64,000 nt of DNA from a virus: positions 1 to 64,000 of IMG/VR virus record IMGVR_UViG_3300044718_000102. One strand, written 5' to 3'. The position numbers and the translations under genes are program-made. Within the stretch, counting starts at the first letter, position 1. Every line of letters begins with the position of its first letter. Positions 1 to 64,000 of the stretch are shown here, piece by piece. A model generated the notes under the pieces. That model did no database searches and was not told the origin of the DNA. It saw nothing but the letters and a program-made list of their open reading frames with translations.

Positions 1-279
1 ATGGCCGCTAAGCGCCAGCTCGCCCTTCCCGGCATGCGGCTGCGCGGCAGGCCGGCGCCGCGGCGCCCGCTCGCCGCCAAGCGCGACATGACCGCCGCCG
101 AGTTCGCCCGCGCGCTTGCGGCCTTCGGCTTTAGCTCCACCGCCGGCGGCCTGCGCTTCGTCGACGACGCGAGCGGCGCCGCCTTCGACGGCGTGCGCAA
201 TCACGCCCGCGGCCGCCTGGCGCGGCGGGCGACGCTCTCGAAGATCCTGCGCGAGCGCAACCGCGGGAGCGACCGATGA
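1..279 (+). CDS. small basic phage protein, hypothetical
   Basis: An Arg/Ala-rich 92-residue reading frame whose first ATG is exactly at the window edge, so the true start may lie further left. I do not recognise the family. It overlaps the next gene by 4 nt (ATGA), the spacing of a co-translated phage operon. Residues about 30-60 look like a compact folded segment; both ends are basic. Confidence 0.55.
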   Translation: MAAKRQLALPGMRLRGRPAPRRPLAAKRDMTAAEFARALAAFGFSSTAGGLRFVDDASGAAFDGVRNHARGRLARRATLSKILRERNRGSDR

Positions 280-539
280 GCCGCCACGAGATCCCGGCGC
301 GCGACCCGGCCCACAAGGTGATCGTCGGGTGGGACCATCCGCTGCTCACCTTCTTCGTGCAGGTGATCGACCGCGCCAGGGAAGACGCCGGCGACGACGA
401 AAAGTTCGTGCTCTGGCGCGGCACGAGCCTGCGCGAGATCTACGAGATCGACAGGCTCGCCCGCCTCACCGGCCGGTACGCCGAGGTCACCGACGCCATG
501 CGCGCCACCCTCTACGCCGACAAGGATGAAGGCCGATGA
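276..539 (+). CDS. hypothetical phage protein (87 aa)
   Basis: An acidic/basic mixed soluble protein without membrane segments. It starts in an ATGA overlap with the upstream gene and ends in another with the downstream gene, so it belongs to the left plus-strand operon. The sequence has well-behaved hydrophobic spacing (for example LLTFFVQVIDRA near residues 25-36) and two predicted helices. No family recognised. Confidence 0.65.
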   Translation: MSRHEIPARDPAHKVIVGWDHPLLTFFVQVIDRAREDAGDDEKFVLWRGTSLREIYEIDRLARLTGRYAEVTDAMRATLYADKDEGR

Positions 540-904
540 GCGCCACCCATTTCCAGGACTTCGTCCGCGACAACGGATTGCCGGTGACTGTCGAGTATGA
601 GGTCGATGGCAGCTACTCGGCGCCCAGCTACTCGCCGCACTCCGGCGCCGACAGCGGCGACGCGCCGAACTACACGATCATCCGGGCGTGGCCGAACACG
701 CCAGGGCACGAGCGCCTCGCGCGCCTGCTGTTGCGTCGCCCCCTCTTAGGCCTGCGGGGGCTCACGTGGGCATACCGCACCTTGATGCGCCTGGACGAAT
801 GGTGGCGCGCGAGCCTCACGCCCGCCGAGTACGAGCGCTTCGAGGCGTGGCTCGCCGAGCACCACGTCGAAGAAGATCCCTGCGACCCCGAGGACTACCT
901 ATGA
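536..904 (+). CDS. hypothetical phage protein (122 aa)
   Basis: A soluble protein with an aromatic-rich middle (Tyr/Trp around residues 70-95) and an acidic C-terminus ending in DPEDYL. Overlaps of 4 nt with both neighbours support it as a real gene of the same operon. Function unknown. Confidence 0.65.
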   Translation: MSATHFQDFVRDNGLPVTVEYEVDGSYSAPSYSPHSGADSGDAPNYTIIRAWPNTPGHERLARLLLRRPLLGLRGLTWAYRTLMRLDEWWRASLTPAEYERFEAWLAEHHVEEDPCDPEDYL

Positions 905-1302
905 GGTCCTCCCGCAGCCGTATCCACATGCTCACCGTGGCGGCCGCGCGCCTCGAGGCAGACCACTCCAATCCGAAGCTGATCGCCGATCTGCGCGCGG
1001 CCGCGAAGCAGGCCGCCGAGAGGCACGCCGATGGCCGCGGCTACGACCGCGACGAGGAGCAGCGCCGCATCGAGCGCCAGCGCACGCTGTTCCACGCGCT
1101 GCCGAGCTCGAGCGCAACCGACCGCCTGCGCGACGCCATGGCGCAGCGCGCCTACGACCTGATGTGGGACGGCGACTGTCTCGCCTGCGACGCGCTGATC
1201 GAGTTCCTGCCGTCCGACCTCGCGACGCAGATGTTCGAAGCCTGGCTGAACGACCAGGACGGCAAGAACCCGAAATCAAAATGGCATGGAGGCGCCCTTT
1301 GA
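901..1302 (+). CDS. hypothetical phage protein (133 aa)
   Basis: The ATG at 901 overlaps the upstream stop (ATGA). The protein is largely helical and charged, with a short Cys pair (CLACD near residue 100). The next gene starts 22 nt before this one ends, a larger overlap than elsewhere in the operon. No family recognised. Confidence 0.6.
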   Translation: MRSSRSRIHMLTVAAARLEADHSNPKLIADLRAAAKQAAERHADGRGYDRDEEQRRIERQRTLFHALPSSSATDRLRDAMAQRAYDLMWDGDCLACDALIEFLPSDLATQMFEAWLNDQDGKNPKSKWHGGAL

Positions 1303-1802
1303 GCGGCAAGCCATGGCCTCCCGAACGAAAGGCCGCCCAGGCAGCACGCCTGCGCGATCGCTGGCGCCGCGGCGCATTCCGCAAGCGCAAGCCGGCGTCG
1401 ATCGACGACGCCGAGCGCGCCGCCCGCTCGGCCCGGATGGCCGCGCTCAACGCGCGCATGTGCGAGGACCGCGCGCTCAAGCGCAAGTGCGTTGCCGGGC
1501 AGAAGCGGGTGCGCCGGCGCAAGCGCTATCGCGCCCTGCAGGGCGGCCGGATGCGGGCGCTGATGCGTGACAGGCCCGAGCTGCGCGAGCTCGCCCGCAC
1601 CCACGCGGCGCGCATCAACCGCGATCCGAACGTCCGCCGCCGGCAGTGGGCAACCCGCCGCGCCAACATGCGGAAGGGCACGGCCGCCTACCGCGAGGTC
1701 CAGGTCGAGCTGGCTGCCGCGAGCCTCAAGCGGCCGCCGATCGCCGAGGGCGACGCGCTGCTGGCGGCGCTGCGGCAGCATCACGGGAGGGCGCCGCAGT
1801 GA
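1281..1802 (+). CDS. highly basic hypothetical protein (173 aa)
   Basis: Extremely Arg/Lys/Ala-rich, with repeated helical stretches and several RR/KRKR clusters, which suggests nucleic-acid contact or packing against DNA; this is inferred from composition only. I chose the ATG at 1281 because the upstream GTG in the same frame would overlap the previous gene far more. The stop is shared with the GTG of the next gene. Confidence 0.55.
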   Translation: MAWRRPLSGKPWPPERKAAQAARLRDRWRRGAFRKRKPASIDDAERAARSARMAALNARMCEDRALKRKCVAGQKRVRRRKRYRALQGGRMRALMRDRPELRELARTHAARINRDPNVRRRQWATRRANMRKGTAAYREVQVELAAASLKRPPIAEGDALLAALRQHHGRAPQ

Positions 1803-2152
1803 CACCGCGCGAACGCATCCGCCGCCTCTCGGGCCCCGAGATCGAGCTCACCGTGCACCTCTACAAATCAGGCGCGGCCGCCACGCCGGTGCGCGTGATC
1901 GCGACCGCGATCAAGACCGCGATGACGCTGCGCAAGCTCGGCCTGGCGCACGCCTGGTCGCGCTACTCGGAGGGCCGCGGATCGGACGGCCCGTTCTTCA
2001 CGCTCACCAGCGCCGGCGTCTACCGCGCCGAGGAGCTCTACCTCTCGCGCCAGCAGGGGCGCGGGCCGTCAACGATTTCTCAGTCGAGTACCGCGCACAG
2101 TGCGTCCCAACCAAGTCTCTTCAACCCAGGAGACGACCATGAACGTTCGTAG
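1799..2152 (+). CDS. hypothetical protein, possible winged-helix fold (117 aa)
   Basis: Starts with GTG inside a GTGA overlap. The body reads like a compact helix-turn-helix or winged-helix (hydrophobic helix around VRVIATAIKTAMTLRKLGLA, then a turn and FTLTSAGVYRAEELY), as in small phage regulators; this is a shape judgement, not a family match. It overlaps the next start by 14 nt. Confidence 0.55.
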   Translation: MTPRERIRRLSGPEIELTVHLYKSGAAATPVRVIATAIKTAMTLRKLGLAHAWSRYSEGRGSDGPFFTLTSAGVYRAEELYLSRQQGRGPSTISQSSTAHSASQPSLFNPGDDHERS

Positions 2153-2642
2153 TTTCGACCCCGCCCAGGGCCAAGCCTTCCAAGGCGATGTCGCCATCAT
2201 CCCGATGCCGGGCGACATCGCGATCGCGCGCAACGATGAGGTCAGCCCGGTCAAGGGCCGGCTGATCTTGCAGGAGGGCGAGGTCACCGGCCATCACCAC
2301 GCGATCAAGCTCGAGCGGCACTTCCGCACGAGCCAGTCGATCGTCGGCGATCCGGCGACCGCGACGCGCGACGCGCGCCTGCGCAAAGCGTTTCGGGCCA
2401 GCAGCAAGCCCGTCGCCGCGGCGTCGGTTCGCATGTTCCGCGATCTGACCGCCGTCAACGAGCTCGTCCGCCGCGGCATTCTTACCCGCGCGGACCTCGC
2501 CGTCGGCTGCCTCGTCGTCGAGGGCGAGCCGGTCACTGTGAGCCACGAGGAGCACGACGCGATCCGCCTGCCCGCCGGCAACTACTACGTCGGCCGCCAG
2601 GTGGAGAGCGCCGGCGCCGAAGAACGCCGGGTGAAGGACTGA
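2139..2642 (+). CDS. partner protein upstream of DUF6745 gene (167 aa)
   Basis: The ATG at 2139 follows an AGGAG Shine-Dalgarno. The fold looks beta-rich with a GHHHAI histidine motif near residue 53 and a conserved-looking C-terminal block (VVEGEPVTVSHEEHDAIRLP) before an aromatic-Arg end. Proteins of this pattern are, from memory, often found directly upstream of DUF6745 genes, as here (3-nt gap). The clustered His residues could bind metal; no function is known to me. The two genes probably form a functional pair. Confidence 0.7.
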   Translation: MNVRSFDPAQGQAFQGDVAIIPMPGDIAIARNDEVSPVKGRLILQEGEVTGHHHAIKLERHFRTSQSIVGDPATATRDARLRKAFRASSKPVAAASVRMFRDLTAVNELVRRGILTRADLAVGCLVVEGEPVTVSHEEHDAIRLPAGNYYVGRQVESAGAEERRVKD

Positions 2643-2645
2643 GCC

Positions 2646-4049
2646 ATGGTGAAGCGCGTCGATAGCCTCTCCCCGGAGCAGACCGCCAGGATGGCGGCCC
2701 ACCGGGACAAGTGGATTGCGCTCGGTCTCTCGACCGAGCGCATGAGCTCCGATGACCATCGCGACGTGGAGTCGGCCGTGCGGCTCTGGTACCGCCGCGC
2801 CAACTTCGAACAGCCGAAGGCGGTGATCTTCGTGCCCTCGCCGTTCACGCTGCGCATCGCCACCGGGATCGCGGCCGGCGCGATCCACGTGGTCCGCAAC
2901 GGGTGGCCCGCGCCTCAAGACAGCGCGGTCCACAGCGCGGTCCGCAGCGCGGTCGGCAGCGCGGTCCACAGCGCGGTCCACAGCGCGGTCCGCAGCGCGG
3001 TCCACAGCGCGGTCCACAGCGCGGTCGGCAGCGCGGTCGGCAGCGCGGTCCACAGCGCGGTCCGCAGCGCGGTCCACAGCGCGGTCGGCAGCGCGGTCCA
3101 CAGCGCGGTCGGCAGCGCGGTCGGCAGCGCGGTCCACAGCGCGGTCCACAGCGCGGTCCGCAGCGCGGTCGGCAGCGCGGTCGGCAGCGCGGTCCACAGC
3201 GCGGTCCACAGCGCGGTCGGCAGCGCGGTCCGCAGCGCGGTCCACAGCGCGGTCCACAGCGCGGTCCGCAGCGCGGTCCACAGCGCGGTCGGCAGCGCGG
3301 TCGGCAGCGCGGTCGACAGCGCGGTCCGCAGCGCGGTCGGCAGCGCGGTCCACAGCGCGGTCTATTTCCTCCTGCGCTGCGCCCAGGGGGCCCATGCGAA
3401 CGAATGGTACGCCAACCTGTGGCCCGGGTGGGCGGCCTGGTGCACCTACTTCCGCGACGAGTGCGAGCTCGAGCTCGACGTCGCCATGATGGATGCGCTC
3501 GCGTCGATCGAGGCCATCGACTCGACGGCCAACGCCATCTCATTGCATCGCGACTTTGCGATGGTCTCCGACCGGCCACACCTGCTCAAGCGCGATGCCG
3601 CCGGCCAACTCCACGGCGCGGACGGACCGGCGATCGCTTGGCGCGACGGCTGGGATCTCTACTTCTGGCACGGCCAGCGCATCCCTCGCGATCGCGAGTG
3701 GATGATCGCGCGGCCAGCCGAGCTCACCCCCGACAAGATCGAGGCCGAGACAAACGCGGAGCTGCGCCGCATCGCGCTCGAGATCTTCGGCTTTGAGAAC
3801 TATCTCGTCGCTCGCCACGCCCGCGTGCTGGCCGCCGACGAGCTGCATGGCCAGCCACGGCGCCTCCTCGAGGTGGACGTCGCCGGCGCACCGGTGCGGA
3901 TTATCGAGGTGACGAACGGCTCGCTCGAGCCCGACGGCACGCGGCGGAAATTCCACCTCGGCGCCATGCCGGGCGAAAACCCGCATGAGGCGATCGCGGC
4001 GAGCTACGGCATCAATCCGCGGCACTACCGCGAGGCCGTGCGGACGTGA
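2646..4049 (+). CDS. DUF6745-type protein with 37 SAV tetrapeptide repeats
   Basis: 467 residues in three parts. The N-terminal ~90 residues (VIFVPSPFTL motif) and the C-terminal ~210 (DGPAIAWRDGWDLYFWHG, then ARVLAADELHGQPRRLL and TNGSLEPDG) match what I know of the uncharacterised DUF6745 domain. Between them, residues 92-239 are 37 uninterrupted copies of xSAV with x = His, Arg, Gly or Asp. Related proteins carry degenerate xSVx repeats in the same place; here they are perfect at DNA level. The repeat zone may form a solenoid or a helical rod. Next gene starts in a GTGA overlap. Role unknown; co-encoded with the HHH-motif protein. Confidence 0.8.
   Translation: MVKRVDSLSPEQTARMAAHRDKWIALGLSTERMSSDDHRDVESAVRLWYRRANFEQPKAVIFVPSPFTLRIATGIAAGAIHVVRNGWPAPQDSAVHSAVRSAVGSAVHSAVHSAVRSAVHSAVHSAVGSAVGSAVHSAVRSAVHSAVGSAVHSAVGSAVGSAVHSAVHSAVRSAVGSAVGSAVHSAVHSAVGSAVRSAVHSAVHSAVRSAVHSAVGSAVGSAVDSAVRSAVGSAVHSAVYFLLRCAQGAHANEWYANLWPGWAAWCTYFRDECELELDVAMMDALASIEAIDSTANAISLHRDFAMVSDRPHLLKRDAAGQLHGADGPAIAWRDGWDLYFWHGQRIPRDREWMIARPAELTPDKIEAETNAELRRIALEIFGFENYLVARHARVLAADELHGQPRRLLEVDVAGAPVRIIEVTNGSLEPDGTRRKFHLGAMPGENPHEAIAASYGINPRHYREAVRT
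2919..3362 (+). repeat. 37-unit 12-bp in-frame tandem repeat
   Basis: Thirty-seven head-to-tail 12-bp units of the form NNC-AGC-GCG-GTC. Only bases 1 and 2 vary: CAC 16 times, GGC 12, CGC 7, GAC 2 by my count. The other ten bases never change. The unit is a multiple of three, so copy-number change cannot break the host gene. The regularity opens long false reading frames on both strands. Confidence 0.97.
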
Positions 4050-4162
4050 GCGCTCTCGCCTATCTGCTCGCCGGCGCCGTCGTCGGCTATATCTGGCGCG
4101 CCGAGCTCGCGGCCGCCGGCGAGCGCATCGGCTGGGCGATCGGGCGGGCGTTCGCCGCGTGA
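4046..4162 (+). CDS. small membrane protein (38 aa)
   Basis: GTG start in a GTGA overlap with the DUF6745 gene. One hydrophobic segment at residues 3-17 (ALAYLLAGAVVGYIW) followed by an amphipathic Ala-rich tail, so likely a single-pass membrane peptide. Too small for family assignment; the overlap and composition support translation. Confidence 0.45.
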   Translation: MSALAYLLAGAVVGYIWRAELAAAGERIGWAIGRAFAA

Positions 4163-4218
4163 TGCTCGGCATCGACATCGGCGCGCACCACAAGATCACG
4201 GGCCGCGCCGATGGCTGA
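4162..4218 (+). CDS. possible 18-aa leader-like ORF
   Basis: An ATG overlaps the previous stop by one base (TGATG) and the frame runs 18 codons, ending inside the next gene's first codons. It may only serve to carry ribosomes to the gene at 4211. Very weak as a functional product. Confidence 0.2.
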   Translation: MLGIDIGAHHKITGRADG

Positions 4219-4528
4219 CCCGACCCTCGCCGCGATCGCCGCGCTCGAGCGCGCGCTCACGCCGCAGGAGCGCCGCCTGCTCTTCCACACGCGCGCGGGC
4301 GGACCGCACCGCGGCCACGCGGCCGCGCCAGGTTCGGGCCCGCAGGGCGAGACGTGCGGATCGTGCCGGCACCTGGCCCGCAACAGGCCATCCTCCCGCG
4401 CCTACCTCAAGTGCGGCCTCATGGAGGCGGCCTGGACCGGCGGCGCCGGCACCGACGTGCGCGCCCGGGATCCGGCGTGCAGCCAGTGGCAGGCGCCTAC
4501 GAGCCCTCCGGAGGCCGCAGACGACTAG
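4211..4528 (+). CDS. cysteine-cluster (putative zinc-binding) phage protein
   Basis: 105 residues. A helical N-terminus is followed by CGSC (about residue 51), then single Cys at LKCGLM and DPACSQW, giving a C-x2-C...C...C pattern typical of a small zinc-binding phage family that also keeps WTGG-GTDVRA. It overlaps the previous small frame and ends convergently with the minus-strand gene at 4525. Probably a nucleic-acid or protein-binding accessory factor; role inferred only. Confidence 0.7.
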   Translation: MADPTLAAIAALERALTPQERRLLFHTRAGGPHRGHAAAPGSGPQGETCGSCRHLARNRPSSRAYLKCGLMEAAWTGGAGTDVRARDPACSQWQAPTSPPEAADD

Positions 4529-4725
4529 CCGGCGCCCGCCGGCTTCTCGAACGGCACCACCGCGCCGTCGGCGAGGTCGATGAGCTCGACCCGCGGGTCG
4601 CGCAGCGCCAGGGCGCGCGCCGCCTCGATCGCGGCCTCGCGGCGATCGCGCATCGTGCGCGCGACGCCCGCAACCCGGATCTCGTAGCGCGCGCCGGGCG
4701 GCCTGTATCCCGCGTCCATGGTCAT
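4525..4725 (-). CDS. hypothetical protein (66 aa)
   Basis: Minus-strand gene in an otherwise plus-strand block. The ATG at 4725 has GGGGA just upstream. Beta-alpha-beta pattern (YEIRVAGVARTM, then a helix with AAIEAARALAL, then VELIDLADG), similar in look to small phage proteins that convert amino-acid or nucleotide signals; no family assigned. Its stop and that of the facing gene share the palindrome CTAG. Confidence 0.5.
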   Translation of the reverse strand: MTMDAGYRPPGARYEIRVAGVARTMRDRREAAIEAARALALRDPRVELIDLADGAVVPFEKPAGAG

Positions 4726-4781
4726 CGTTCCCCGTCGTCGTCTGCCTCCGGGAGATAGTCGCCCGGGCGGCCGTGTCAAAC

Positions 4782-4826
4782 CAAGCCCTTGCGCGGACTC
4801 AATAAATGAGAACAGGCAAGGGCTTG
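4782..4826. promoter_or_regulatory. 11-bp inverted repeat upstream of 4864 gene
   Basis: CAAGCCCTTGC (4782-4792) and GCAAGGGCTTG (4816-4826) are perfect inverted copies separated by 23 relatively AT-rich bases. They sit between the divergent genes ending at 4725 (minus) and starting at 4864 (plus), so an operator for a dimeric regulator is the simplest reading. No poly-T follows, which argues against a terminator. Confidence 0.5.
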
Positions 4827-4863
4827 TCAGGAACCCTTAACCTGAAAGTGCAATTTTCCCGGC

Positions 4864-5229
4864 ATGGCAAAGGCCGCAACCCAGCCCGCCCCCTCGCTCG
4901 AGCGCCGCAAGCTCGCCGAGCAGCTCGTCGACACCCAGATCAAGCATCGCAAGATCTTCGAGCTGGTCGACGGCCTCAAGGCCGGCCTCAAGCTGGTCGC
5001 CACCGCCGCCGGCGACGGCTTCCGCGAAGTGTTCGCCGGGCGCGGCCAGGTCAGCGTGTCGGCGGGTCGCGACAAGGAGTTCCTGGGCGACCTGCCCGAG
5101 CTCGACGTCGACCGCTGGGCCGAGCTCACCGACAAGCAGCGTTGCGCGCTGCTCGAGCGGGGCATCGTCAAGATGGTGCCGACGCACAAGCAGGCCTACC
5201 ACGGCCGCGTCGAGGTGAAGCTGTTCTGA
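4864..5229 (+). CDS. hypothetical phage protein (121 aa)
   Basis: Helical, charged N-terminal half (LVDTQIKHRKIFELVDGLKA) then a mixed alpha/beta half ending VEVKLF. No Shine-Dalgarno stands out. It begins a run of three plus-strand genes, behind the inverted repeat at 4782-4826. Family unknown. Confidence 0.65.
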   Translation: MAKAATQPAPSLERRKLAEQLVDTQIKHRKIFELVDGLKAGLKLVATAAGDGFREVFAGRGQVSVSAGRDKEFLGDLPELDVDRWAELTDKQRCALLERGIVKMVPTHKQAYHGRVEVKLF

Positions 5230-5239
5230 AGGAGCGAGC

Positions 5240-5566
5240 ATGATCGAGTCCACCAACGGCCGCGTCGTGTGGTACTGGCCGAGCGCCGACGATCGCCGCC
5301 ACATGGCCGCGCACGGCCCGCAGCCGATGGCGGCGCATGTCGCCTTCGTGTTCGGCGCGCGTTGCGTCAACCTGATGGTGATCGACCACAGCGGCCGCCA
5401 GCACAGCCGCACCTCGGTGCCGCTGCTGCAGGACGGCGATCCGCGTCCGGAGGGCGGCTATTTCGCCGAGTGGATGCCCTACCAGAAGGGCCAGGCGCAG
5501 AAGACCGAAGCGACCGCTGCCGATCTTGGTGCAGCCGTCCGCCGCGCCGGCCTGGCGGGACCGTGA
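5240..5566 (+). CDS. conserved phage protein, EWMPYQ-motif (108 aa)
   Basis: A GGAGCGAGC ribosome site precedes the ATG. The N-terminal VWYWPS, central VNLMVIDHSG and C-terminal EWMPYQKGQAQKTEA blocks are ones I recall from many small temperate-phage proteins of unknown function. It is commonly next to a Gp49-like gene, as here, and overlaps it if that gene uses its GTG. Confidence 0.75.
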   Translation: MIESTNGRVVWYWPSADDRRHMAAHGPQPMAAHVAFVFGARCVNLMVIDHSGRQHSRTSVPLLQDGDPRPEGGYFAEWMPYQKGQAQKTEATAADLGAAVRRAGLAGP

Positions 5567-5568
5567 GC

Positions 5569-5937
5569 ATGGACAGCCTGCAGGTCACCGACGCGCAGTC
5601 GGCCGCCGTCGCCGTCGCGCCGCGCGTCACGCTCGACGACATCAAGGCGGCGATCGAGGGCACGTTCTACACCACCGGGACTGATGCGTTGCGTCACGGC
5701 ACGTGGAGCACGGCCCCCGATTCCGGCGTGGGGAATGTCCTCGACGCGCTGACGCGCTTCACGATCTGCGTGCTCGTGATGCGCAACGGCTTCGTCGTCA
5801 TCGGCAAGTCGGCGCCGGCGTCGCCGGAAAACTTCAACGCCGAGCTCGGCCGCAAGTTCGCCTACGAGGACGCGGTGCGCCAGATCTGGCCGCTGATGGG
5901 CTTCGCGCTGCGCGACCGGCTCGCGGCCGCGGGCTGA
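5569..5937 (+). CDS. Gp49-like family phage protein
   Basis: Residues about 60-122 carry the family signature: TRFTICVLVMRNGFVV, then SPENF, GRKFAYEDAV and IWPLMGFALRDRLA. This matches the Gp49/Gp66 phage family (about 100 aa), whose function is unknown. ATG 5569 is used; an in-frame GTG at 5563 in a GTGA overlap is an equal alternative. Last gene of the left plus-strand block, converging on the late operon. Confidence 0.85.
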   Translation: MDSLQVTDAQSAAVAVAPRVTLDDIKAAIEGTFYTTGTDALRHGTWSTAPDSGVGNVLDALTRFTICVLVMRNGFVVIGKSAPASPENFNAELGRKFAYEDAVRQIWPLMGFALRDRLAAAG

Positions 5938-5944
5938 TGCCCGG

Positions 5945-6919
5945 TCAGGTCACGCCGTCGATCGCGACATTACACCGGCGATAGAACTCGTACTCGCGCG
6001 CGATCACCTCGGTCACCGTCATCTCCGGGCCGCGAGAGCACAGCGGCACCATGTCGTGCCGGTTCGCCACCTTCATCGCCGCTTTCTCGTCCGTCTCGAG
6101 CGCGATCTTCTGCGCCAGCATGACGTCGCCGGCGGCGAGGCCGGGCGGGCCGAAGCACCACTTGCACGCGACCGTGCCGTCGGCGGCGAGCTCGTCGACG
6201 TTGATCGCCGTGCCCTTGTTGATGCGGTAGCGCTTGCCGCTCGCCGAGCCCGTCACCTCGAAATGCGCATGCGCGTCGAAGCTCGCGCGCTGCGCCGGCG
6301 AGAGCCACTCGCGCAGCAGCTTGCGGGCTTTCTCGGCGGCGGGCGCGTTGCCGATGTAGCTCAAGCCTCCCGGCCGCAGGTCGGTGTGGATCTGGCGGAT
6401 CGGAACGCCGCGATACGTGACGGCCGTCGCGTCCGGACCGCCGAGATCGACGCCGATCATCACGGGTGACGCGTACGCCTCGGCGTACGCGTCCATCATC
6501 CGCCGGCACGCCGCCGCGAGCGCGTCCTGCATGCCGTCGAGCGCCGGGCCACTCGGCGTCACCTCGCCGACCGTCAAGGTGCTCCAGTCCTGCTGCCACA
6601 TCGTCGCGTAGGAATACGGCGGCGCGTAGCCGCCGAGGCCGAGGGCGCCACCGTTGCGCCGCAGCTCACGCGCGAGAGCCGGGAGGAGCTCCTCGAACGC
6701 GTGGTCGAGGTAGATCGGCTGCGGCGCGTTGTAGAGCTGGACGGCGTCGGGCAGCGAGGCGACGACGTCGATGCGCGTGCGCCCGGCGGTGTAGGCACCC
6801 CGCAGATCGCGGATCATGTCCCGCACGTAGCGCCGCATCCGCTCCACGTGCACCACCACGGTGGCGCCGCCCTCCGGCAGCGCCATCACCATCTCGCGCG
6901 TGCGGCCGCTGCCGCGCAT
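5945..6919 (-). CDS. hypothetical phage protein with AAGDVMLAQK motif (324 aa)
   Basis: Two parts. Residues ~1-190 are unfamiliar, with a VMIGVDLGGPDATA stretch that looks like a nucleotide-binding or terminase-edge strand but is not diagnostic. Residues ~195-300 contain WLSPAQRASFDAHAHFEVTG, YRINKGTAINV, CKWCFGP and AAGDVMLAQKIALET, a block I know as a recurrent phage/alphaproteobacterial domain of unknown function. It lies beyond the intrinsic terminator at 7.2 kb and 3 nt after the 6923 gene, so the two share a transcript separate from the lysis genes. Confidence 0.75.
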   Translation of the reverse strand: MRGSGRTREMVMALPEGGATVVVHVERMRRYVRDMIRDLRGAYTAGRTRIDVVASLPDAVQLYNAPQPIYLDHAFEELLPALARELRRNGGALGLGGYAPPYSYATMWQQDWSTLTVGEVTPSGPALDGMQDALAAACRRMMDAYAEAYASPVMIGVDLGGPDATAVTYRGVPIRQIHTDLRPGGLSYIGNAPAAEKARKLLREWLSPAQRASFDAHAHFEVTGSASGKRYRINKGTAINVDELAADGTVACKWCFGPPGLAAGDVMLAQKIALETDEKAAMKVANRHDMVPLCSRGPEMTVTEVIAREYEFYRRCNVAIDGVT

Positions 6920-6922
6920 CGC

Positions 6923-7141
6923 TCAGCCGCCGGCGAGCCGCGGATAGAACAGCACTTCCTCGGCGTCCTTGTCGAACTTGCGCATCAGCGCGACCTCGCC
7001 CGGCCCGGCGCGGCGCGCGGCCGTGAAGCCCGAGCCGGTGAGCGCGCGGAAGCGATCCTCCGCCGCCTTGACGCCTTTCGACGTCGCGACGTCGAAGTCC
7101 TGCCGGGTGTCGCCGGTGTGGTCCATGACGATGAGCTGCAT
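6923..7141 (-). CDS. conserved small phage protein (72 aa)
   Basis: AGGAGG lies 7 nt before the ATG at 7141, fixing the start. Sequence features MDHTGDTRQDFD at the N-terminus and EEVLFYPRL at the C-terminus recur in small phage proteins of unknown role. It is transcribed away from the terminator at 7197-7243, so it needs its own promoter in 7142-7200; none is clear. Confidence 0.75.
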   Translation of the reverse strand: MQLIVMDHTGDTRQDFDVATSKGVKAAEDRFRALTGSGFTAARRAGPGEVALMRKFDKDAEEVLFYPRLAGG

Positions 7142-7196
7142 GCCCGTCCTCCTGCGGTTGGCGGCCGCGACCGTAGCTGATTTGCGGTTAAGCAAC

Positions 7197-7243
7197 AAAA
7201 AAGCCGCCGCCGGCGCCCGGGTTTCCCCGGCGCCGGCGGCGGC
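7197..7243 (-). terminator. intrinsic terminator of the leftward late operon
   Basis: A perfect 15-bp GC stem (7203-7217 with 7229-7243) closes an 11-nt loop. Read on the minus strand it is followed directly by six T. It lies 30 nt past the stop of the last lysis-module gene and would end the ~45-kb late transcript. Confidence 0.93.
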
Positions 7244-7275
7244 TGCGATCCCGGCTGCGGTGCCGGGTGAAGGTC

Positions 7276-7599
7276 TCAGAACTTGTGCGCCAGCATCGTC
7301 GCCAGCCCGGCGACCAGCGCGAGGCACAGCACCGGCACCAGCCAGGCGATCACCTGGCGCCGCACCGTGCTGGTCGTGTCCTCCGCCCGCTCGCGCGCGG
7401 CGCGCAGGAAGGCGTGGTCCTTCTGCACGTCGATCAGGTTGGCCTCGCCGTCGACCGCGAGGCCCATGCGGGCGAACTCGGTGCGGATCGCGCTCGAGAT
7501 CCGGCCGCCGAGCTTGTCGGCGACATGATCGCCGATCGCCTCGACGTCGGACGCCGTCAGGCGCGAGCCGAACGGCAGCGGGCGCTGGCTATGGGCCAT
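7276..7599 (-). CDS. C-tail-anchored small membrane protein of lysis module
   Basis: 107 residues. A soluble charged N-terminal part (residues 1-82, including EANLIDVQKDHAFLRAARER) is followed by one C-terminal membrane segment (about 84-104). Proteins of this layout sit in phage lysis cassettes and may be holins or regulators; no catalytic motif. Last gene before the terminator. Confidence 0.65.
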   Translation of the reverse strand: MAHSQRPLPFGSRLTASDVEAIGDHVADKLGGRISSAIRTEFARMGLAVDGEANLIDVQKDHAFLRAARERAEDTTSTVRRQVIAWLVPVLCLALVAGLATMLAHKF

Positions 7600-7620
7600 G
7601 GCGGCGCTCGCGCGTTACGC

Positions 7621-8295
7621 TCAGAAGTGCCACTGCAGCCCGAGCCGCACCATCTGGGCGGCCGGCAGCGTGTCCATGGCGGGCTGGTAGAGGTACTGCA
7701 CGTCGAGGCTCACGCTCGACGCGAGCGCGAACTCGGCGCCCGGGCCGGTGACCATCACGTTGCTGCCGCCGCGCTGCATCATGCCAATGCCGTAGTAGGG
7801 CGCGATCAGCGCGCTCGAGAGGCCGGCCGGCACCGGGATCTGCGCCGGCGCCTGGCCGCCGGTGGTGGTGCCAACCTGGCCCTGGCCGAGCAGGCCCGAG
7901 AGCGCGCCGCCGAATTTCACCTGCTCGAGCCCGACGATGTTGCCGGCGCTCAAGCCCGCGACGCTCGGGCCATTGCTCGCCTGGTAGCCGATGCTGCCCT
8001 CGACCGCGGCGAAATACGTGCCGTTCCACAATTGATACCCGACGCCGACGTCGAAGATCGAGCCGCCCGCGAACAGCGAGCCCGACAGCCCGTTGCCGAT
8101 GACGTCGACATTGGTGCCGAGCCCGGTGATGCCGGCGCGCACATAGAGCCCCGAGCAGTTCGAGATGCTGCACGGCGCCGCCGCCGGCGCCGCGATCACG
8201 GGCGGCGGTGCGGGCGCCGGCGTCGCCGTCTGGGCAAGCGCGGGAGCCGCGGTGAGCATCGCGGCCGCAGCCGCCAGGGTGGCGAGACATCGCAT
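7621..8295 (-). CDS. secreted outer-membrane beta-barrel-like protein
   Basis: 224 residues: Sec signal peptide (1-21, cleavage after ALA), a Pro/Ala linker, two Cys (CSISNCSG), then alternating hydrophobic strands (YVRAGITGLG, FDVGVGYQLW, YFAAVEGSIGYQ, VSLDVQYLYQ) and the ending VRLGLQWHF. A terminal Phe after a strand is the usual outer-membrane barrel signature. Placed at the end of the late operon it is likely a moron-type surface protein or an envelope factor for lysis; it resembles host porin-like small barrels rather than a virion protein. Confidence 0.75.
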   Translation of the reverse strand: MRCLATLAAAAAMLTAAPALAQTATPAPAPPPVIAAPAAAPCSISNCSGLYVRAGITGLGTNVDVIGNGLSGSLFAGGSIFDVGVGYQLWNGTYFAAVEGSIGYQASNGPSVAGLSAGNIVGLEQVKFGGALSGLLGQGQVGTTTGGQAPAQIPVPAGLSSALIAPYYGIGMMQRGGSNVMVTGPGAEFALASSVSLDVQYLYQPAMDTLPAAQMVRLGLQWHF

Positions 8296-8336
8296 GGGTC
8301 TTCTCCTTGTTGTGGTGGGATGTTGCGAGGCGGAAA

Positions 8337-9038
8337 TCAGGTCGCGTGCACGAGCGGCGCGGCTTCCGTCGATTGCTGCTGCGACGACGCGATCGCGCCA
8401 TCGCCGTTGCGAGCCGCGGCCGCCTTCTCGATCGCCGCCACGATCACGGGCAGGAACTTGCCCACCGCGGCGCGGGCCTCCGGTCCGAAGGCATCCAATG
8501 CGGCCGCGGCGTCGAGTGGCGGAGCGTGGCCCTGCGCGGCCGCGGCGATCTGGTGTCCGATGTCGGCCGCGACCTCGCCATCGATGCCGGGGATGCGGGC
8601 GAGCAGCTGCTCAGCCGCCTCGTTCGGCTTGACGCCGAAGTGATCGAGCAGCTCCTTGCCGATGCTCAGCCCCCGGCGCAGCGCGTTGGCGGCGACCTTG
8701 GAGCCGAGCTCGACCGTGAGCACGCGGCCACGGATGGCGCCCGGGGTCACCGCAAAGCCCCAGCCGATCAGATGGTCCCACAGCGCCTCGAGCGCCTGGC
8801 GCTTCTTATCGTCCTTAACGCTCAGGTGGATGAGCGCGCCGCCGGCGGTGCCGACCAGCACCAGCAGCCATTGGGCGATGGCGAGCATGGTCGCGGAATC
8901 GAGCGTGAGCGTTGTCGGCGAGCTGCTCGGCGTCGCCGGCGTGAGGCCGGTGGCGATCAGGTCGCCGATCGGATCCGCGAATGCCGCCGACGCGCAGCAC
9001 AAGGCCGCCGCGGCGAGCGCGGCATGACGAAGCTTCAT
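8337..9038 (-). CDS. holin-like (LLH-type) membrane protein, putative
   Basis: 233 residues with an N-terminal signal-like segment (1-21, SAAFA), a membrane segment near 52-74 (MLAIAQWLLVLVGTAGGALIHL) and a long soluble helical part (AANALRRGLSIGKELLDHFG). The arrangement of one TM followed by a helical domain is that of long phage holins. Lies between endolysin and outer membrane protein genes. The cleavable signal is unusual for a holin, so an envelope-anchored lysis factor is the alternative. Confidence 0.55.
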   Translation of the reverse strand: MKLRHAALAAAALCCASAAFADPIGDLIATGLTPATPSSSPTTLTLDSATMLAIAQWLLVLVGTAGGALIHLSVKDDKKRQALEALWDHLIGWGFAVTPGAIRGRVLTVELGSKVAANALRRGLSIGKELLDHFGVKPNEAAEQLLARIPGIDGEVAADIGHQIAAAAQGHAPPLDAAAALDAFGPEARAAVGKFLPVIVAAIEKAAAARNGDGAIASSQQQSTEAAPLVHAT

Positions 9039-9063
9039 TGGTTTTACTCCGGGGGCGGGGTTT

Positions 9064-9156
9064 TCAGTGCGCGGTGTCGATGCCGGCGAAGACGAGGACG
9101 GCGACCACGATGAAGATGATGCCGACCACCACGATGCCGGTGATGATGATGTTCAT
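9064..9156 (-). CDS. 30-aa single-span membrane peptide
   Basis: Almost the whole protein is one hydrophobic helix (IIITGIVVVGIIFIVVAVLV). The ATG overlaps the endolysin stop (ATGA), so it is translationally coupled. A small holin-like or pinholin-like role in the lysis cassette is plausible from context only. Confidence 0.6.
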   Translation of the reverse strand: MNIIITGIVVVGIIFIVVAVLVFAGIDTAH

Positions 9157-9935
9157 GCGCTGCCTCCGCCTTGCTGTTGGTCGTGGGCCGCGGGATGCGG
9201 CGCGGGTGATGCGGCTACGTGGACGGCCTGCAGATCGGCTTGCCGAGCGGGCGCAGGCGCCGGACCCGCTGCCGCGGCGCCGAGCTCGTGGCGCCACCGC
9301 GCGGTCCATTGCTCGCGCTCGGCGAGGCCTATCGTGCCGCCGTTGAGATGCCTGGTCACCTCGACGACGTCTCCGCGCGCGGCAAAGGGCAGGCAGCCGC
9401 AGAGGACAAAATCCGCGACGCCGCACAGCAGCGCATGGGCCGGATCGCTGACGAGGTCGGGATGGTTGAGGAGATCGAGGCCGGTGGCGGCGGCGAGCTT
9501 GGCGTAACCTTGGCGGCCGGTGCATTGCGAGAGCCCGCGGCCGCGGAAAGTCCAGCCGTCATCCGACGGCGGCAGCGCATTGCCCATGCGGCCGCCATAG
9601 GCGACGTCGGCGATCATGCGGGGATTGTGCGCGTAGCGGGAAGGCATCGAGCCGGTGAAGTGGGCAGGCCAGGTGCGCGCCAGGCCGGCGGCGTCGTAAT
9701 TGAGGTTCTCCGTCATCTCCAAGCCGGCGCCGCATTCCTCGCTGAACTGGCCCATCATCATCGCGAGCACGAGCGGCGTCGTGATGCCGTGCGCCGCCAG
9801 CACCGCACGTGCGGCCGCGATGATGCCCGCGGTGAGGCCGGGCACGTGCTGGTCCGCATGGGGCCATAGGCGGGGGAGCGCGGCACCGAGCAGGCCGGCG
9901 CAATCCGCCGCCGGCGGGGCGGTGAGGTCGAGCAT
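9153..9935 (-). CDS. endolysin, GH19 chitinase-like muramidase
   Basis: 260 residues. Residues ~55-200 match glycoside hydrolase family 19-type phage lysins: QFSEECGAGLEMTENLNY (candidate catalytic Glu 66/67, 73 and 76), a W-P-F stretch, NPRMIADVAYGGRMGN, and GWTFRGRGLSQCTGRQGYAKL. The family cuts the sugar backbone of peptidoglycan. No signal peptide, so it would need a holin. C-terminal 40 residues are Ala/Pro-rich linker. First gene of the lysis module, with a weak GAGG site 9 nt before ATG. Confidence 0.85.
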   Translation of the reverse strand: MLDLTAPPAADCAGLLGAALPRLWPHADQHVPGLTAGIIAAARAVLAAHGITTPLVLAMMMGQFSEECGAGLEMTENLNYDAAGLARTWPAHFTGSMPSRYAHNPRMIADVAYGGRMGNALPPSDDGWTFRGRGLSQCTGRQGYAKLAAATGLDLLNHPDLVSDPAHALLCGVADFVLCGCLPFAARGDVVEVTRHLNGGTIGLAEREQWTARWRHELGAAAAGPAPAPARQADLQAVHVAASPAPHPAAHDQQQGGGSA

Positions 9936-10019
9936 GATGATGCCTCGTATAGGAGATGAAGCTGCGCGGCGGGGTGGCGCGGCAAGCTAGCCCGGGCGCC
10001 GGGGCGTCAACCGTGCGGG

Positions 10020-12455
10020 CTACTGGACCCGCTCGCCGTAGATGGTGCTGTCGGCAGCGTTAGCGCTGTCATTCGCCGCCATCTTCGACGCGGTCGTTGA
10101 GGTGATGTTCCTGCAATCGATCCGGATATTGCCGGCCGGCGAAACGAAGATGCCGCTGAGCGATATCTTGAGCTCCGGCCCGCCGCCAGTGAACGTGACC
10201 TGGGTGCTGTCCTTGACGGTCGTCCCGTCCCACAGCTTGCAGCGGATGACATCGCCGTTGTTGGCCGTCGCGGTGACGCCGCCGTGCGCGCTCCAGGTCC
10301 CCGTCGTGCCCTGCGCCATGCTCGGGCCGGGTTGATAGGTCGCCGTGTTGTTGAGCGGCACATCGGCGGCGAGGACATTGCTCGCCGTGCTCAGCCCGCA
10401 GGTAGAGCCGAGCGTGCAAGTCTGGCCGGCGACCGTCGTCGACGGATTGACCAGCGCCGAGTTCGGGATGTTCGTCAGTGTATTGGTGCTACCACTGATG
10501 CTCTTGCCGGTCAGCGTCTGCGTGTCGCTGGTGCCGACAACGGCCCCGGTCGGCACAGCCTTGCCGCTGTCGGCGACGAGGTTCGCCGTCGAGGATATGA
10601 AGTTGCCCGACGTGATGCCGGACGTGGCCGTGGTGCCGGCAGTGATCGCGCAACTGGCGGCCGTCGAGATGGTGACAATCGTCGTGCCGCTGAGCACGAT
10701 GCACGGGCCGGCAGTCAGGTGTGCCGAGAGATTGTCCCAGGTGTCGGGCGAGCCACCACCGTTGCCGCCGGAGGTCAGGAACTGACCGGGGGCGCCGTAG
10801 TTGACGGTCGACGATGCGCCGGTCCCGCTCTGCACGCCGAGAGCGCCGACGTAAAAATTGACGACGCAGTCGGTGCCGCCGGGGAACACTGAGTTAGGAT
10901 TGACGCCGTCAGGCGACGGCAGCGTCGACATGAAGCAGCGCGGTCCACTGATCGCGGCGAAGCCCGTGAATGTCGGCGAACCGGACGACAGCGGTTGCGT
11001 GCTGATGATGGCGCCGCCGCCCTGCACGAGCGCGAATCCGGTCGCGAACGTCAGGTTCGCCGACCCGGCGAACGTGCCTCCGATTTCGATGACGCCGCCG
11101 GCGCCGGCCGAGAAGGCAGCGTTGCCGCCGCCCGTGATGAAATTGCTGAAGTTGATCGTGACCGATCCGCCGTAGTTGGCGACCACGAACGTTCCGTTGA
11201 CCAGCGCGCCGAACGACACGAAGGCCGCATCGACGTGACCATATTGCCCGGTGCCAACATTGATGTAGTTCGATGCCTGGCCGGTCGCGTTGTCCATGAA
11301 CGCAACGTTGTTGATGCCCGCCGTGCATCCATCCTTGACGATGATGGCTCCGTTGTCGCCAGTATGCGGCGCAGCCCTGATGGTGACCGCAGTCGGCGCG
11401 TTGGCATCGCCCTGGATCGAAAACACCGACTGCCCGATCAGCGGCCCCATGAAGCAGTGGAAGGCATAATTGCTCGATGCGCCGTGGGCGAGAGCGATCG
11501 CCGCGCCAAAGCCGGCAAGGTCGTAGTTGAAGATCAGCAGATTGACGGCGTGCTGCGCCGTCAGGAACGGCGCCGCGGGCGAAAGACCATTGTTGGTGTC
11601 GTTGCCTGGCGCACAGGTTGAGGCGCCGGTCGTGCCGCAGGTCGCCGACGCCGCGATCATGTCGCCGTTGCCGACGCCGCCGCCGGTGACAATCGCCGAG
11701 AGCGTGACTGTCGCGGCCGACGTTGCCGTGATCGTCGTCGAGGGCGGGATGACACCCGCCGTGTTGTCGGTGATCGTCTGGCCGACAAGGAACGTCCCGA
11801 ACGAAAACTGGATCGTGTCGCCGGAGCCTACGCCGCCGCCGATGACATTCGCCGAGAGCGTGACCGTCGTCGGCGTGACCGAGAGCACCGTCGTCGAGGC
11901 CGGGATGACCGACGCCGTCGCGTCCGTGACCGTGGCGCCCACCGCGATCGACGTTGGCGTCGAGGCGAAATGCAGGATGGCGTTGCCCGCCGCAGTCGTT
12001 CCGTTTGTGGTCGCCGAGCCGACGGCAAAGTGCAGGATGTTGTCGCCCGCCGCAGTCGTCGCGCTGGCCGCGGCGGCGTTGCCGTTGACGAAGAAGGTTT
12101 GGCTCGACGTGAATTGCGTGCGCGCATTGGTGATCCCGTAGCCGGCGAGCGTGGTCGGGGTGCCGGTCACGTGCGCCCACGGGATCGCGCAGGTGAGAAC
12201 CCCCGAGATCGAGATCGCACAGTCGCCGGTGAGCGGCACCGCCGTAGCCAGGTTCGAGCTGTTGCCGACGTAGACGTCGCCGGCCGGGAGCGGCAGGCCG
12301 CTCGCAAACGACTGCTGGACGAACGCCGTCGACGCGCATGCGTTGGTGGCGTCGCCCAGCGGCATGGTCGGGCAGGTCTTGTTCTGCGCCGCCGCGGGCA
12401 GCGCCGCGCAGATGAGCGCGCCGGCCAGCGCCAGCAGGATCCCGAGGCGTTTCAT
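10020..12455 (-). CDS. secreted beta-helix-type tail fibre/spike protein
   Basis: 811 residues. The ATG at 12455 is preceded by GGGAGG, defining an N-terminal Sec signal peptide (1-22, AAAQ). Then PTMPLGDATNACAS and a GDVYVGNSS motif of phage fibre N-termini, a Ser/Thr/Gly-rich repeat region (TTVTLSA and TTITATS copies), then a central run of short strands with NYINVGTGQYGHVDAAFVS-like turns consistent with a parallel beta-helix. C-terminal 70 residues form a separate domain. Probably a receptor-binding or polysaccharide-contacting appendage. A signal peptide on a virion-type gene is odd; a secreted host-surface protein is the alternative. Confidence 0.7.
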   Translation of the reverse strand: MKRLGILLALAGALICAALPAAAQNKTCPTMPLGDATNACASTAFVQQSFASGLPLPAGDVYVGNSSNLATAVPLTGDCAISISGVLTCAIPWAHVTGTPTTLAGYGITNARTQFTSSQTFFVNGNAAAASATTAAGDNILHFAVGSATTNGTTAAGNAILHFASTPTSIAVGATVTDATASVIPASTTVLSVTPTTVTLSANVIGGGVGSGDTIQFSFGTFLVGQTITDNTAGVIPPSTTITATSAATVTLSAIVTGGGVGNGDMIAASATCGTTGASTCAPGNDTNNGLSPAAPFLTAQHAVNLLIFNYDLAGFGAAIALAHGASSNYAFHCFMGPLIGQSVFSIQGDANAPTAVTIRAAPHTGDNGAIIVKDGCTAGINNVAFMDNATGQASNYINVGTGQYGHVDAAFVSFGALVNGTFVVANYGGSVTINFSNFITGGGNAAFSAGAGGVIEIGGTFAGSANLTFATGFALVQGGGAIISTQPLSSGSPTFTGFAAISGPRCFMSTLPSPDGVNPNSVFPGGTDCVVNFYVGALGVQSGTGASSTVNYGAPGQFLTSGGNGGGSPDTWDNLSAHLTAGPCIVLSGTTIVTISTAASCAITAGTTATSGITSGNFISSTANLVADSGKAVPTGAVVGTSDTQTLTGKSISGSTNTLTNIPNSALVNPSTTVAGQTCTLGSTCGLSTASNVLAADVPLNNTATYQPGPSMAQGTTGTWSAHGGVTATANNGDVIRCKLWDGTTVKDSTQVTFTGGGPELKISLSGIFVSPAGNIRIDCRNITSTTASKMAANDSANAADSTIYGERVQ

Positions 12456-12469
12456 CGCCACAACCTCCC

Positions 12470-13168
12470 CTACACGTACTCTAGCGCAGTGAGTGTACCG
12501 TCGCCGTTGTTCGCCGTCAGCGCGTTGAAGGCGCAATTCACACGCACTTTCCCGCGCGCGCGGATTTCCTTCTGGTCCTTGGGCAGGATGGCGATCGAGC
12601 CGGCGCCCTGGCTGGCGGCGAGGTTGCCCGGGGCCACCCATTTGAGCTGCGTCCCCGGGTTGTGCCACAGCAGGCCGCGGCGGTTCGGGTTGGCGCCCAG
12701 GATCTGGCTCGATGCCGTCGTGAGCCCCGCAATCGCGAAGCTGCCGGGCGAGGTGCGGTCGATGGCGTAGTTCTGCGCCATCACGGCCTCGGGCGCCGGC
12801 ACCGCCGGATTGTTGTCGGTGAAGCTCCACACCGTGAGGCCGAACGCGCCGGCCGAGTCGGCGACCACCTGCCAGCCGCAGTTGACCCGCACCACCGCGT
12901 CGTCGTCCTCGGCGTTGCCGCCATGGCTGTCGTAGAGCTCGAAATACGAGTACCCCTCGATCGCGATGCCGCCGGCACCGGCGGCGAGCGCTGTGCCGAG
13001 CGGCATCACGCGCAGCACTGTCGCGGGCTGCGGGTTGAAGAACAGGATCCCGTGCCGCACCGGGTCGGCCGCGATCGCCGTGACGGGCGCGGTCGAGATC
13101 CCGGTGACCGCGACCCCGATCGGGCCGAGCACCGGGATGTCGCCGCGCAGATAGGCGCGCATCACCAT
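12470..13168 (-). CDS. phage structural protein, tail-associated (232 aa)
   Basis: Two similar halves: each has a bulky loop followed by a short strand block with HGILFFNPQ (first half) and RGLLWHNPG (second half), suggesting an internal duplication. Beta-rich, no signal. Located between the fibre-like gene and the long fibre gene, so a tail fibre accessory or cap. 14 nt before the 10020 gene's start. Confidence 0.65.
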   Translation of the reverse strand: MVMRAYLRGDIPVLGPIGVAVTGISTAPVTAIAADPVRHGILFFNPQPATVLRVMPLGTALAAGAGGIAIEGYSYFELYDSHGGNAEDDDAVVRVNCGWQVVADSAGAFGLTVWSFTDNNPAVPAPEAVMAQNYAIDRTSPGSFAIAGLTTASSQILGANPNRRGLLWHNPGTQLKWVAPGNLAASQGAGSIAILPKDQKEIRARGKVRVNCAFNALTANNGDGTLTALEYV

Positions 13169-13172
13169 GGGA

Positions 13173-15293
13173 CTACCCGCGCCATTGCACGCTCACCTGC
13201 TGGAAGTTCTCCCCGCCGACCGCGGTTGCGCCGGTGACCGCGATCTGCGCGAGGCCGAAGACGTTGATCGCGCCGAGCCAGGGCGGGCTCTCGTACTCGC
13301 CCGAGGGCGCCGCGGTGAGCACGCCGCTGCCGGGATTGACGTTGTTGATGAAGCCGCGCACGCCCGAGAACGCGACCTGGTTGCCCCAGCCGACGCCGAC
13401 CGAGTAGCTCGTCGAGGTCGACGAGGCGCCGTTGAGCTCGGCCATCGCGAAGGCGCGCGCCGGTTCCTCGGCGAGTCCCGAGAAGGCCGTGACCACCGCG
13501 CCGCTCGCCCACTGCGCCGGCGAGCCGGTGACCGCCCCCGAATTGTTGTCGCCGGCCTTGACGATGACCGGCTTGCGGTTGAACGCGTTCCACACCGCGC
13601 GCCGCGTCTGCGGCCCCCACGCGACGTTGATCGTCACCTGGGCGCCGGCGGGGTCGACCAGGAACGAGCCGACATAGAGCCCGGCGCCGGGCGCCAGCGT
13701 GAAGCTCGAGGCGCCGTTGGTGGCGACCATCGTGTTGGCGTTGCGCAGGAAGCCGTCGAACGCGCGCGAGTGCTGTGTCGAGCCGGCGCCGAAGCCGCGC
13801 GCCGCGAACTGCCCGCCGCTCGTGTAGGCGCCGGTGGGGACGCTGCCGTTGAGCGAGAAGTTGTTGGCATCGACGCGGGTCACCGTCCAGGTGCCGTTCG
13901 CCCCGGTGTTGCCCTGCACGCCGCTGACCGGGACGGTGTCGCCGGTGAGCAGGCTGTGGCCGTTCGCCGTGATGACGATCGGCGACGAGACGGTCGCGCC
14001 GGTGATGCGCTGGCCGGGATTGCGCCAGCCCGGCCCGGCAACGATGGTCAGCGCGCCGAAGGCGACGCACAGGTAGACGTCGTAGGCCTGGTTGGCGAGG
14101 TTGGCGGACGAGAGCGCGAGCACCAGATCCGACGTGAACGGGACCTGCACGGTCTGCCCGCCGGTCCAGATCGGCGCCGAGTTGCCGGTGTCGGCCGTGT
14201 AGAAGATCGCGGGCGAGCCGATCACGTCGGCGGTGACCACCGGCCGGCCGGTGGTGAGCGTGAGGTAGCCGCCCGGCGGCGACATCGCGGGTGGCATCTG
14301 CATCAAAATCCAGGTGCCCGCGCCGGCGCCGTTGGTGCTGACGAAATACGAGCCCGGGCCGACCGTGACGACGGTGCCGGTCGCGTTGTTGGTGAAGGCA
14401 TCGGCGGCGTTCGGCGAAAACGCCGCGGTGCCGGCGATCACCGTCACCCAGAAGCCGAACCCGTTCCACAGCGTGTTGGCGCGCGCCAGGAAGTAGGTCA
14501 GCGGCCCGCTCGCAAGCCGCTGGGTGAAATGGAACGTGGCCGAGACCGTCTGGTTTGTGGCGTCGGCGCTGATCGGGAAGCTCTGGCGCAGGAAGCCGGC
14601 GCCGTCGTCGGCAAGCCCGTATGCGCCGATGGTCTCGACCGCGGCGGAGCCGAGGCCGAACGCCGCGCGCCCCGCCGCGAGCGAGGCGGCGCCGACCACC
14701 GGCGCCATCGGCGCCGAGATCGTCCCCGCGGCGGGCGCCTGGCCGACCGTCGGGTTGCCCTGGGCATCGAACACCAGCGCGAGGCCTGCGCGCTGCGCCG
14801 CCGGCGGCAGCGGCGGCGGCATCGCGGTGTCGGCCGCATTGACCACGATGGCGCGGCCGAACAGCTCGCCCTCCTGCTGGGTCTGCATCTCGATCCGGTC
14901 GAGCCCCTGCTCCATCGAGCTCGCGAGCTGGCCATAGCTCGCCTGGTTCTGCAGGCTGACGAGCTGCGCGAGCGTAAGCGCGCGCAGGATCGTCAGCGTG
15001 GTGCCGGCCGCGATCGGCGTGCCGTTCGGGTTGTAGGTGACGGTGCCGCCCATGCCCCACAGCGCGCTGCCGACCGGCGCGGCGAGCGCGACCTGGCACT
15101 GCGTCGCGCCCGCGCCCTGGGCGAGCGTCGTCTGGTTGCCGGCCGCGTCGGTGAACAGCACCGTGAAATTGGCCAGCGCCGCCGACAGGTTCGCGGTCGT
15201 GCCGTCCCACGCATTATTGAACGCGAACGCAAACGCGACCTGCGCGCCCGTGCCGGCGATCACCGCCTTGTTGGTCGAGGAGACGACGGTCAT
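13173..15293 (-). CDS. long tail fibre protein with FCCH-like domain
   Basis: 706 residues. The N-terminus is strand-rich and fits a podovirus fibre base. Residues ~100-135 are a short coiled helix (MEQGLDRIEMQTQQ). Around 455-500 the pattern GHSLLTGDTVPVSGV...TRVDANNFSLNGS is a small beta domain often repeated in tail proteins (E1-FCCH-like). The C-terminal ~200 residues look like a beta-sandwich. Follows T7 gene 17 position. Overlaps 4 nt with the next upstream small gene. Confidence 0.75.
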   Translation of the reverse strand: MTVVSSTNKAVIAGTGAQVAFAFAFNNAWDGTTANLSAALANFTVLFTDAAGNQTTLAQGAGATQCQVALAAPVGSALWGMGGTVTYNPNGTPIAAGTTLTILRALTLAQLVSLQNQASYGQLASSMEQGLDRIEMQTQQEGELFGRAIVVNAADTAMPPPLPPAAQRAGLALVFDAQGNPTVGQAPAAGTISAPMAPVVGAASLAAGRAAFGLGSAAVETIGAYGLADDGAGFLRQSFPISADATNQTVSATFHFTQRLASGPLTYFLARANTLWNGFGFWVTVIAGTAAFSPNAADAFTNNATGTVVTVGPGSYFVSTNGAGAGTWILMQMPPAMSPPGGYLTLTTGRPVVTADVIGSPAIFYTADTGNSAPIWTGGQTVQVPFTSDLVLALSSANLANQAYDVYLCVAFGALTIVAGPGWRNPGQRITGATVSSPIVITANGHSLLTGDTVPVSGVQGNTGANGTWTVTRVDANNFSLNGSVPTGAYTSGGQFAARGFGAGSTQHSRAFDGFLRNANTMVATNGASSFTLAPGAGLYVGSFLVDPAGAQVTINVAWGPQTRRAVWNAFNRKPVIVKAGDNNSGAVTGSPAQWASGAVVTAFSGLAEEPARAFAMAELNGASSTSTSYSVGVGWGNQVAFSGVRGFINNVNPGSGVLTAAPSGEYESPPWLGAINVFGLAQIAVTGATAVGGENFQQVSVQWRG

Positions 15294-15634
15294 TTCTTTT
15301 TGCCCCGCGCCAGCTGCTTCGCCAAAAACGCCATCACGTCGTCCGCGTCCGCCGCTGGCTCATGCGCCTGCGTCTCCCCTCCCCCCGCGCGCGCAGCGCG
15401 TGGCGGGGAGGGGTCGGGGGTGGGGGGCGCCGCTTGCGCATGCGCCTGCGCCGCCACCGCCCGCAGCACCGCCCCATGCCCATTGAGCCCCGGCGTCGCC
15501 ACCCCATGCGCCGGCAGGAACGGCGCATGCGGCCGCCGCGGCGCCCGCCGCCGCAGCCGCCCGCGCCCCGGATGCCGCGGCGCCCGCACCGCCGGCCGTC
15601 CGCCGGGCACGATGTGCACGCTGTCGTCAGCCAT
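15290..15634 (-). CDS. small Pro/Arg-rich protein with repeat insertion
   Basis: 114 residues from ATG 15634. The middle carries PPTPDPSPPRAARAGGG encoded by a palindromic host-type repeat (15374-15424), so that part is probably a neutral insertion. C-terminal VMAFLAKQLARGKKK looks like the original gene end. Function unknown; the 4-nt overlap with the fibre gene suggests coupling. Confidence 0.5.
   Translation of the reverse strand: MADDSVHIVPGGRPAVRAPRHPGRGRLRRRAPRRPHAPFLPAHGVATPGLNGHGAVLRAVAAQAHAQAAPPTPDPSPPRAARAGGGETQAHEPAADADDVMAFLAKQLARGKKK
15374..15424. repeat. palindromic GC repeat inside a coding region
   Basis: A CTCCCCTCC...GGGGAGGGGTC palindrome of the same general type as the copies at 15664, 15750 and 19728, here in frame within the 15290 gene. 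Encodes the low-complexity PPTPDPSPPR stretch. Confidence 0.75.
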
Positions 15635-15663
15635 CGATGTTCCTCTCAGCGCACGGCGCCAGC

Positions 15664-15708
15664 GCTCCCTCTCCCCCTTCAGGGGGAGAGGGTCGGGGTG
15701 AGGGGGCG
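15664..15708. repeat. palindromic GC repeat, intergenic copy
   Basis: GCTCCCTCTCCCCC ... GGGGGAGAGGGTCGGGG. It shares the CTCCC...GAGGGTCGGGGTGAGGGG core with the copy inside the 1724-aa gene. Lies in the 187-nt gap between the 15290 and 15822 genes. Confidence 0.85.
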
Positions 15709-15749
15709 TCTCCGCGAGTCCCAACAACCGAAGTGATCTACGGCGCCTC

Positions 15750-15800
15750 GGCGCCCCTCACCCCGCCCCTCTCCCCGCAAGCGCGGGGCGAGGGAGCGCC
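15750..15800. repeat. palindromic GC repeat, inverted copy
   Basis: About 51 bp, near-identical (two differences by eye) to the reverse complement of 19728-19777. Ends 22 nt before the stop of the 960-aa gene. With the 15664 copy it makes a divergent pair. Confidence 0.85.
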
Positions 15801-15821
15801 GGCGCCGTGCGCGGGATGCGC

Positions 15822-18704
15822 TCAGTGAGGCGGCCCGGTCACCGCATTGACCACCGCGCGATCGGCGCCGGCGGGCGTCCACAGATACTGCGTGCCCTGG
15901 ATGCGCTCGGCGCGGCGCTGGCTGCGCTCGAGGTAGCCCGGGTTGATCCATTCCTGCAGCCGATGAAACACCAGCGCGTCGCTCGCCCAGCTCGTGAGCC
16001 AGAGTGACTGGAACGGCGTGTTGTCCTTGACCAGCTTGAGCAGCGACGTCGCGCGATCGCGCCACGGATGCGGCGCCTCTTTGCTGGCATCGATGCCCGC
16101 GATCGCGTTGAGCAGCGAGTCGCCCTGGCCGTGGATGATCCCGAGGAGAGTGTCGATCTGCGAGAACGTCGGCCCGGTGAGCTGCGCCGCCGCCGAGAGG
16201 CCGTGGCGGTCGTACTCGCCGAGCAGGTAGTCGCCGAGCAGCGAGCCGAAGCCGGAGCGCTCGAGGCCGCGCATCACGGTCGCCATCGGCTTGGTGGCGA
16301 GCTCGTGCAGCGGGTCGCGGCCCTGGATCGCCTCGCGGATCGCCTCGGCCGCCGTGCCGAACACCATCGAGCCGACGAGGAATTCGCCGAGGCCCGCCAG
16401 CCGCCCCCAGCTCGAGTCGCCGATGCGGCCCGAGATCTCGCGCCCCCACGCGCGCTGGACCATCTCGGCGGGCCACAATTTGAATTGGTAGACCAGCCGC
16501 AGCGCCGTGTTGAGCCCGGTGCCGGGCTGGAACGCATTCTGGAACAGGATCGCGCGGGTGCGCGCCGACGGCATCGGGATGGCGTAGCCGGCGCGATCGC
16601 TGTAGGCGGCGGCGAGCTGCAGCGCGAGGTCCTCGCGCGCGGTCGCGATGTCCTCGGCCGACGTGCTGGTGAGCTCGGCCGGCCGCGCCTCCTTGATGTA
16701 GGCGCGCACCTGGTCGTCGGAGAGCTTCATCGCGTCCTGCGGCGTGAGCATCCGGCGGCCGCCGAATTCCGACCACTCGACGCCGTGCAACGCCTTCCAT
16801 TCCGCCTCGCCGATGCCGAAGCCTCGAAGCACGCGCTGCTCGTCGCCGCCGATCTCGGCCCAGGCCTGGCCGCGCTTGCGCCCGATATGCGCCGCGAACA
16901 TCGCCTCGGCATCGCCGCGCTGGTTGTCGATGACGCTCGACACGCCGGTGAGGCGGAAGAAGGTCGACTCCCACTTGGCGAGGAAGCCAGCGGGCGCGTC
17001 GGCGACGTCGTAATGCGCCATCATGTGGCCGAGCCGGTTCTCCAGCCCGGCCAGCATGGTGTCGAGCGCCTCGCGCTTGGCTGAGCCCTCGCCACCCTGC
17101 GTCAGGCCGCGAAACAGCGAGCCGTAGCGCTCGGCGACCGGGATGCCCCAGTAGCGCGCCTCCATGGCCTTGAGCGGCAGGCTCGCAAAGTGCGTGAAGG
17201 CGACGCGGCCGAGCTTGGCCATGCGCTGCACCGCCATCCAGTTGCGCCAGAACTCGGCGCGGGTGCGGTTGACCGGCTTCATGCTGGTGCCGTCGATCTG
17301 CGCGAAACGATTGTGCGCCGGCGAGCCCCAGTAGCGGTCCTGGCCGACGAATTTCCCGAACTCCTCGAGGTCGCCGGCGCGCTCGGCGATCTCGCCGCGC
17401 AACGCGTCCATCTCCTTGTCGATCTTCGCCTTGGCGTCGGCGTCGGCGCCGGCCGAGCTCGCCGCCTGCTCGAGCGCCGAAAGCTTCGACGAGCGCGCAT
17501 CGGCGGCGCGCTGCAGCTTGCCCTTGATCAGGTCGATGTCGCTCTCGAACGATTCCGCCGGCCGGGTGCCGAACTCCTTCATCAGCGCGGTGCGCCGGGC
17601 GCCGCGCACCAGCGAGTCGACCACCGTGCGGGTGGCGTCGTAGACGCCGTAATCCTGGTTGTAGGCGCGCCAGTCCTGGCCCGACTTGAAGTGCAGCTCG
17701 CGCGCCGCCGAGGCGGTCCGCGCCGGGTTGGGATAGACCGGCTCGATCTCGCCCTTGCCGAAATCGTAGTGCTCGCCCTGCATCATCGGGCGCCACATCG
17801 CGCGCAGCGCATCGCGCGCGCGCTGCATGTCCGAGGTGCCGAAGCTGCGCGCGAGATCGAGCCGCGGCAGCGTGTCGGCGATCCACTTTTCCGGGCCGGC
17901 GCGGCGGATGGCGTCGGCATCATGCGACGTGCGGGTGATGTAGCCCGAATAGCTGCGGATCCAGGCGCCCTCGCGGTTGAGCGCCGCCATCGACGTCGTC
18001 TGCCATTTCTGGATCGCCTTGGCGATCGCCAGCGCCTGCGCGTCCTTGGTGATGCCGGGCGTGCCGGGCCCCTGGCCCTTCCAGCCGAGCTCGGCGAGAT
18101 CCTGGGCGCCCGCCTCGCCGGCGTCCTTGGCGCGCTGCCACGCCGCGGACGGGCGCTTGTTGAGCTCGAAGAGCTCGTCGGTCCACTTGTCCTCGATCGC
18201 GCGGGTCGCGAACGGCTTGAGCAGGCCCTGGTCCTCGAGGTCGCGGGCGAGGCCGCCGACCCAGATGCGCCGCAGTGCCACGAACTGCGCGTCGACCGAC
18301 TTGCGGTTGCCGAGGAACGGCAGGTTGACGCCGACCAGCTTCGACTCCAGCGCGATGCGCATCGCCTTGGCCTTGAGCTGCGCCCGCGTCATGCCGAAGC
18401 GCCGCGCGATCGCGCCGCCCTCCGGCAGCTTGTCGATCGCCGCGGCGACCGAGTCGTAGAACCGCGCCCGCTTCTGGTCCTTGCGGGCGTCGAGGATGCG
18501 GGCACGGCGATTGACCGCGGCCTGCTGCGCCAGGTTGTCGAGCTCCTCGTCGCGCGCGCGCTGGTAGGCCGCGCCGCGGTCCATGCCGTCGTCCTCGTAG
18601 GCCTGCGCGCGATCGTCGATATGGCCGATCGTGCTCTCGACCTCGCCGCGCGGCCGCCCCGCCCGCCTGGCGATGTCGTCGATGCAATCGTCGCGCTCAG
18701 CCAT
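15822..18704 (-). CDS. internal virion (ejection) protein, gp16-like C-terminal position
   Basis: 960 residues, long helical protein with no signal. The size, alpha-helical bias (LARDLEDQGLLKPFATRAIEDKW, QRAKDAGEAGAQDLAEL) and position beside a 1724-aa virion protein and a transglycosylase fit the internal core proteins of podoviruses that are injected with DNA. Hydrophobic stretches near 770-860 (GLGEFLVGSMVFGTAAEAI) could insert into membranes. It overlaps the next gene's stop by 8 nt. Specific function not resolved. Confidence 0.75.
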   Translation of the reverse strand: MAERDDCIDDIARRAGRPRGEVESTIGHIDDRAQAYEDDGMDRGAAYQRARDEELDNLAQQAAVNRRARILDARKDQKRARFYDSVAAAIDKLPEGGAIARRFGMTRAQLKAKAMRIALESKLVGVNLPFLGNRKSVDAQFVALRRIWVGGLARDLEDQGLLKPFATRAIEDKWTDELFELNKRPSAAWQRAKDAGEAGAQDLAELGWKGQGPGTPGITKDAQALAIAKAIQKWQTTSMAALNREGAWIRSYSGYITRTSHDADAIRRAGPEKWIADTLPRLDLARSFGTSDMQRARDALRAMWRPMMQGEHYDFGKGEIEPVYPNPARTASAARELHFKSGQDWRAYNQDYGVYDATRTVVDSLVRGARRTALMKEFGTRPAESFESDIDLIKGKLQRAADARSSKLSALEQAASSAGADADAKAKIDKEMDALRGEIAERAGDLEEFGKFVGQDRYWGSPAHNRFAQIDGTSMKPVNRTRAEFWRNWMAVQRMAKLGRVAFTHFASLPLKAMEARYWGIPVAERYGSLFRGLTQGGEGSAKREALDTMLAGLENRLGHMMAHYDVADAPAGFLAKWESTFFRLTGVSSVIDNQRGDAEAMFAAHIGRKRGQAWAEIGGDEQRVLRGFGIGEAEWKALHGVEWSEFGGRRMLTPQDAMKLSDDQVRAYIKEARPAELTSTSAEDIATAREDLALQLAAAYSDRAGYAIPMPSARTRAILFQNAFQPGTGLNTALRLVYQFKLWPAEMVQRAWGREISGRIGDSSWGRLAGLGEFLVGSMVFGTAAEAIREAIQGRDPLHELATKPMATVMRGLERSGFGSLLGDYLLGEYDRHGLSAAAQLTGPTFSQIDTLLGIIHGQGDSLLNAIAGIDASKEAPHPWRDRATSLLKLVKDNTPFQSLWLTSWASDALVFHRLQEWINPGYLERSQRRAERIQGTQYLWTPAGADRAVVNAVTGPPH

Positions 18705-21700
18705 CGACGCCTCCGGCCGCGGCCATCAGGCACGCCGCGCCGTCGCGGATGATGCGCTCGCGCGCCGCACGGTCGTTGTCGAGGTCGGCGAGCGCGGTGT
18801 TGATGCGCGTGCGCTCCTCGTCGGAGAGGAACGGGTCGAGATCCTTGAGCGCGGCTTCCGCCTTCGCGGCCTCGGCCTGCGCCGCCTTGACGGACCTCGC
18901 CGGATCGGTCGACGCCGGCGCCGGCTCGCGCTCGGCCGCCTCGCTTACGGCGAGGTCGGCCTGCGCATCGGGATCACGTTGCTCGGCCAGCCGCCGCCAG
19001 GCGGGGTCGCTGGCTGCCGTCGCTGGATCAGATGCGCGAGCTGGTCGTGCTGCTGCGCCAGCTCGTCCTGCCCCGCCGCGCGCAGCTCCTGCGCCCGCGC
19101 CTGGTGCTCCTGCGGCGTCTGCAGGAACGTCGAAGCCTGCGACTGGAGCGCCGGCGGGAGCCCGGTTGGCGGTAACGGCATTGCGGTCCTCCTCGAGGAC
19201 GGCCCGCTCGTAGGCGACGAGCGGATCGCTCACGCCTTCGCGGTCCATCATTTCTACCATGCGGGCGCGCAGCTTGTCCGGAATAGACTTCGGATCGACG
19301 TCGTTATCCGCAAGCTCCTGGTCGATCGCGCGATCGATCGCGTGCAGGTGCTCGCCGCGATCGACGCGCGCGTCGGGCTCGCGGCCGATCTTGTAGACGC
19401 GCTCGCCGCGGCCGTGCCGGTCGAGCGCCGCCAGCAGGTCCTCGACGCCCGACTCGGTGACGCCGCCGTGGTGCACGGCCTCGTCGTGCAGGTAGCCCGC
19501 CTCGACGGCCGCCTCGCGCGCGCGATCGAGCGTCATGCCGTCGCGGCGCATGAGCCGGCCGAAGCCGAACACATTGGGGTTCTCGCCGCCGAAGATGGTG
19601 GCGAGCTCGCCGGTCGGCTTGAGGCCGCCGCGCGACGCGAGGAATTCCGCCAGCGACCAGGTGTCCGGATCGCGCCCGGCCGGGCCGAACGCGCGCCGTG
19701 CCGGCGCCGCGGCTGGCGCCGGCGCCGGCGCTCCCTCGCCCCGCTCTTGCGGGGAGAGGGTCGGGGTGAGGGGCGCCGCTGGCTCGGCCGCTCCCCGCCG
19801 CGCCGCGATCTGCGTGTCGGTCGCCAGCATGCGGTCGAAGACGCCGCGCATCTCCGGCGAGATCTCGCCGCCGACGTTGGTGATCGCGTGATAGACCTTG
19901 AGCAGCCACGCCTTGAAGTTCTCGAACACACGCTGCAGGCCGACCGACGGGGACTCGCCCTCGGCCAGGTAGCGCTCGAACCCGCGCGCAAATTTCTCGT
20001 GCTGGTCGACGCCGATGTCCTCGGGCTTGTCGACGCCGAGCCACTTGAGCGTCGCGGCCAGATCCGCCTGCATCCCCGCCGGCGCGGTCTCGCCGGCGCC
20101 GTCGCGCATCAGCTCCTCGAGCCACTTGTGGCCCATCTCGTGCATGAAGGTGGACTCGTCGCGCCCCTTGAACAGGTCGACGATCGCGCGGTTCTCCGCC
20201 AGCATGATGCGGCCGCGGGCGCCGTTGCGGTCGGCGGGCGCGCGCTCTATGTTGAGGTCGCCGGGGACGACTTCCAATGCCGGTAGCGTGCCCTCCTGGT
20301 CGAGGGTGTTCGCCCGTCGGCCCTCTTGGCCGGTCCCCGGTCCTTCATCCGGCTGATCCTTATAGAGTGAATAGTGAAACTTGCCGTCGCCCGTCTCGCG
20401 CACGTGCATGATCACGTCGATCCGCCGCCCGTCGAGCTCGACCGCCGACGCAAAGGTGTGCACGGCCCGCACGCTCTGCCGGCCGAGCCGATCGGGACCG
20501 CTGCCGACGAGCTGCGCCCCACGCAGCATGTCGGGGAGCGCCGGCACGAGCCGCAACAGATCGTCGCCGGCGCCGCTCGTGCTCTTGCGCTGCCCGCGGC
20601 CACTGAACGCGATCTCGAAGCCGGTCGCGGCGTTGCGCACCTTGAGATCGGCGTCGACGAAGTGCTCGCGATAATAGCCGCTCGCTGCCTGCCGCAGCTC
20701 GGCAATCGGCACGCCCGCCGGCGCGAGCTCGTCGCCTTTGAGCTGCGCCGCCACATCGACGCCCGGGCGAGACGGCTGGAACAGCGGAAAGCCCTCCGAC
20801 GTCGCGGCGTCGCGCAGCGCGTCGGTGATCGGCAGGGTGTGGACCTGATGCGCCGCGCGTGAATCGGTCGGTTCAGGAAACGGCACTTGGTCCAGCGGAC
20901 CATATTTTGGACGTTCGAGCCGCGCCTCGCCAACCTTCGCGCCGTACTTCTTCGCCAGCTTGTTCGCCGCCGCGGGCAGCATCTGGTCGTAGAAGGCGCG
21001 CATGCCCTCGCCGCCGACCTTGAGGTCGAGGCCTCGTAGGGACTGCGTCAAGCGGTTTGTGCCAAGATGCTGCTTCGGCTTCTGCGCGAGCAGTTTGTCC
21101 GCGACGTCCTTGCCCACAATATCCGGCAGCTCGCGCGCCGCGTCCGAAAGATTGCGGTTGATGACCGCGTTGCGTTCGTGATCGTAGGCCAGCAGCGTGC
21201 CCGTGTGCGGGTGCCCGAGGTCGGTATGATAGGCGACCTCCTGGATCTGCTTGCTCAGATCGTAACGTGCGGCCTGCACGTCGCCCGGCGCCCAGGCGAG
21301 TTGCTCGTAGCCGTGCTCGGCCGCGTAGCGCAGCATGCGCTTGATCGCGAGCTCGGGCCACGTGGTCTTGAACGGCGCGTCCGGAACCGCGCGACCGCCC
21401 ACGCCACGCTCTCGATAAAGCTCGGATTGCCGACGATCGAGATCAGGATGAGCGTCCCAGAACGCTTGCCAATCATCCGCCGTCACACCCTCGCGGGTGA
21501 GACGCGGATCGAGGCGGCGCGCCTCTGCCAGATTGGTCTCGATGTCACGCTCAATCTCCGCGTCAGCTCGGGTGTGCCCCTGGTAGCCGCGCTTGCGCCC
21601 CGCCTGATGCCAGTCGCTTTGCACCTCCTCGAGGAGCAGCGTGCGCTTGCCGTCGATGGTGCGATCATTGAAGCGGACGTGAACGAGCACGTTGGGCTCG

Positions 21701-23871
21701 TCCCAGTGGACCGAGGTGAACGCAGGCGGCCCCGGCGGCGTGTTCATGCTTCTCGCGGTGGACTCGGCCCACTCGCGATTGTGCGTCATCGTGCCGTATG
21801 TGGTCGGCTCGCCAGTGTCCCGGTCGTAGACATTCCAGTCGTCCGCACCGTCTTCTTTCGCATAGTAGCGATCACCAACTGGCTCCCTCTGCTCTGGCGG
21901 CAGCGTCAGCAGCAGCTCGCGATAGTTCTCGCCGCCGGGAAGCTGATATTTGTTGTACCGCGTGCCAAAGGCGCGCCGGTCGTTCAACCGATCGCGGAGG
22001 GAGGACCATTCCTGGTCCTCAGCCTCCGTCAGATCGCGCATCATGCTCACGAGGTGGAGCGCGTCATAGCGCCGCTGATCGGCGGCCGCTTCGGCGCCTT
22101 TGTGGACTTCCCGCACCTCGATGCTGTTCGCCCGCACATAGTCGGCGATCGCCTGGCGGGTGACCGGGCCCTGCTGCTCCTTGAGCCAGTCGGCGAGGCC
22201 GAGCCATTCGAGCTCCTCGGCCTTGACGCCGGCCGTGTTGCGGGTGGTGGCGAGCCACTGCTCGGGCGAGGCCTTCTCCTGCCTGGCGTTCCTCACCGCG
22301 CGCTCGGCCGCCGAGTAGAACGGTGGCGCGGCCGGCGCCGACTGAAACAGCGTCTTCTGCGCGCCCGTGTCGCCGAACAAGCCCTCGTCCATCGGTCGCT
22401 GCGCGACCTTGGGCTTGAGCCGCTCGTCGGCGCGGCGCTGCGCGAGCTCGCCCTCGCCGACGCGCTCGGCGCCGGGCAGATCGAGCTGGCCCGCGGCCTC
22501 GCGCGCCAGCATCAGGTCCATCGGCGTCGGCGGCTGCGCCAGGGCGCGCATCGCCGGCTCGGCGCCCTGGTCACCGGCGCCGCGGATCGACAGCCCCTCG
22601 CGCGCGAACAGCGCGTGCGCGTCATCCTCGCCGAGGCGCGCCGCGCGCGCCGCATAGCGCGCCGCGACCAGCGCCGCATTGGTGGCCGCCTCCTCCTCGC
22701 CCATGCCGGCGGCGGTGAGCTGCGCGTGCACGTCGTCGTAGATCGCCCGCTCCGCCGACGTCGGCGCCGGCGGCGCCGCGGGCGGCTCCGGCGGCTGGAC
22801 ATCGAGCGACTCGGCGAGCCGCGGATCATGCTGCGCGGCAATCTCGAGGACCTCGCCGGCGCGGCCCGGCCGATCGGCGGCCATGTCGGCGGCCGCGACG
22901 TGCGCGAGGTCCGCCCGCACCGGTGGCGGCAGGTCGTCGAAAATGGCCCGGGGCGTGTCCGCCGCGGCCTGTGCCGCCGCGATGCCCGGCACCTCCGCGA
23001 GCAGCGGCGCGGCTTCGCCGCCGCCAGGCGCCCCGCCCTCGCCCGGGCCGCCGCCGGTGAGCAGCGCGCGCGCCAGCCTGTCCTCGGGGCTGCCGGACAG
23101 CGGCAGGCCGCTGCGGAGGTCCCGCCAGTCGCCGTAGGCGCCGATGCCGGCGTGCATCACGCCGCCCATGGCGGCGCCCTGGATGACGTGCGTGAGCGCG
23201 TCCGCGTACGTGTAGTCCTGGCCGTCCTGCGTATGCAGCCACCAGTCCGCCGGCTCGAGCGCGGCCGAGCCGACCGCGCCCTGCGCCGCGCCGGTGCCGA
23301 AGCGCACGGCGCCGCGGGCGAGCATGCTCTCGCCGGCGGACGCCAGCATCGCCTCGGCGCGCGCCTCGCCCACCACCGGGATCATGAATGCCTCGGCGTT
23401 GAGCGGATCGAGCAGCCCGACGCCGATCGAGGTGACGAAGCCGAACGCGCCCGGGAAGAAGCCCTGCGGGCCGCGCGACACCGCGGCCTCGTAATGCTGC
23501 CGCTCCTGCGCGTCGCGGATCATCAGGTCGAGCACGGAACTGCGGATCGTCGGCTGATCGGGCAGCTTGACGTCGGTGATGCCCTCCTGCTTCAGGCGCC
23601 CTTGCGCGTCCGCGATCGGCACGTCGGTCGACTCGGCCCTGATCTTGTCCATGAGGTCGAAATCTTCGACCGTCGGCATGTCCGACATGTTGAGGCCGGC
23701 GGCCGGGATGCCGCGCGCCGTGACGTATTCGGCGTTGCGCGCGAGCCCCCTCGTCGTGCCGAGAAAGCCCTCGCCCGCGACCGCGCTCTGCTGCTCGCCG
23801 AACGACGAGTCGAGATCGGAGGCGCGGCCCTGCAGCGCCTCCTCGTCCGGCGTCGAGAAATATTCGCTCAA
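18697..23871 (-). CDS. giant polyvalent virion protein with metallopeptidase motif
   Basis: 1724 residues. Start ATG 23871. Order: a hydrophobic segment near 155-180 (FGFVTSIGVGLLDPLNAEAF), an Ala-rich helical linker, a conserved block near 740 (LLLEEVQSDWHQAGRKRGY followed by FKTTWPELAIKRMLRYAAEHGY) found in large phage polyvalent proteins, then near 1244 MHEMGHKWLEEL, an HExxH-type zinc peptidase motif (HEMGH), with FKAWLLKVYHAI after it. C-terminal part is charged and helical. In podoviruses such proteins are packaged and injected with DNA; the peptidase role is inferred. Codes in frame for one palindromic repeat at 19728-19777. Confidence 0.85.
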   Translation of the reverse strand: MSEYFSTPDEEALQGRASDLDSSFGEQQSAVAGEGFLGTTRGLARNAEYVTARGIPAAGLNMSDMPTVEDFDLMDKIRAESTDVPIADAQGRLKQEGITDVKLPDQPTIRSSVLDLMIRDAQERQHYEAAVSRGPQGFFPGAFGFVTSIGVGLLDPLNAEAFMIPVVGEARAEAMLASAGESMLARGAVRFGTGAAQGAVGSAALEPADWWLHTQDGQDYTYADALTHVIQGAAMGGVMHAGIGAYGDWRDLRSGLPLSGSPEDRLARALLTGGGPGEGGAPGGGEAAPLLAEVPGIAAAQAAADTPRAIFDDLPPPVRADLAHVAAADMAADRPGRAGEVLEIAAQHDPRLAESLDVQPPEPPAAPPAPTSAERAIYDDVHAQLTAAGMGEEEAATNAALVAARYAARAARLGEDDAHALFAREGLSIRGAGDQGAEPAMRALAQPPTPMDLMLAREAAGQLDLPGAERVGEGELAQRRADERLKPKVAQRPMDEGLFGDTGAQKTLFQSAPAAPPFYSAAERAVRNARQEKASPEQWLATTRNTAGVKAEELEWLGLADWLKEQQGPVTRQAIADYVRANSIEVREVHKGAEAAADQRRYDALHLVSMMRDLTEAEDQEWSSLRDRLNDRRAFGTRYNKYQLPGGENYRELLLTLPPEQREPVGDRYYAKEDGADDWNVYDRDTGEPTTYGTMTHNREWAESTARSMNTPPGPPAFTSVHWDEPNVLVHVRFNDRTIDGKRTLLLEEVQSDWHQAGRKRGYQGHTRADAEIERDIETNLAEARRLDPRLTREGVTADDWQAFWDAHPDLDRRQSELYRERGVGGRAVPDAPFKTTWPELAIKRMLRYAAEHGYEQLAWAPGDVQAARYDLSKQIQEVAYHTDLGHPHTGTLLAYDHERNAVINRNLSDAARELPDIVGKDVADKLLAQKPKQHLGTNRLTQSLRGLDLKVGGEGMRAFYDQMLPAAANKLAKKYGAKVGEARLERPKYGPLDQVPFPEPTDSRAAHQVHTLPITDALRDAATSEGFPLFQPSRPGVDVAAQLKGDELAPAGVPIAELRQAASGYYREHFVDADLKVRNAATGFEIAFSGRGQRKSTSGAGDDLLRLVPALPDMLRGAQLVGSGPDRLGRQSVRAVHTFASAVELDGRRIDVIMHVRETGDGKFHYSLYKDQPDEGPGTGQEGRRANTLDQEGTLPALEVVPGDLNIERAPADRNGARGRIMLAENRAIVDLFKGRDESTFMHEMGHKWLEELMRDGAGETAPAGMQADLAATLKWLGVDKPEDIGVDQHEKFARGFERYLAEGESPSVGLQRVFENFKAWLLKVYHAITNVGGEISPEMRGVFDRMLATDTQIAARRGAAEPAAPLTPTLSPQERGEGAPAPAPAAAPARRAFGPAGRDPDTWSLAEFLASRGGLKPTGELATIFGGENPNVFGFGRLMRRDGMTLDRAREAAVEAGYLHDEAVHHGGVTESGVEDLLAALDRHGRGERVYKIGREPDARVDRGEHLHAIDRAIDQELADNDVDPKSIPDKLRARMVEMMDREGVSDPLVAYERAVLEEDRNAVTANRAPAGAPVAGFDVPADAAGAPGAGAGAARGGAGRAGAAARPARASDPATAASDPAWRRLAEQRDPDAQADLAVSEAAEREPAPASTDPARSVKAAQAEAAKAEAALKDLDPFLSDEERTRINTALADLDNDRAARERIIRDGAACLMAAAGGVDG
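19728..19777. repeat. palindromic GC repeat inserted in frame in 1724-aa gene
   Basis: About 50 bp: GGCGCTCCCTCGCCCC ... GGGGAGAGGGTCGGGG ... GGGGCGCC. On the minus strand it encodes APLTPTLSPQERGEGAP, a low-complexity linker between the HEMGH domain and the C-terminal part. Near-identical (inverted) to 15750-15800. Confidence 0.9.
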
Positions 23872-23874
23872 CGC

Positions 23875-26800
23875 TTACGGCCCCTGCTGGTAGTCGGCCG
23901 CCGGCGCATCGGGCGCGCGGCGCGCGAGCTCGGCCCAGGACAGCAGCAGCGGCTTGCCGTCGGCGCCGCGCACCGGCAGCGCGGCGCCGCGCCGCTGCGA
24001 GAAGTAGTAGAGGTTGAGCCCGCTGTTATCCTTCGCCGTCACGAAGCGCGCGTCGCGCACCATCTTGGTGACGCTGTCGCGCGGGTTGTCGGCGCCGAGC
24101 CGCATGTCATCGGTGAACGGCTGCACCGGGATGCGGCGGCCGCGGTTGGGATCGCGATCGTCGAAGATCACCTCGCCCGACGGCGTCACCAGCTTGTCGT
24201 CCGGCGCCCAATGGGGCGCATTCGGCGCGGCGAACTGGCTCTCGTTGGAAAACGTCTGGTGATAGGGCGTCTTCCAGTAATCGGGGTAGTGCAGCTTGCT
24301 GTCGTTCGGATCGACCGCGCTCTTGGCGCGCGGATCGCCCGCCTGCAGCGCCTGCCAGAAGCCGCGCATGTCGTAGTCCTGCGGCCCCTTGGCGTCGGGA
24401 TCGAACGCCACCTTGTTCTTCCCGACCCAGGAGCGGAACGCCTGCTCCTGCGCCGGCGCGAGCTTGGTCTCGAACTCGGTCGCGCCCGGCTTCACGAACG
24501 GCTTGTTGCGCGCGTAGTAGTCGCTGGGCCCGAGCGCCGGCACCAGCGCGGCGCGCACCGCCATCGTCCCGGCCTGCACGTCCGTGCCCGACACGCCCGA
24601 CGTCTTCGGCATGCGCCAGGTGTCGTGGAATTCGTAGCGATCGCCGACGAGCTCGTTGGCGGCCTTCTGCGCCGCGTCCTTGGCGCTGTCGCCGTCGCGC
24701 ACATGCAGAGCCGCGAGCTTCGCCGCCAGGCCTTCGTAGCCAGGAAAGTCCTGGTCCTGCTGGCGCGGCATCAGCGAGCGGCGGAAGCCGGCGAGCGAGT
24801 TGACGACCTCGCGCTTGAGGTCGGCGTCGCTGACCGCCGTCTGGTCGGCGAGCAGCGTCTTGGGCGTGTCGGTCGGCTTGAGCGAGGCGAGGCGCAGCAT
24901 CGCGTCCGGATGCATCGGCTCCCCCTTGTCGTCGATGTCGGCGCCGATCGCGCGGATCAGCGGCAGGCTCTTGCCACCGACCTCGCGCATCACCTGCGGC
25001 CAGTACGGGCCCCACATCTGCGCCTCGCGCGCGATCTGGCCGATCACCGCCTGGCGCTTCTGCGGATCCTCGTCGGTCGCCGCCTGGCTCAGCCGCGTCG
25101 CGATGTTCTTGGCGTAGTCCTGCGGCACGATCCTGATGGCCTCGTCCGAGATCCCGAGGCGCTGCTGCTCGAGCCGCTGCTTCTCGGCATAGTCGCGCGC
25201 AAACGTCGCGCGCTGCTCGGGCGTCGCGCGCTGGTCATTGACGACGCCCTGCAGGGCCTGCCAGCTCTCCTGCACCGACGGCAAATGCGAGACGCCATAG
25301 GCCGCCGGGTCCTTCTGCCGCTCGGCGATGATATCGCTGGCCGACTTGCGCAGCATCTCGTAGCGCTTCGAGGCGGTCGCGTAGTTCGCCGCGCCCGGCT
25401 GCGGCTCGAACTGCTTGAGCACGGTGTTCATCTGCTCGGGCGGCGCCGAGACCAGCGCGCGGCGATCGCCGAGCGCCTGCAGGTTTTGCTGGTACTGCTG
25501 ATAACGCTGCATCCCGTCGGCGCCGTGCGCCGCGACGAAATCCTGCGGCGTCAGCGGATTGGTCGCCACGCCGGTGCGCGCCGCCTCGGCGATCGTATCG
25601 GCCTCGCGCTGGTGGAGCTGCGCGGCGGCGTTGACGTTCTCGGCATGGGCGACCGAGTAGATCTGGCCCATGCGCGCGATCGCGGCGGCCTGGATCTGCG
25701 GATTGCTGGCGGTGCGATCGACGATGCGGTTGAAGGCGTCCTGCTTGTCGACCAGCGGGCCGCCGCGGTCGCGGTCGACGCGGGCCGTCCACAGCGACGT
25801 GAAGGCGCGCGACGTGACGTTGTCGACCGAGCCGAACGCGGCCTTGTCGCGGTCGGGAATATTCCCCCAGATCGCCGCCTTGGCCCACGCCTCGCCCTTC
25901 TGGCGGCCCTCGGCGGTCGAGGCCATGTTCTGCCACGCCGGCGCATCCGGGTTGCGCATGTGCGCGTCGAAGCCGCCGGCGCCCTGCTGGTGGATGAGGT
26001 AGAGCTCGCCCGCCGTCGGTTCGCGGCCGTACTTGGTCGCGAACGCCTCGCTCTCGGCCTTGATCTTGCGCGCCGCCGCCATCGCGTTGTCGCGCGCGTC
26101 GAGCACGTTGCCGCCGCCGTAGCGGTTGAACTCGTCGTCGCTGAGCGCGAACAGCCCGCGATAGCTGCCCTTGCCCTCGCGCGGGTTGCCGCCGGACTCG
26201 ATGCGCGCGAAGGTGCGCAGCGTGTCGAGCGGCACGCCGGTTGCCTTGCTGGCGGCCGCGAGCGCGCCGTTGACGGTGCCGCCGGCGTCGTCGCGCACCG
26301 TGCGCCCGGTCTCCTCGTCGGCGATGCGGTGGCCCTCCATGGTCGAGAGCGCGCCGCGCAGCTTGTTCTTCACCGCGAGCGACGACGCGGCGTCCATCTG
26401 GCCTTCGTACTGATGGTAGAGGTCCGCGGCCTTGACGGGATCACTGTCCGCCTGCGCCTCGATGATCTGGCGCAGGTTGCGGCCGCGGTTCGCCAGCACT
26501 TCCTGCTTGATGGTGTCCTGGTCGTAGCCCTTGGCCTCGAGGCGCTTGGTCACCTCGTCGTCGGAGGTGTTGAGCGCCACCTGCATGCCGGCGAGGTCGC
26601 CGTTCTGCTGCGCGATGCCGGCCTGCCCGCCGAAGGTCGCGGCGCGCTGCGTCGCGGTCGTGTCCTGCCAGCGGGTGAACTGCTGGTCGGCGTGGTTGGT
26701 GGCGTAGCGATAGTAGGCGTCGGTGAGGTAGCTGCCGTTCTTGGCGAGCTGCGCCTTGAGCTGCATATTGTCGCCGGCCTGGCCGAGATGGTCCTGGTAG

Positions 26801-27132
26801 AGCGTGTCGATGTCGGCCTTGAACGCCGGCAGCGCGTCCTGCGCGGCGCGGCCCTCGAGCTTGGAGAAATTCGAGTACTTGTCGGTGATCTGGTTGGCGA
26901 GCCAGGTGTTGAGCTCGCTCGCATGCGTCTCGTTGACGAGGCCCTGGCGCGCCTGCTCGTACGTGAGCGCCGCCTCGCCGGCGTGCTCGGCGCCCTGGCC
27001 GAGCGTCTCCAGGCCCTGCGCCGTGTAGGCGCCGAACGCACCCGGCGAGGCCTGGATCGTCTGGTAGTCGCCTTGCGACGGCCCGCTCGGCGCGACCGTC
27101 GGCACCGGCTCGAAGTTGAAGCGGCCGGCCAT
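23875..27132 (-). CDS. internal virion protein with lytic transglycosylase domain
   Basis: 1085 residues. An N-terminal helical core-like part (1-290) precedes a SLT-type domain: ARIESGGNPREGKGSYRGLFALS (catalytic Glu near residue 312) and YLIHQQGAGGF. Family enzymes cleave the glycan to help DNA cross the wall, as in T7 gp16. The C-terminal ~600 residues are helical with a Trp/Pro-rich end (YYARNKPFVKPGATEF). It ends 3 nt before the 1724-aa gene's start and lies 57 nt after the gp14-like gene. Confidence 0.85.
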   Translation of the reverse strand: MAGRFNFEPVPTVAPSGPSQGDYQTIQASPGAFGAYTAQGLETLGQGAEHAGEAALTYEQARQGLVNETHASELNTWLANQITDKYSNFSKLEGRAAQDALPAFKADIDTLYQDHLGQAGDNMQLKAQLAKNGSYLTDAYYRYATNHADQQFTRWQDTTATQRAATFGGQAGIAQQNGDLAGMQVALNTSDDEVTKRLEAKGYDQDTIKQEVLANRGRNLRQIIEAQADSDPVKAADLYHQYEGQMDAASSLAVKNKLRGALSTMEGHRIADEETGRTVRDDAGGTVNGALAAASKATGVPLDTLRTFARIESGGNPREGKGSYRGLFALSDDEFNRYGGGNVLDARDNAMAAARKIKAESEAFATKYGREPTAGELYLIHQQGAGGFDAHMRNPDAPAWQNMASTAEGRQKGEAWAKAAIWGNIPDRDKAAFGSVDNVTSRAFTSLWTARVDRDRGGPLVDKQDAFNRIVDRTASNPQIQAAAIARMGQIYSVAHAENVNAAAQLHQREADTIAEAARTGVATNPLTPQDFVAAHGADGMQRYQQYQQNLQALGDRRALVSAPPEQMNTVLKQFEPQPGAANYATASKRYEMLRKSASDIIAERQKDPAAYGVSHLPSVQESWQALQGVVNDQRATPEQRATFARDYAEKQRLEQQRLGISDEAIRIVPQDYAKNIATRLSQAATDEDPQKRQAVIGQIAREAQMWGPYWPQVMREVGGKSLPLIRAIGADIDDKGEPMHPDAMLRLASLKPTDTPKTLLADQTAVSDADLKREVVNSLAGFRRSLMPRQQDQDFPGYEGLAAKLAALHVRDGDSAKDAAQKAANELVGDRYEFHDTWRMPKTSGVSGTDVQAGTMAVRAALVPALGPSDYYARNKPFVKPGATEFETKLAPAQEQAFRSWVGKNKVAFDPDAKGPQDYDMRGFWQALQAGDPRAKSAVDPNDSKLHYPDYWKTPYHQTFSNESQFAAPNAPHWAPDDKLVTPSGEVIFDDRDPNRGRRIPVQPFTDDMRLGADNPRDSVTKMVRDARFVTAKDNSGLNLYYFSQRRGAALPVRGADGKPLLLSWAELARRAPDAPAADYQQGP

Positions 27133-27135
27133 CAG

Positions 27136-27181
27136 CGCGCGCCCCGGAAAAGTGGGAACCGGTTTTCGGACAAGGGCGCGC
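27136..27181. repeat. dispersed palindromic repeat between core genes
   Basis: GCGCGCCCCGGAAAAGTGGG with the complementary half ending CGGTTTTCGGACAAGGGCGC. The CGGAAAAGTGGG...CCGGTTTTC block is one I know, from memory, as a repeated intergenic element in rhizobial-type genomes. It occupies nearly all of the gap between the two core-protein genes. Confidence 0.75.
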
Positions 27182-27189
27182 GCAAGGAA

Positions 27190-27747
27190 TCAGATCTCCT
27201 CGGGACTGACCGACGGAGTGCCGTTCCTGAGCTGCAGGTTGGCGAACTTGCCGCCGACGCTCGAGGCGCCGTTGAGGAAGGTGCCGAGCGCCGAGACGTC
27301 GCCGCCGGCGCGCGCCTGCGCGCCCTCGAAGGTGTCGAGCTGGCTCTGCGCCGTGTCGCTCTCGGATTTGACCGCGTAGCCGTAGGCCTCGCGCGCCGTG
27401 TTGGAGCGGATGGTGAGCGCGTCGAGCTTGCCCAGCTCCTGCTCGCTCGAGCGCACCGCCGGCGCCGAGCCGGAATTGACGTCGATGCCCGAGGCGCCTT
27501 GCGTCGCCGTGGTCTCGCCCACCGCGGCGCGGGTGCGCATGCCGAGCGCCGCCTCCTTGGCGGCGCCGGACGCGGCCGTCTCCGACTCGTTCTCCTCGGC
27601 GATCAGCGAATTGTTGGCGGCGACCTGCGACTGATAATCCGCCGCGGCGCCGGTCGCCTGGCCCTTCTGATAGGCGGCATCCGCCGACAGGCCGGCGCCG
27701 GCGGCGCCGACCGCGAGCGCGGTCAACGAGATCGGATCAAATCCCAT
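27190..27747 (-). CDS. T7 gp14-like internal virion protein
   Basis: 185 residues. N-terminal hydrophobic Ala/Gly segment (LTALAVGAAGAGLSADAAYQKGQATG), a long helix with many Asn/Glu (DYQSQVAANNSLIAEENE) and a GIDVNSGSA turn, as in the small podovirus core protein family. Position between the GNAT-like gp13-type gene and the transglycosylase protein matches T7 order 13-14-15-16. Likely part of the ejected channel. Confidence 0.8.
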   Translation of the reverse strand: MGFDPISLTALAVGAAGAGLSADAAYQKGQATGAAADYQSQVAANNSLIAEENESETAASGAAKEAALGMRTRAAVGETTATQGASGIDVNSGSAPAVRSSEQELGKLDALTIRSNTAREAYGYAVKSESDTAQSQLDTFEGAQARAGGDVSALGTFLNGASSVGGKFANLQLRNGTPSVSPEEI

Positions 27748-27750
27748 CCC

Positions 27751-28248
27751 TCAGCGCTCCAGCGTGAAGGCGCGAAACAGCGTGCGGGCGCGCCCGACCG
27801 CCTCGGCAGGCCCGAGCCGGAAGCCCAGCACCTCGAGCAGCCGGCAGGCGCCGGTGTATTTCGCCATGACGACGTTCTCGAGCCGCGGCTTGAGCGCGAG
27901 CATCAGCGCCAGCTCGGCGCGCGCGATCTTGACGAACGCGACCGGGACGCGCTCGACCAGCGCCGTGGTGACCAGCCAGGGCGCGCCGACGTCGGACAGG
28001 ATCATCCCGCCGAGACCCCACATCGCGGCCGGCTCGCCGTCGATCTCGGCGACGCGCGGCGGCGTCAGGCTAGCGCGAAACGACAGCCGCAGCGCCTGGC
28101 GCGGATCGCGCCCGAGCGCGGCCGCCTCGGCCCGATCGCCCGCGCGCATGCGCCGTGCGATCGCGTAGACGTCGGCTATGCCGGCGGGGCGGACGGTGAC
28201 TGGCGATCGGCGATGAACAGATCCGGCCTCGTATCCGTCACGCGCCAC
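27751..28248 (-). CDS. gp13-like GNAT-fold virion-associated protein
   Basis: About 165 residues with the usual block VTVRPAGIADVYAIARRMRAGDRAEA, then RASLTPPRVAEIDGEPAAMWGLGG, WLVTTALVERVPVAF and ENVVMAKYTGACRLLEVLGF, an acetyltransferase-like fold in podovirus internal genes (T7 gp13 counterpart); catalysis not implied. The start is uncertain: an in-frame GTG at 28248 is used, and the ATG at 28149 would cut the conserved N-terminus. It overlaps the 28176 gene by 73 nt. Confidence 0.7.
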   Translation of the reverse strand: MARDGYEAGSVHRRSPVTVRPAGIADVYAIARRMRAGDRAEAAALGRDPRQALRLSFRASLTPPRVAEIDGEPAAMWGLGGMILSDVGAPWLVTTALVERVPVAFVKIARAELALMLALKPRLENVVMAKYTGACRLLEVLGFRLGPAEAVGRARTLFRAFTLER

Positions 28249-28478
28249 ATCTCGCCATTGATCTCGAGCAAATCGCCCATCCGGAAGCCGTGAGCGACGC
28301 TCATCGAGAACACTTGCGTGTCGCTCGGGATCGCCGGCACCGCGTCGAGGATCAGCACGCGGCGCACGGCCGCCAGCGGCGGCCGCTTCACCGGCATCAG
28401 CGAGCTCGCCCGCACGATCGCGGGCGCCGCCAGCATCGAGCCGAGACCGATCAGCAGGTTGCGTCGGGCGCGAAGCAT
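28176..28478 (-). CDS. Tat-like signal-bearing small phage protein
   Basis: 100 residues from ATG 28478. The N-terminus RARRNLLIGLGSMLAAPAIVRASS is a classic twin-arginine/Sec-like export signal. The rest is a beta-rich globule with FRMGDLLEINGEMWRVTDTRPD. I recall similar proteins beside podovirus core genes; function unknown. GTG 28496 is an alternative start. Confidence 0.65.
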   Translation of the reverse strand: MLRARRNLLIGLGSMLAAPAIVRASSLMPVKRPPLAAVRRVLILDAVPAIPSDTQVFSMSVAHGFRMGDLLEINGEMWRVTDTRPDLFIADRQSPSAPPA

Positions 28479-28582
28479 CGGCTGCCAATATAGCACGCTT
28501 GGCAGCCAGCCGCGGCTCGAGGTCGATCACGATGGCAGCCATTGCCGCAACCTCATGAGCCGCCACACGTTTCTCGTCATGG

Positions 28583-31558
28583 TCACGGCTGCTCCTCGTC
28601 GCCGACCTCGTATTCCGGCACGACGGCGAGGACCTGCATCGGCAGGGGAAAATCCTGCTGCAGCGCGACCATGCCGGGCGCCGCCGACCAGCCGATGTAG
28701 TTGAAGTCGCCGTCGATCTCGATGCGATGGTCGCCGGTGAACAGCGGCAGCGCCGCGCCGGGGCCGATCTGGTTCTGCGTTTCCGGCACCAGGATCATCT
28801 TGCCGTACGGCCGCGCGCCCCAGGTGGCGACACCGTTACCGCCCTCCTGCGCCGAGGCATTCGGCTGGTCGGAGCCGATCTTGACGCCGCGACTGCGCTC
28901 GAGCCGCACCGTCACGGCATTGATCCGCTTGCGCTTGCCCTGCAGCTGCTCGCCGTCGCGGACGAGGTGCAGGGTCTGCAGCTGCGCCTGGAAGCCGAGG
29001 CCGATGGTCACGGCGCTCGCGGGCACGCCGAGCGCGATCGCCCCGTTGGTCACCACGGCCGGCGTGATCACCGCGCCGTCGGCCAGCCCGGTGACGGTCA
29101 TGCCCTCGAGGTGGTTGAGCCCGGACACCGAGGCGACCGGCGTCGTGATCGTCCAGGCGCCGGCGGCCGCCGGCAGCGGCGTCATCGCGGGATCGTCCGG
29201 CGTCGCCGCGAACGCGACCGTGACGGTGGCCAGCACTTGCGTCGGCGACACGAATTGCGTGACCGCGGCCTTGCCGCCATTGGCGCGGATGACCTGGCCG
29301 GGAACGCCGGTGTTGACGCCATCGAACACCGCGGCCGAGGCGCTGAACGGCACGCCGGCGCCGCTCAACGCGCCGATCGAGAGCGTCGCGGCCGGCGCCG
29401 GTTGCGGCAGCGCGACGCCGGCGTCGACGCACCACACGGTTTCCGAGGTGGCGTTGGTCCAGATCCGGTTGTCCATGCGCTCGACGAAGTAGCCGTAGGC
29501 GCCCTTGCCGGCGATCAGCCGCTTGACCACGAGGTAGATCGCGTCGACGGGCAGCTCGGACGCCGTCGCGATCCCGACCACCTGGCCGTTGGTGTCGTGG
29601 CGCGCCCAGGCGATGACCTCCTGCTCCTTGAGGTAGGTCAGCGAGAGCAGCACGCCGTCGTCGCGCACCGCCCACAGCACCTTGTGCGGCTTGCGCGCCC
29701 ACGCCCATTGCACGATCTGGTGCCCGTCGAACAGGTGGTTGGAGAACACCGTGATGTCGTCGCCGGCGTACGTGTTGGTGAAATAGTTGTAGTTCTGCGC
29801 CGAGACGATCGAGCCCGACGAGTCGAGCGTGATCACCTGGTAGCTGATCTTGATCGGCGGCACCGTCGGCGAGAACCCGATCGACTCCTGCGAGGTCGCG
29901 TTCTGGCTCGCCGGCTCGATCGGCGTCGCCGGGCCCGACGCGCCCGAGAGCAGCCAGGCGTCGAGGCCGGTGTAGATCAAGAGCCCGGCCGGGACCTGAA
30001 CGGCCCATTGCAGCCCGTTGACCTGCTGCGCCCACGGCGTGCCGGTGATCGCGTCGGACGCGATCGGCGGATCGGCCGTGTCCATGTTGGTGAAGGCGCC
30101 GGTCTGGGAGAAGTAGTAGGTGTCCGGATTGTTCAGCGAGCTCATGTAGCCGCGGCGCTGCTGGAAGTAGGTGACGACGCCCGGATAGGTGCCGGCCTGC
30201 GGGCCGATGACCAGCGGCGCGGTCGCGCTGCCGCCGTTGGTCGTGTCGAGAAACGTGATGGTGTTGCCGACGGCGTAATTCTGCCCGGCATTGACCACGA
30301 TGGCGGCGACCATGGTGCTGCCCGAGACTACCGGCGTGATCGCGGCGCCGAAGCCCGTCGTGGTGTTGATGGTGGCCGTCGTCGTCGCCTGCGCGAACGT
30401 GCCGGTCGACGTGATGGCCCCGACCGCCAGGATCTGTCCGGGCGCGAACGGGTCCTGGTGCAGCGGCGGGGTGGTCGAGGCGTCCGCGACCACGTTCTGG
30501 TCGAGGAAGGTCGGCGCCGCCGAGGAGCCCGCAAAGCCGAACTGCGAGCCGATCGGCACCGTCTGCGGCGGGCCGCCGTTGATGTAGATCGCCGCCGGCG
30601 CCTTGTAGAAATTGTAGCTCACCGCGGTCGGGACGGTCGAGCACACGAGGGTGATCGAGCCGGCCGTGATCGAGATGTCGACCGACGACACCAGCGCGAT
30701 CGGCGAGGCCACGCTCTCCTCGCCGTCGGCCGACACCGCGGTCGCGCAATAGGCGTATTGCGCCGAGGGCAGCGTGCCGGAGGGCGCCGCGCTCGCGGTC
30801 CCGAAGCAGGCCGCCGGCGCCGCGATCGCGGAGGCAAAGCTCGTCTCGTTGAGCGTCCAGTTGTTCGCCGCCAGGCGGTCGAGATCGACGGGCGCGTAGT
30901 CGATGCCGGCGACCTGGTTTGACAGCGCGAGCGACATCAGGTCGGCCGACTCGGTGTACTTGAGGTACGGCAGGTCGCTCACGTGATAGGGCGCAGCGAT
31001 CGTGTAGACGCGCGCCGCGCTGCCGCCCGCCGTGTAGGCCGCGTAGGCGAGCGAGCTCACCGGGTTGCCGAAGGTGTCGTGCAGCGCCACCGTGCTGGCG
31101 GTGGCGAACGCCACCACGAAGGTAACGCCGTTGAGCTGCGTCATGCCGCCGACGCCGGCGACGAAGATCCAGTCGCCGTTGACGAAGTCGTGGCCGGGAA
31201 TTGTCAGCACGCACGGATTGGCCTGGGTCGCGGCCGTGATGGCGATCGGCGTCTCGGTGATGTAGCCGCCGTTCGCGATGAAGCGCACGTAGCCGTCGCC
31301 GAACTCGAGGATGTAGTTCTGGTTGACCTTGAACTGGAACGGGATGATGCGCGGCGGGATCGAGCCCGCGCTCGCCGGCTGCCGGGCCTGGCCGCAGAAG
31401 TGCGTGCCGCCGCGCGAATAGGCGCCGCCGCGCACGCCGGCGAACATGTTGCGCATCGTCGACGCGCCGATTCTGAACTTGGCCTGGTCGACGCGGCCCC
31501 AGAATGCCGGCGACACCTCGCCCGCCGCGAACGACGCCTGGATCGACGTCTGGGTCAT
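28583..31558 (-). CDS. tail tubular protein B-like (gp12, nozzle)
   Basis: 991 residues. The N-terminus FAAGEVSPAFWGRVDQAKFRIGAS is the recognised start of podovirus nozzle proteins, followed by the NMFAGVRGGAYSRGGTHF block. The body is strand-rich. A GHDFVNGDWIFVAGVGG-like stretch near 125 resembles FCCH modules also in the fibre gene. In virions this forms the tail tip with the gp11-like protein (next gene upstream). Ends before a short gap (28479-28582) that holds no clear gene. Confidence 0.88.
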   Translation of the reverse strand: MTQTSIQASFAAGEVSPAFWGRVDQAKFRIGASTMRNMFAGVRGGAYSRGGTHFCGQARQPASAGSIPPRIIPFQFKVNQNYILEFGDGYVRFIANGGYITETPIAITAATQANPCVLTIPGHDFVNGDWIFVAGVGGMTQLNGVTFVVAFATASTVALHDTFGNPVSSLAYAAYTAGGSAARVYTIAAPYHVSDLPYLKYTESADLMSLALSNQVAGIDYAPVDLDRLAANNWTLNETSFASAIAAPAACFGTASAAPSGTLPSAQYAYCATAVSADGEESVASPIALVSSVDISITAGSITLVCSTVPTAVSYNFYKAPAAIYINGGPPQTVPIGSQFGFAGSSAAPTFLDQNVVADASTTPPLHQDPFAPGQILAVGAITSTGTFAQATTTATINTTTGFGAAITPVVSGSTMVAAIVVNAGQNYAVGNTITFLDTTNGGSATAPLVIGPQAGTYPGVVTYFQQRRGYMSSLNNPDTYYFSQTGAFTNMDTADPPIASDAITGTPWAQQVNGLQWAVQVPAGLLIYTGLDAWLLSGASGPATPIEPASQNATSQESIGFSPTVPPIKISYQVITLDSSGSIVSAQNYNYFTNTYAGDDITVFSNHLFDGHQIVQWAWARKPHKVLWAVRDDGVLLSLTYLKEQEVIAWARHDTNGQVVGIATASELPVDAIYLVVKRLIAGKGAYGYFVERMDNRIWTNATSETVWCVDAGVALPQPAPAATLSIGALSGAGVPFSASAAVFDGVNTGVPGQVIRANGGKAAVTQFVSPTQVLATVTVAFAATPDDPAMTPLPAAAGAWTITTPVASVSGLNHLEGMTVTGLADGAVITPAVVTNGAIALGVPASAVTIGLGFQAQLQTLHLVRDGEQLQGKRKRINAVTVRLERSRGVKIGSDQPNASAQEGGNGVATWGARPYGKMILVPETQNQIGPGAALPLFTGDHRIEIDGDFNYIGWSAAPGMVALQQDFPLPMQVLAVVPEYEVGDEEQP

Positions 31559-31574
31559 GATCTAGCCGCGCGGC

Positions 31575-32402
31575 TCAGTACGTCACGCCGCCCGGGAACG
31601 CGAAGCCGTCCCAGGGCGCGATGACCTGGCCGGCGCCGCCGCCGAGGCCGCGGCCGCCGCTGCGAATGGCGATCCAGTCCGGCACGTGGTCCTGCGTCTG
31701 CGGCCCCTCGTTGCCGTCGGACACGCGGGCGGCATCGAGCGTGCCCTTGGCGATGCCCATGGCGAGCTGGAACGCGGCCGCGCTGCCCTTGAGCGCCGGC
31801 GAGAGCCACACCGCCAGCGCCGCCTTGGCGCCCATCAGGAACTGCGAGTCCCACAGGCCGACATTGATCAGCCGGCGCGTGTAGACCGCCTGCGCGTGGC
31901 GCAGGTTGGTGAGGATGACGGCGATCTCGTTGCCGTTGGCGTCGAGATCGACAGCCGGCGTGAACGGGATCGCCGTCGCGGGCATGATCCGCGGCAGCAT
32001 CATGCCGCCGCCGGTGGTCAGCGGCGGCGACGTCGAGGGCTGCGTGAGCAGCGGCACCAGGAAGCGCACCTTGAGGCAGTCCGCCGGCAGGCCGTACTCG
32101 TAGAGCCACGGCTGCGGCGGCACCGGCAAGGTGGTGCCGCCCGGGTTCTCCGGCGTCCCGGCCGCGGCCTTGAGCAGCGACAGCGGCGGCGGAAACGTCG
32201 AGCCCGGCGCCCCCGACTGGAAGCGCAGGCAATTCCAATGCGCGGCGCGCGCATAGGCGTCGATCGTCGGTTGGTAGAGCAGCGCGCAGGCATCGCCCGC
32301 CGCGGTGCCGTCGCTCGGAAAGACCGACGTGATGGCGGCCCGCACGCCCGCCTGGCTGAGCGCCAGATTGCACACGTCGACCGGCGAGGTGCTGCTGGTC
32401 AT
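31575..32402 (-). CDS. tail tubular protein A-like (gp11, adaptor)
   Basis: 275 residues. The N-terminus DVCNLALSQAGVRAAI is the helix pattern shared by podovirus adaptors, with YQPTIDAYARAAHWNCLRFQ next and PWLYEYGLPADCLKVRFLVP in the middle, then a C-terminal helix NLRHAQAVYTRR. The adaptor joins portal and nozzle. Immediately precedes the gp12-like gene as in T7. Confidence 0.85.
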   Translation of the reverse strand: MTSSTSPVDVCNLALSQAGVRAAITSVFPSDGTAAGDACALLYQPTIDAYARAAHWNCLRFQSGAPGSTFPPPLSLLKAAAGTPENPGGTTLPVPPQPWLYEYGLPADCLKVRFLVPLLTQPSTSPPLTTGGGMMLPRIMPATAIPFTPAVDLDANGNEIAVILTNLRHAQAVYTRRLINVGLWDSQFLMGAKAALAVWLSPALKGSAAAFQLAMGIAKGTLDAARVSDGNEGPQTQDHVPDWIAIRSGGRGLGGGAGQVIAPWDGFAFPGGVTY

Positions 32403-32421
32403 GGCGCGCTACGCCCGTGCA

Positions 32422-32724
32422 TCAGGTGTTGGTGATCACCGCGAGCTTGTCGCCCGGGGTCACCGCGAAGTACTCGGGCACGCCCGCCGCCATGCGCTGG
32501 CTCGCCGCGGTCGCGACCGGGTTGGCGCCGCCGATCTCGACCGAGCACACGACGTCGGACTCGAGCCGGATGATCTGCGTGTTGGCGTTGAACGCGGCCG
32601 ATTGCACCGTCGTCGCGCCGATCGCGACCGTCTGCCCCGCGACCTTCGGCATGCCCATCATCGGCGTGCCCTGCAGGCCGCCGGCGCCGGCGAGGCGCCC
32701 TTCGGTGATGTAAAGCGTCGTCAT
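32422..32724 (-). CDS. small virion protein (100 aa), hypothetical
   Basis: Beta-strand pattern throughout (QIIRLESDVVCSVEIGG, VPEYFAVTPGDKLAVI) resembling a small Ig-like or fibritin-like virion subunit. Sits between the capsid accessory genes and the tail adaptor. No family recognised with confidence. Confidence 0.65.
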   Translation of the reverse strand: MTTLYITEGRLAGAGGLQGTPMMGMPKVAGQTVAIGATTVQSAAFNANTQIIRLESDVVCSVEIGGANPVATAASQRMAAGVPEYFAVTPGDKLAVITNT

Positions 32725-32727
32725 GCA

Positions 32728-33153
32728 TCAATCCTCGTCGCGATCGCCGTCGCCGGCGTCCTCGCCCTCGCCGTAGCGCTGCTTGATGCGGCGCTCGCGC
32801 GGGACGCGGTCGGCTGCGCCCACACGCTCGCGCTCGGCGTCCTCGTCCTCGACCGCGAGCTGCGTGATCTGCAGTTCGATGCGGCAGCACTTTTCCTTGG
32901 TGCCGTCGGCGCGCTCGCGCTCGTTCTCCGAGCACGACGTGACCTTGGCGAACGCCACCAGGTGGATGGTGTCGCCGACGCTGCAAGCGCCGTCGAGCTC
33001 GAGCTTGTCGAGGATGTCCTGGTCGAACGACAGGCAGAGCCCGTAGGGGTAGACCTGGGCGGTCGCGTCGGGCGACGGCATCGCGATCGGCGCGAGATCC
33101 TTCTTGATCTCCGCCGGCGTGCGCGCCATGTCGACCATCTTGTGGAACGACAT
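32728..33153 (-). CDS. capsid-associated (staple-like) protein
   Basis: 141 residues. YPYGLCLSFDQDILDKLEL, VGDTIHLVAFAKVTSCSEN and CCRIELQITQLAVED reflect the small phage head protein pattern (staple/cement type) of 100-140 residues. C-terminal acidic-basic tail (EDAERERVGAADRVPRERR). Likely binds the capsid surface; from pattern memory. Confidence 0.65.
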   Translation of the reverse strand: MSFHKMVDMARTPAEIKKDLAPIAMPSPDATAQVYPYGLCLSFDQDILDKLELDGACSVGDTIHLVAFAKVTSCSENERERADGTKEKCCRIELQITQLAVEDEDAERERVGAADRVPRERRIKQRYGEGEDAGDGDRDED

Positions 33154-33611
33154 CAGACGTTGCTCCCCTTCTCGCCCTCGGCCTTGTCCTTGCCGAGCTC
33201 CTTGGGACTGCCGGCGCTCGCCTCCTCCTTGGTCGCGGCGGCGCTCTCCATGTGGTCCTGCAGCTCCTTGTGGTGGCGCGCCATCATGCTCTTGCCCTCG
33301 CCGCCGTGGCGCTCATGCATCGCGGCCGCCTCCTCGGCGTGGCGCTTGGTCATGTCGCCGTGCTCGCGCTTGTGGCGCTCGGCGACGACGCCGAACTCCG
33401 GCCCGCTCTCGTGCGGGCTCGGCCCCTTGTCGGTGTTCTCCTTGGCGACCGCGCCCGGATCCTTCGGCGTCGGGCCCTCGCCCTCGCCTTCCTTCTTCTC
33501 GGCCGTCTTGGCGGCCGCCGCGGCGCCCTCCTCGTCCTTGTTCGGCGCGGCGCCCTTGCGGCCGTGCTTCGGCGGGTTGGCGTAGCGCTTGCTGCGATCG
33601 ATCTCGGCCAT
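33153..33611 (-). CDS. highly charged hydrophilic virion protein (152 aa)
   Basis: Lys/Glu/His-rich without hydrophobic core: PPKHGRKGAAPNKDEEG at the N-terminus and MTKRHAEEAAAMHERHGG near residue 90. Low complexity and long helices suggest an extended or scaffold-like role. Shares its last base with the upstream ATG of the staple-like gene. Confidence 0.6.
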   Translation of the reverse strand: MAEIDRSKRYANPPKHGRKGAAPNKDEEGAAAAAKTAEKKEGEGEGPTPKDPGAVAKENTDKGPSPHESGPEFGVVAERHKREHGDMTKRHAEEAAAMHERHGGEGKSMMARHHKELQDHMESAAATKEEASAGSPKELGKDKAEGEKGSNV

Positions 33612-33648
33612 GGGTGTCCTCGCTGGATTTCTCGTGTGTGGGCTGCGC

Positions 33649-33852
33649 TCAGCCGCCGTAGCGGCTCTTCATGCGCGCCGCGTCGGTCATCGGCCCGTCG
33701 CTCGGGCCCGGCGGGGCGCCCGCGGCCGCGGCCTGGGCGAGCTGCGCGCCCTGGTCGCCGCCCGGCTGCATGTCGGCATCGGTCTGCGGCGGCGGCGTCT
33801 TCGGCGCCCGCGGCGCCGACGGCTTGCGGAATGATCTCTTGTGCTTCGCCAT
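33649..33852 (-). CDS. small basic Pro-rich protein (67 aa)
   Basis: GGGAGG lies 6 nt before the ATG at 33852. N-terminal HKRSFRKPSAPRAPKTPPP is basic and Pro-rich, then acidic-polar with a C-terminal ARMKSRYGG. Probably a head accessory or DNA-contacting peptide. The stop-to-start spacing to 33855 is only 2 nt. Confidence 0.6.
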   Translation of the reverse strand: MAKHKRSFRKPSAPRAPKTPPPQTDADMQPGGDQGAQLAQAAAAGAPPGPSDGPMTDAARMKSRYGG

Positions 33853-33854
33853 GG

Positions 33855-34118
33855 TCAACCTCCCGGCTGGATGATGCGGCTGCGGTTGCCGCGGATCGCC
33901 AACTTCATGTCCTCGCGCATCAGCTCGGCGCCGATCAGCATTTGCGAGATCTGGTTGCCGAAGCCGGGCCAGGCCATCTGCCCGTTCGGGCCGACCGTGA
34001 CGACCGCGAGCGAGGTGATCTCGCCGCGGCGAACACCGATCTCGAGCTGCTCGATGAGCAGCACCAGGTTCGGGTCGACGCGAACCGCGCCCGCCGGGAT
34101 CTCGATCTTGTCGGCCAA
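33855..34118 (-). CDS. hypothetical virion protein (87 aa, TTG start)
   Basis: Most likely start is TTG 34118, preceded by GGGGTGAGG; upstream in-frame codons would run into the next gene. Pattern LADKIEIPAGAV then EITSLAVVTVGPNGQMAWP and MLIGAELMREDMKLA looks like a small mixed alpha/beta subunit. Function unknown. Confidence 0.6.
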   Translation of the reverse strand: MADKIEIPAGAVRVDPNLVLLIEQLEIGVRRGEITSLAVVTVGPNGQMAWPGFGNQISQMLIGAELMREDMKLAIRGNRSRIIQPGG

Positions 34119-34122
34119 AGCC

Positions 34123-34299
34123 TCACCCCTTCTTGCCGTAACGGCCGCGCTTGCGGTCCTCGTCGGTCTTGCCGACACGCGCCGGCAGCTTGCCGCCGCG
34201 ATCGGCGGCCGCGTATTCCGCGGCCGCGCGACCTTCGGCGGTCTTCTTGTCCTTGTTGGCGAACGCCCAGCGGCGCTGCGCTTCCGAGACGGGAGGCAT
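34123..34299 (-). CDS. small conserved phage protein, SEAQRRWAFA type
   Basis: 58 residues read directly from the sequence. N-terminus MPPVSEAQRRWAFANKDKK, a motif also known from other phage small head-region genes (SEKQRRAM-type). Basic tail RGRYGKKG. A GGAGG-type site is weak; the stop TGA at 34123 overlaps the TTG gene's ribosome site. Confidence 0.65.
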   Translation of the reverse strand: MPPVSEAQRRWAFANKDKKTAEGRAAAEYAAADRGGKLPARVGKTDEDRKRGRYGKKG

Positions 34300-34312
34300 C
34301 AGCGCGTGGCCG

Positions 34313-34663
34313 TCAGCGCAGGCCGGCGCCGTAGGTCGAGCCGCGCAGCGCAGCGAGATGCGCCTCGATCCGCTGCTCCATCGCCGGCTCGGCCGCCTCG
34401 AACGCGTCGGCGACCTTGCCGTCGAGCTCGGCCGAGAGCTTCGTCATCGCGTCCCCGATCATGCCCGCGACGTCGGGCACCGCCGGCACCGCCGCTTTGA
34501 CGGCGGCCGCGATGCGCTCCTCGAGCGCGGCCGCGGCATGGCCGAGCGCCGCGGTGAGCTTCGCCTCGAGCTCGGCGGCGAGCGGCGCGAGCGCCTTCTT
34601 GACCTCGCCGGCGATCAGCGCGCCGACCGCGTCGAGCTCGGACTGTGAGGTGGTGTCGGTCAT
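34313..34663 (-). CDS. helical Ala/Glu-rich virion protein (116 aa)
   Basis: Nearly entirely helical with long Ala/Leu/Glu heptad-like runs (ELEAKLTAALGHAAAALEERIAAAVKA); likely a coiled coil. Typical of small scaffold or assembly accessory proteins. A coiled-coil predictor would test it. Confidence 0.6.
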   Translation of the reverse strand: MTDTTSQSELDAVGALIAGEVKKALAPLAAELEAKLTAALGHAAAALEERIAAAVKAAVPAVPDVAGMIGDAMTKLSAELDGKVADAFEAAEPAMEQRIEAHLAALRGSTYGAGLR

Positions 34664-34690
34664 GAAACCCTCCGTTGTTGAGCGCCGCCG

Positions 34691-35434
34691 TCAGAACGCC
34701 GGCAGCTCGTCCCACTCGACGCCGACGGCGAAGAGCCATGTGCCGGTCGCCGGCACCGTCGCCTGGATGACGAAGCCCTCGTTCGGCGCCAGCACGAGCG
34801 GGAATTCGCCGGCCTTGGGCTCGTAGAACACCGAGTTCGGCGCCACGACCTGGGTGCTGGTGCCGGTGCCGATCGCGATGTCGACGGTGGCGAACGGATC
34901 GGTGTCGAGCGTGCGCGTTCCCGCCGTCAGCGTGCCGGTGTTGGCGATCTGGATCGAGGCGACACCCGTTGTTCCGAACGAGGTTCGCAGCTTGGCGTTG
35001 TTGCCCGTCAGCGTGCCCGCCGTGCCGCCCGAGTCAGAGGCCGTGAAGGCGCGCGCCACGAAGCCATCGAGGTGGGCGTTGCCGGCCGCGAACGCGGTCG
35101 CGGTGCCGGCGACCGAGATGCGGATGCGGCGGATGACCGCGACGCCGGTGCCGTTGTAGCGAAACGAGTAGACCGGCGAGGCCGCCGTGAGGCCGGCCGC
35201 GACGGTGCCGCTGACCATGCCCTTGGCGTAGGAGCCGAGCGCACCGTTATCGAGCGGATGCAGCGCGTGCAGCGCCCAGGCGCCGACGCAGCCGCCCGTT
35301 GCGCTGCCGGGCTGCTGGATGGTCGGGTTGCCGTAGCCGCCGACCGTGGAGCATTGCGCGGCCGCCGGGGCGGCCGAGAACGCCGCGGCGAGCGCCGCAG
35401 CCATGAGGAGAAATCCAACGCGAAGCGACGTCAT
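34691..35434 (-). CDS. secreted beta-rich protein in head operon (247 aa)
   Basis: ATG 35434 starts a Sec signal peptide (1-26, SAAPAAAQ). The mature part is beta-rich with CSTVGGYGNP and a C-terminal EGFVIQATVPATGTWLFAVGVEWDEL. Located amid virion genes, so either a virion-associated surface protein or an envelope-located factor. One of four late genes with export signals. Confidence 0.65.
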   Translation of the reverse strand: MTSLRVGFLLMAAALAAAFSAAPAAAQCSTVGGYGNPTIQQPGSATGGCVGAWALHALHPLDNGALGSYAKGMVSGTVAAGLTAASPVYSFRYNGTGVAVIRRIRISVAGTATAFAAGNAHLDGFVARAFTASDSGGTAGTLTGNNAKLRTSFGTTGVASIQIANTGTLTAGTRTLDTDPFATVDIAIGTGTSTQVVAPNSVFYEPKAGEFPLVLAPNEGFVIQATVPATGTWLFAVGVEWDELPAF

Positions 35435-35507
35435 GTCGATGCTCGCCGCTACCGCGGCGCCTCTGGTGATGCGGGTGATGGGTGAAGGCTGAACGCGCAG
35501 CCGCCGA

Positions 35508-36278
35508 TCAGACGGCGCGCGCGCCGGGGCCGACGGTGCCGAGCGTCTGGCTCGCCACGGTGCCCATCGCGGGCGCCGCGCGGTTCGCCGGCGCGACCGG
35601 CTGGGCCCGCACGCGCGTCGTCTGCGCGCCGCGCGCCGGCGCCGGGCCGGGCAGATGCCCTGGCATGCCGGCATCGCCCTGGCGGATGCGCGTGTTCGGC
35701 ATGATCGGCGCCGGTCCGGAGCGCGGCGGGCGCACCGGCAACGGCCTGGTGTCCGGCATCATGCCGCGCTGCTTCATCTGCAGCCGCGACACCTCGTCGA
35801 GCACCATGGCGTTGAACTGGAGCTTGGCCTCGGTCGGGCTGCGGCCGTCGGCGTCGAAGGTGTGCGCCACCATCATCGCCGCCTCCAGGAAGAGCTCATG
35901 GCTGTTGGCCGCCCCGGTGCGCGGCAGGCTGCGCAGATAGGCCTCCATGCGGCGCTCGGCGGCGGCGTTCTGCGGGATCATGGTCTCGTTCGGCACCAGC
36001 GTGCCGGTGAGGTCCTCGATCACCATGCCGGGCGGATAGAGCGTGTCGTCGGCCGAGTAGAAGCCGCCCTCGCCGATCTCCCACACCGGGATCTCCTCGG
36101 GGCCGAGCAGCTCGACGCCGCCGGTCGCGGCCTTGAGCTCGTTGTAGTTCTGCGTCAGCGCGACGAGCTGGCGCCGCAGCTCGGCGAACTCCTGGGCGCT
36201 CGGCCCCGCGGCCGGCGAAGGCTGCGGATCGTGCGCGGTCGACTGTGGCGCGGCGTTCGCGCGGGAATTGCGGGCCAT
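35508..36278 (-). CDS. hypothetical virion protein with disordered C-terminus (256 aa)
   Basis: N-terminal 30 residues are disordered, residues 30-165 are folded and helical (AELRRQLVALTQNYNELKAA; VIEDLTGTLVPNETMIPQNAAAERRMEAYLRSLP), and the last 90 are Pro/Arg-rich. Not assigned to a family. Sits between capsid decoration and secreted protein genes. Confidence 0.65.
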   Translation of the reverse strand: MARNSRANAAPQSTAHDPQPSPAAGPSAQEFAELRRQLVALTQNYNELKAATGGVELLGPEEIPVWEIGEGGFYSADDTLYPPGMVIEDLTGTLVPNETMIPQNAAAERRMEAYLRSLPRTGAANSHELFLEAAMMVAHTFDADGRSPTEAKLQFNAMVLDEVSRLQMKQRGMMPDTRPLPVRPPRSGPAPIMPNTRIRQGDAGMPGHLPGPAPARGAQTTRVRAQPVAPANRAAPAMGTVASQTLGTVGPGARAV

Positions 36279-36302
36279 GGGGCCTCCTGGGGTTGGTGGG
36301 AT

Positions 36303-36334
36303 GCGGCCGGCGCCGGGGCGGCGGCGCCGGCCGC
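36303..36334. other. perfect 12-bp GC hairpin between head genes
   Basis: Stem 36303-36314 with 36323-36334 (GCGGCCGGCGCC), loop 8 nt. It sits in the 81-nt gap after the decoration gene's stop and before the next gene. No T-run, so more likely an mRNA stability or processing element than a terminator. Confidence 0.6.
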
Positions 36335-36359
36335 GGGCGCGCGAGCGGCGTTGCCGCCG

Positions 36360-36962
36360 CTACGCGCCGACCGTGAAGCCGCCGGCGTACTTGCCGATGT
36401 TGAAGTCGGGCTTGCCGAGCAGCAGCCCGGCGGTCGCGATGGTGCCGGCCGAGAAGGTGCCGACCGGCGTGTAGAGCAGCGAGATGAAGCGCGGCATCGC
36501 GGTCTTGATCAGCCGGTCCGGCCAGTCCGGCAGCGAGATGATCGACTGCGACGGGTCGGTGAACTGCGTCGGCGCGACGCCGAGATCGGCCACCGGAATG
36601 GCGCCGGTCTCCGCGTAGGTCGTCCAGGTGAGGCCGGAGAGGTTCGCCGGATAGGTGCCGGCGGCCGCGTCGACCGCGCCCTGGAACGCGATGTTGAGCG
36701 AGGTGCCGCCGACGAACGCGGCGCCGATGATGGCCGCGAGCCGCAGGCGCAGCGCGCCCGGCCCGAGATCCTCGCCGAACACCAGCGCGCTGTTGATGTT
36801 GAAGTTGCCGCCGCTCTGCGCGGAGGCCAGGTAGGTGGTGCCGGTGTTCATCAGCCCCGACGAGAGGTCGAGGATGCCGGTCGAGCGCACGGCCGCGTTT
36901 GTGATCGCTTGTGCGCCGCCGGTGTTGCCACCGGTCCACAGGAGGTTGCTGTCGGTCTGCAT
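36360..36962 (-). CDS. capsid decoration (cement-like) protein, Bbp16-type position
   Basis: 200 residues from ATG 36962. Thin-strand pattern with GGAQAITNAAVRSTGILDLSSG (the N-terminal block of phage cement proteins), ALRLRLAAIIGAAF and a C-terminal TAGLLLGKPDFNIGKYAGGFTV. Placed directly after the major capsid gene, as the cement gene is in BPP-1. Assignment to the cement family is from order and pattern. Confidence 0.7.
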   Translation of the reverse strand: MQTDSNLLWTGGNTGGAQAITNAAVRSTGILDLSSGLMNTGTTYLASAQSGGNFNINSALVFGEDLGPGALRLRLAAIIGAAFVGGTSLNIAFQGAVDAAAGTYPANLSGLTWTTYAETGAIPVADLGVAPTQFTDPSQSIISLPDWPDRLIKTAMPRFISLLYTPVGTFSAGTIATAGLLLGKPDFNIGKYAGGFTVGA

Positions 36963-36977
36963 GGATGAGCTCCTTGG

Positions 36978-37058
36978 CCCGTCATGCCCGCGCGGGCGGG
37001 CATCCACGCCTTGCTTGCGGCAAGACGTGGATGGCCGGGACAGGCCCGGCCATGACGG
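36978..37058. repeat. dispersed palindromic element between capsid and decoration genes
   Basis: Outer arms CCGTCATG and CATGACGG flank an inner CAAGACGTGGATGG hairpin. This combination (CATCCACG...CGTGGATG; CCGTCATG...CATGACGG) fits a host repeat family I recall from Hyphomicrobiales genomes. Contains no gene; just after the capsid stop. Confidence 0.7.
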
Positions 37059-37064
37059 TGGGGG

Positions 37065-38102
37065 TTACGAGACGGTCGCTTCGGTGTTGAGCAGCGCGTC
37101 GCAGACGCGCAGCGGGACGCCTCGGTACTCGAGGATCGGCTGGCCGGCATATTCGGTCGGCTTGAGCAGCACGTTCTTGTCGCGGATCGCCTGGATCGCG
37201 GCGTACTGCGCGACGGTGCGATTCCATAAGAACGCCGGGCGGATCGACGGGCTCGGCTGGTTCGGCGCATCGACCTTGGTGATGCCGGTCATGCGACGGC
37301 CCGCCGTCGGCATGCGGTAGAGCGCCTTGTTCATCAGCGTGAACAGGTCGGGAGGGCTCGCGCCGGCGAGGCCGGCGGTCGTGGTGTCGAGGTTGGCGAT
37401 GCGGCAGAAGTACTGCCAGTTCTTGATGTGGATGCCGAGTTTCCACATGAAAAACGAGGTGTAGGCCTCGAACTCGCGGTTGTTGCTGTCGAAGCCCGGG
37501 CGGATGTCGCCCTTGTCCTCGAACACCAGGCCGGCCTTCGATGCCTTCGGGTAGAAGCCGAAGCCGGTCTGCTCGCCCCAGCAGGCGAGCCAGATCGACG
37601 CGTTGGCGCTGGCGGAGCCGCCGCCGTTGAGCACGTTGATCGCGTTCTGCGCGTTCGCGGTGCTGACCGTGTTCCAGCGCGGCGAGAGGCCGGTGAACTG
37701 CGCCTGAGTCACCGCTTCATTGCCGTAGAAGATGGTGGTGGCCATCTGCTGCGACAGGCCCTCGAGGTGGGCGTTGTCCTCGCTGAGGCGGACCTCGGCG
37801 ACCTGGCCGTCGAGCTCGGCGAGCGAGCGGTCGACGCGGCTATAGGCGACGAGCTCGCCGATCGTGTCGGTGACCTGGGCGGTCGTCGACTTGGTGAACG
37901 AGACGCCCTGGTAGAAGTTGCGCCAGGTGCCCTGGGGCAGGCCGGTGCGCACCGTGCCGGTGTGGCCGAGCGGCTGGTTGCCCTCGCGGATGAGCAAGTC
38001 GTCGAAGATCTCGTTGCACTGCGCGAGCAGCTCGCCGATGTCGTCGATCGAGCCGTCGGGTCCGATGCGTCGGGCCCAATCGGCAAGCGTCAGGTAGGCC
38101 AT
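37065..38102 (-). CDS. major capsid protein, BPP-1-like
   Basis: 345 residues. N-terminus MAYLTLADWARRIGPDGSIDDIGELLAQ and REGNQPLGHTGTVRTGLPQGTWR, KSTTAQVTDTIGELVAYSRVDRSLAEL and NEAVTQAQFTGLSPRWN are the characteristic opening of BPP-1-like capsid subunits. It should form the icosahedral shell. The scaffold precedes it in transcription and the decoration gene follows, the expected head order. Confidence 0.92.
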   Translation of the reverse strand: MAYLTLADWARRIGPDGSIDDIGELLAQCNEIFDDLLIREGNQPLGHTGTVRTGLPQGTWRNFYQGVSFTKSTTAQVTDTIGELVAYSRVDRSLAELDGQVAEVRLSEDNAHLEGLSQQMATTIFYGNEAVTQAQFTGLSPRWNTVSTANAQNAINVLNGGGSASANASIWLACWGEQTGFGFYPKASKAGLVFEDKGDIRPGFDSNNREFEAYTSFFMWKLGIHIKNWQYFCRIANLDTTTAGLAGASPPDLFTLMNKALYRMPTAGRRMTGITKVDAPNQPSPSIRPAFLWNRTVAQYAAIQAIRDKNVLLKPTEYAGQPILEYRGVPLRVCDALLNTEATVS

Positions 38103-38248
38103 GACTCATGGCTCCATCGTTGGCGCTCGCCTTGCGGCGGGCGCGCGGGGAAAGCGGCGTCTCACGACGGCGCGGGTTGAGAGGTTTCCGTCAGGCGGCC
38201 CACATCCCCGCGACGTGCGAGGCTGGGCGTCGGTGCAGTGGCCAACCC

Positions 38249-39202
38249 TCAGCGGGCCGGTGTGCTGCCCCGGTAGCGGTTGAGGCCGCGGTTGCCGCCG
38301 GGGTTCGGATTGCCGCGTGGCGGCGGCGCAGGTCGCGCCGTGCCCTCGCGCATCTTCTCGCCGGCGAAGTGCAACAGGCCGAGGATGCGCGGATGGTTCG
38401 CCGCCCCCGTCATGCGGAAGACGTCGAGCAGCTCCTTGCGCTCGGCCGCGATCGCGGCCGCGTCGCGTGCCTGCCTGGTGCCCTGGAAGCGGTCACCATA
38501 GAGGTCGACGAGGCCCATGATCGTCTTGATCGCGGTGTCGTGGCGCGGGCCGCCGATCTCCGGATCGGACATCGTGGCTTTGCGCCAGTCGTTCTGCGTG
38601 GTGTTAAACACGTCCCATTGGCGCGTCGTGATCGCGTCGGTCACGCGGTTGATCTCGCCCACGTGGAGGTCGAGCATCTTCTGCGCAGCTTCCGGCGGCA
38701 CGCGTGCTTCGCTGAGGACGCCCGTGAAGGCGCCCATGCGTTCCTGGTCGAGGTTTTCGGCGTTGAACCCCTCGGGATACTTGAACGCATACTCGATCGG
38801 CGCCGGGGGCGCGGGATCCGCCGCGGGCGCCTTGTCGGCCGGGGGCTTTGCCGCATCGTCCTTGGTCTCGCCGGGCTTCGCCTCGGCGGGCTTGTCGGAC
38901 GGCTTGGCTTCCGCCGTGGGCTTTGCGGCCTCGTCGAGCAACGAGGGCGCGAATTCGGGTTTGGCCTTCTCGGCCGGAGCCGCTGCGGGCTCGGCCGGCT
39001 TGGCGGCTGGCGCGTCGACGGCGCCAGGCGCGGCCGCGACGTCGCCTGCAGGTGCCGCCGGAACGGCCGCCTCAACGGGGGCCGCCGGGGCGGTGATGAC
39101 GGGAGCAGCCGCCGGCGCGACATCAGCAGCCGCGGCCGCGGGCGCAGCTCCGCCCGCCGGCGTCGCGCTCGCGGCGCCGCCCGTCGTGAGATCGTCAGGC
39201 AT
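38249..39202 (-). CDS. scaffold-like protein with Ala/Pro-rich N-terminus
   Basis: 317 residues. Residues ~1-140 are Ala/Pro-rich and probably disordered, then EYAFKYPEGFNAENLDQERMGAF, VPPEAAQKMLDLHVGEIN and a helical end (AAAIAAERKELLDVFRM) before a basic Pro/Arg tail. Typical of phage scaffolds directly before the capsid. Its ATG shares a base with the stop of the Bbp19-like gene. Confidence 0.75.
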   Translation of the reverse strand: MPDDLTTGGAASATPAGGAAPAAAAADVAPAAAPVITAPAAPVEAAVPAAPAGDVAAAPGAVDAPAAKPAEPAAAPAEKAKPEFAPSLLDEAAKPTAEAKPSDKPAEAKPGETKDDAAKPPADKAPAADPAPPAPIEYAFKYPEGFNAENLDQERMGAFTGVLSEARVPPEAAQKMLDLHVGEINRVTDAITTRQWDVFNTTQNDWRKATMSDPEIGGPRHDTAIKTIMGLVDLYGDRFQGTRQARDAAAIAAERKELLDVFRMTGAANHPRILGLLHFAGEKMREGTARPAPPPRGNPNPGGNRGLNRYRGSTPAR

Positions 39203-39648
39203 CAGCGATCCTTTTTCGGTTTCGTCGCGGAGCGTTTCGCCGCCTCGGCGGCCGCGCGCTCCTGCTCGTCGGCGAGCTCGTCGATCGGCGTGCGGGCGAG
39301 ATCGACGTCAGGCTCGCCGGCGCCCTGCAGCTTGCGCAGCTCGGCCGCGGCCCGCGCGGCGCGGCCGCGCCGCTCGCGCACCATGCGCAGGAAAAGGTCC
39401 GGGCAGAACTCCTCGAGCTGCCCCTGCAGGAAGCGGCCGATGTCGGCGCGACCGTCGCGCTTGGCCATGCCGAGCGCATCGCCGTCGTCGGCATAGGTCG
39501 GCCGGCCGGCGCCGCAGAAATCCAGCAGGCGCTCCATCCAGAAGCGCCCCTGCGGCGTGCCCATCAGGTTGTTGACGACGTCGCGGTCCCACTCCGCGAC
39601 CTTGTTCTCGCCGCCCGCCTGCTCCGGCGCGGCCGTCTCGTCGGTCAC
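39202..39648 (-). CDS. Bbp19-like phage protein
   Basis: 148 residues from GTG 39648. VVNNLMGTPQGRFWMERLLDFCGAG, LGMAKRDGRADIGRFLQGQLE and FCPDLFLRMVRER match the Bbp19-like domain known from BPP-1-type phages. Probably a head assembly factor between portal-side genes and scaffold. C-terminal half is charged and disordered. Confidence 0.8.
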   Translation of the reverse strand: MTDETAAPEQAGGENKVAEWDRDVVNNLMGTPQGRFWMERLLDFCGAGRPTYADDGDALGMAKRDGRADIGRFLQGQLEEFCPDLFLRMVRERRGRAARAAAELRKLQGAGEPDVDLARTPIDELADEQERAAAEAAKRSATKPKKDR

Positions 39649-40208
39649 TGCACGCGGTCCGTGTGGCCGCCCCACTGCGACGCGACGGCGAGCACCGAGC
39701 CCTTGACGGCGAGCTTGTTGGCCTTGTCGCGCAGGCTGCGGAACTGGGTCGCGTAATAGTGCCAGCGCAGATCCATGCGCTGCGCCTGGGCGATCTGGCT
39801 GGCGCCGCCCTCGGCGTCGCGCAGCCCGGTGAGGATGCGCGATTGCGCGTCGCTGCGCGAGAGCCCCTCGCCGCCGAACGCCTGCGCGCTGTCCTTGGCG
39901 TCCTGCAGGCGGTTGTAGCCGGAGAGCTGCACGATCGCGCGGCGCAGCTGGTCGAAGAAGCCCGCGATCGTATTCCACAGGTCCGGATCGCTCCAGCGCG
40001 CCATGTTGCGCGCGCCGTCGGACGCCCGCTTGAGGCCCTCGACGATGCGCTCGTAGCTCTCGAACTCGACCATCACGGTGCCGCGATGGTCCTGCGAGAC
40101 CTCCTCGGCCGGCGCCGCGGCCGCCGGATCGAACGCCGCCGTGTCGGCGCCGAAGTCCTGCCCCACGGATGCGGCGCGCAACGCCGTCTTGTCGTCCTGG
40201 TTGCTCAC
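39645..40208 (-). CDS. hypothetical head-region protein (187 aa)
   Basis: GTG 40208 is preceded by GGAGGTAGA, giving a strong start; longer frames upstream are shadows. Helical throughout (SYERIVEGLKRASDGARNMARW; AIVQLSGYNRLQDAKDSAQAF). 4-nt overlaps on both sides. No family assigned. Confidence 0.7.
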   Translation of the reverse strand: MSNQDDKTALRAASVGQDFGADTAAFDPAAAAPAEEVSQDHRGTVMVEFESYERIVEGLKRASDGARNMARWSDPDLWNTIAGFFDQLRRAIVQLSGYNRLQDAKDSAQAFGGEGLSRSDAQSRILTGLRDAEGGASQIAQAQRMDLRWHYYATQFRSLRDKANKLAVKGSVLAVASQWGGHTDRVQ

Positions 40209-40504
40209 TCTACCTCCTCCGCCGATCGGACGCGCTCGAGCACGCCGCGCGCCTCGCTCGCGCTCATCCGCCGCTGATGCGAAAACACCGGCGCCGACTC
40301 GTCGTAAAGCTGATGCGCGTCCGCGCCGAACTCGTGCACCAGGGCGCGCCATTCCGGCGGCATCGCGTCGACCATCGACATCACCGGCAGCGAGACCTCG
40401 CGCCGGAAGACGTCGCACGGGATCTCGTCGGGCCCGATGATCACGAGCTCGCGCGTGTCGCGCGGCCGCCGCCGCTCAAGGTAGCGCCGGCGCCGCGGCG
40501 TCAT
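40205..40504 (-). CDS. small head-region protein (99 aa)
   Basis: From ATG 40504. Basic N-terminus (TPRRRRYLERRRPRDTREL) then a mixed core with PPEWRALVHEFGADAHQLYDE. Overlaps 4 nt with 40208's start and 29 nt with the 40476 gene. Function unknown. Confidence 0.55.
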   Translation of the reverse strand: MTPRRRRYLERRRPRDTRELVIIGPDEIPCDVFRREVSLPVMSMVDAMPPEWRALVHEFGADAHQLYDESAPVFSHQRRMSASEARGVLERVRSAEEVE

Positions 40505-40712
40505 GGCTGGCCTCGACCTGCGCGCGCTTGCGTGCCCGTCGATCCCGTTTTTCCTGCGCGGCCCGCACGCGGTCGACGCCGCCGGCGGCCAGGCGCGCGA
40601 TCTGGCGTTCGAAGCCGTCGCGGGTTGCCGGTCGCTTGGCCCGGCAGAGCGCACGGCTATCCACGTTGATCGGCACCGAGCGCGGCAGAAATCCTCGAGG
40701 AATTCGCATCAT
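40476..40712 (-). CDS. small basic protein (78 aa)
   Basis: MMRIPRGFLPRSVPINVDSR at the N-terminus then a charged helix (AQEKRDRRARKRAQVE). Overlaps both neighbours (29 nt on the left, 56 nt on the right), so one of the three small frames here may not be expressed. Confidence 0.45.
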   Translation of the reverse strand: MMRIPRGFLPRSVPINVDSRALCRAKRPATRDGFERQIARLAAGGVDRVRAAQEKRDRRARKRAQVEASHDAAAPALP

Positions 40713-40932
40713 GCCATGCCACCTCCAGCCCGAACCGTCCGAGCGTCGCTTCGTCCATCCGCACTCGTCCGCAGACCCCGTGGACCGCGTGCGCCTCGCG
40801 CGCGAACAGGCTCAACACGGGTCTGCGCCAATCGAACCGGAGCTCGCTGACGAAGTGATCGCCGACAAGGCCGTGATCGACGAGCTCAACGTCATGAAGC
40901 AGCCCTGCCCGATCGCACGTCCAAATTCTCAC
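40657..40932 (-). CDS. small protein behind the portal gene (91 aa)
   Basis: Begins with GTG 40932, overlapping the portal stop (GTGA). LLHDVELVDHGLVGDHFVSELRFD looks like a beta hairpin, then REAHAVHGVCGRVRMDEATL. Coupled translation is likely. Unknown role. Confidence 0.5.
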   Translation of the reverse strand: MRIWTCDRAGLLHDVELVDHGLVGDHFVSELRFDWRRPVLSLFAREAHAVHGVCGRVRMDEATLGRFGLEVAWHDANSSRISAALGADQRG

Positions 40933-42809
40933 GGCCCTGCCCCCGCTTGCGGCACAACGCCGCCGGCGGCGCCACCGCCGCCGCCGAGCGCGCCCAGCGC
41001 GAGCTGCGCCGCGTTGACGCCGCCGCCGACGTCGACGGCGCCGAAGTTCTTCGCCGCGTCGGCGACCGCCGGCAGCGTCTGCGTCATCGCCTGCTGCTGC
41101 TGGGCCTGCTGCTGCGCCTTGGCGCGCTGCGCCCTGATCTTGGCGATCGTCTTCTCGTCGTTGACCGCCTTGTGGCTCACCGACAGATCGTCGGCATACT
41201 CCACCAGCATGTCGTCCCAGTTCACGATGTCGACCACCTCGGGGTGGGTTGCCGACGTCTTCTCGACCATCTCGACGAAGCGCTCGGTCGCGGCGGTCTT
41301 CACCGCCTTCTGCGCCAGGTAGAGCATGCCGACGTACTCGATCTTCATCGGCACGCCGAGGAGCGAGCGCGGCATCGGCGGAATGAGCTTCTTGCGCACC
41401 ATGATCGACAGGATGCGCTTGATCGCGAGCGAGGCGCCCTCGTTCTGGAACCGGTCGATCACCGGCCCGAGCACCGTCAGCTTCTCCTGTTGGCGCTGCG
41501 CCACCTCGTAGGCGGTCATGTCCTTGGTCGCCTGCGACAGCATCAGGAACAGGTCGTTGAAGAAGCCCGTCTTGATGCGCGCCTGGATCGCCATAAGGTC
41601 CGCCGTGATGCCCGGCAGCCCCTGCGGGTCGACCTTGATCACCGGCATGATGCCCTTGCTGGTGTCCTCGACGTAGTTGAAGTGGCCGGGCAGCATCGAG
41701 CTCGGCTGGTTCTTGAGGCCGATCGGCGCGTTGAGCGGCGGCCGCACCACCTTCTCGAGCAGCTCGGCCTTGCGCCGCGTCTCCTGCTGGAGCTGCATGT
41801 TGTCGCCGAGCGTGTCCATGCCGGGCGAGTCGGAGCCGTAGGGATCGTTGCCGTTGACCGCCCAGCGCGGCGCGATGAACGGGAGATCGCGGAAGCCGCG
41901 GCGCGACAGAGGGCATTCCGACTGCCGCCCCCACAGCCAATAGGTCTCGCGGTAGGCAAAGCCGCCCGGCACCACGCCGGCGTCGCTCGCCTCGCCGAAC
42001 TGCTGGATGCCGAAGTTCGGCTCGATCAGGTGGGCTACGATGAACTCGCGATCGAGGCTCGCGCCCTTCTGCTGCCAGAGATCGCGCACGTCCTGCGCGC
42101 AGTTCTCCAGCCCGAACTGCTCGACGAGCTGCGACACCGTGAGCACGTAGAGCCGCGCGAAGCCCTCGGGGCGGAAGGCCGGGCCGACGAACACGAAATA
42201 CTCGCCGACCACCGGGCAGTGGCAGCGGATGACGTCCTCGTCGTCCTCGTAGACCAGCATGGGCCCGGTGGCGAACCACACCAGGTCCTTGAACATCTGC
42301 GTGGCCGAGTCGTAGAAGTTGGATTCGGCCATCACCATGTAGACGCGATCTTCGAGCTCCTCGTACCACAGCTGCGCGTCGCGATCGGGATTGAAGCCGT
42401 TGACGCCCGGCTTGAACTTGAACCAGGGCCGCGAGGAGCTCATCAGCCCCTCTTTCATGCCGGCCGCGCACACCTTGCCGGAATAGACCGCGGTCGGATC
42501 GACGATCGCCTGGTTGACCGGCAGACCGCGCAACGAGGAGTTCGCCACCGGTTGGTCGACGCCGCCCTGGGAGAGCCACAGCGACCGGCGCGGGTTGCCG
42601 TACAGCGCGATCAACGCCCAGTGCTCGATCCACGAGAAGCGCGTCGAGCGCGCCCCGCTCATACGCGACTCGTTGTGCTGGCGCAGCCGCGCCCATTCCT
42701 CCGCCTCGCGCCGGTCGTTGCGCTCGGGCCCGGCGGTGGGCTCCTCGAGCGCCAGTAGCAGCGGGCTCGCGCGCTCGTAGCGCGCAATGGCTTCCGCGGT
42801 GACGGGCAT
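40929..42809 (-). CDS. portal (head-tail connector) protein
   Basis: 626 residues. RMSGARSTRFSWIEHWALIALYGNPRRSL, FGLENCAQDVRDL, GFAYRETYWLWGRQ and DMTAYEVAQRQQEKLTVLGP follow podovirus portals, with a C-terminal Gln-rich tail. The portal forms the dodecameric gate for DNA. A 1-nt overlap with the previous gene's stop. Confidence 0.9.
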   Translation of the reverse strand: MPVTAEAIARYERASPLLLALEEPTAGPERNDRREAEEWARLRQHNESRMSGARSTRFSWIEHWALIALYGNPRRSLWLSQGGVDQPVANSSLRGLPVNQAIVDPTAVYSGKVCAAGMKEGLMSSSRPWFKFKPGVNGFNPDRDAQLWYEELEDRVYMVMAESNFYDSATQMFKDLVWFATGPMLVYEDDEDVIRCHCPVVGEYFVFVGPAFRPEGFARLYVLTVSQLVEQFGLENCAQDVRDLWQQKGASLDREFIVAHLIEPNFGIQQFGEASDAGVVPGGFAYRETYWLWGRQSECPLSRRGFRDLPFIAPRWAVNGNDPYGSDSPGMDTLGDNMQLQQETRRKAELLEKVVRPPLNAPIGLKNQPSSMLPGHFNYVEDTSKGIMPVIKVDPQGLPGITADLMAIQARIKTGFFNDLFLMLSQATKDMTAYEVAQRQQEKLTVLGPVIDRFQNEGASLAIKRILSIMVRKKLIPPMPRSLLGVPMKIEYVGMLYLAQKAVKTAATERFVEMVEKTSATHPEVVDIVNWDDMLVEYADDLSVSHKAVNDEKTIAKIRAQRAKAQQQAQQQQAMTQTLPAVADAAKNFGAVDVGGGVNAAQLALGALGGGGGAAGGVVPQAGAGP

Positions 42810-43063
42810 CAGGTGCCCAGCTTGTCCTTGACGGCCGCCGTCGCGATGCCGGACAGGCCTGGCGTCGCCGCCGGGCCCGCTGCGGCGCCCTGCGGGCCGG
42901 TGAACAGCGAGCCCTCGAAGCCGGCGCCGACGGCCGCGCCCGCGCGGCGCTGGCCGCCGGCCTGCACGGCCGAGCTCGCATAGGTCGGCGGATTGGCCGC
43001 CGGCGGCACCGGCGGCGGTGGCGGCGGCGCGGCCGGCGCCGAAGGTGCGGACAGGAAGCCCAT
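42809..43063 (-). CDS. Pro/Ala-rich small protein (84 aa)
   Basis: Begins FLSAPSAPAAPPPPPPVPP, then a Gly-rich middle (VGAGFEGSLFTGPQG) and a C-terminal helix. Likely a flexible virion peptide or assembly linker. Stop overlaps portal's ATG. Confidence 0.6.
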   Translation of the reverse strand: MGFLSAPSAPAAPPPPPPVPPAANPPTYASSAVQAGGQRRAGAAVGAGFEGSLFTGPQGAAAGPAATPGLSGIATAAVKDKLGT

Positions 43064-43065
43064 GG

Positions 43066-43338
43066 TCAGCCCACCAGCAGCACGACGCCGGCGAGCACGC
43101 CGAGCGCGATCGAGAGCCAGGTGAGCGTGACCGCATACAGATTGTGCTGCAGCGGCAGGTGCTCGGTGACCAGGTGGGCGAGGTAGCTCAGATAGGCCGC
43201 GCCGAGCGCCGCCAGCGCGAGCGTCCAGGCGAACCGGTTGCCGAGCAGAAGGCCCGCTGCGAAACAGCCACTCAGATAGAGCGCGCTGTTGAGCATGAGG
43301 CCGGCGGCGCAAAATCGCAGGAAGGTCGACCGATCCAT
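43066..43338 (-). CDS. small membrane protein, three hydrophobic segments (90 aa)
   Basis: Hydrophobic helices near 8-30, 38-56 and 70-88 with a short loop (HLVTEHLPLQHNLY). A multi-pass protein inside the head cluster is unusual; it could be an alternative holin or a superinfection factor. 2-nt gap before the 42809 gene. Confidence 0.6.
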   Translation of the reverse strand: MDRSTFLRFCAAGLMLNSALYLSGCFAAGLLLGNRFAWTLALAALGAAYLSYLAHLVTEHLPLQHNLYAVTLTWLSIALGVLAGVVLLVG

Positions 43339-43670
43339 CAGGGCCTCCGGAGACGCTTGACCCAATCGAGCAACCGCCGGAACAACGAGCGGCGCGCCGG
43401 CGCCGGCGCGCGCACGATCCGAACGGGCTCGGGCGGCGGAAGCTGGCCAGGCTGGCGGAACAGGCCGTCGCGAAACACTGGGGCCGTGCCGTCCCAATCG
43501 CGGCCGCTCGCATAGCGCGCGTAGACGTCGCCGATGCCGCGCGCCATGCTCGCCCGAGGCCTGCCGAATGATCGCTGCCAGGCCGCCAGAAAGAACCGGG
43601 CATCGGCCGCATCAACCGGTTCGCCCGATGCTCCAACCGGAGCGCGACCGAGAGGAGCCAATTCGTTCAC
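43338..43670 (-). CDS. hypothetical protein (110 aa)
   Basis: GTG 43670 lies in a GTGA overlap with the 43667 gene; an upstream TTG is less attractive. Core ADARFFLAAWQRSFGRPRASMARGIGD followed by a Pro/Arg-rich tail (RSLFRRLLDWVKRLRRP). Unknown. Confidence 0.5.
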   Translation of the reverse strand: MNELAPLGRAPVGASGEPVDAADARFFLAAWQRSFGRPRASMARGIGDVYARYASGRDWDGTAPVFRDGLFRQPGQLPPPEPVRIVRAPAPARRSLFRRLLDWVKRLRRP

Positions 43671-44002
43671 GTCGGTGGCAACCAAGTCCAAGCGAGGACG
43701 ACGGGCGTCATCAAGCGTGCGCTCGGCGCTCGCGGCGCCACCGCTGGAAGCGTTTCCGGCGCGCGGCGCGACCAGGAGCGCCCGTCGATCGAGCTGTCGC
43801 CGATGGGCCACGACGGATCGACCGGCGAGCCCTCCCACCAGCGGCCCTGATGAGCAGCGAGCCACTTGAGCCCGCGAATGCGCTCGCGGCGGCCGGCCAA
43901 TGGCGGGTCGCGCTCCTCGAGCACGGCCAGATTGGCCGATAGCGCCACGATGCGCGCCACCTGCCCCCACAGCAGCACCCAGTCGCCGACGTTGAACGTC
44001 AT
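43667..44002 (-). CDS. hypothetical protein, SH3-like N-terminus (111 aa)
   Basis: N-terminal FNVGDWVLLWGQVARIVALS resembles the small barrel of SH3-like proteins, followed by basic and aromatic segments (LAAHQGRWWEG). Role unknown. Overlaps its neighbours by 4 nt. Confidence 0.55.
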   Translation of the reverse strand: MTFNVGDWVLLWGQVARIVALSANLAVLEERDPPLAGRRERIRGLKWLAAHQGRWWEGSPVDPSWPIGDSSIDGRSWSRRAPETLPAVAPRAPSARLMTPVVLAWTWLPPT

Positions 44003-44220
44003 GACCGCCCGATTTCCAGCGGGTCGTAGTCGACCTGGTTGCCGCGGCCGGCGGCCGCCATCGCGTCACGGTAGATGTGCGCCAGGCCGACATGGTTGAG
44101 CCGGCTCAGCTCGGACACCGCGCGCCGCTGGTCCATCGCGTGCTTGCCCATGATGAAGGCGATCATCAGCTTGCGCGCTTCGACATCGCGGTAGGCGTCG
44201 AAGTTCGAGACGCCGGTCAT
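43999..44220 (-). CDS. small helical protein after terminase (73 aa)
   Basis: Helix-rich: NFDAYRDVEARKLMIAFIMGK, then QRRAVSELSRLNHVGLAHIYRDAM. Overlaps the terminase stop by 4 nt. Probably a small assembly factor. Confidence 0.6.
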   Translation of the reverse strand: MTGVSNFDAYRDVEARKLMIAFIMGKHAMDQRRAVSELSRLNHVGLAHIYRDAMAAAGRGNQVDYDPLEIGRS

Positions 44221-45746
44221 CTGTTCCACATCCCCGCGAATGGATCGTACTCGACCTGGTGCTGCTGGCCGCGGCGCGAGAGCTGCGCGGTGTGGTCGCT
44301 CGGCGCGACCGGCATCGCGAAGGTGAGCGCCAGCGCATCGCCGTCGTCGGGCGAGGCGAGGCCGCGGGCCTTCATGTCCTTCTTGCGCTCGAGCAGGATG
44401 GCGTCGCGGCCGGCGCGCAGCTTGAAGCCGTACTCGACCGCCGTGAGGTTGGACTTGAGCTCTGGGTCGTCGTCGATCATCCCGTGCTCGAGCCACTCGC
44501 GCAGCTTGCCCCACATCTCGGCGCGGCGGTTGTAGTAGGCGGCGGCCGGGTCGCCGCCGACCGGCTCGGAGCCGAAGTCGATGCCGAAGGCTGGGAGCTG
44601 CAGCTGGCGGCAGCGATCGACGACGCCGAGCCCCATGTTGCCCTGGTCGATGAAGATCGCGTCCGGCCGGTGGCGCTCGTTCGCCTCGGCGACGCGCGCC
44701 GCGATCTGCATCATGTCGAGCCCGCGATACTTCTGCGGCGGGATCGTGCGGGCGTCGCGGCCGCGGCGGAAGCGGATGACGGTCTGGTCGTCGCCGTAGG
44801 CCGCGATGTCGACGCCGATCACCAGCGGGTCGTAGATCGTGACCGGCGGATCGCGGTCGGCGCCGGCGGCGCGCTCGACGACGTCGGAGGCGATGAACTG
44901 CGTCGCGCTCGCGCGCGGAAATTGGGAGAGGACGTTGACGCGGACGAAGTCGTGCTCGATCCCGTAGAAATCGATCCACTCCTTGATCTGCCTCTTGTTC
45001 GACATCCGCGCATTGCGCGTGTCGATGTTGAAGGTCTTCCAGTGCGCGTGCCGCTTGCCGCCCGGGAAGCACTCGCGGAAATAGCCGGTCGCGCGCGTCG
45101 GGTTCCCGAGCAGCAGCCATATGCGCTCGGTGTCCTCGTCGGACAGAAAGCCCTCCTCGGCCGAGAGCACCACGTCGGGCGTCGCCGAGGTCTCGTCGTT
45201 GATGGTGACGATGCGCTTGCCGGCGTTGTGGAAGCCGCGGATCGTCTCGGGATTGCTCTCTTCCCAGGTGAAGGGATCGAACGTCCAGTTCTGCCGGTGC
45301 TCCGGATCGACAGACACCAAGCTGCGCGCCTGCAGGTCGAACCAGTGGCGGAAGATCGACATGCCGTGCCACTTGGCGAGCTCGGGCCAGGTGGTGGTGG
45401 ACAGCTGCCGGCCGGTGTTCGCCGTGACGCGGCCGCGGCAGTCCGGGAACGTGGTCATCGCCCAGTCGGCGATCCACGCCGCGAGCGTCGTCTTGCCGGG
45501 CCCGACACCGCCCGCGATCGCGATGCGGATGGGTTTCTGCGGCGAGAGCTCGTCGCGGATGTACGTGAGCACATCCGTCTGCCAGGTGTCCGGCCCCTCG
45601 AACTTCGCCAGCGGGCCGCCGGCCTCGCGCCAGGGGTAGGCAAACCGGACGTAGCCCAGCGGGTCACCGCGGAACCGCGCGGCTCGCCGTGTCAGCTCGT
45701 CCTCGACCCCCGCCCGCGTCGCCGGCGCGGCCGCGCCGCGCGGCAT
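44217..45746 (-). CDS. terminase large subunit (DNA packaging motor)
   Basis: 509 residues. Walker A GGVGPGKT at residues 79-86, followed by TLAAWIADWAM and the Walker-B-type block IVTINDET. C-terminal nuclease: VIGVDIAAYGDDQTV, AIFIDQGNMG and DDGDALALTFAM supply the expected acidic residues. It hydrolyses ATP to pump DNA through the portal and cuts concatemers. Gly-Pro inside the P-loop (GGVGPGK) is a known variation. Confidence 0.92.
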   Translation of the reverse strand: MPRGAAAPATRAGVEDELTRRAARFRGDPLGYVRFAYPWREAGGPLAKFEGPDTWQTDVLTYIRDELSPQKPIRIAIAGGVGPGKTTLAAWIADWAMTTFPDCRGRVTANTGRQLSTTTWPELAKWHGMSIFRHWFDLQARSLVSVDPEHRQNWTFDPFTWEESNPETIRGFHNAGKRIVTINDETSATPDVVLSAEEGFLSDEDTERIWLLLGNPTRATGYFRECFPGGKRHAHWKTFNIDTRNARMSNKRQIKEWIDFYGIEHDFVRVNVLSQFPRASATQFIASDVVERAAGADRDPPVTIYDPLVIGVDIAAYGDDQTVIRFRRGRDARTIPPQKYRGLDMMQIAARVAEANERHRPDAIFIDQGNMGLGVVDRCRQLQLPAFGIDFGSEPVGGDPAAAYYNRRAEMWGKLREWLEHGMIDDDPELKSNLTAVEYGFKLRAGRDAILLERKKDMKARGLASPDDGDALALTFAMPVAPSDHTAQLSRRGQQHQVEYDPFAGMWNR

Positions 45747-46022
45747 CTACTTGCCCGCCTCGAGCAGGAGGCGGGCGCGCACCGCATAGGACAGCGGACA
45801 ATCGTCGATGATCACGCCGGGCAGCGAGAAATTGCGCCGCGGCTGCATCTTCTCCGGCGCCGCGCGCAGCGTGCTGCAGCGCGCCCGCACCGCGTAGTGT
45901 GTCCGCCCGTGCGATCGCGCGAAGGCGCGCAGCTTGCCGTAACGTTGCGCCAGCGGCTGCGCGAGCAGCGCCAGCAGCTCGAGATCGTCCTCGCGCGACC
46001 AGCGCGCCGCCTGCGCCGTCAT
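45747..46022 (-). CDS. Myb/SANT-like small DNA-binding protein, putative
   Basis: 91 residues. WSREDDLELLALLAQPLAQRYGKLRAFARSHGRTHYAVRARCSTLR matches the spacing of a Myb/SANT-like DNA-binding helix bundle. Stop directly abuts the terminase start. Could be a packaging or regulatory factor; inferred from motif. Confidence 0.55.
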   Translation of the reverse strand: MTAQAARWSREDDLELLALLAQPLAQRYGKLRAFARSHGRTHYAVRARCSTLRAAPEKMQPRRNFSLPGVIIDDCPLSYAVRARLLLEAGK

Positions 46023-46690
46023 CGCGAGCGCGAGCCGACGATGCCGAAGTGGCGCATGTTGTCGCGCAGCACGTTGCCGCGGCCGTCGCCCATGGTGTTG
46101 CCGCCGATCGCCATGTCGTTGACGCCGACCGGCCGCGTGCGCGACCCGGGCCCGTAGCTCGGCATCGTGCCCTGCCGGCGCGACAGCGGCGCCTGGTAGC
46201 CCTGGCGCGCGCGTTGCGTCGACATCAACGGCGGCGGCTGGTTCTGCGTGTCCTGCCGCGGCTGCGTGCGCGCCAGCAGCATCTGGTCGAGCATGCTCGG
46301 GCCGGCCTGCAGCAGCTCCTCGAGGCTGGCGCCGGCAGGCGCCGCGGCCGCGGCCGCGTATTCCTCATGGGAATACTCGGCGCCGTCGTCAGCGTCCGCC
46401 GGGATCTCCATCTCGTCGGCGCGCGCCTCGTCCGCGAGCTCGAGCTCGGGCTCGGCCGCCGCCGGCGGAGGGGCGGCGTGCGGGCGCCGCGACTCGCCCA
46501 CCGCCCCCACCGCTCGCGGCTCCCTCGTCGGCGCCGCGGCGATCGCCGCGGGCGCCAGCTCGTTGATCTCGCGGTAGATCAGCATGCGCGCGAACGCCGC
46601 CTCGTCGAGGCCGAGCGCGCTTGCGCGCGCCTTGAGCTTTGCGCGCGCGTCGGGCTCGAGGCGGATCACGATCCGGTCGGACTTCGCCAT
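46019..46690 (-). CDS. RHH-like N-terminal hypothetical protein (223 aa)
   Basis: From ATG 46690 with GGAGGGAAG upstream. Residues 4-40 (RIVIRLEPDARAKLKARASALGLDEAAFARMLIYREI) look like a ribbon-helix-helix DNA-binding unit. The rest is disordered and acidic with Gln/Pro stretches. It overlaps the TerS gene extension by ~300 nt on the same strand in another frame; this N-terminal motif argues the 46690 start is real. Confidence 0.65.
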   Translation of the reverse strand: MAKSDRIVIRLEPDARAKLKARASALGLDEAAFARMLIYREINELAPAAIAAAPTREPRAVGAVGESRRPHAAPPPAAAEPELELADEARADEMEIPADADDGAEYSHEEYAAAAAAPAGASLEELLQAGPSMLDQMLLARTQPRQDTQNQPPPLMSTQRARQGYQAPLSRRQGTMPSYGPGSRTRPVGVNDMAIGGNTMGDGRGNVLRDNMRHFGIVGSRSR

Positions 46691-47297
46691 CTTCCCTCCG
46701 GACATCTTCGCCGCCCGTGCGTGCGATCGCGGCCGCCAGCCGGGCCGCAACGCCGCTGAAATCGTGCTCGACGCGCTCGACGTAGAGCTTGTGGTGCCGC
46801 CCGAGCAGGTCGAGCGCCGTCGTCTTGCTGTGCAGCTTGAGCTTGACGCGCTTGACCTCGCGCTTCGAGGTCCGCTTGAGCTTGCCGCCGTGCGCCTGGT
46901 CCTCGAGCGTCTCGACGACGTCGCCGGGCTCGCCGTAGGTGTCGACCGTGATCTCGGAGATCGCGGCGGTGAGCTCCGCCGGCATGCTCTCCATGTCGGC
47001 CGTGACGTCGCCCGACATGCCGAGGCGCCCGTAATGGCGCATGTTGGCGCGACCGATGGTCGAGAGCTCCTCGAGCACTTCCTGCGCCGACATCACCTTG
47101 GCGCCCACCGCCTGCTGCGCCAGATCGGCGACGCAGGCCGCGAACTCCGCAATCTTCAGCAGCCGCGAGAACCCCGTCTCGGCGGCGTGGCGCGAGGACT
47201 TGGGGTAGACCGAGGTGTACGCGCGCCACCCGACCTTCTCGGGATCCGCGATGTAGGCCAGCGCCACGTCGCGGTGCTTCTCCGACAGCATTCGCAC
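46389..47297 (-). CDS. terminase small subunit (TerS) with overlapping C-terminal extension
   Basis: 302 residues if read to its stop. N-terminal VALAYIADPEKVGWRAYTSVYPKSS and HAAETGFSRLLKIAEFAACVADL match the DNA-recognition start of TerS (Terminase_2-like); middle VMSAQEVLEELSTIGRANMRHY and ALDLLGRHHKLYVERV complete the known part, about 200 residues. The final ~100 residues are low-complexity Arg/Gly/Ala overlapping the 46690 gene for 302 nt, so the ancestral stop was probably near 46,700 and has been lost. GTG 47297 or ATG 47291 starts it. Confidence 0.75.
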   Translation of the reverse strand: MRMLSEKHRDVALAYIADPEKVGWRAYTSVYPKSSRHAAETGFSRLLKIAEFAACVADLAQQAVGAKVMSAQEVLEELSTIGRANMRHYGRLGMSGDVTADMESMPAELTAAISEITVDTYGEPGDVVETLEDQAHGGKLKRTSKREVKRVKLKLHSKTTALDLLGRHHKLYVERVEHDFSGVAARLAAAIARTGGEDVRREDGEVRPDRDPPRARRARKAQGARKRARPRRGGVRAHADLPRDQRAGARGDRRGADEGAASGGGGGRVAAPARRPSAGGGRARARARGRGARRRDGDPGGR

Positions 47298-47353
47298 CTC
47301 GGGAATAGGTCGGCGGGGCAGTACATCCGTGCCCCGCCGCGGTCCACTATTGC

Positions 47354-48247
47354 TTACCGGCCATCAAGGCTCTCGGCGCACGGACCAACGATCGCGGCGT
47401 GCGCGCCATCGCGCAGCACGTGGGTGTCGCCGAACGAGCGGAACAGGTACTCGACGGCGCCGCGGTATTTCGGATTGTCGGCGATGTAGGCGACAGCGCC
47501 GTGGCGCCAGCTCTTGCCGCGCCGGGTCGAGAACCCCGCGTCGTTGAGACGGCGCGCGATCTCGGCGTATGAAAGCCGCTCCTCGAGGAGCGCGAAGATC
47601 CACAGCACGACGAGCAGCTGCGCCTCGTCGACGACCAGCCCACCCTCGCGATCGCGCTGGTAGCCGATCGGCGCGGCGCCGCCGGCGTAGCCGCCCTTGG
47701 TCGCCTTCTCGCGGCGGCCATGCCAGGTGCGCTCGGTGATCGCGGCGCGCTCCTGCTCGGCCATGCCGGCCAGGACCGCGAAGATGGTGCGGCCCATCGG
47801 GGTCGCGGTGTCGATCGGCTCGGTGACGGAGCGCACCGCCACGCCGCGCTCGGCGAGCTCGTTGGCGGTGACCACCGAGTACACGATCTGGCGGGCGAGC
47901 CGGTCGAACTTCCACACCAGCAGGATGGAGATCTGGCCTCCGGAGGCGAGGTCGAGCAGCTCGCCAAAACCCTTGCGCTCGGCCGGCCTGGTCGCGCCCG
48001 ACACGGCGGGATCCGACACCACGCGCACGAGCTCGTAGCCCTGCGAGGTCGCGAAGGCGCGAATCGCCCGCTCCTGCGCCTCGAGGCCGTGGCCCTTCTC
48101 GGCCTGCTCCTCGGTCGACACGCGGATGTAGCCCGCCGCGCGCTGCGCGATCGCGGCCTTGGTCTCGGCTTTGGCGGCCTGGCGCGCCTGCAGACGCGTG
48201 ACACGGCGCGAGGCGCGCAAATTCGTCCACCTAACCCTTTTGGGCAC
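47354..48247 (-). CDS. serine recombinase (resolvase/invertase family)
   Basis: 297 residues. GYIRVSTEEQ provides catalytic Ser44 and Arg42; FDRLARQIVYSVVTA supplies Arg116/Arg119; RTIFAVLAGMAEQERAAI completes the resolvase domain and the C-terminal GYQRDREGGLVVDE, NPKYRGAV block fits a recombinase domain. GTG start 48247 overlaps a repeated motif (48218-48305), and the first ~35 residues precede the conserved fold. It is distinct from the tyrosine integrase at 59857, so either a second recombination unit or an invertase; its position within the phage late region favours a phage function. Confidence 0.88.
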   Translation of the reverse strand: MPKRVRWTNLRASRRVTRLQARQAAKAETKAAIAQRAAGYIRVSTEEQAEKGHGLEAQERAIRAFATSQGYELVRVVSDPAVSGATRPAERKGFGELLDLASGGQISILLVWKFDRLARQIVYSVVTANELAERGVAVRSVTEPIDTATPMGRTIFAVLAGMAEQERAAITERTWHGRREKATKGGYAGGAAPIGYQRDREGGLVVDEAQLLVVLWIFALLEERLSYAEIARRLNDAGFSTRRGKSWRHGAVAYIADNPKYRGAVEYLFRSFGDTHVLRDGAHAAIVGPCAESLDGR

Positions 48248-48305
48248 TCAATGGGTTAGCGAGCAAGTGGACGAAATTGCAGCGCGCGGCTGCAAATTCG
48301 TCCAC
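48218..48305. repeat. CAAATTCGTCCAC repeat cluster at serine recombinase start
   Basis: Thirteen-bp motif CAAATTCGTCCAC appears directly at 48218-48230 and 48293-48305, and in inverted form (one mismatch) at 48267-48279. Copies 1 and 2 enclose a second inverted pair CTAACCC (48231-48237, CTAACCC) and GGGTTAG (48253-48259). A GCAGC-GCGCG-GCTGC hairpin lies at 48279-48295. The set spans the recombinase start codon and the end of the next gene, and could be its recombination site or operator. Confidence 0.85.
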
Positions 48306-48613
48306 TATGAGACGAGCGGCCGGACCTCGAGCTTGCTGATCTGGGCGTAACCGCCGCCAACGTGGCCGGAGGCCTCGACGGACACGCCGAAGAAGCCGAT
48401 CGACCAGCGCGAGCTCGACGACGGGCTCGACGCCTGGTCCCTGCCCTCGACGGTCGCTCGGTTCACCTGGGAGCCAGTGGTCGGCTGGGGCACCGGCATC
48501 GTATCCAGCGCGCTCTCGATCACCGCCTTGACGGCCGCTGGCGCATGCTGCGCCTCGAGCTTGGCTCGCGCATCCTCGACGGAGCGCGCAACGAACGAGA
48601 AGTGAAACGACAT
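48305..48613 (-). CDS. hypothetical protein (102 aa)
   Basis: N-terminal SFHFSFVARSVEDARAKLEAQHAPAAVKAVIESAL is a beta-alpha-beta pattern common to small phage regulators of the same shape; Ser-rich middle; C-terminal GGYAQISKLEVRP. Its stop overlaps the third CAAATTCGTCCAC copy. Function unknown. Confidence 0.55.
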   Translation of the reverse strand: MSFHFSFVARSVEDARAKLEAQHAPAAVKAVIESALDTMPVPQPTTGSQVNRATVEGRDQASSPSSSSRWSIGFFGVSVEASGHVGGGYAQISKLEVRPLVS

Positions 48614-48770
48614 GGTGGTCTCCGTTGTGTTGCTACGTCCGCGTCACGCACGCGCCAGCGGTGCTCGCCGGCGGCGCCGTCGAAGCCAGGCGTCCCTGGC
48701 CGCGGAACTTGTTGGTGATGCATGATGCGGCGCTGCGCGCCTGCCGATTTCTCGGGAGAATTCGGCAGGC

Positions 48771-48863
48771 TCAGACGGCCGCGGCGATCGCGATCATCAC
48801 GCCGGCGAACGCGGCGAGGAGGTCGATCGCTTCCGCGAGCGTGATCGCTTCCGCGCAACTCAT
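48771..48863 (-). CDS. 30-aa membrane peptide
   Basis: Translates as MSCAEAITLAEAIDLLAAF followed by AGVMIAIAAAV: a short helix then a hydrophobic end. The ATG overlaps the 48863 gene's stop (TGATG), so coupled translation is likely. Confidence 0.45.
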   Translation of the reverse strand: MSCAEAITLAEAIDLLAAFAGVMIAIAAAV

Positions 48864-49048
48864 CAGCGGGCGGGCGCCTGGCGCAGGCGCAATCGGATCT
48901 CGATCTCGGCGACCAGCTCGTCGATCTCGTGCGCCAGCTCGTCCTTCGCCTCAAGGAAGGCGTTGGGACGACGATGGCACGGCGCCGGCAGGCGCCGCGC
49001 GCGATCGGCAAGCGATCGCAGCCGGCCCACGATGTCGCGGTCGGTCAC
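48863..49048 (-). CDS. small helical phage protein (61 aa)
   Basis: GTG 49048. VTDRDIVGRLRSLADRARRL then FLEAKDELAHEIDELVAEIEIRLR: two helices, the type of small phage coiled-coil proteins I know in early regions. An in-frame start at 49144 would add an unstructured N-terminus. Role unknown. Confidence 0.6.
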   Translation of the reverse strand: MTDRDIVGRLRSLADRARRLPAPCHRRPNAFLEAKDELAHEIDELVAEIEIRLRLRQAPAR

Positions 49049-49205
49049 ATGGCTCGCCTCGATTTTGGGAAATGCGGCGGCACCGCCGCGCGGACGCGGG
49101 GTTGTGCCGGCCACCACGGAGACATCCGCTCGCGCGGCACTCACGTTGGGCCCATCGGCGCGCAGCCTACGTCAGAATCACAACGATGCAATCGGCGACC
49201 TCCGA

Positions 49206-49838
49206 TCACGGTAAACGCGCCCTTTCGCGCCGCCGCCGATCCTTGTCGCGCTTCTTTTGCCGCTCGCGCGCGCGGCGGTTGCCGCTGCGGCTGCGCGCCT
49301 TCGCGGGCGGCGGGTCGAACGCGCGGCCGTGAATCGCGTCGAGCTGCGCATTCTGCCACGCCTCCTCGGCGCGCACCTCGTCGATGAAGCGCTGTGGAAT
49401 CGGCGCGGGCTCGTCGCGCGTGCGATCGGCACCGCTGCGGTAGACGTAGCCGGTGACGCCCGGGCAATGCAGCGGGCGCCGCCAGCGGCCGCTGAGCCCG
49501 AGCGAGGCGATGAACACGTAGCCCGGCAGGATCAGCCGGTGGCGCAGCCGGAATGCGCCGCGCTCGCGCACCATCTCGTTGATCGTCGGCAGATAAACGC
49601 CGAAGCGGCGGGCCGCGAGATGCGCGAACGCGATGCCCTCGTGCGCCGGCTGGATCGTGAGCGCGTACCAGCGCGGCTCGCCGAGCGGCTCGCCCTCGGC
49701 GATCTCGGCCATGAGCTGGGCCTCGAACATGCGCCGCCGGCGCGCGACCTCGCGGGACCGGCGCCGCGCCTCCTCGAACACATCCGCATCCGCCGGCCGC
49801 ACGTCGCTGCCACGTCCCACCATGTTCCCCTCGAACAC
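49206..49838 (-). CDS. phage NusG-like (NGN-domain) antitermination protein
   Basis: 210 residues. RWYALTIQPAHEGIAFAHLAARRFGVYLP, ERGAFRLRHRLILPGYVFIAS and LHCPGVTGYVYRSGA are the NGN-domain pattern of NusG/RfaH proteins, here residues 57-160. C-terminal part is basic without an obvious KOW domain, which fits NusG paralogues with narrowed partners. It would bind RNA polymerase and could suppress pausing or termination along the long leftward unit. Confidence 0.85.
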   Translation of the reverse strand: MFEGNMVGRGSDVRPADADVFEEARRRSREVARRRRMFEAQLMAEIAEGEPLGEPRWYALTIQPAHEGIAFAHLAARRFGVYLPTINEMVRERGAFRLRHRLILPGYVFIASLGLSGRWRRPLHCPGVTGYVYRSGADRTRDEPAPIPQRFIDEVRAEEAWQNAQLDAIHGRAFDPPPAKARSRSGNRRARERQKKRDKDRRRRERARLP

Positions 49839-49841
49839 GCC

Positions 49842-50201
49842 CTACCCCGCCAGCAGGATGTTGGTCGCGTCCGCGGGCGCCGGCGCGATAACCGGGTCGA
49901 TGCCGCCGGGCGAGAACGTGACGTCGGAATTGATCGTGATCCACCACGCATCGCGCGCCGCCTGGACCAGCGCCGGCGGACTCGCCACGTGCGCTGCAAT
50001 CTGCATCGGCGGCCGGCCGCGTGCGATGATGCGCAGGAATCGCCGCGCCTGCTCGAACAGCGCGTCGCGCGAGGGCCCCTCGATCTCGACCAGGCCGGCG
50101 CGGCGCACGTGGAGCACGCAGCCATGGATGCACGGTTGATGGCGCCCGGGCGGCGCCACGAGCACCAGCGAGGCTGGCAGCATGAAGGTGAGGCGGTACA
50201 T
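49842..50201 (-). CDS. hypothetical protein (119 aa)
   Basis: Beta-alpha pattern: YRLTFMLPASLVLVAPPGR, CVLHVRRAGLVEIEGPSRDAL, DAWWITINSDVTFSPGG. Three nt before the NusG-like gene, so probably co-transcribed. No family recognised. Confidence 0.55.
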   Translation of the reverse strand: MYRLTFMLPASLVLVAPPGRHQPCIHGCVLHVRRAGLVEIEGPSRDALFEQARRFLRIIARGRPPMQIAAHVASPPALVQAARDAWWITINSDVTFSPGGIDPVIAPAPADATNILLAG

Positions 50202-50281
50202 TGCGCGCCCCCATCGGCCGCGGCGGCCGCCGAAGATCGGCCGCCGCGCCCGTACGCGTCACTGAGCGGGAGAGAACGCCC

Positions 50282-50617
50282 TCAGCCTTTACGCGAGATT
50301 AACGGCGCAAGGCCCTGGGCCTCCGCGGGTTCCACGCCCCACATGGTCGGGGCGGGCAGCGCCAGCTCGGGGTCGAGCGCCCGTACCGCCGGCTCGTGGC
50401 GGGCGAGCACCGCCATGATGTCGGCGGCGGCCCGCATGCGGACGAGGTCGCGGCGCACGCCGGCCAGCCCGCGCTCGGGGTCGAACTTGAGCTCGCCGCG
50501 CGCGGCCATCTGCGCCGCCGTCGCCTCGAGCGCGGCGAATCGCAGGCGCTGGACGCGCTCCTGGTCGCGCAGCGCTCGCGCGACGTCGCAAAATGGCGTG
50601 CTCAAAGCGAGCGCCAT
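50282..50617 (-). CDS. hypothetical helical protein (111 aa)
   Basis: Helix-rich: FCDVARALRDQERVQRLRFAALEATAAQM, then RRDLVRMRAAADIMAVLARHEPAV. Probably a small regulator or assembly protein. The flanking gaps (50202-50281, 50618-50699) contain nothing I can name. Confidence 0.5.
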   Translation of the reverse strand: MALALSTPFCDVARALRDQERVQRLRFAALEATAAQMAARGELKFDPERGLAGVRRDLVRMRAAADIMAVLARHEPAVRALDPELALPAPTMWGVEPAEAQGLAPLISRKG

Positions 50618-50699
50618 GGCCGCATTCCCCGTGCACCGGCGACTCTACACTATCACGGGTGGAAAAGGCCATAGGTATCCGCCTGTTGCGGCCGAACCC

Positions 50700-51110
50700 T
50701 CAAGCGGCGTCTGAGGAACCGGGCGGATCCTGCGGCCGCCGCGGCTGGCTCTTGCGCCAGTCGGCCAGCAGCGCCGCCGCGCCGCCGCCGCCCTGGCTGT
50801 CGTCCGGCCGCTGCCACAGCCCCTGGGAGGGCCAATAGCGGTAGCCCGCGATCCGCCATTCGTGCTCGTCGATCACCTCGACCGCAAGCCCCGCCGACTC
50901 GAACGCCGAGCGCGCCGCGATCGAGCGTGCATCCTCGCGCCGCGTCGCCGGCCACTCGCAGGCGCTGCGCCGCACCGGGATGCGCAGCCCGGCGGTGTTG
51001 ACGAACAGGTACTCGGCGTTGAAGTCGGCGAGCCGGCCCGTCGCCGTCGAGCCGTCGCCGCGGCGGAACGCGACCTCGCGCCCGAGGTCGCGCCTGGTGG
51101 GTTCGATCAT
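50700..51110 (-). CDS. hypothetical protein (136 aa)
   Basis: From ATG 51110, with GGGAGG 9 nt upstream. Compact alpha/beta start (GREVAFRRGDGSTATGRLADFNAEYLFV) then a small second domain with an aromatic cluster (WRIAGYRYWPSQGLWQ) and a disordered tail. No family recognised. Confidence 0.6.
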   Translation of the reverse strand: MIEPTRRDLGREVAFRRGDGSTATGRLADFNAEYLFVNTAGLRIPVRRSACEWPATRREDARSIAARSAFESAGLAVEVIDEHEWRIAGYRYWPSQGLWQRPDDSQGGGGAAALLADWRKSQPRRPQDPPGSSDAA

Positions 51111-51283
51111 GCTGCGCCTCCCTTGGGCCGCGGCCGAAACAACACGATGTTGCGCCGGCTGGCCGCGGCGCGCAGCGCCTGGCGCCGCGGCGGCCTGCGC
51201 GGCGGCTCTACCGGCGCCCATGTGCCGTCCGGCTTGTAGCGCTCGATGCGCACCACCGGCAGGATGATCAGGATCGCGCTCAT
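51107..51283 (-). CDS. small basic protein (58 aa)
   Basis: MSAILIILPVVRIERYKPDG at the N-terminus, then Arg/Pro-rich (PPRRPPRRQALRAAASRRN) and a C-terminal LFRPRPKGG. ATGA overlap with the 50700 gene. Too small for family call. Confidence 0.5.
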   Translation of the reverse strand: MSAILIILPVVRIERYKPDGTWAPVEPPRRPPRRQALRAAASRRNIVLFRPRPKGGAA

Positions 51284-52338
51284 GCGGCGCCGCCTCCTCG
51301 CTTGCTGTCGAGCTGGCGCATCAGCGGCAGCCGCGGCCCCAGGGCGTCGAGCTTGCGCTGGTCGATCTGCCGCTGCACCGCGAGCTCAAAAGCGTCGCCG
51401 CTGATCTGGCGGGCCGCATCGATCATCTGCGCCACAGCCTCGGCGTCGCCGCCGACCTCGCGCTGCCAGCGCTGGATCTTGGTCGCCGTGACGCCCGGAT
51501 AGAGCCGCATGCGCTCGGTGACGATGCGCTGCCCCTCGGTGCGCAGCCATTCCTCGGCCGTCGCCGGTGCGCTGTCCACAGCCGGCGCGGCATCGGCCCT
51601 CGCCGAGCCCGCAGCCTCGCCCCGGACCGTGTCGCCGGAGTTATCCACAGAGTCGGCTAGAGTGTGTTTTGACTCTGGTGCGTCTGCTCTGGTGTGAGGT
51701 CTCACGTTTCTCACGCGTGAGGATTCGTCCTCACGGCGTGAGGTTGCGTGAGGTGTGGACAACAGGAAGCCGGCGAGCTGGCCGTTCTTGCGGCGGCGGT
51801 CGAGCTCGAACAGCTCGTCGTCGCCCATATGGGCGAGATCGGCGATGACCGCGTCGGCGTCCGCCTCCCCGATCAGCTCGTCGGCGACCAGGCGCTTGAG
51901 CGCGCCGCGCAGCCCGCGCCGCGCGTACGACCGCCGCGCGCGCAACGCCGCGGTCGCGTCCTCGGTCTCGTCGTCCTTGTTGCGCTCGTAGAAGGTCGCG
52001 ACGAACTCCTGGTCGATCCAGCCGATCTCGTGCACGGCGAGCTCGGCGAAGATGCGCGCGGCGTCCTCGGTCGACATGCCGAGAGCTGCGCCGAACACGG
52101 CGGGGCTGACATCGCCGACGTAGCCGCGCGACGTCGCCGCGTTCGCGTGCTCCTCGAGGCGGCTCGCGAAGGCGACCACTTGGTAGACCGGCAGGTTGAG
52201 CCGCTCGGCGACGACGCGCCACAGCGGCTGGTCGCAGAACCCGTTCTTGTGCCGGCACCAATGCCACACCCGATGCCGCTTGCGCTTGGCCTCCGCGCGC
52301 GCGGCCGCATCGTCTAGCACGGCGCCGAGGGCCTTCAT
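51280..52338 (-). CDS. phage replication initiator-like protein
   Basis: 352 residues. N-terminal winged-helix-like domain: LWRVVAERLNLPVYQVVAFASRLEEHAN then EDAARIFAELAVHEIGWIDQEFVATFYERN, the spacing of DnaD/phage replication proteins. Residues ~195-255 are a Thr/Ser/Ala-rich linker; the C-terminal ~95 residues have a helical body (VTERMRLYPGVTATKIQRWQREVGG). The linker-coding DNA carries a repeat cluster that could be the origin. Overlaps 4 nt with the MT-A70 gene. Confidence 0.7.
   Translation of the reverse strand: MKALGAVLDDAAARAEAKRKRHRVWHWCRHKNGFCDQPLWRVVAERLNLPVYQVVAFASRLEEHANAATSRGYVGDVSPAVFGAALGMSTEDAARIFAELAVHEIGWIDQEFVATFYERNKDDETEDATAALRARRSYARRGLRGALKRLVADELIGEADADAVIADLAHMGDDELFELDRRRKNGQLAGFLLSTPHATSRREDESSRVRNVRPHTRADAPESKHTLADSVDNSGDTVRGEAAGSARADAAPAVDSAPATAEEWLRTEGQRIVTERMRLYPGVTATKIQRWQREVGGDAEAVAQMIDAARQISGDAFELAVQRQIDQRKLDALGPRLPLMRQLDSKRGGGAA
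51572..51762. other. candidate phage replication origin inside initiator gene
   Basis: Seven copies of a GTGAGG/CCTCAC-type hexamer core occur in 60 bp (51694-51699; 51701-51706; 51710-51715; 51716-51722; 51729-51735; 51737-51743; 51747-51753). DnaA-box-like 9-mers flank them: perfect TTATCCACA at 51641-51649, TTGTCCACA reverse-complement at 51754-51762, and CTGTCCACA at 51572-51580. The intervening 51650-51690 is AT-richer than the surroundings. Same plan as origins located in lambdoid O genes; binding not shown. Confidence 0.7.
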
Positions 52339-53006
52339 GCGGCCACCTGCTCGCCTGCGCCCTCGTCGGCGTCCGCACTGACAACCGGCTCGAACTTGCC
52401 GCGCTCATGCCCCCAGGTCGTCCAGCCGCGGCGCGGCGTGCGCGAGAACACCTTGATGCGGCGCGCGCCGGGCATGTAGCGCTCGCACCAGGCGTAAGCC
52501 TCCTCGGGCTTGCGGCTGTGCTCGCGCGCGAGGCCCTCGATCAGGTTGCGCTCGCCGCGCGAATTGAGCGGATTGCCGCGGATGCAGAGGAGGAACGGCT
52601 CGCACGACGAGCGTGCGCGGTAGCCGGTGCCGAACCGGCTTTTGCCGTTCTTGGTCTTCTTGTGCCAGGCCCCGCCGGTGGCGTAGCGGAAACCCCATGA
52701 CCGGATGCATTCGCCGACCCGCGATCGCGACGCGTCGTGGTCGGCGTATTTGCGCGCCGGGTCGCCGCCGAACAGGATCATCGGCCAGGTGCACCAGAGA
52801 AACAGCACGGCATCGCGCGCCGCGAGATCGCCCACCGGAAGCGCGGCGATCGCCTCGAATGACATCAGGCCGTAGTGGTGTCCCGAGCTCTTGCGCTCGC
52901 CCTTCGGCGATCGCATCTGCGTCGGCCAGGGCGGGTCCACCATGAGCAGGTCGTACGCCCCGGCCTTGAGCGCGCCGAACGGCGGCCGCGCGTAGAGCAG
53001 CGTCAT
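52335..53006 (-). CDS. MT-A70-type DNA N6-adenine methyltransferase
   Basis: 223 residues. YDLLMVDPPW (catalytic DPPW at 24-27), then FLWCTWPMI, WGFRYATGGAWHKKTK and GYRARSSCEPFLLCIRG are the family's consecutive motifs. The enzyme moves a methyl group from S-adenosylmethionine to adenine N6, probably protecting phage DNA or timing replication. Adjacent to the replication gene. Confidence 0.88.
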   Translation of the reverse strand: MTLLYARPPFGALKAGAYDLLMVDPPWPTQMRSPKGERKSSGHHYGLMSFEAIAALPVGDLAARDAVLFLWCTWPMILFGGDPARKYADHDASRSRVGECIRSWGFRYATGGAWHKKTKNGKSRFGTGYRARSSCEPFLLCIRGNPLNSRGERNLIEGLAREHSRKPEEAYAWCERYMPGARRIKVFSRTPRRGWTTWGHERGKFEPVVSADADEGAGEQVAA

Positions 53007-53452
53007 GATGCCGCCGCGGGCGCGAGCGGGTCGGATGGCGGCGGCGGGGGCTCCCGACGCGCGGCCGGCGCCGGCCCGTTGGCGCCGTCCGTTGGCGCCG
53101 CCATCCGATCGGGCGCCGTCGCGTCGGCGGGCGCGACGGCAAAAGGGTCGGGCAGCGCGGCCTGCGGCCGGCCAGCCTGAGACGCAGGCCGCGCTGACGT
53201 CCGATGATCCCCAGCGTCTCCGTGCTGGCCTGCAGGCGGCGCCGGCCGTTCTGGCGTGGCGCCGATCGCGGCGGGTGCCGCAATTCGTGAAAGATCGAGC
53301 TCGAGCGCGTCGAGGTGCAGCGCGACCGCGTCGGCGACGACGTCGGCCGGCTGCTCGCCGTGCCTGGCGCAGAACACGAGGAGATGCGCCATCACGCGGC
53401 GCGGCAGCACGATGCTGCAGCCCGTCGGCGGCATCTGCGCGCGCCGGCTCAA
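53003..53452 (-). CDS. hypothetical protein (149 aa)
   Basis: N-terminal ~55 residues (CSIVLPRRVMAHLLVFCARHGEQPADVVADAVALHLDALEL) look like a small helical DNA-binding or dimer unit; the C-terminal 90 residues are disordered Pro/Ala-rich. 4-nt overlaps with its neighbours. Confidence 0.55.
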   Translation of the reverse strand: MSRRAQMPPTGCSIVLPRRVMAHLLVFCARHGEQPADVVADAVALHLDALELDLSRIAAPAAIGATPERPAPPAGQHGDAGDHRTSARPASQAGRPQAALPDPFAVAPADATAPDRMAAPTDGANGPAPAARREPPPPPSDPLAPAAAS

Positions 53453-53802
53453 TGCGTGCCTCCGCGCGGCGGATCGTGCCGCGGCGTACGCGCTGCCTTG
53501 GCCTTGCCGGCCTCGGTGCGGCGGCGATCGAGCGCCTCGTCGATGTTCTCGTCCGACTTGCCCCAGCCCATGCCGAGCGCGATCATGTAGGTCTCGACGA
53601 GTTGCTCCTGGTTGAGCCGCTCGTCCTGGTCGAGCTTGCGTTTGCGCACGATCACGCGCATGGCGCGGGTGTCGTAGCCGTTCCCCTTGGCCTCGGCGTA
53701 GATGTCGCGCAGATCGTCGGACAGCGCCTTGCGCTCTTCCTCCACCCGCTCGATGCGCTCGACGAAGGCCTTAAGCTGGTCGCGCGAGGCGCGGCTGGTC
53801 AT
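53449..53802 (-). CDS. GapR-like (DUF2312) nucleoid-type protein
   Basis: 117 residues from ATG 53802. LKAFVERIERVEEERKALSDDLRDIYAEAKGNGYDTRAMRVIVRKRKLDQDER matches the DUF2312/GapR family, a small helical alphaproteobacterial DNA-overtwist-binding protein. A phage copy may aid replication or chromosome engagement. Basic C-terminus. Confidence 0.85.
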   Translation of the reverse strand: MTSRASRDQLKAFVERIERVEEERKALSDDLRDIYAEAKGNGYDTRAMRVIVRKRKLDQDERLNQEQLVETYMIALGMGWGKSDENIDEALDRRRTEAGKAKAARTPRHDPPRGGTH

Positions 53803-54107
53803 GCACGCCTCCCGACGGCGGCCTGCGGCCGGCGCACCTGCACGAGCTCGCGCGGCGCGAGCTGCACCTGGCGCCGCGCCGCGAGCGCCAGCAGCGCCGG
53901 ATGGTGCCACTGCGGGATCTGCCCATCGCAGCCGCCGCGATCGCGCGGCCGCTGCCAGGACGACACGCGGGTGCGATGCAGGCCGATCGCGGCCGCGACC
54001 ACCGTGGCCCCGCCGAGGCGCCGCACCACCGTGCGGGCCGGCTCGGGGCTCGCCTCCCGACCTGGAGCGAATGTAGCGTTTTCCGCTACATGTGAGGCTA
54101 TCGCCAC
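53799..54107 (-). CDS. small HTH-like protein, paralogue of the Cro-like gene
   Basis: 102 residues from GTG 54107. VVRRLGGATVVAAAIGLHRTRVSSWQRP then QIPQWHHPALLALAARRQVQLAPREL mirrors the layout of the 54532 protein (LGG-AVV ... IPQ-HH-LL). A compact HTH, probably a regulator with a related operator. Confidence 0.65.
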   Translation of the reverse strand: MAIASHVAENATFAPGREASPEPARTVVRRLGGATVVAAAIGLHRTRVSSWQRPRDRGGCDGQIPQWHHPALLALAARRQVQLAPRELVQVRRPQAAVGRRA

Positions 54108-54110
54108 GGC

Positions 54111-54260
54111 TCAGCCCCCGAACAGCACGGCGCCGAGCGTCGCGACCATCGCGACCGCGAGCGTGGTCGCGACCAGCGCCAGCCCGATGATGGTCGGCAG
54201 GCCGGGGCGGCGCGCCTCCACGTCGGCGTCGTCGCGATCGACTGAGTGAAAATGCGCCAT
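54111..54260 (-). CDS. 49-aa small membrane protein
   Basis: From ATG 54260 with GGGAGGGCG upstream. FHSVDRDDADVEARRPGLPTII then a hydrophobic helix (GLALVATTLAVAMVATLGAVLF). One pass, probably an inner membrane early protein of unknown role. Confidence 0.6.
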   Translation of the reverse strand: MAHFHSVDRDDADVEARRPGLPTIIGLALVATTLAVAMVATLGAVLFGG

Positions 54261-54302
54261 GGCGCCCTCCCAGGGTGACGGGACGCACGCACGACACGCA
54301 AC

Positions 54303-54319
54303 TTGTCCACATATCCACA
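54303..54319. promoter_or_regulatory. tandem DnaA-box-like pair
   Basis: TTGTCCACA (54303-54311) and ATATCCACA (54311-54319) overlap by one base, each one mismatch from TTATCCACA. They sit in the gap between the 54260 gene and the small ORF at 54413. Possible DnaA contact; unproven. Confidence 0.4.
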
Positions 54320-54412
54320 GCCCGCGGACGCGACTGCGATTCGACTCCCGCCCTCGCCTACCGCACGATGTTCCCGCTAGGTCAGGAGGGCTGACGCAAC
54401 ACAGAGAAAGCG

Positions 54413-54517
54413 ATGCGCCGACGCGAAGCGCGCGGGCGCAACACGCTGATTGCGATGGCGATCATCGCGGCGGCCGTGCTGGTGACCGCGATCGTGAGGA
54501 GACTGGCCGGCTGGTGA
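54413..54517 (+). CDS. small membrane ORF on the opposite strand (34 aa)
   Basis: ATG 54413 then a basic N-terminus and a hydrophobic helix (LIAMAIIAAAVLVTAIVRRL). Only AGAGAAAG precedes it. It is one of the few plus-strand frames here; possibly real, but low support. Confidence 0.3.
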   Translation: MRRREARGRNTLIAMAIIAAAVLVTAIVRRLAGW

Positions 54518-54531
54518 GCGCATCCGATGCT

Positions 54532-54777
54532 TCATGCGGCGCTCCGGCGGGCTGGCTTGGCGGGGGGGGCAAGAAACTCCTCCGCCCGAAGGGGAATGCC
54601 ACGCGCACGCGCATAGTCGAGCAGCGTCCGGTGGTGGCGTTGGGGAATGACGCCACCGGTGCCGCCCTTCTCGCGCGAGTGCTGCCAACGATACGGCGCC
54701 GTGTAGGCCGTCTTCGTGATCTTGGACACGACGGCCTCGCCGCCGAGGCGTTCGATGATGCTGCTCGCTGGATCCAT
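54532..54777 (-). CDS. Cro-like repressor (leftward)
   Basis: 81 residues from ATG 54777. IIERLGGEAVVSKITKTAYTAPYRW then GVIPQRHHRTLLDYARARGIPL: compact HTH plus short tail. Divergent from the CI-like gene, the usual Cro position. Its paralogue is at 53799. Upstream lies TTGACA (54811-54816, minus strand) overlapping the operator-like sites; no clear Shine-Dalgarno, so the mRNA may be short-leadered. Confidence 0.7.
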   Translation of the reverse strand: MDPASSIIERLGGEAVVSKITKTAYTAPYRWQHSREKGGTGGVIPQRHHRTLLDYARARGIPLRAEEFLAPPAKPARRSAA

Positions 54778-54795
54778 GGCGGTCGGCAATTTCTG

Positions 54796-54840
54796 TTATT
54801 CCGAAATGCCTGTCAAGCGATTCTTCGGATAATCGGAATT
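54796..54840. promoter_or_regulatory. lysogeny-switch operator cluster
   Basis: TTATTCCGAAAT (54796-54807), CTTCGGATAA (54823-54832) and ATCGGAATT (54832-54840) share a TTCCGAA/TTCGGAA core. A leftward TTGACA -35 lies between them (54811-54816 minus strand) and a GATAAT -10 candidate for CI at 54828-54833. The same core recurs at 55772 and 55805. Confidence 0.65.
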
Positions 54841-54874
54841 GCGGCCTTTCTGATTGCCAGAAAGAGTCCGCCAC

Positions 54875-55507
54875 ATGTCGAAGCACCAATGGATTTTGGA
54901 CGGCCTCGCCCGGCCGGGGAAAAACCGCATCGGACTGGCGCGGGCGCTTGGGCGGCAGCCCTCGATGGTGACCGATTTGCTAAGCGGACGCCGTGCGCTG
55001 CGGGCCGACGAGATACCGAAAATTGCCCAATATCTGGACGTGGTTGCACCCTCCCCCATGGGGCTCGCTAGGATTGTCGGATCGGCGGGCCAAGACGCCG
55101 ATGGGGCGATTCGCTTTGAAAACAACAACGAGGGCGAGGCACCGATGCCACCGGGAGGCAGCAAGGATACCGTTGCGGTCAAAGTCGTGGGCTCGAGCAT
55201 GCGCGGGATCGCGCAGGAGGGATGGCTGCTCTATTTCGACAATCTGCGCGAGCCGCCGAGCGACGAGATGCTCGGCGAGCTGTGCGTGGTCGGCCTCAAG
55301 GACGGACGCACCCTGGTCAAGTACATGCACCGCGGCCGCGGCACCGGCCTCTACGACCTGGAAAGCGCGACGGCGCCGACGCTGCGCGACGTCGCCGTCG
55401 ACTGGGCCGCGCTGGTGACCGCGATCATTCCGCGGCCGCAGGCGCGTAAGATCGTGCGCGGCGAGACACCGGAGCGCAAACGCCCGCGGCCGAAGAGGCG
55501 ACGATGA
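54875..55507 (+). CDS. CI-like phage repressor (HTH plus S24 peptidase-like)
   Basis: 210 residues from ATG 54875. N-terminal HTH at ~18-45 (RIGLARALGRQPSMVTDLLSG). C-terminal S24 domain: VKVVGSSMRGIAQEGWLLYFD (nucleophile Ser108) and LVKYMHRG (catalytic Lys149). LexA/CI-type repressors cut themselves on SOS activation; I cannot find the exact Ala-Gly cleavage pair, which may lie within the linker at about 85-96. Represses by the TTCCGAA-type sites flanking it. Last gene of the immunity region, followed by a 4-nt overlap. Confidence 0.88.
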   Translation: MSKHQWILDGLARPGKNRIGLARALGRQPSMVTDLLSGRRALRADEIPKIAQYLDVVAPSPMGLARIVGSAGQDADGAIRFENNNEGEAPMPPGGSKDTVAVKVVGSSMRGIAQEGWLLYFDNLREPPSDEMLGELCVVGLKDGRTLVKYMHRGRGTGLYDLESATAPTLRDVAVDWAALVTAIIPRPQARKIVRGETPERKRPRPKRRR

Positions 55508-55764
55508 ATCCATTGGAATGGAAGGCGGAACATCGGCTTGCCTTCATGCTCGCGATCAGCTTCGGCGCCGCGCTCGGTGCCGTCGCCGCCCTCATGCGCT
55601 TGCGGCCCTTCGACTACGACGAAACGTTCGCTTGGTATTGCACTTCCGGCCACTACGGCTGCGCGTACTTTCGGCTAGGCTATTGGGCGCTCGTCCTTTT
55701 CTGCGCCGCGGTCGGCGGGGCCGCGTGCGGCCTCATCGTCTACATCCGCCAGCTGCTCCGCTGA
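55504..55764 (+). CDS. small two-pass membrane protein (86 aa)
   Basis: Hydrophobic segments near 12-32 and 58-80 with a Cys-containing aromatic loop (WYCTSGHYGCAYF). ATGA overlap with the repressor, so co-expressed in the lysogen: a superinfection exclusion or surface change role is possible by context. No family recognised. Confidence 0.65.
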   Translation: MNPLEWKAEHRLAFMLAISFGAALGAVAALMRLRPFDYDETFAWYCTSGHYGCAYFRLGYWALVLFCAAVGGAACGLIVYIRQLLR

Positions 55765-55771
55765 GTTTCCG

Positions 55772-55818
55772 TTTTTCCGAAAAACCCGCTTGACCGATTT
55801 CTGATTTTCCGAAATGAT
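55772..55818 (+). promoter_or_regulatory. right early promoter with operator sites
   Basis: TTTTTCCGAAAAA (55772-55784), then TTGACC -35 (55790-55795), 17 nt, AATGAT -10 (55813-55818), overlapped by TTTTCCGAAAT (55805-55815). CGCTTGAC here and on the leftward strand at 54811-54818 match, so the two promoters look like copies under one repressor. Confidence 0.7.
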
Positions 55819-55850
55819 GCCTCATCGCCCGACTCAATGGGCGGATGGGG

Positions 55851-56012
55851 ATGGCCATGCTGTTCTACTGTCCGATCTGCGAATACGTGGTCGAGATCGT
55901 CGGCGCCTCGCCGGCGCTGTCGTTCGAGTGCCGGGTCTGCGCCGTCGCGCTCGAGCCGTGCGACGACGCGCTGCCGGCGGCCACCGCCGAGTCGGCCGAG
56001 ATCCCGGCGTGA
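55851..56012 (+). CDS. small zinc-ribbon-like protein (53 aa)
   Basis: LFYCPICEYVVEIVGASP then FECRVCAVALEPCDD: a C-x2-C ... C-x2-C pair. First gene after the right promoter; short leader ~30 nt. Typical of tiny phage regulatory or binding proteins. Confidence 0.65.
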   Translation: MAMLFYCPICEYVVEIVGASPALSFECRVCAVALEPCDDALPAATAESAEIPA

Positions 56013-56485
56013 GCGCGCGCTACCGATTCGGCACGCGCCGGCGCGATGCGCTGTGGGCGGGCGAGGTGTGGGCGGCGCACGCGGCCGACCGCGGCGTCCT
56101 GCCGATCTGCAATCTTTGCGACCAGCCGGTGTCGTTCGAGCAGCCCTGGCACGAGAGCCACGTCGGCGCGCCGAAGGCGCTGCAGGCGCCGGGCGAGCGC
56201 TACCGCTGGCGCCATAGCCGCATCGGCATCGCGCACAAGGCCTGCAACGAGCGCGACAACAACAAGCGCGTGACGCCGATGGTCGCCAAGGCCAAGCGCC
56301 AGGCCGCCCGCGCGGCCGGCCGCAAGGGCCCCGGCCTCGGCCCGCACCCGATGCGCGCCGGGCGCTTCTCCACTGTCACCAAGACGATGCGCCACGGCGT
56401 GCAGCCGCGGCTCACCAGCGCGCAGAAGCACGCCCGCATGCTCGAGCGGCTGCGCGTCGGGCCAACCGAGGAGGCACAGCCGTGA
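56009..56485 (+). CDS. HNH-like small endonuclease-type protein
   Basis: 158 residues from GTG 56009 in a GTGA overlap. LPICNLCDQPVSFEQPWHESHVGAPKA then GIAHKACNERDNNKRVTPMVAKAK has the Cys pairs and His of the HNH-fold endonucleases; the catalytic histidine lies in the WHESH run. Basic C-terminus. Phages use HNH proteins in packaging or DNA processing; role inferred. Confidence 0.7.
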   Translation: MSARYRFGTRRRDALWAGEVWAAHAADRGVLPICNLCDQPVSFEQPWHESHVGAPKALQAPGERYRWRHSRIGIAHKACNERDNNKRVTPMVAKAKRQAARAAGRKGPGLGPHPMRAGRFSTVTKTMRHGVQPRLTSAQKHARMLERLRVGPTEEAQP

Positions 56486-56910
56486 CGACCGACGTTCTCG
56501 TCCGCAACGATCTCGCCGCGCTCAATTTCCGCGGCTTCCAGGCGAATCTCGCCGCACGCGCGATGTTCCGCAAGCTCGGCCTCGAGGACTACCTCGACCA
56601 GGCGATGAGCTGGCGCATGCTGCGCACGCTGATCGTCGACTTCAACGATTGCGACCAGGGCCGCTTCGTCGGGCTGGTCTCGCAATGCGACGGCGTGTGC
56701 TCGTCCGGCGAGCGCCTGCTGCTGCACGCGATCGCGACGGCCTGCGATTTCGCGTGGCTCGCGGACTACCTGTCCGGGCTCGAGGAAGCACAGGTCCCGT
56801 TCAAGGACCGCCGGGTGAAACGCGGGCGCACGTGGCGGCGCATGGACCGCGTGAGCGGCGACCACCTGCGCGCCGTCGCGGCGTGCATCCTGGCCGCGGA
56901 CGAGTTCTGA
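56482..56910 (+). CDS. conserved early phage protein (142 aa)
   Basis: GTG 56482. NFRGFQANLAARAMFRKLGLEDYLDQAM, then VDFNDCDQGRFVGLVSQCDG and DFAWLADYLSGLEEAQVPF. Soluble, helical. I recognise the style of a small phage family but no function. In the overlap chain. Confidence 0.6.
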   Translation: MTTDVLVRNDLAALNFRGFQANLAARAMFRKLGLEDYLDQAMSWRMLRTLIVDFNDCDQGRFVGLVSQCDGVCSSGERLLLHAIATACDFAWLADYLSGLEEAQVPFKDRRVKRGRTWRRMDRVSGDHLRAVAACILAADEF

Positions 56911-56912
56911 CC

Positions 56913-57353
56913 ATGCCGATCGAGCCCACCAAGGTCACCCTCGACGAGCGCTCGCTCACGCCGCATGGCGACGTCGCCGAGCGCGCGATCGCGGAAATGC
57001 GCGCGAAGCTCGCCGACCGGCTGGCGGCGCCGGGCGATCGCGGCCGGCGCGCGCGGGTCGCGCTGGCGCTCAACGAGACTTACGCCCGGCTGTGGGCGGC
57101 CGAGCTTGACGCCGGCGCCGGCGCCGGCCGGCTCGCGGTCGACATCGCCAATGCGATCGGCGGCGTCACGGCCGCGATGGCGATCCAGGCGACCCACCGC
57201 CAGCCCCTCGCCGAACGCGTCCAGTTCGCGATGATGATCTCCTCGCTGGTCGGCAAGACCTGCGTCGAGATCGTCGCGGGCTCCGACAACCTCAAGCCGC
57301 ACGAGTTCACCGGCGTGTCCGCCGAGCAGATGCGCAAGCCGGGGCACGCCTGA
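56913..57353 (+). CDS. hypothetical early protein (146 aa)
   Basis: ATG 56913. Pattern VTLDERSLTPHGDVAERAIAEMRAK, AVDIANAIGGVTAAMAIQATH, VQFAMMISSLVGKTCVEIVAG. Mainly helical; a small regulator by placement. Unassigned. Confidence 0.6.
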   Translation: MPIEPTKVTLDERSLTPHGDVAERAIAEMRAKLADRLAAPGDRGRRARVALALNETYARLWAAELDAGAGAGRLAVDIANAIGGVTAAMAIQATHRQPLAERVQFAMMISSLVGKTCVEIVAGSDNLKPHEFTGVSAEQMRKPGHA

Positions 57354-57616
57354 TGGGCGCGATCAGACAACTTTTCCGCAGGAGCTCGCCCATGACGGCC
57401 CAGCCATCACCGGCCGCGCTCGCATCCGCGAGCGAGGCGGTCGCCCACCTGCGCGAGGAGGCGGACTTCAATCGATCGTGGATCGATGGCCGCCAGCCGC
57501 CGACCGACATCAGCCCCGCGTATGCGGACCGGCGCCGCGAGGTCGCGGCCGCGCGCGAGCGCTGGGCCGACGCGATCGACGCGCTGATCGCGGCGCAGCA
57601 AGGAGGCCGCGCATGA
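57353..57616 (+). CDS. hypothetical early protein (87 aa)
   Basis: Starts at ATG 57353 (TGATG overlap); ATG 57392 with AGGAGC upstream is an alternative. Helical: LASASEAVAHLREEADFNRSW and RREVAAARERWADAIDALIA. Unknown. Confidence 0.55.
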   Translation: MGAIRQLFRRSSPMTAQPSPAALASASEAVAHLREEADFNRSWIDGRQPPTDISPAYADRRREVAAARERWADAIDALIAAQQGGRA

Positions 57617-57840
57617 CGGCCCAGCATCAGGAATCGTCGCGTGTCGCGTCGCGTCCCCTTGTTCCGTCGAGTGTTGCGGAGGCGTTCATCGCCGGCGCTG
57701 CGGTCGATCAGAAGAGCCGCAGCGCCGGCTACCAGGCCGAGCTCGCCGGCGCCGGGCCCGGCTGCCCGGCCGGCATCGACATGTTCAGCTTCTTCCTCGG
57801 CCGCGCCGAGGCGCGCCGCTACCACGGGGCAAGGCGATGA
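57613..57840 (+). CDS. hypothetical early protein (75 aa)
   Basis: ATG 57613, GGAGG 6 nt upstream. PSSVAEAFIAGAAVDQKSRSA and a C-terminal GIDMFSFFLGRAEARRYHG. Unknown. Confidence 0.55.
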   Translation: MTAQHQESSRVASRPLVPSSVAEAFIAGAAVDQKSRSAGYQAELAGAGPGCPAGIDMFSFFLGRAEARRYHGARR

Positions 57841-58124
57841 TGGCTGACCGCCAGCTGCCGCCCGGGGATCGCAACGACGCGCCGATCCCGCCGCCCTTGC
57901 CGCGGCCGATCGAGCTCGCGGCCGCCGCGCGGCTCGAGCTCGACGCGATCGGCCGCGCGCTCGAGCAGGGCCGCGAGGCCTACGCCAAGCTGGTCAACGC
58001 GCTCGAGGAGGGCGAGCTCGGCGCCGCCGGCGCCGCGGCGCGCCGCCTCGTCCAGGAGCTGCGCGTCGATCCGCGCGCGCTGGCGCGCCGCCTGGCGGAA
58101 CGGCTGACGGGAGACGCATCGTGA
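57837..58124 (+). CDS. hypothetical helical early protein (95 aa)
   Basis: Long helix from about residue 26 (ELAAAARLELDAIGRALEQGREAYAKLVNALEEG). 4-nt overlap with the previous gene. Probably a coiled-coil adaptor. Confidence 0.6.
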   Translation: MMADRQLPPGDRNDAPIPPPLPRPIELAAAARLELDAIGRALEQGREAYAKLVNALEEGELGAAGAAARRLVQELRVDPRALARRLAERLTGDAS

Positions 58125-58420
58125 CGCAGCTCATCACTACCATGACCGGCACCGCCGGCGAACGCGCGTGCCGCGGCTGCGGCTGCACCGACCGGCGCGC
58201 CTGCCCGGGCGGCTGCGCCTGGGTGCTGCTCGACATCGAGGCCGACACCGGCGTGTGCAGCGCCTGCGCGCACCGCCTGCGCTGGCACATGCCCCTGATG
58301 GCGACGGTCGGCTGGGATCCGGCAGGCTTCGCCGAGGCGGTCGAGATGATCGAGGGCGACGAGCTGCGCGAGCTCCACGCCGCCACCACAGGCGTCGCGC
58401 CGCAGCGAGGCGCCGCATGA
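58121..58420 (+). CDS. Cys-rich zinc-binding early protein (99 aa)
   Basis: GTG 58121. ERACRGCGCTDRRACPGGCAWVLLDIEADTGVCSACAHRL is a widely shared phage zinc-binding block (C-x2-C-x-C pattern plus second pair), then a helical tail. Role unknown. Confidence 0.75.
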   Translation: MTQLITTMTGTAGERACRGCGCTDRRACPGGCAWVLLDIEADTGVCSACAHRLRWHMPLMATVGWDPAGFAEAVEMIEGDELRELHAATTGVAPQRGAA

Positions 58421-58701
58421 GCACCATCGTCCCCCTGCGCCGCGAGTCGGCCGCCGAGAAGCGCATGCGCGCGCGGCTCGCTAACGCGGCGGCGCCGATC
58501 AAGGCGGCGAACGAGAAGCTGGTCGGCGAGCTCGTCGCCGCCATGACCGAGGCGATCCTCGCCGGCGTCGACGGCGCACAGGCGGCCGCGCTCACGATCG
58601 TCACCATCAACGAGATCACGCAGGCCTACGCGGCCGCCGCCATGCGCGCCCGCGACGAGCTGCGCCTGCTGTGCGACCGCGTAGAGGGAGAGGCGCCGTG
58701 A
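58417..58701 (+). CDS. hypothetical helical early protein (94 aa)
   Basis: EKRMRARLANAAAPIKAANEKLVGELVAAMTEAILAG and AALTIVTINEITQAYAAAAMRARDEL: two long helices. Overlaps both neighbours by 4 nt. Confidence 0.6.
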   Translation: MSTIVPLRRESAAEKRMRARLANAAAPIKAANEKLVGELVAAMTEAILAGVDGAQAAALTIVTINEITQAYAAAAMRARDELRLLCDRVEGEAP

Positions 58702-59036
58702 CGGGATCGATACTGCGCAAGCGCACGCCGGCCCAGCGCGCCGCGATCGACGCGCGCGCGGCCGCGTTCGAGCGGCCGATCTCGGCCTGGCAGGCGCAGG
58801 CGCTGCGCGCCATGGCCAGGGCGCCGCTCACCCGCGGCCGCGCCGGCTGGGCGAGCGATCATCTGATCGGCAAGTACTGGCAGGCGCAGACTGTCCGCGC
58901 GCTCGCCGCCCGCAGGCTCTGCAGCCTGGTCGGCGGCAGCCCGGGCCGCGAGCGGTTTGCCCGCATCACCGCCAAGGGCCGCCGCGAGCTCGAGCTGCAT
59001 CCGCCGGCGCGCCACGCCTGGGGGAAGCCGCGATGA
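58698..59036 (+). CDS. hypothetical wHTH-like early protein (112 aa)
   Basis: GTG 58698. SDHLIGKYWQAQTVRALAARRLCSLV then FARITAKGRRELELHPP: consistent with a winged helix. Possibly a DNA-binding regulator. Confidence 0.6.
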   Translation: MTGSILRKRTPAQRAAIDARAAAFERPISAWQAQALRAMARAPLTRGRAGWASDHLIGKYWQAQTVRALAARRLCSLVGGSPGRERFARITAKGRRELELHPPARHAWGKPR

Positions 59037-59284
59037 GCTTCAGGACGGGCTACGATCTGGTGGTCACGTCGCGCATGAAGCGCAATGCGCGTGCGCTGCG
59101 GCGGCGCGAGTTCAAGGCCATGATCGGCGGCTGCACCTCCTACATCGACGCCGAGACCGGCGCGCTGCGTCTCCTCGCAGAGACGCCCGATCGCGAGTAC
59201 GAGCTGCTGTTCTCGCGTGAGGCGTCGGATTTCATCAGGGAGCGACTCGTCACGCGAACGACCGCGAAGATGGGGCAACGATGA
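59033..59284 (+). CDS. hypothetical early protein (83 aa)
   Basis: SFRTGYDLVVTSRMKRNARALRRREF, then MIGGCTSYIDAETGALRLLAETP and REYELLFSREASDFIRERLV. Small alpha/beta protein. Unknown. Confidence 0.6.
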   Translation: MSFRTGYDLVVTSRMKRNARALRRREFKAMIGGCTSYIDAETGALRLLAETPDREYELLFSREASDFIRERLVTRTTAKMGQR

Positions 59285-59565
59285 GCGACCCCCGCCCGCT
59301 CGAGCAGGCCCCTGTCGAGCAGCTCGCCCGCGAGCTCCTCGTCAGCGTGCGCGAGCACTACCTGCGTCGGCCGACCTCGCGCGCGACCGCGCAGGAGGCG
59401 CTCAACGCGCTCGCCGTCGCGACCGCCGTCGTCTTCGCCGCGGCGCGCGAATGCGGCGACGAGGAAGGCGCGCGCGAGTTCTTCAACCTCGCGGTCGACA
59501 ACCAGCTCGGCCTCGAGGACGGCCTGCCGACCAATCTCGGCGAACTCATCGGGTGGACGCGGTGA
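59281..59565 (+). CDS. hypothetical early protein (94 aa)
   Basis: EQLARELLVSVREHYLRRPTSRATAQEALNAL and ATAVVFAAARECGDEEGAREFFNLAV, mainly helical. Its stop overlaps the excisionase-like GTG. Confidence 0.6.
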   Translation: MSDPRPLEQAPVEQLARELLVSVREHYLRRPTSRATAQEALNALAVATAVVFAAARECGDEEGAREFFNLAVDNQLGLEDGLPTNLGELIGWTR

Positions 59566-59864
59566 CGCAACGCTTCCACATTCCGTTCGCCGGCGATGTG
59601 CCACCCACCACCGCGGCGCGCGCGCTCGGCATGACGCTCGAGGCGTTCGCGGCCGCGCTGCCGCTGCTCACCGGGCGCGGATTCCCGGGCGCCGACCCCA
59701 CCACCGGCAACTACGATCTCGACGCGATCGACGCCTGGCGGCGCGCGCGTTATCCACACCTGTTCGGCGAGCGCGTTGACGCCGCCCCCTCTGCCCTCGA
59801 CGCTTCGCGCGTCGACGTGGCAGCCAGGGTGGCGAGTCTCCCTCGCCGGACGCGAAGTGGGTAA
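59562..59864 (+). CDS. excisionase-like (wHTH) protein
   Basis: GTG 59562. TTAARALGMTLEAFAAALPLLTG followed by DPTTGNYDLDAIDAWRRARYPHLFG reflects a short MerR/excisionase-like DNA-binding unit (100 aa). Immediately before and slightly overlapping the integrase, the usual Xis position. Would bend att DNA to bias excision. Confidence 0.7.
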   Translation: MTQRFHIPFAGDVPPTTAARALGMTLEAFAAALPLLTGRGFPGADPTTGNYDLDAIDAWRRARYPHLFGERVDAAPSALDASRVDVAARVASLPRRTRSG

Positions 59865-61158
59865 GGTGAAGATCCCCTACTACGTGACGCGCAAGGCGTG
59901 GCCGGGCAGCCGCGAGACGCTCGGCTATTGGTCGCCGTGCCTGGCGCGGCCGAACCGCAGGACCGGCGCGTCCGAGCCGACGCTGATGTCGAAGCTCGGC
60001 TTCAAGCTGGTCGCGCTGGGGCCCGACGGCCCCGACGCCTGGGCCGGCGCCGCCACCTGGAACAGGCGCTGGAAGGCTGCCAGGGCCGCCTACAGGGCCG
60101 GCCGGAGCGTCGACCTCGCCGAGTTCACCGCTCACCCGCCTGAACGCGAGCGCCGCGTATGGCCCGCCAATTCGCTCGGCGAGGCCTTCACGCGCTTCCG
60201 CGCCACCGGCTCATGGCTGCAGGCGAAACAGCCGCGCACCCGCCAGGACTGGTGGCGCGGCTGGGACCTCATCGCGCCGGTGTTCGGCGATCTCGATCCC
60301 GCCACCGTGTCGTTCGAGCAGCTCGACCTCTGGTATTTCGGGAGCGCCGAGCGGGCCGTTGCCGGCCTGCTCGAAACTGTCGGCGTGCGCGAGGCGCATC
60401 GCGCGATGAAGATCTGGCGGGCGCTATGGGTCGCGGCGTCGAAGATCAAGCGCGACGACGGCCGGCACTACTGCGTGACCGACGCCGATCCCTCGCTCGG
60501 CGTGCGCCGGCAGACGCCGATGCCGCGCAATCTCGTGTGGTACGAGGGCGAGGCTGTGCGCCTGGTCAAGCGCGCGATCCGCATGCGCTACTACGGCCTC
60601 GCCGCGGCGCTCGGTGTCGCCTGGGACACGGCGTTCGCGCCGGTCGATCTCGTCGCCCTCACGGTCGCGCAGCTCGCGACGCCGCCGGTCATCAAGGACC
60701 GCACCAAGACCGGCGAAGGCGCGATCGGCACCGTGGGCAAGCGCACCCAGCGCCTGCTCGCCGACTACCGCGCGACGCTGCCCGAGAACCTGCTCGGCTC
60801 GGCGCCGATCTTCTACACGCGCGGCGCCGAGGCCGGCCCGAAGGGCGGCCGCCGGTGGGCCGGACAACCCTACACGGTCAACAAGCTCGGCAAGGATTTC
60901 CGCGATGTGCGCGACGCCGAGTTTCCCGGCGACAAGCGCACCATCGGCAACGACTTCCGCCGATCGCGCGCGCTCGAGGTGCTCGCCGGCGACGCCCCGA
61001 AGGGCGCGCTCAACGCCAAGATGGCGAACTCGATGGAGGAGAGCCGCGAGCTGCGCCGCACCTACACGCCGGTGCAGACCGCCGTGGTGCAGCTCGCCGA
61101 CGCGGCCGCGGTGCGCGGGCGGCGCGCGCTGCGCGGCGGCGGCAAGGAGCCGAAATGA
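59857..61158 (+). CDS. tyrosine recombinase-type phage integrase
   Basis: ~433 residues. N-terminal SAM-like DNA-binding region, then catalytic part: VAWDTAFAPVDLVALT near 255 (the usual first Arg is Ala here), Lys284 in KDRTKTGEGA, NDFRRSRALEVLAG near 365, and Tyr403 in RRTYTPV. This divergent integrase subfamily, recalled from alphaproteobacterial prophages, keeps the NDFRRS and TY motifs. Start choice uncertain between TTG 59776, GTG 59857 and GTG 59866. Adjacent to intact tRNA-Asp, giving the attachment point. Confidence 0.85.
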   Translation: MGKVKIPYYVTRKAWPGSRETLGYWSPCLARPNRRTGASEPTLMSKLGFKLVALGPDGPDAWAGAATWNRRWKAARAAYRAGRSVDLAEFTAHPPERERRVWPANSLGEAFTRFRATGSWLQAKQPRTRQDWWRGWDLIAPVFGDLDPATVSFEQLDLWYFGSAERAVAGLLETVGVREAHRAMKIWRALWVAASKIKRDDGRHYCVTDADPSLGVRRQTPMPRNLVWYEGEAVRLVKRAIRMRYYGLAAALGVAWDTAFAPVDLVALTVAQLATPPVIKDRTKTGEGAIGTVGKRTQRLLADYRATLPENLLGSAPIFYTRGAEAGPKGGRRWAGQPYTVNKLGKDFRDVRDAEFPGDKRTIGNDFRRSRALEVLAGDAPKGALNAKMANSMEESRELRRTYTPVQTAVVQLADAAAVRGRRALRGGGKEPK

Positions 61159-61385
61159 TTGAACGCGGCGATCTCTATGTCGGACAGCGCGCGTGGTGGA
61201 CGCGCGTTTGCGGCGGCAACTTCGGGCAGGCCGAGTACATCCCGGTCACGGTCCAGAGGATCGGCAAGCGCGTGACGGTCGAGGCGCGGCTACGACGCGG
61301 CGGGACGAAGTTGGTCGCGGTCAGTCGCGAACGCCTGTCCGCCGCTCAGCAGGCAGCGCGAACAGACCGCGCTCAAAATAGTTGA
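61155..61385 (+). CDS. small protein behind integrase (76 aa)
   Basis: ATG 61155 (ATGA overlap). MIERGDLYVGQRAWWTRVCG and YIPVTVQRIGKRVTVEARL, a small SH3-like beta fold. Last prophage gene before tRNA-Asp; unknown role. Confidence 0.65.
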   Translation: MIERGDLYVGQRAWWTRVCGGNFGQAEYIPVTVQRIGKRVTVEARLRRGGTKLVAVSRERLSAAQQAARTDRAQNS

Positions 61386-61469
61386 ATCGCGTCGCGTAAA
61401 GAGTCGAATCGCAACCATCGACGGAGAGCGGCGTGCTCACGCAACGTGCTGAAATGATTTTGGAAAAAA

Positions 61470-61510
61470 TGGCGGGAGCGACGGGACTCGAACCCGCGAC
61501 CTTCGGCGTG
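61470..61510. other. probable prophage attachment end (attachment core in tRNA 3' end)
   Basis: The intact tRNA-Asp 3' half adjoins the last phage gene with only 85 nt between. No second copy occurs in the window; the other end should carry a duplicate of part of this segment outside the left edge. Exact core unknown. Confidence 0.6.
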
Positions 61511-61546
61511 ACAGGCCGACGCTCTAACCAACTGAGCTACGCCCCC
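61470..61546 (-). tRNA. tRNA-Asp(GTC)
   Basis: Acceptor arm GGGGGCG/CGCTCCC, D loop AGCTCAGTTGGTTAGAGC, anticodon loop CCTGTCACG with GTC, T arm GGTTCGAGTCCC and encoded CCA. All four arms fold by eye. The 3' end faces the integrase gene, so this is the likely attachment gene and the integration has kept the tRNA intact. Confidence 0.96.
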
Positions 61547-61877
61547 ACGCTGCTCGCGTGAAGTACGCCCGCGCGCGGGAGATACGAGACCCCCCCGGCC
61601 AAGTCAAGGTCGCGCCCGCAGGACGGCCGGAAGCCTCCGCGCGGCCGACGCAACCGCCTTGCGCGCCCGCCGAAGCCCCGATTTCAGGGAAAAATCGCGC
61701 CCCGACGCGGCCGAGGACGCGAGAAACGGCTCAGAATCGCACATTTTTGGAGTTGTCCACGCAGAATCGCCACAAAAATCAGGCAATTCGGAAATTGCAC
61801 ATGGTCAAGGGGCGCGAGAATCGCCTATGTGGATCGGCAGTTCTTGCGTTCCCGGTCAGTCGAACAGGAGGGACTCC
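61547..61877. other. 331-nt intergenic region upstream of HU gene
   Basis: Nothing gene-like on either strand that I can support; mostly GC-rich leader DNA with an AGGAGGG ribosome site just before 61878. Likely holds promoters for tRNA-Asp (leftward) and the HU gene (rightward). Confidence 0.5.
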
Positions 61878-62171
61878 ATGGCCAAGGCTGCTCAGCCGAC
61901 AGTGACGCTGAAGCACCTCGCCGCCGGCTTAGCCGCCGAGCATGACATGGCGAAGAAGCAATCCGAGACGATCCTCGCCGATTTCATCGGCATGATCGCC
62001 AAGCACCTCAAGAAGGGCGACCGCATCCGCATCGGCGGGCTCGGCATCCTGCAGGTCCGCAAGCGGGCCGCCCGCATGGGCCGCAACCCGGCGACCGGCG
62101 AACAGATCAAGATCAAGGCGAGCAAGAAGGTCGCGTTCCGCGCCGTCAAGGAATTGAGGGAAGCGGTCTGA
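61878..62171 (+). CDS. HU-family DNA-binding protein (97 aa)
   Basis: AGGAGGG before ATG 61878. TVTLKHLAAGLAAEHDMAKKQSETILADFI, GDRIRIGGLGILQVRKRAARMGRNPATGEQIKI and KKVAFRAVKELREA match HU/IHF proteins including the arm RNPATGE. Bends and compacts host DNA. Chromosomal, not phage. Confidence 0.92.
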   Translation: MAKAAQPTVTLKHLAAGLAAEHDMAKKQSETILADFIGMIAKHLKKGDRIRIGGLGILQVRKRAARMGRNPATGEQIKIKASKKVAFRAVKELREAV

Positions 62172-62394
62172 GCGCCGCCATCCAACAGCAGGAATTCCGA
62201 CAAGCCCCGGCAAACCGAGGACCACGTCGGATCGTCTCGAGCGGCGACGTCGCGACCGCTCTGTCATCCCCTCCGGCCTTCGGGCACGACGGGTAGCGTG
62301 CGAACAACTCCTCGCAATGGGTAAGTAAGTTCGGACGAATTTCTCTCCTCTCTCAACGTCAACTCCAACGCCAACATCAAGAAGGGACATACCA

Positions 62395-62697
62395 ATGCCG
62401 AGCTACCTCACGAAGTCGCAACTGCTCGAGAAGATCAGCGAACAGCATTCCGAGATCTCGAAGCGGGACATCAAGGGGATCATGGAGACGCTCTCGGCCG
62501 TCGGCCACAAAGAGCTGAAGAAGTCCGGCGTCTTCGTCGTTCCGGGCTTCGCGAAATTCGTCGTCATCAAGAAGCCGGCCACCAAGGCGCGCGAAGGCAC
62601 GAACCCCTTCACGGGCGAGAAGATGATGTTCAAGGCCAAGCCGGCCCGCAAGATCGTCCGCGCGCGCCCCGTCAAGGCGATCAAGGACGCGGTCTGA
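62395..62697 (+). CDS. HU-family DNA-binding protein (100 aa), second copy
   Basis: YLTKSQLLEKISEQHSEISKRDIKGIMETLSAVG then FVVPGFAKFVVIKKPATKAREGTNPFTGEKMMF shows the HU fold and the NPFTGE arm; more divergent than the first copy, with a basic C-terminus. The 223-nt gap before it has no clear gene. Followed by a terminator at 62723. Confidence 0.88.
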   Translation: MPSYLTKSQLLEKISEQHSEISKRDIKGIMETLSAVGHKELKKSGVFVVPGFAKFVVIKKPATKAREGTNPFTGEKMMFKAKPARKIVRARPVKAIKDAV

Positions 62698-62722
62698 GCG
62701 CCACCGTCGATCCGCCAGGAAT

Positions 62723-62772
62723 CCCGATGCGTCGCCCGGCTCAAGCCGGGCGCCGCGTCGGGATTTTCTTTT
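62723..62772 (+). terminator. intrinsic terminator after second HU gene
   Basis: Stem 62723-62740 with 62745-62762 (mostly GCCCGGC pairs plus CCCGA...TCGGG), 4-nt loop, then ATTTTCTTTT. Strong rightward terminator. Confidence 0.93.
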
Positions 62773-62791
62773 GCGCTGGCGGCTTTGTTGG

Positions 62792-62993
62792 TTAGAGCGT
62801 CGGCCTGTCACGCCGCATGTAGAACTTGCGGTCGTCCTCGTGAGTGACGCGAAAGCCGAGCCGGTCGTAGAGGCGCTTCGCCGAATTGCTCTTGACGACG
62901 CCGAGCGTCACCGCGCGGCCCGCGTTCGCGGCTTCGTCGATCAGCCGATGCATTACCTCGGTGCCGATGCGCTGGCGCAAGCGCCGCGAAGGC
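62792..62993 (-). pseudogene. C-terminal remnant of a GNAT acetyltransferase
   Basis: About 67 codons continue directly from the tRNA-Val 3' end: RRLRQRIGTEVMHRLIDEAAN (acetyl-CoA loop-like Q/RxxGxG variant), VTLGVVKSNSAKRLYDRLGFRVT and a basic end. The N-terminal half of a GNAT enzyme is absent; the upstream frame reads through tRNA sequence and is not a protein. Likely a displaced or truncated gene. Confidence 0.75.
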
Positions 62994-63069
62994 TGGTGGG
63001 CGGTGACGGGCTCGAACCGCCGACCCTCTCGGTGTAAACGAGATGCTCTACCAACTGAGCTAACCGCCC
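62994..63069 (-). tRNA. tRNA-Val(TAC)
   Basis: Acceptor GGGCGGT with a pairing 3' arm ACCGCCC, D loop AGCTCAGTTGGTAGAGC, anticodon loop CGTTTACAC (TAC), T arm GGTTCGAGCCC and encoded CCA. Chromosomal. Confidence 0.95.
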
Positions 63070-63147
63070 TGCCCTCTGTATCGCGCCGCGCCAGGCGCTG
63101 CGCAAGCGGCAAGGGCTTTGCCGCACGGTGCCTTACGGCACGGCGCC

Positions 63148-63915
63148 TTACCGCACGGCGTGAAACAGCCGCGAGACACGCAGGTCGATCGGATCGGTGA
63201 TGACGTCGAGCCAGTTGGCGAATGGCGTGATCGAGAACAGCACGCGGTTGACCCGGCCGATCAGGTTCTCGGCTGGAACGAAACCGACGCCGCCCTCGTC
63301 CGGGCTCACCCGGCTGTCGAGCGAGTTGTCGCGGTTGTCGCCCATCATGAAGTAGTGGTCGGACGGCACCGTGAACTCCGCCGTGTCGTCGAGCGGACCT
63401 TCCGCCACCTTGATGATGTCGTGCGCGCGGCCGCCCGGCAGCGTCTCGACGTATTTCATCGCCGGCACCATGGCGCCGCCGAGCCCGACCGTGATCGGGC
63501 CGACCGCACGGCGCGGCACTTGGGTGCCGTTGATGTAGAGCTGGCCGCCGCGCATCTGGATGCGGTCGCCCGGCATGCCGATCACGCGCTTGACGTAGGT
63601 CTGGCGCGGATCGCGCGGCAACGCGAACACGGCGATGTCGCCGCGCTCGGGCGGATGATCGAGCACGCGGCCATGGATCGGGATCACGCCGATCGGCGCC
63701 GAATAGCGGCCGTAGCCATAGGCGTATTTCGCGGCCGCGATCTCGTCGCCGATCATCAGCGTCGGCTCCATCGAGCCGGACGGCACGATGAAGGGCTGGC
63801 CGATCGCGGTGCCGGCGAACAACATGATGGCACCGGTAATCACCAGGCCCTTGAGCTCGTCAAACACGCGCCTGGCGCGCGAGGGCGCGGGGGTCACCGT
63901 CAACTGCTGTGTCAT
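63148..63915 (-). CDS. lepB: signal peptidase I
   Basis: 255 residues from ATG 63915. N-terminal membrane segment (~22-42), FIVPSGSMEPTL with the catalytic Ser, GDIAVFALP, then YVKRVIGMPGDRIQM with the catalytic Lys, and a C-terminal MGDNRDNSLDSR block. Removes signal peptides at the inner membrane's outer face. Host gene, supports the chromosomal nature of this end. Confidence 0.93.
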   Translation of the reverse strand: MTQQLTVTPAPSRARRVFDELKGLVITGAIMLFAGTAIGQPFIVPSGSMEPTLMIGDEIAAAKYAYGYGRYSAPIGVIPIHGRVLDHPPERGDIAVFALPRDPRQTYVKRVIGMPGDRIQMRGGQLYINGTQVPRRAVGPITVGLGGAMVPAMKYVETLPGGRAHDIIKVAEGPLDDTAEFTVPSDHYFMMGDNRDNSLDSRVSPDEGGVGFVPAENLIGRVNRVLFSITPFANWLDVITDPIDLRVSRLFHAVR

Positions 63916-64000
63916 CTGCCTGCCTGCTCGACCGCGCCAGCCCGTGAGATGAGGCCCCGGCCCCTCGAATACGACGCGGCACGCCGCCACATCAAGTGGC

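Follow-up and report, generated by a model that had tools for sequence, protein, structure and literature searches.

The question raised by this locus is why a phage protein should carry a long and perfectly regular tetrapeptide array in its middle, and why that array is so uniform at some positions and so varied at others. The stretch of DNA analyzed here (the window, 64,000 nucleotides) makes up most of a 64,270-bp IMG/VR virus record, which also encodes a terminase, a major head protein, a head-tail adaptor, and an integrase/recombinase. The gene belongs to a temperate phage. In addition, tRNA-Asp and tRNA-Val genes are located on the minus strand of the record, at 61470-61546 and 62994-63069, respectively.

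The open reading frame at 2646-4049 on the plus strand codes for a DUF6745 protein of 467 amino acids, into which a tetrapeptide array is inserted at residues 92-239. It begins with an N-terminal region (residues 1-91, 2646-2918, SLxPEQxxRMxxxRDKW...) that is conserved in the family alignments with or without an array, and it ends with a C-terminal region (residues 240-467, 3363-4046), in which residues 283-464 (3492-4037) match the Pfam model DUF6745 (PF20530; E=7.7e-32, 110.7 bits, gathering cut-off 27). The array itself (2919-3362) contains 37 tandem in-frame 12-bp units at exact spacing, (C/G)(A/G)C-AGC-GCG-GTC, which are translated as xSAV. The invariant unit string AGCGCGGTC is present in 37 consecutive copies at 12-bp spacing, and these copies with the preceding codon form the array. 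The x codons are CAC (16 units), GGC (12), CGC (7), and GAC (2), coding for His, Gly, Arg, and Asp, respectively, and the remaining ten bases of the unit are invariant in all 37 copies. The first-pass annotation of this DNA, which had reported 37 perfect xSAV units at residues 92-239 with variation in the first two bases only, was exact. Tandem Repeats Finder scored the array at 674, vs at most 72 elsewhere in the window. All six frames are open across the array, including a 424-aa minus-strand ORF at 2121-3395, and the plus frame is regarded as the real coding frame because DUF6745 homology is found on either side of the array. A PADLOC search gave no meaningful match; the PADLOC 'REase_II' and PHROG tape-measure matches fall in the repeat and were taken as composition artefacts.

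Searches with the C-terminal part as the query identified phages with the same order of N-terminal region, array, and DUF6745 domain. For example, the Mycobacterium abscessus prophage prophiGD102-1 encodes a DUF6745 protein with xDQL/xGQL units, and phage cta39025 encodes one with xSSL units. When IMG/VR was scanned with a DNA pattern for xDQL/xGQL units, in a way that was blind to DUF6745, 66 stretches were returned. When pattern-found and homology-found loci were aligned, all 43 of the 43 members, namely the window protein and 42 relatives, matched the PF20530 model, which covers the C-terminal domain only and neither the array nor the partner gene described below. Uncut arrays contain 6 to 62 units, with a median of 23. 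Two array-less relatives (L021, L022) align across the place where the array is inserted, and array-less DUF6745 genes are also present in chromosomes. The two chromosomal array-bearing loci that were examined both lie among phage genes, which include an integrase and a repressor or anti-repressor.

Metagenome contigs are the source of most arrays, and the assembly of the array in them may be imperfect. In 28 of the 65 pattern-found array loci (L065-L129), the contig or locus stops no more than 15 nt from the array. Arrays thus seem to break short-read assemblies, and the family is probably under-sampled. Several contigs, such as IMGVR_UViG_3300032897_000003, carry the array at two places, and in one locus (L114) the DUF6745 gene shifts frame inside the array. 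Near-identical DUF6745-array loci were also observed on plasmids 2 and 3 of Nocardia farcinica NCTC11134 (L142 and L144; 0 mismatches and 3 gaps over 3.2 kb), and on plasmid 3 the array ORF is shifted out of frame, which a sequencing error might explain.

Variation within the arrays is distributed very unevenly over the unit. Of 18 arrays that were found via DUF6745 homology and not via the array sequence, all 18 were polymorphic at base 1, 14 at base 2, and 12 at base 5. Polymorphism at the degenerate positions was rare by comparison, being present in 1 array at base 9 and in 2 arrays at base 12 (Fisher p ~4e-9 and ~4e-8 vs base 1, respectively). Within arrays, the final two residues of the unit are constant, as are almost all third codon positions, and the first residue, in many lineages the second too, differs among a few unit types. 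The variable x codon has a purine at its second base in 430 of 452 units (95%). Across the family x is Gly, Arg, Asp, Trp, His, Ser, Glu, Tyr, or Asn, with Leu in two lineages, and Gly is the commonest. The core of the unit differs by lineage both in its residues (SAV, GAV, DQL, SQV, AQV, SSL, SAT) and in its codons (GCG GTC, GCG GTT, GCG GTG, CAG CTC, TCT CAG GTG, and others), and a tree of the C-terminal domain requires 13 or more changes of the core motif. These differences indicate that each lineage has re-homogenized its own unit, and that the amino-acid pattern is conserved and not the DNA. The 60-unit array L015 is informative in this respect. Its sole synonymous polymorphism, GTC/GTT for Val, is linked to the next codon in 60 of 60 units, with GTC before the Asp codon and GTT before GGC or CGC (Gly or Arg). 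Therefore, units have been copied whole from a few founders.

The order of the units follows no simple rule. Over 61 arrays, adjacent identical x residues were slightly rarer than expected by chance (420 observed vs 461 expected), and the same 61 arrays showed no clear period in unit order of the kind that solenoid faces would give. Repeated blocks inside the window array were not in excess over chance. The depletion of adjacent identical x, together with the lack of a block excess in the window array, is unlike simple slippage. Neutral variation has been lost while unit types persist, which makes it likely that variety at x is selected at the protein level. A mutation process specific to these sites would be an alternative to such selection.

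Comparisons between close relatives show how the arrays change. Three copies of an M. abscessus prophage gene carry 46 units (L029), 19 units (L109), and at least 20 units (L068, in which the contig starts within the array). There are 0 mismatches among the three over 2,130 nt 3' of the array, 0 between L068 and L109 over 3,000 nt 3', and 0 between L029 and L109 over 873 nt 5', and the arrays have collinear shared unit blocks and shared ends. A fourth allele, L126, contains 62 units and shows a single mismatch over the 666 nt immediately 3' of the array, and its unit order is unrelated to that of the other M. abscessus alleles. This order exceeds simple unit gain or loss and may reflect array replacement or rapid turnover. 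In two further contig pairs with near-identical flanks, the 3' part of the array is common to both members. In the clade of the window, arrays of 10 units (L014) and 60 units (L015) are embedded in surrounding DNA that is ~81-88% identical. No relative of the window was found that is near enough for an allele-by-allele comparison, and the best such comparison concerns xDQL arrays and not the xSAV array of the window.

These results bear on most of what the first-pass annotation had proposed. Its suggestion that length can change without a frameshift agrees with the M. abscessus alleles, which vary in copy number with the frame kept, and the comparison that it advised, of copy number and unit order in related prophages, revealed differences in both, even between alleles with identical flanks. 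Neither equal array length and order in relatives nor silent changes throughout the array, the two patterns it had named as contrary to its view, were found across the family. Recent expansion or homogenization, which it had inferred for the window, is borne out for the family by the identical-flank alleles and the founder units, but for the window array itself no near-identical relative was found. As for its suggestion of a surface-like binding or rod-like part, AlphaFold assigns the array no confident fold. Taken together, the array is very probably a fast-changing module driven by recombination.

The array gene does not stand alone. A gene coding for a protein of 167 amino acids (QGDV...GEVTGHHH...HEEH...LPAGNYYVGRQVE...) is located at 2139-2642, adjacent to the DUF6745 gene and on the same plus strand. 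It starts with the ATG at 2139 after AGGAG, and stops 3 bp ahead of the DUF6745-array gene. Members of this family share the motifs GE(V/A)(T/S)GHxH and HEEH, and both the GHxH and HEEH motifs are present in the window protein. The family matches PHROG 27831, which has no assigned function, and no Pfam model matched it. Adjacency was assessed in 51 loci that extend 900 nt or more upstream of the array. Of these, 12 end within ~250 nt after the array and cannot be judged on the downstream side; in 39 of the 39 judgeable loci a partner homologue adjoins the array gene, upstream in 28 and downstream in 11. The small-protein family was seen at L077-L128 and L143, in phages and chromosomes and in either gene order.

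Partner homologues are also found near array-less DUF6745 genes (L022, L023, L027, L043, and L045). In Streptomyces cadmiisoli, an array-less DUF6745 gene and the partner both adjoin STM4013-4015 genes. A second array-less actinobacterial DUF6745 locus adjoins STM4011-4015. The array-less neighbours of the STM4011-STM4015 cluster (radical SAM, hydrolase, STM4015) in actinobacteria are L143, which has the partner, and L147. We propose that the GHxH/HEEH partner and the DUF6745 protein may form a two-gene module, of which the window would hold the phage version, and we infer that the array is an elaboration, by mobile elements, of an older two-gene system. The partner gene, which was previously undescribed, and the wide distribution of DUF6745 arrays are the new elements of this study.

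Our best overall explanation, to which we assign a probability of about 50%, is that the locus may be a recombination-tuned module for conflict, as suggested by analogy with gp54 of mycobacteriophage Tweety (see below). In phages and prophages, the N-terminal region and the C-terminal domain of the DUF6745 protein are separated by arrayed four-residue units. Copy number and order change with the frame kept, mostly as expected from gain, loss, and shuffling of whole units. This turnover would wipe out neutral variation, and unit types would persist through protein-level selection for variety at x. Less certainly, the array might tune how far a protein that acts inside the host can reach, or the surface with which it makes contact. 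The setting would be conflict of phage with host or of prophage with phage, and the likeliest role counter-defence or superinfection immunity.

Several other explanations have to be weighed. The array might be an adjustable spacer or rod, that is, a linker of variable length between the flanking parts in which the identity of x is irrelevant. The range of copy number from 6 to 62 in uncut arrays and the existence of array-less relatives are in line with this, as are the Tweety escape mutants, which alter copy number and for which a juxtaposition of the N and C parts was proposed (PMC9262239). However, x is polymorphic in 18 of the 18 homology-found arrays and is drawn from a restricted, mostly polar, aromatic, or Gly set, while synonymous sites are nearly fixed, and a pure spacer needs neither. 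A spacer is thus unlikely to be the full explanation. A neutral minisatellite is more doubtful. In this case, slippage would have expanded a GC-rich repeat of 12 bp within a linker that tolerates it, in a gene that the phage can do without. The unit is frame-neutral, gp54 relatives with runs of one unit exist, and the gp54 gene is missing in phage Llij (PMC2884959), all of which could be expected of such a repeat. Neutral turnover, however, should hit all positions alike, and here bases 1 and 2 are polymorphic and synonymous bases are not; moreover, the core residues that recur between lineages are encoded by different codons, and adjacent identical x residues are not in excess.

An equally doubtful explanation is a modular recognition array, in which each x contacts one target element and the order of units spells specificity, as in TAL effectors. 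Unit order varies between arrays with no clear periodicity, the x residues (G, R, D, W, H, E, Y, N, S) include many that commonly make contacts, and similar arrays are found on at least four protein types. The structural results, in contrast, give such an array no confident fold. In the AlphaFold model of a relative with 10 units (L124, 43-row alignment), the parts flanking the array are confident (mean pLDDT 85, pTM 0.77; per-block pLDDT 88-98 over residues 1-70), whereas residues 106-129 of the array have pLDDT <50 with a lowest block of 40, and the array of the window protein reaches pLDDT ~30-40. Both models render the array as helical, but at low confidence, and we do not trust this fold. 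Sequence searches of solved structures gave weak matches only, to the repeat, a fold search of the L124 model against solved structures gave nothing below E 0.89, and its viral fold matches were other DUF6745 or unnamed phage proteins. It also speaks against recognition that no target is known, that the commonest x is Gly, and that the reported Tweety data concern copy number and not order. It is very improbable that the repeat functions at the DNA level, as an array of protein-binding or replication sites that is incidentally translated; ten bases are identical in all 37 units, but other lineages write the amino-acid pattern with other codons, the protein context and the partner are conserved, and a DNA motif common to the family is absent. 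Least probable of all is an assembly artefact, to which the frequent position of arrays at contig ends and the array of L114 broken across frames might point, since annotated records of individually isolated phages show similar arrays and copy-number differences.

The preferred explanation, a conflict module tuned by recombination, leans on Tweety gp54. Among the arrays of this kind that we found, it alone has been studied by experiment, and the number of its repeats changes the prophage defence that is defeated. The gp54 family includes Che8 gp57 and PMC gp51, and the gene is absent from the related phage Llij (Pham et al., 2007, PMC2884959). According to reviews, mutants of Tweety that escape the prophage defences of Phrann and MichelleMyBell usually carry a changed number of repeats, either higher or lower (PMC9262239, PMC8549241), and the mechanism is called obscure by the gp54 authors. 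Four gp54 alleles with 0 mismatches in 537 flanking positions carry ~48, 38, 30, and 16 repeats. Similarly to the DUF6745 arrays, the 12-bp/tetrapeptide array of gp54 is bounded by N and C parts that are unique, it varies at the first and second positions of two codons with third positions fixed, its residue alphabet overlaps (G, W, S), and, as in the M. abscessus alleles, its copy number varies between identical-flank alleles. However, the core is AA in gp54 and SAV or DQL in DUF6745 arrays, single-unit runs (GS) are common only in gp54, and the GHxH partner gene is a feature of the window that sets it apart from gp54. Homology of the gp54 N and C parts to DUF6745 was rejected (hhalign probability <=0.5% in all four comparisons), and in BLASTP the whole proteins align essentially through the arrays alone. 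Because its flanks are unrelated, gp54 is a precedent in kind and not a member of the family. By this analogy, the precedent would point to phage-host or phage-phage conflict rather than to a virion rod, and we consider the odds about even that the DUF6745 array might serve a counter-defence or immunity role like that of gp54. The DUF6745 module occurs widely among phages and prophages, those of M. abscessus included, and has natural alleles whose sole difference lies in the array. With such alleles and a conserved partner, whether repeat number or unit order sets specificity is directly testable.

Other known systems resemble the DUF6745 arrays in part. AAxS arrays are also present on DUF6745 proteins (L130, L135), on DUF7666-like proteins (L132, L134, whose DUF7666 matches fall under the Pfam cut-off), and on a 'GCTLHS' family (L131, L136). 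The DUF7666-like and 'GCTLHS' phage proteins share tetrapeptide arrays with x = W/E/R and others, and their flanking domains are unrelated. In the library searched, no paper was found for DUF6745 or DUF7666. In variable region 2 of the Bordetella phage (bbp36), an in-frame coding repeat likewise varies in copy number between isolates, but by its description it is a 24-bp element with spacers, unlike the DUF6745 arrays (PMC2884959). Diversity-generating retroelements likewise produce targeted amino-acid diversity at fixed codon positions, whereas DUF6745 arrays reshuffle a few unit types; such a retroelement was rejected here, as no reverse transcriptase (PF00078) was found in 9 array-bearing phage records, some of which are fragments. 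DUF6745 arrays may therefore represent a route of protein diversification that seemingly does not need reverse transcriptase. The repeats of het-d and het-e are WD40 repeats in a eukaryotic protein. Concerted evolution of these fungal NLR repeats (PMC12222747) offers an analogy, with highly similar internal repeats and hypervariable positions in a conflict protein. More tentatively, variable tetrapeptide arrays might constitute a hypervariable module that is general among temperate phages and occurs on four protein types or more (DUF6745, DUF7666-like, 'GCTLHS', and gp54-like), in which recombination reshuffles a few founder units and retunes the protein in prophage-phage or phage-host conflict, and which in DUF6745 was added to a pre-existing two-gene system that is also found array-less beside STM4011-STM4015 in actinobacteria.
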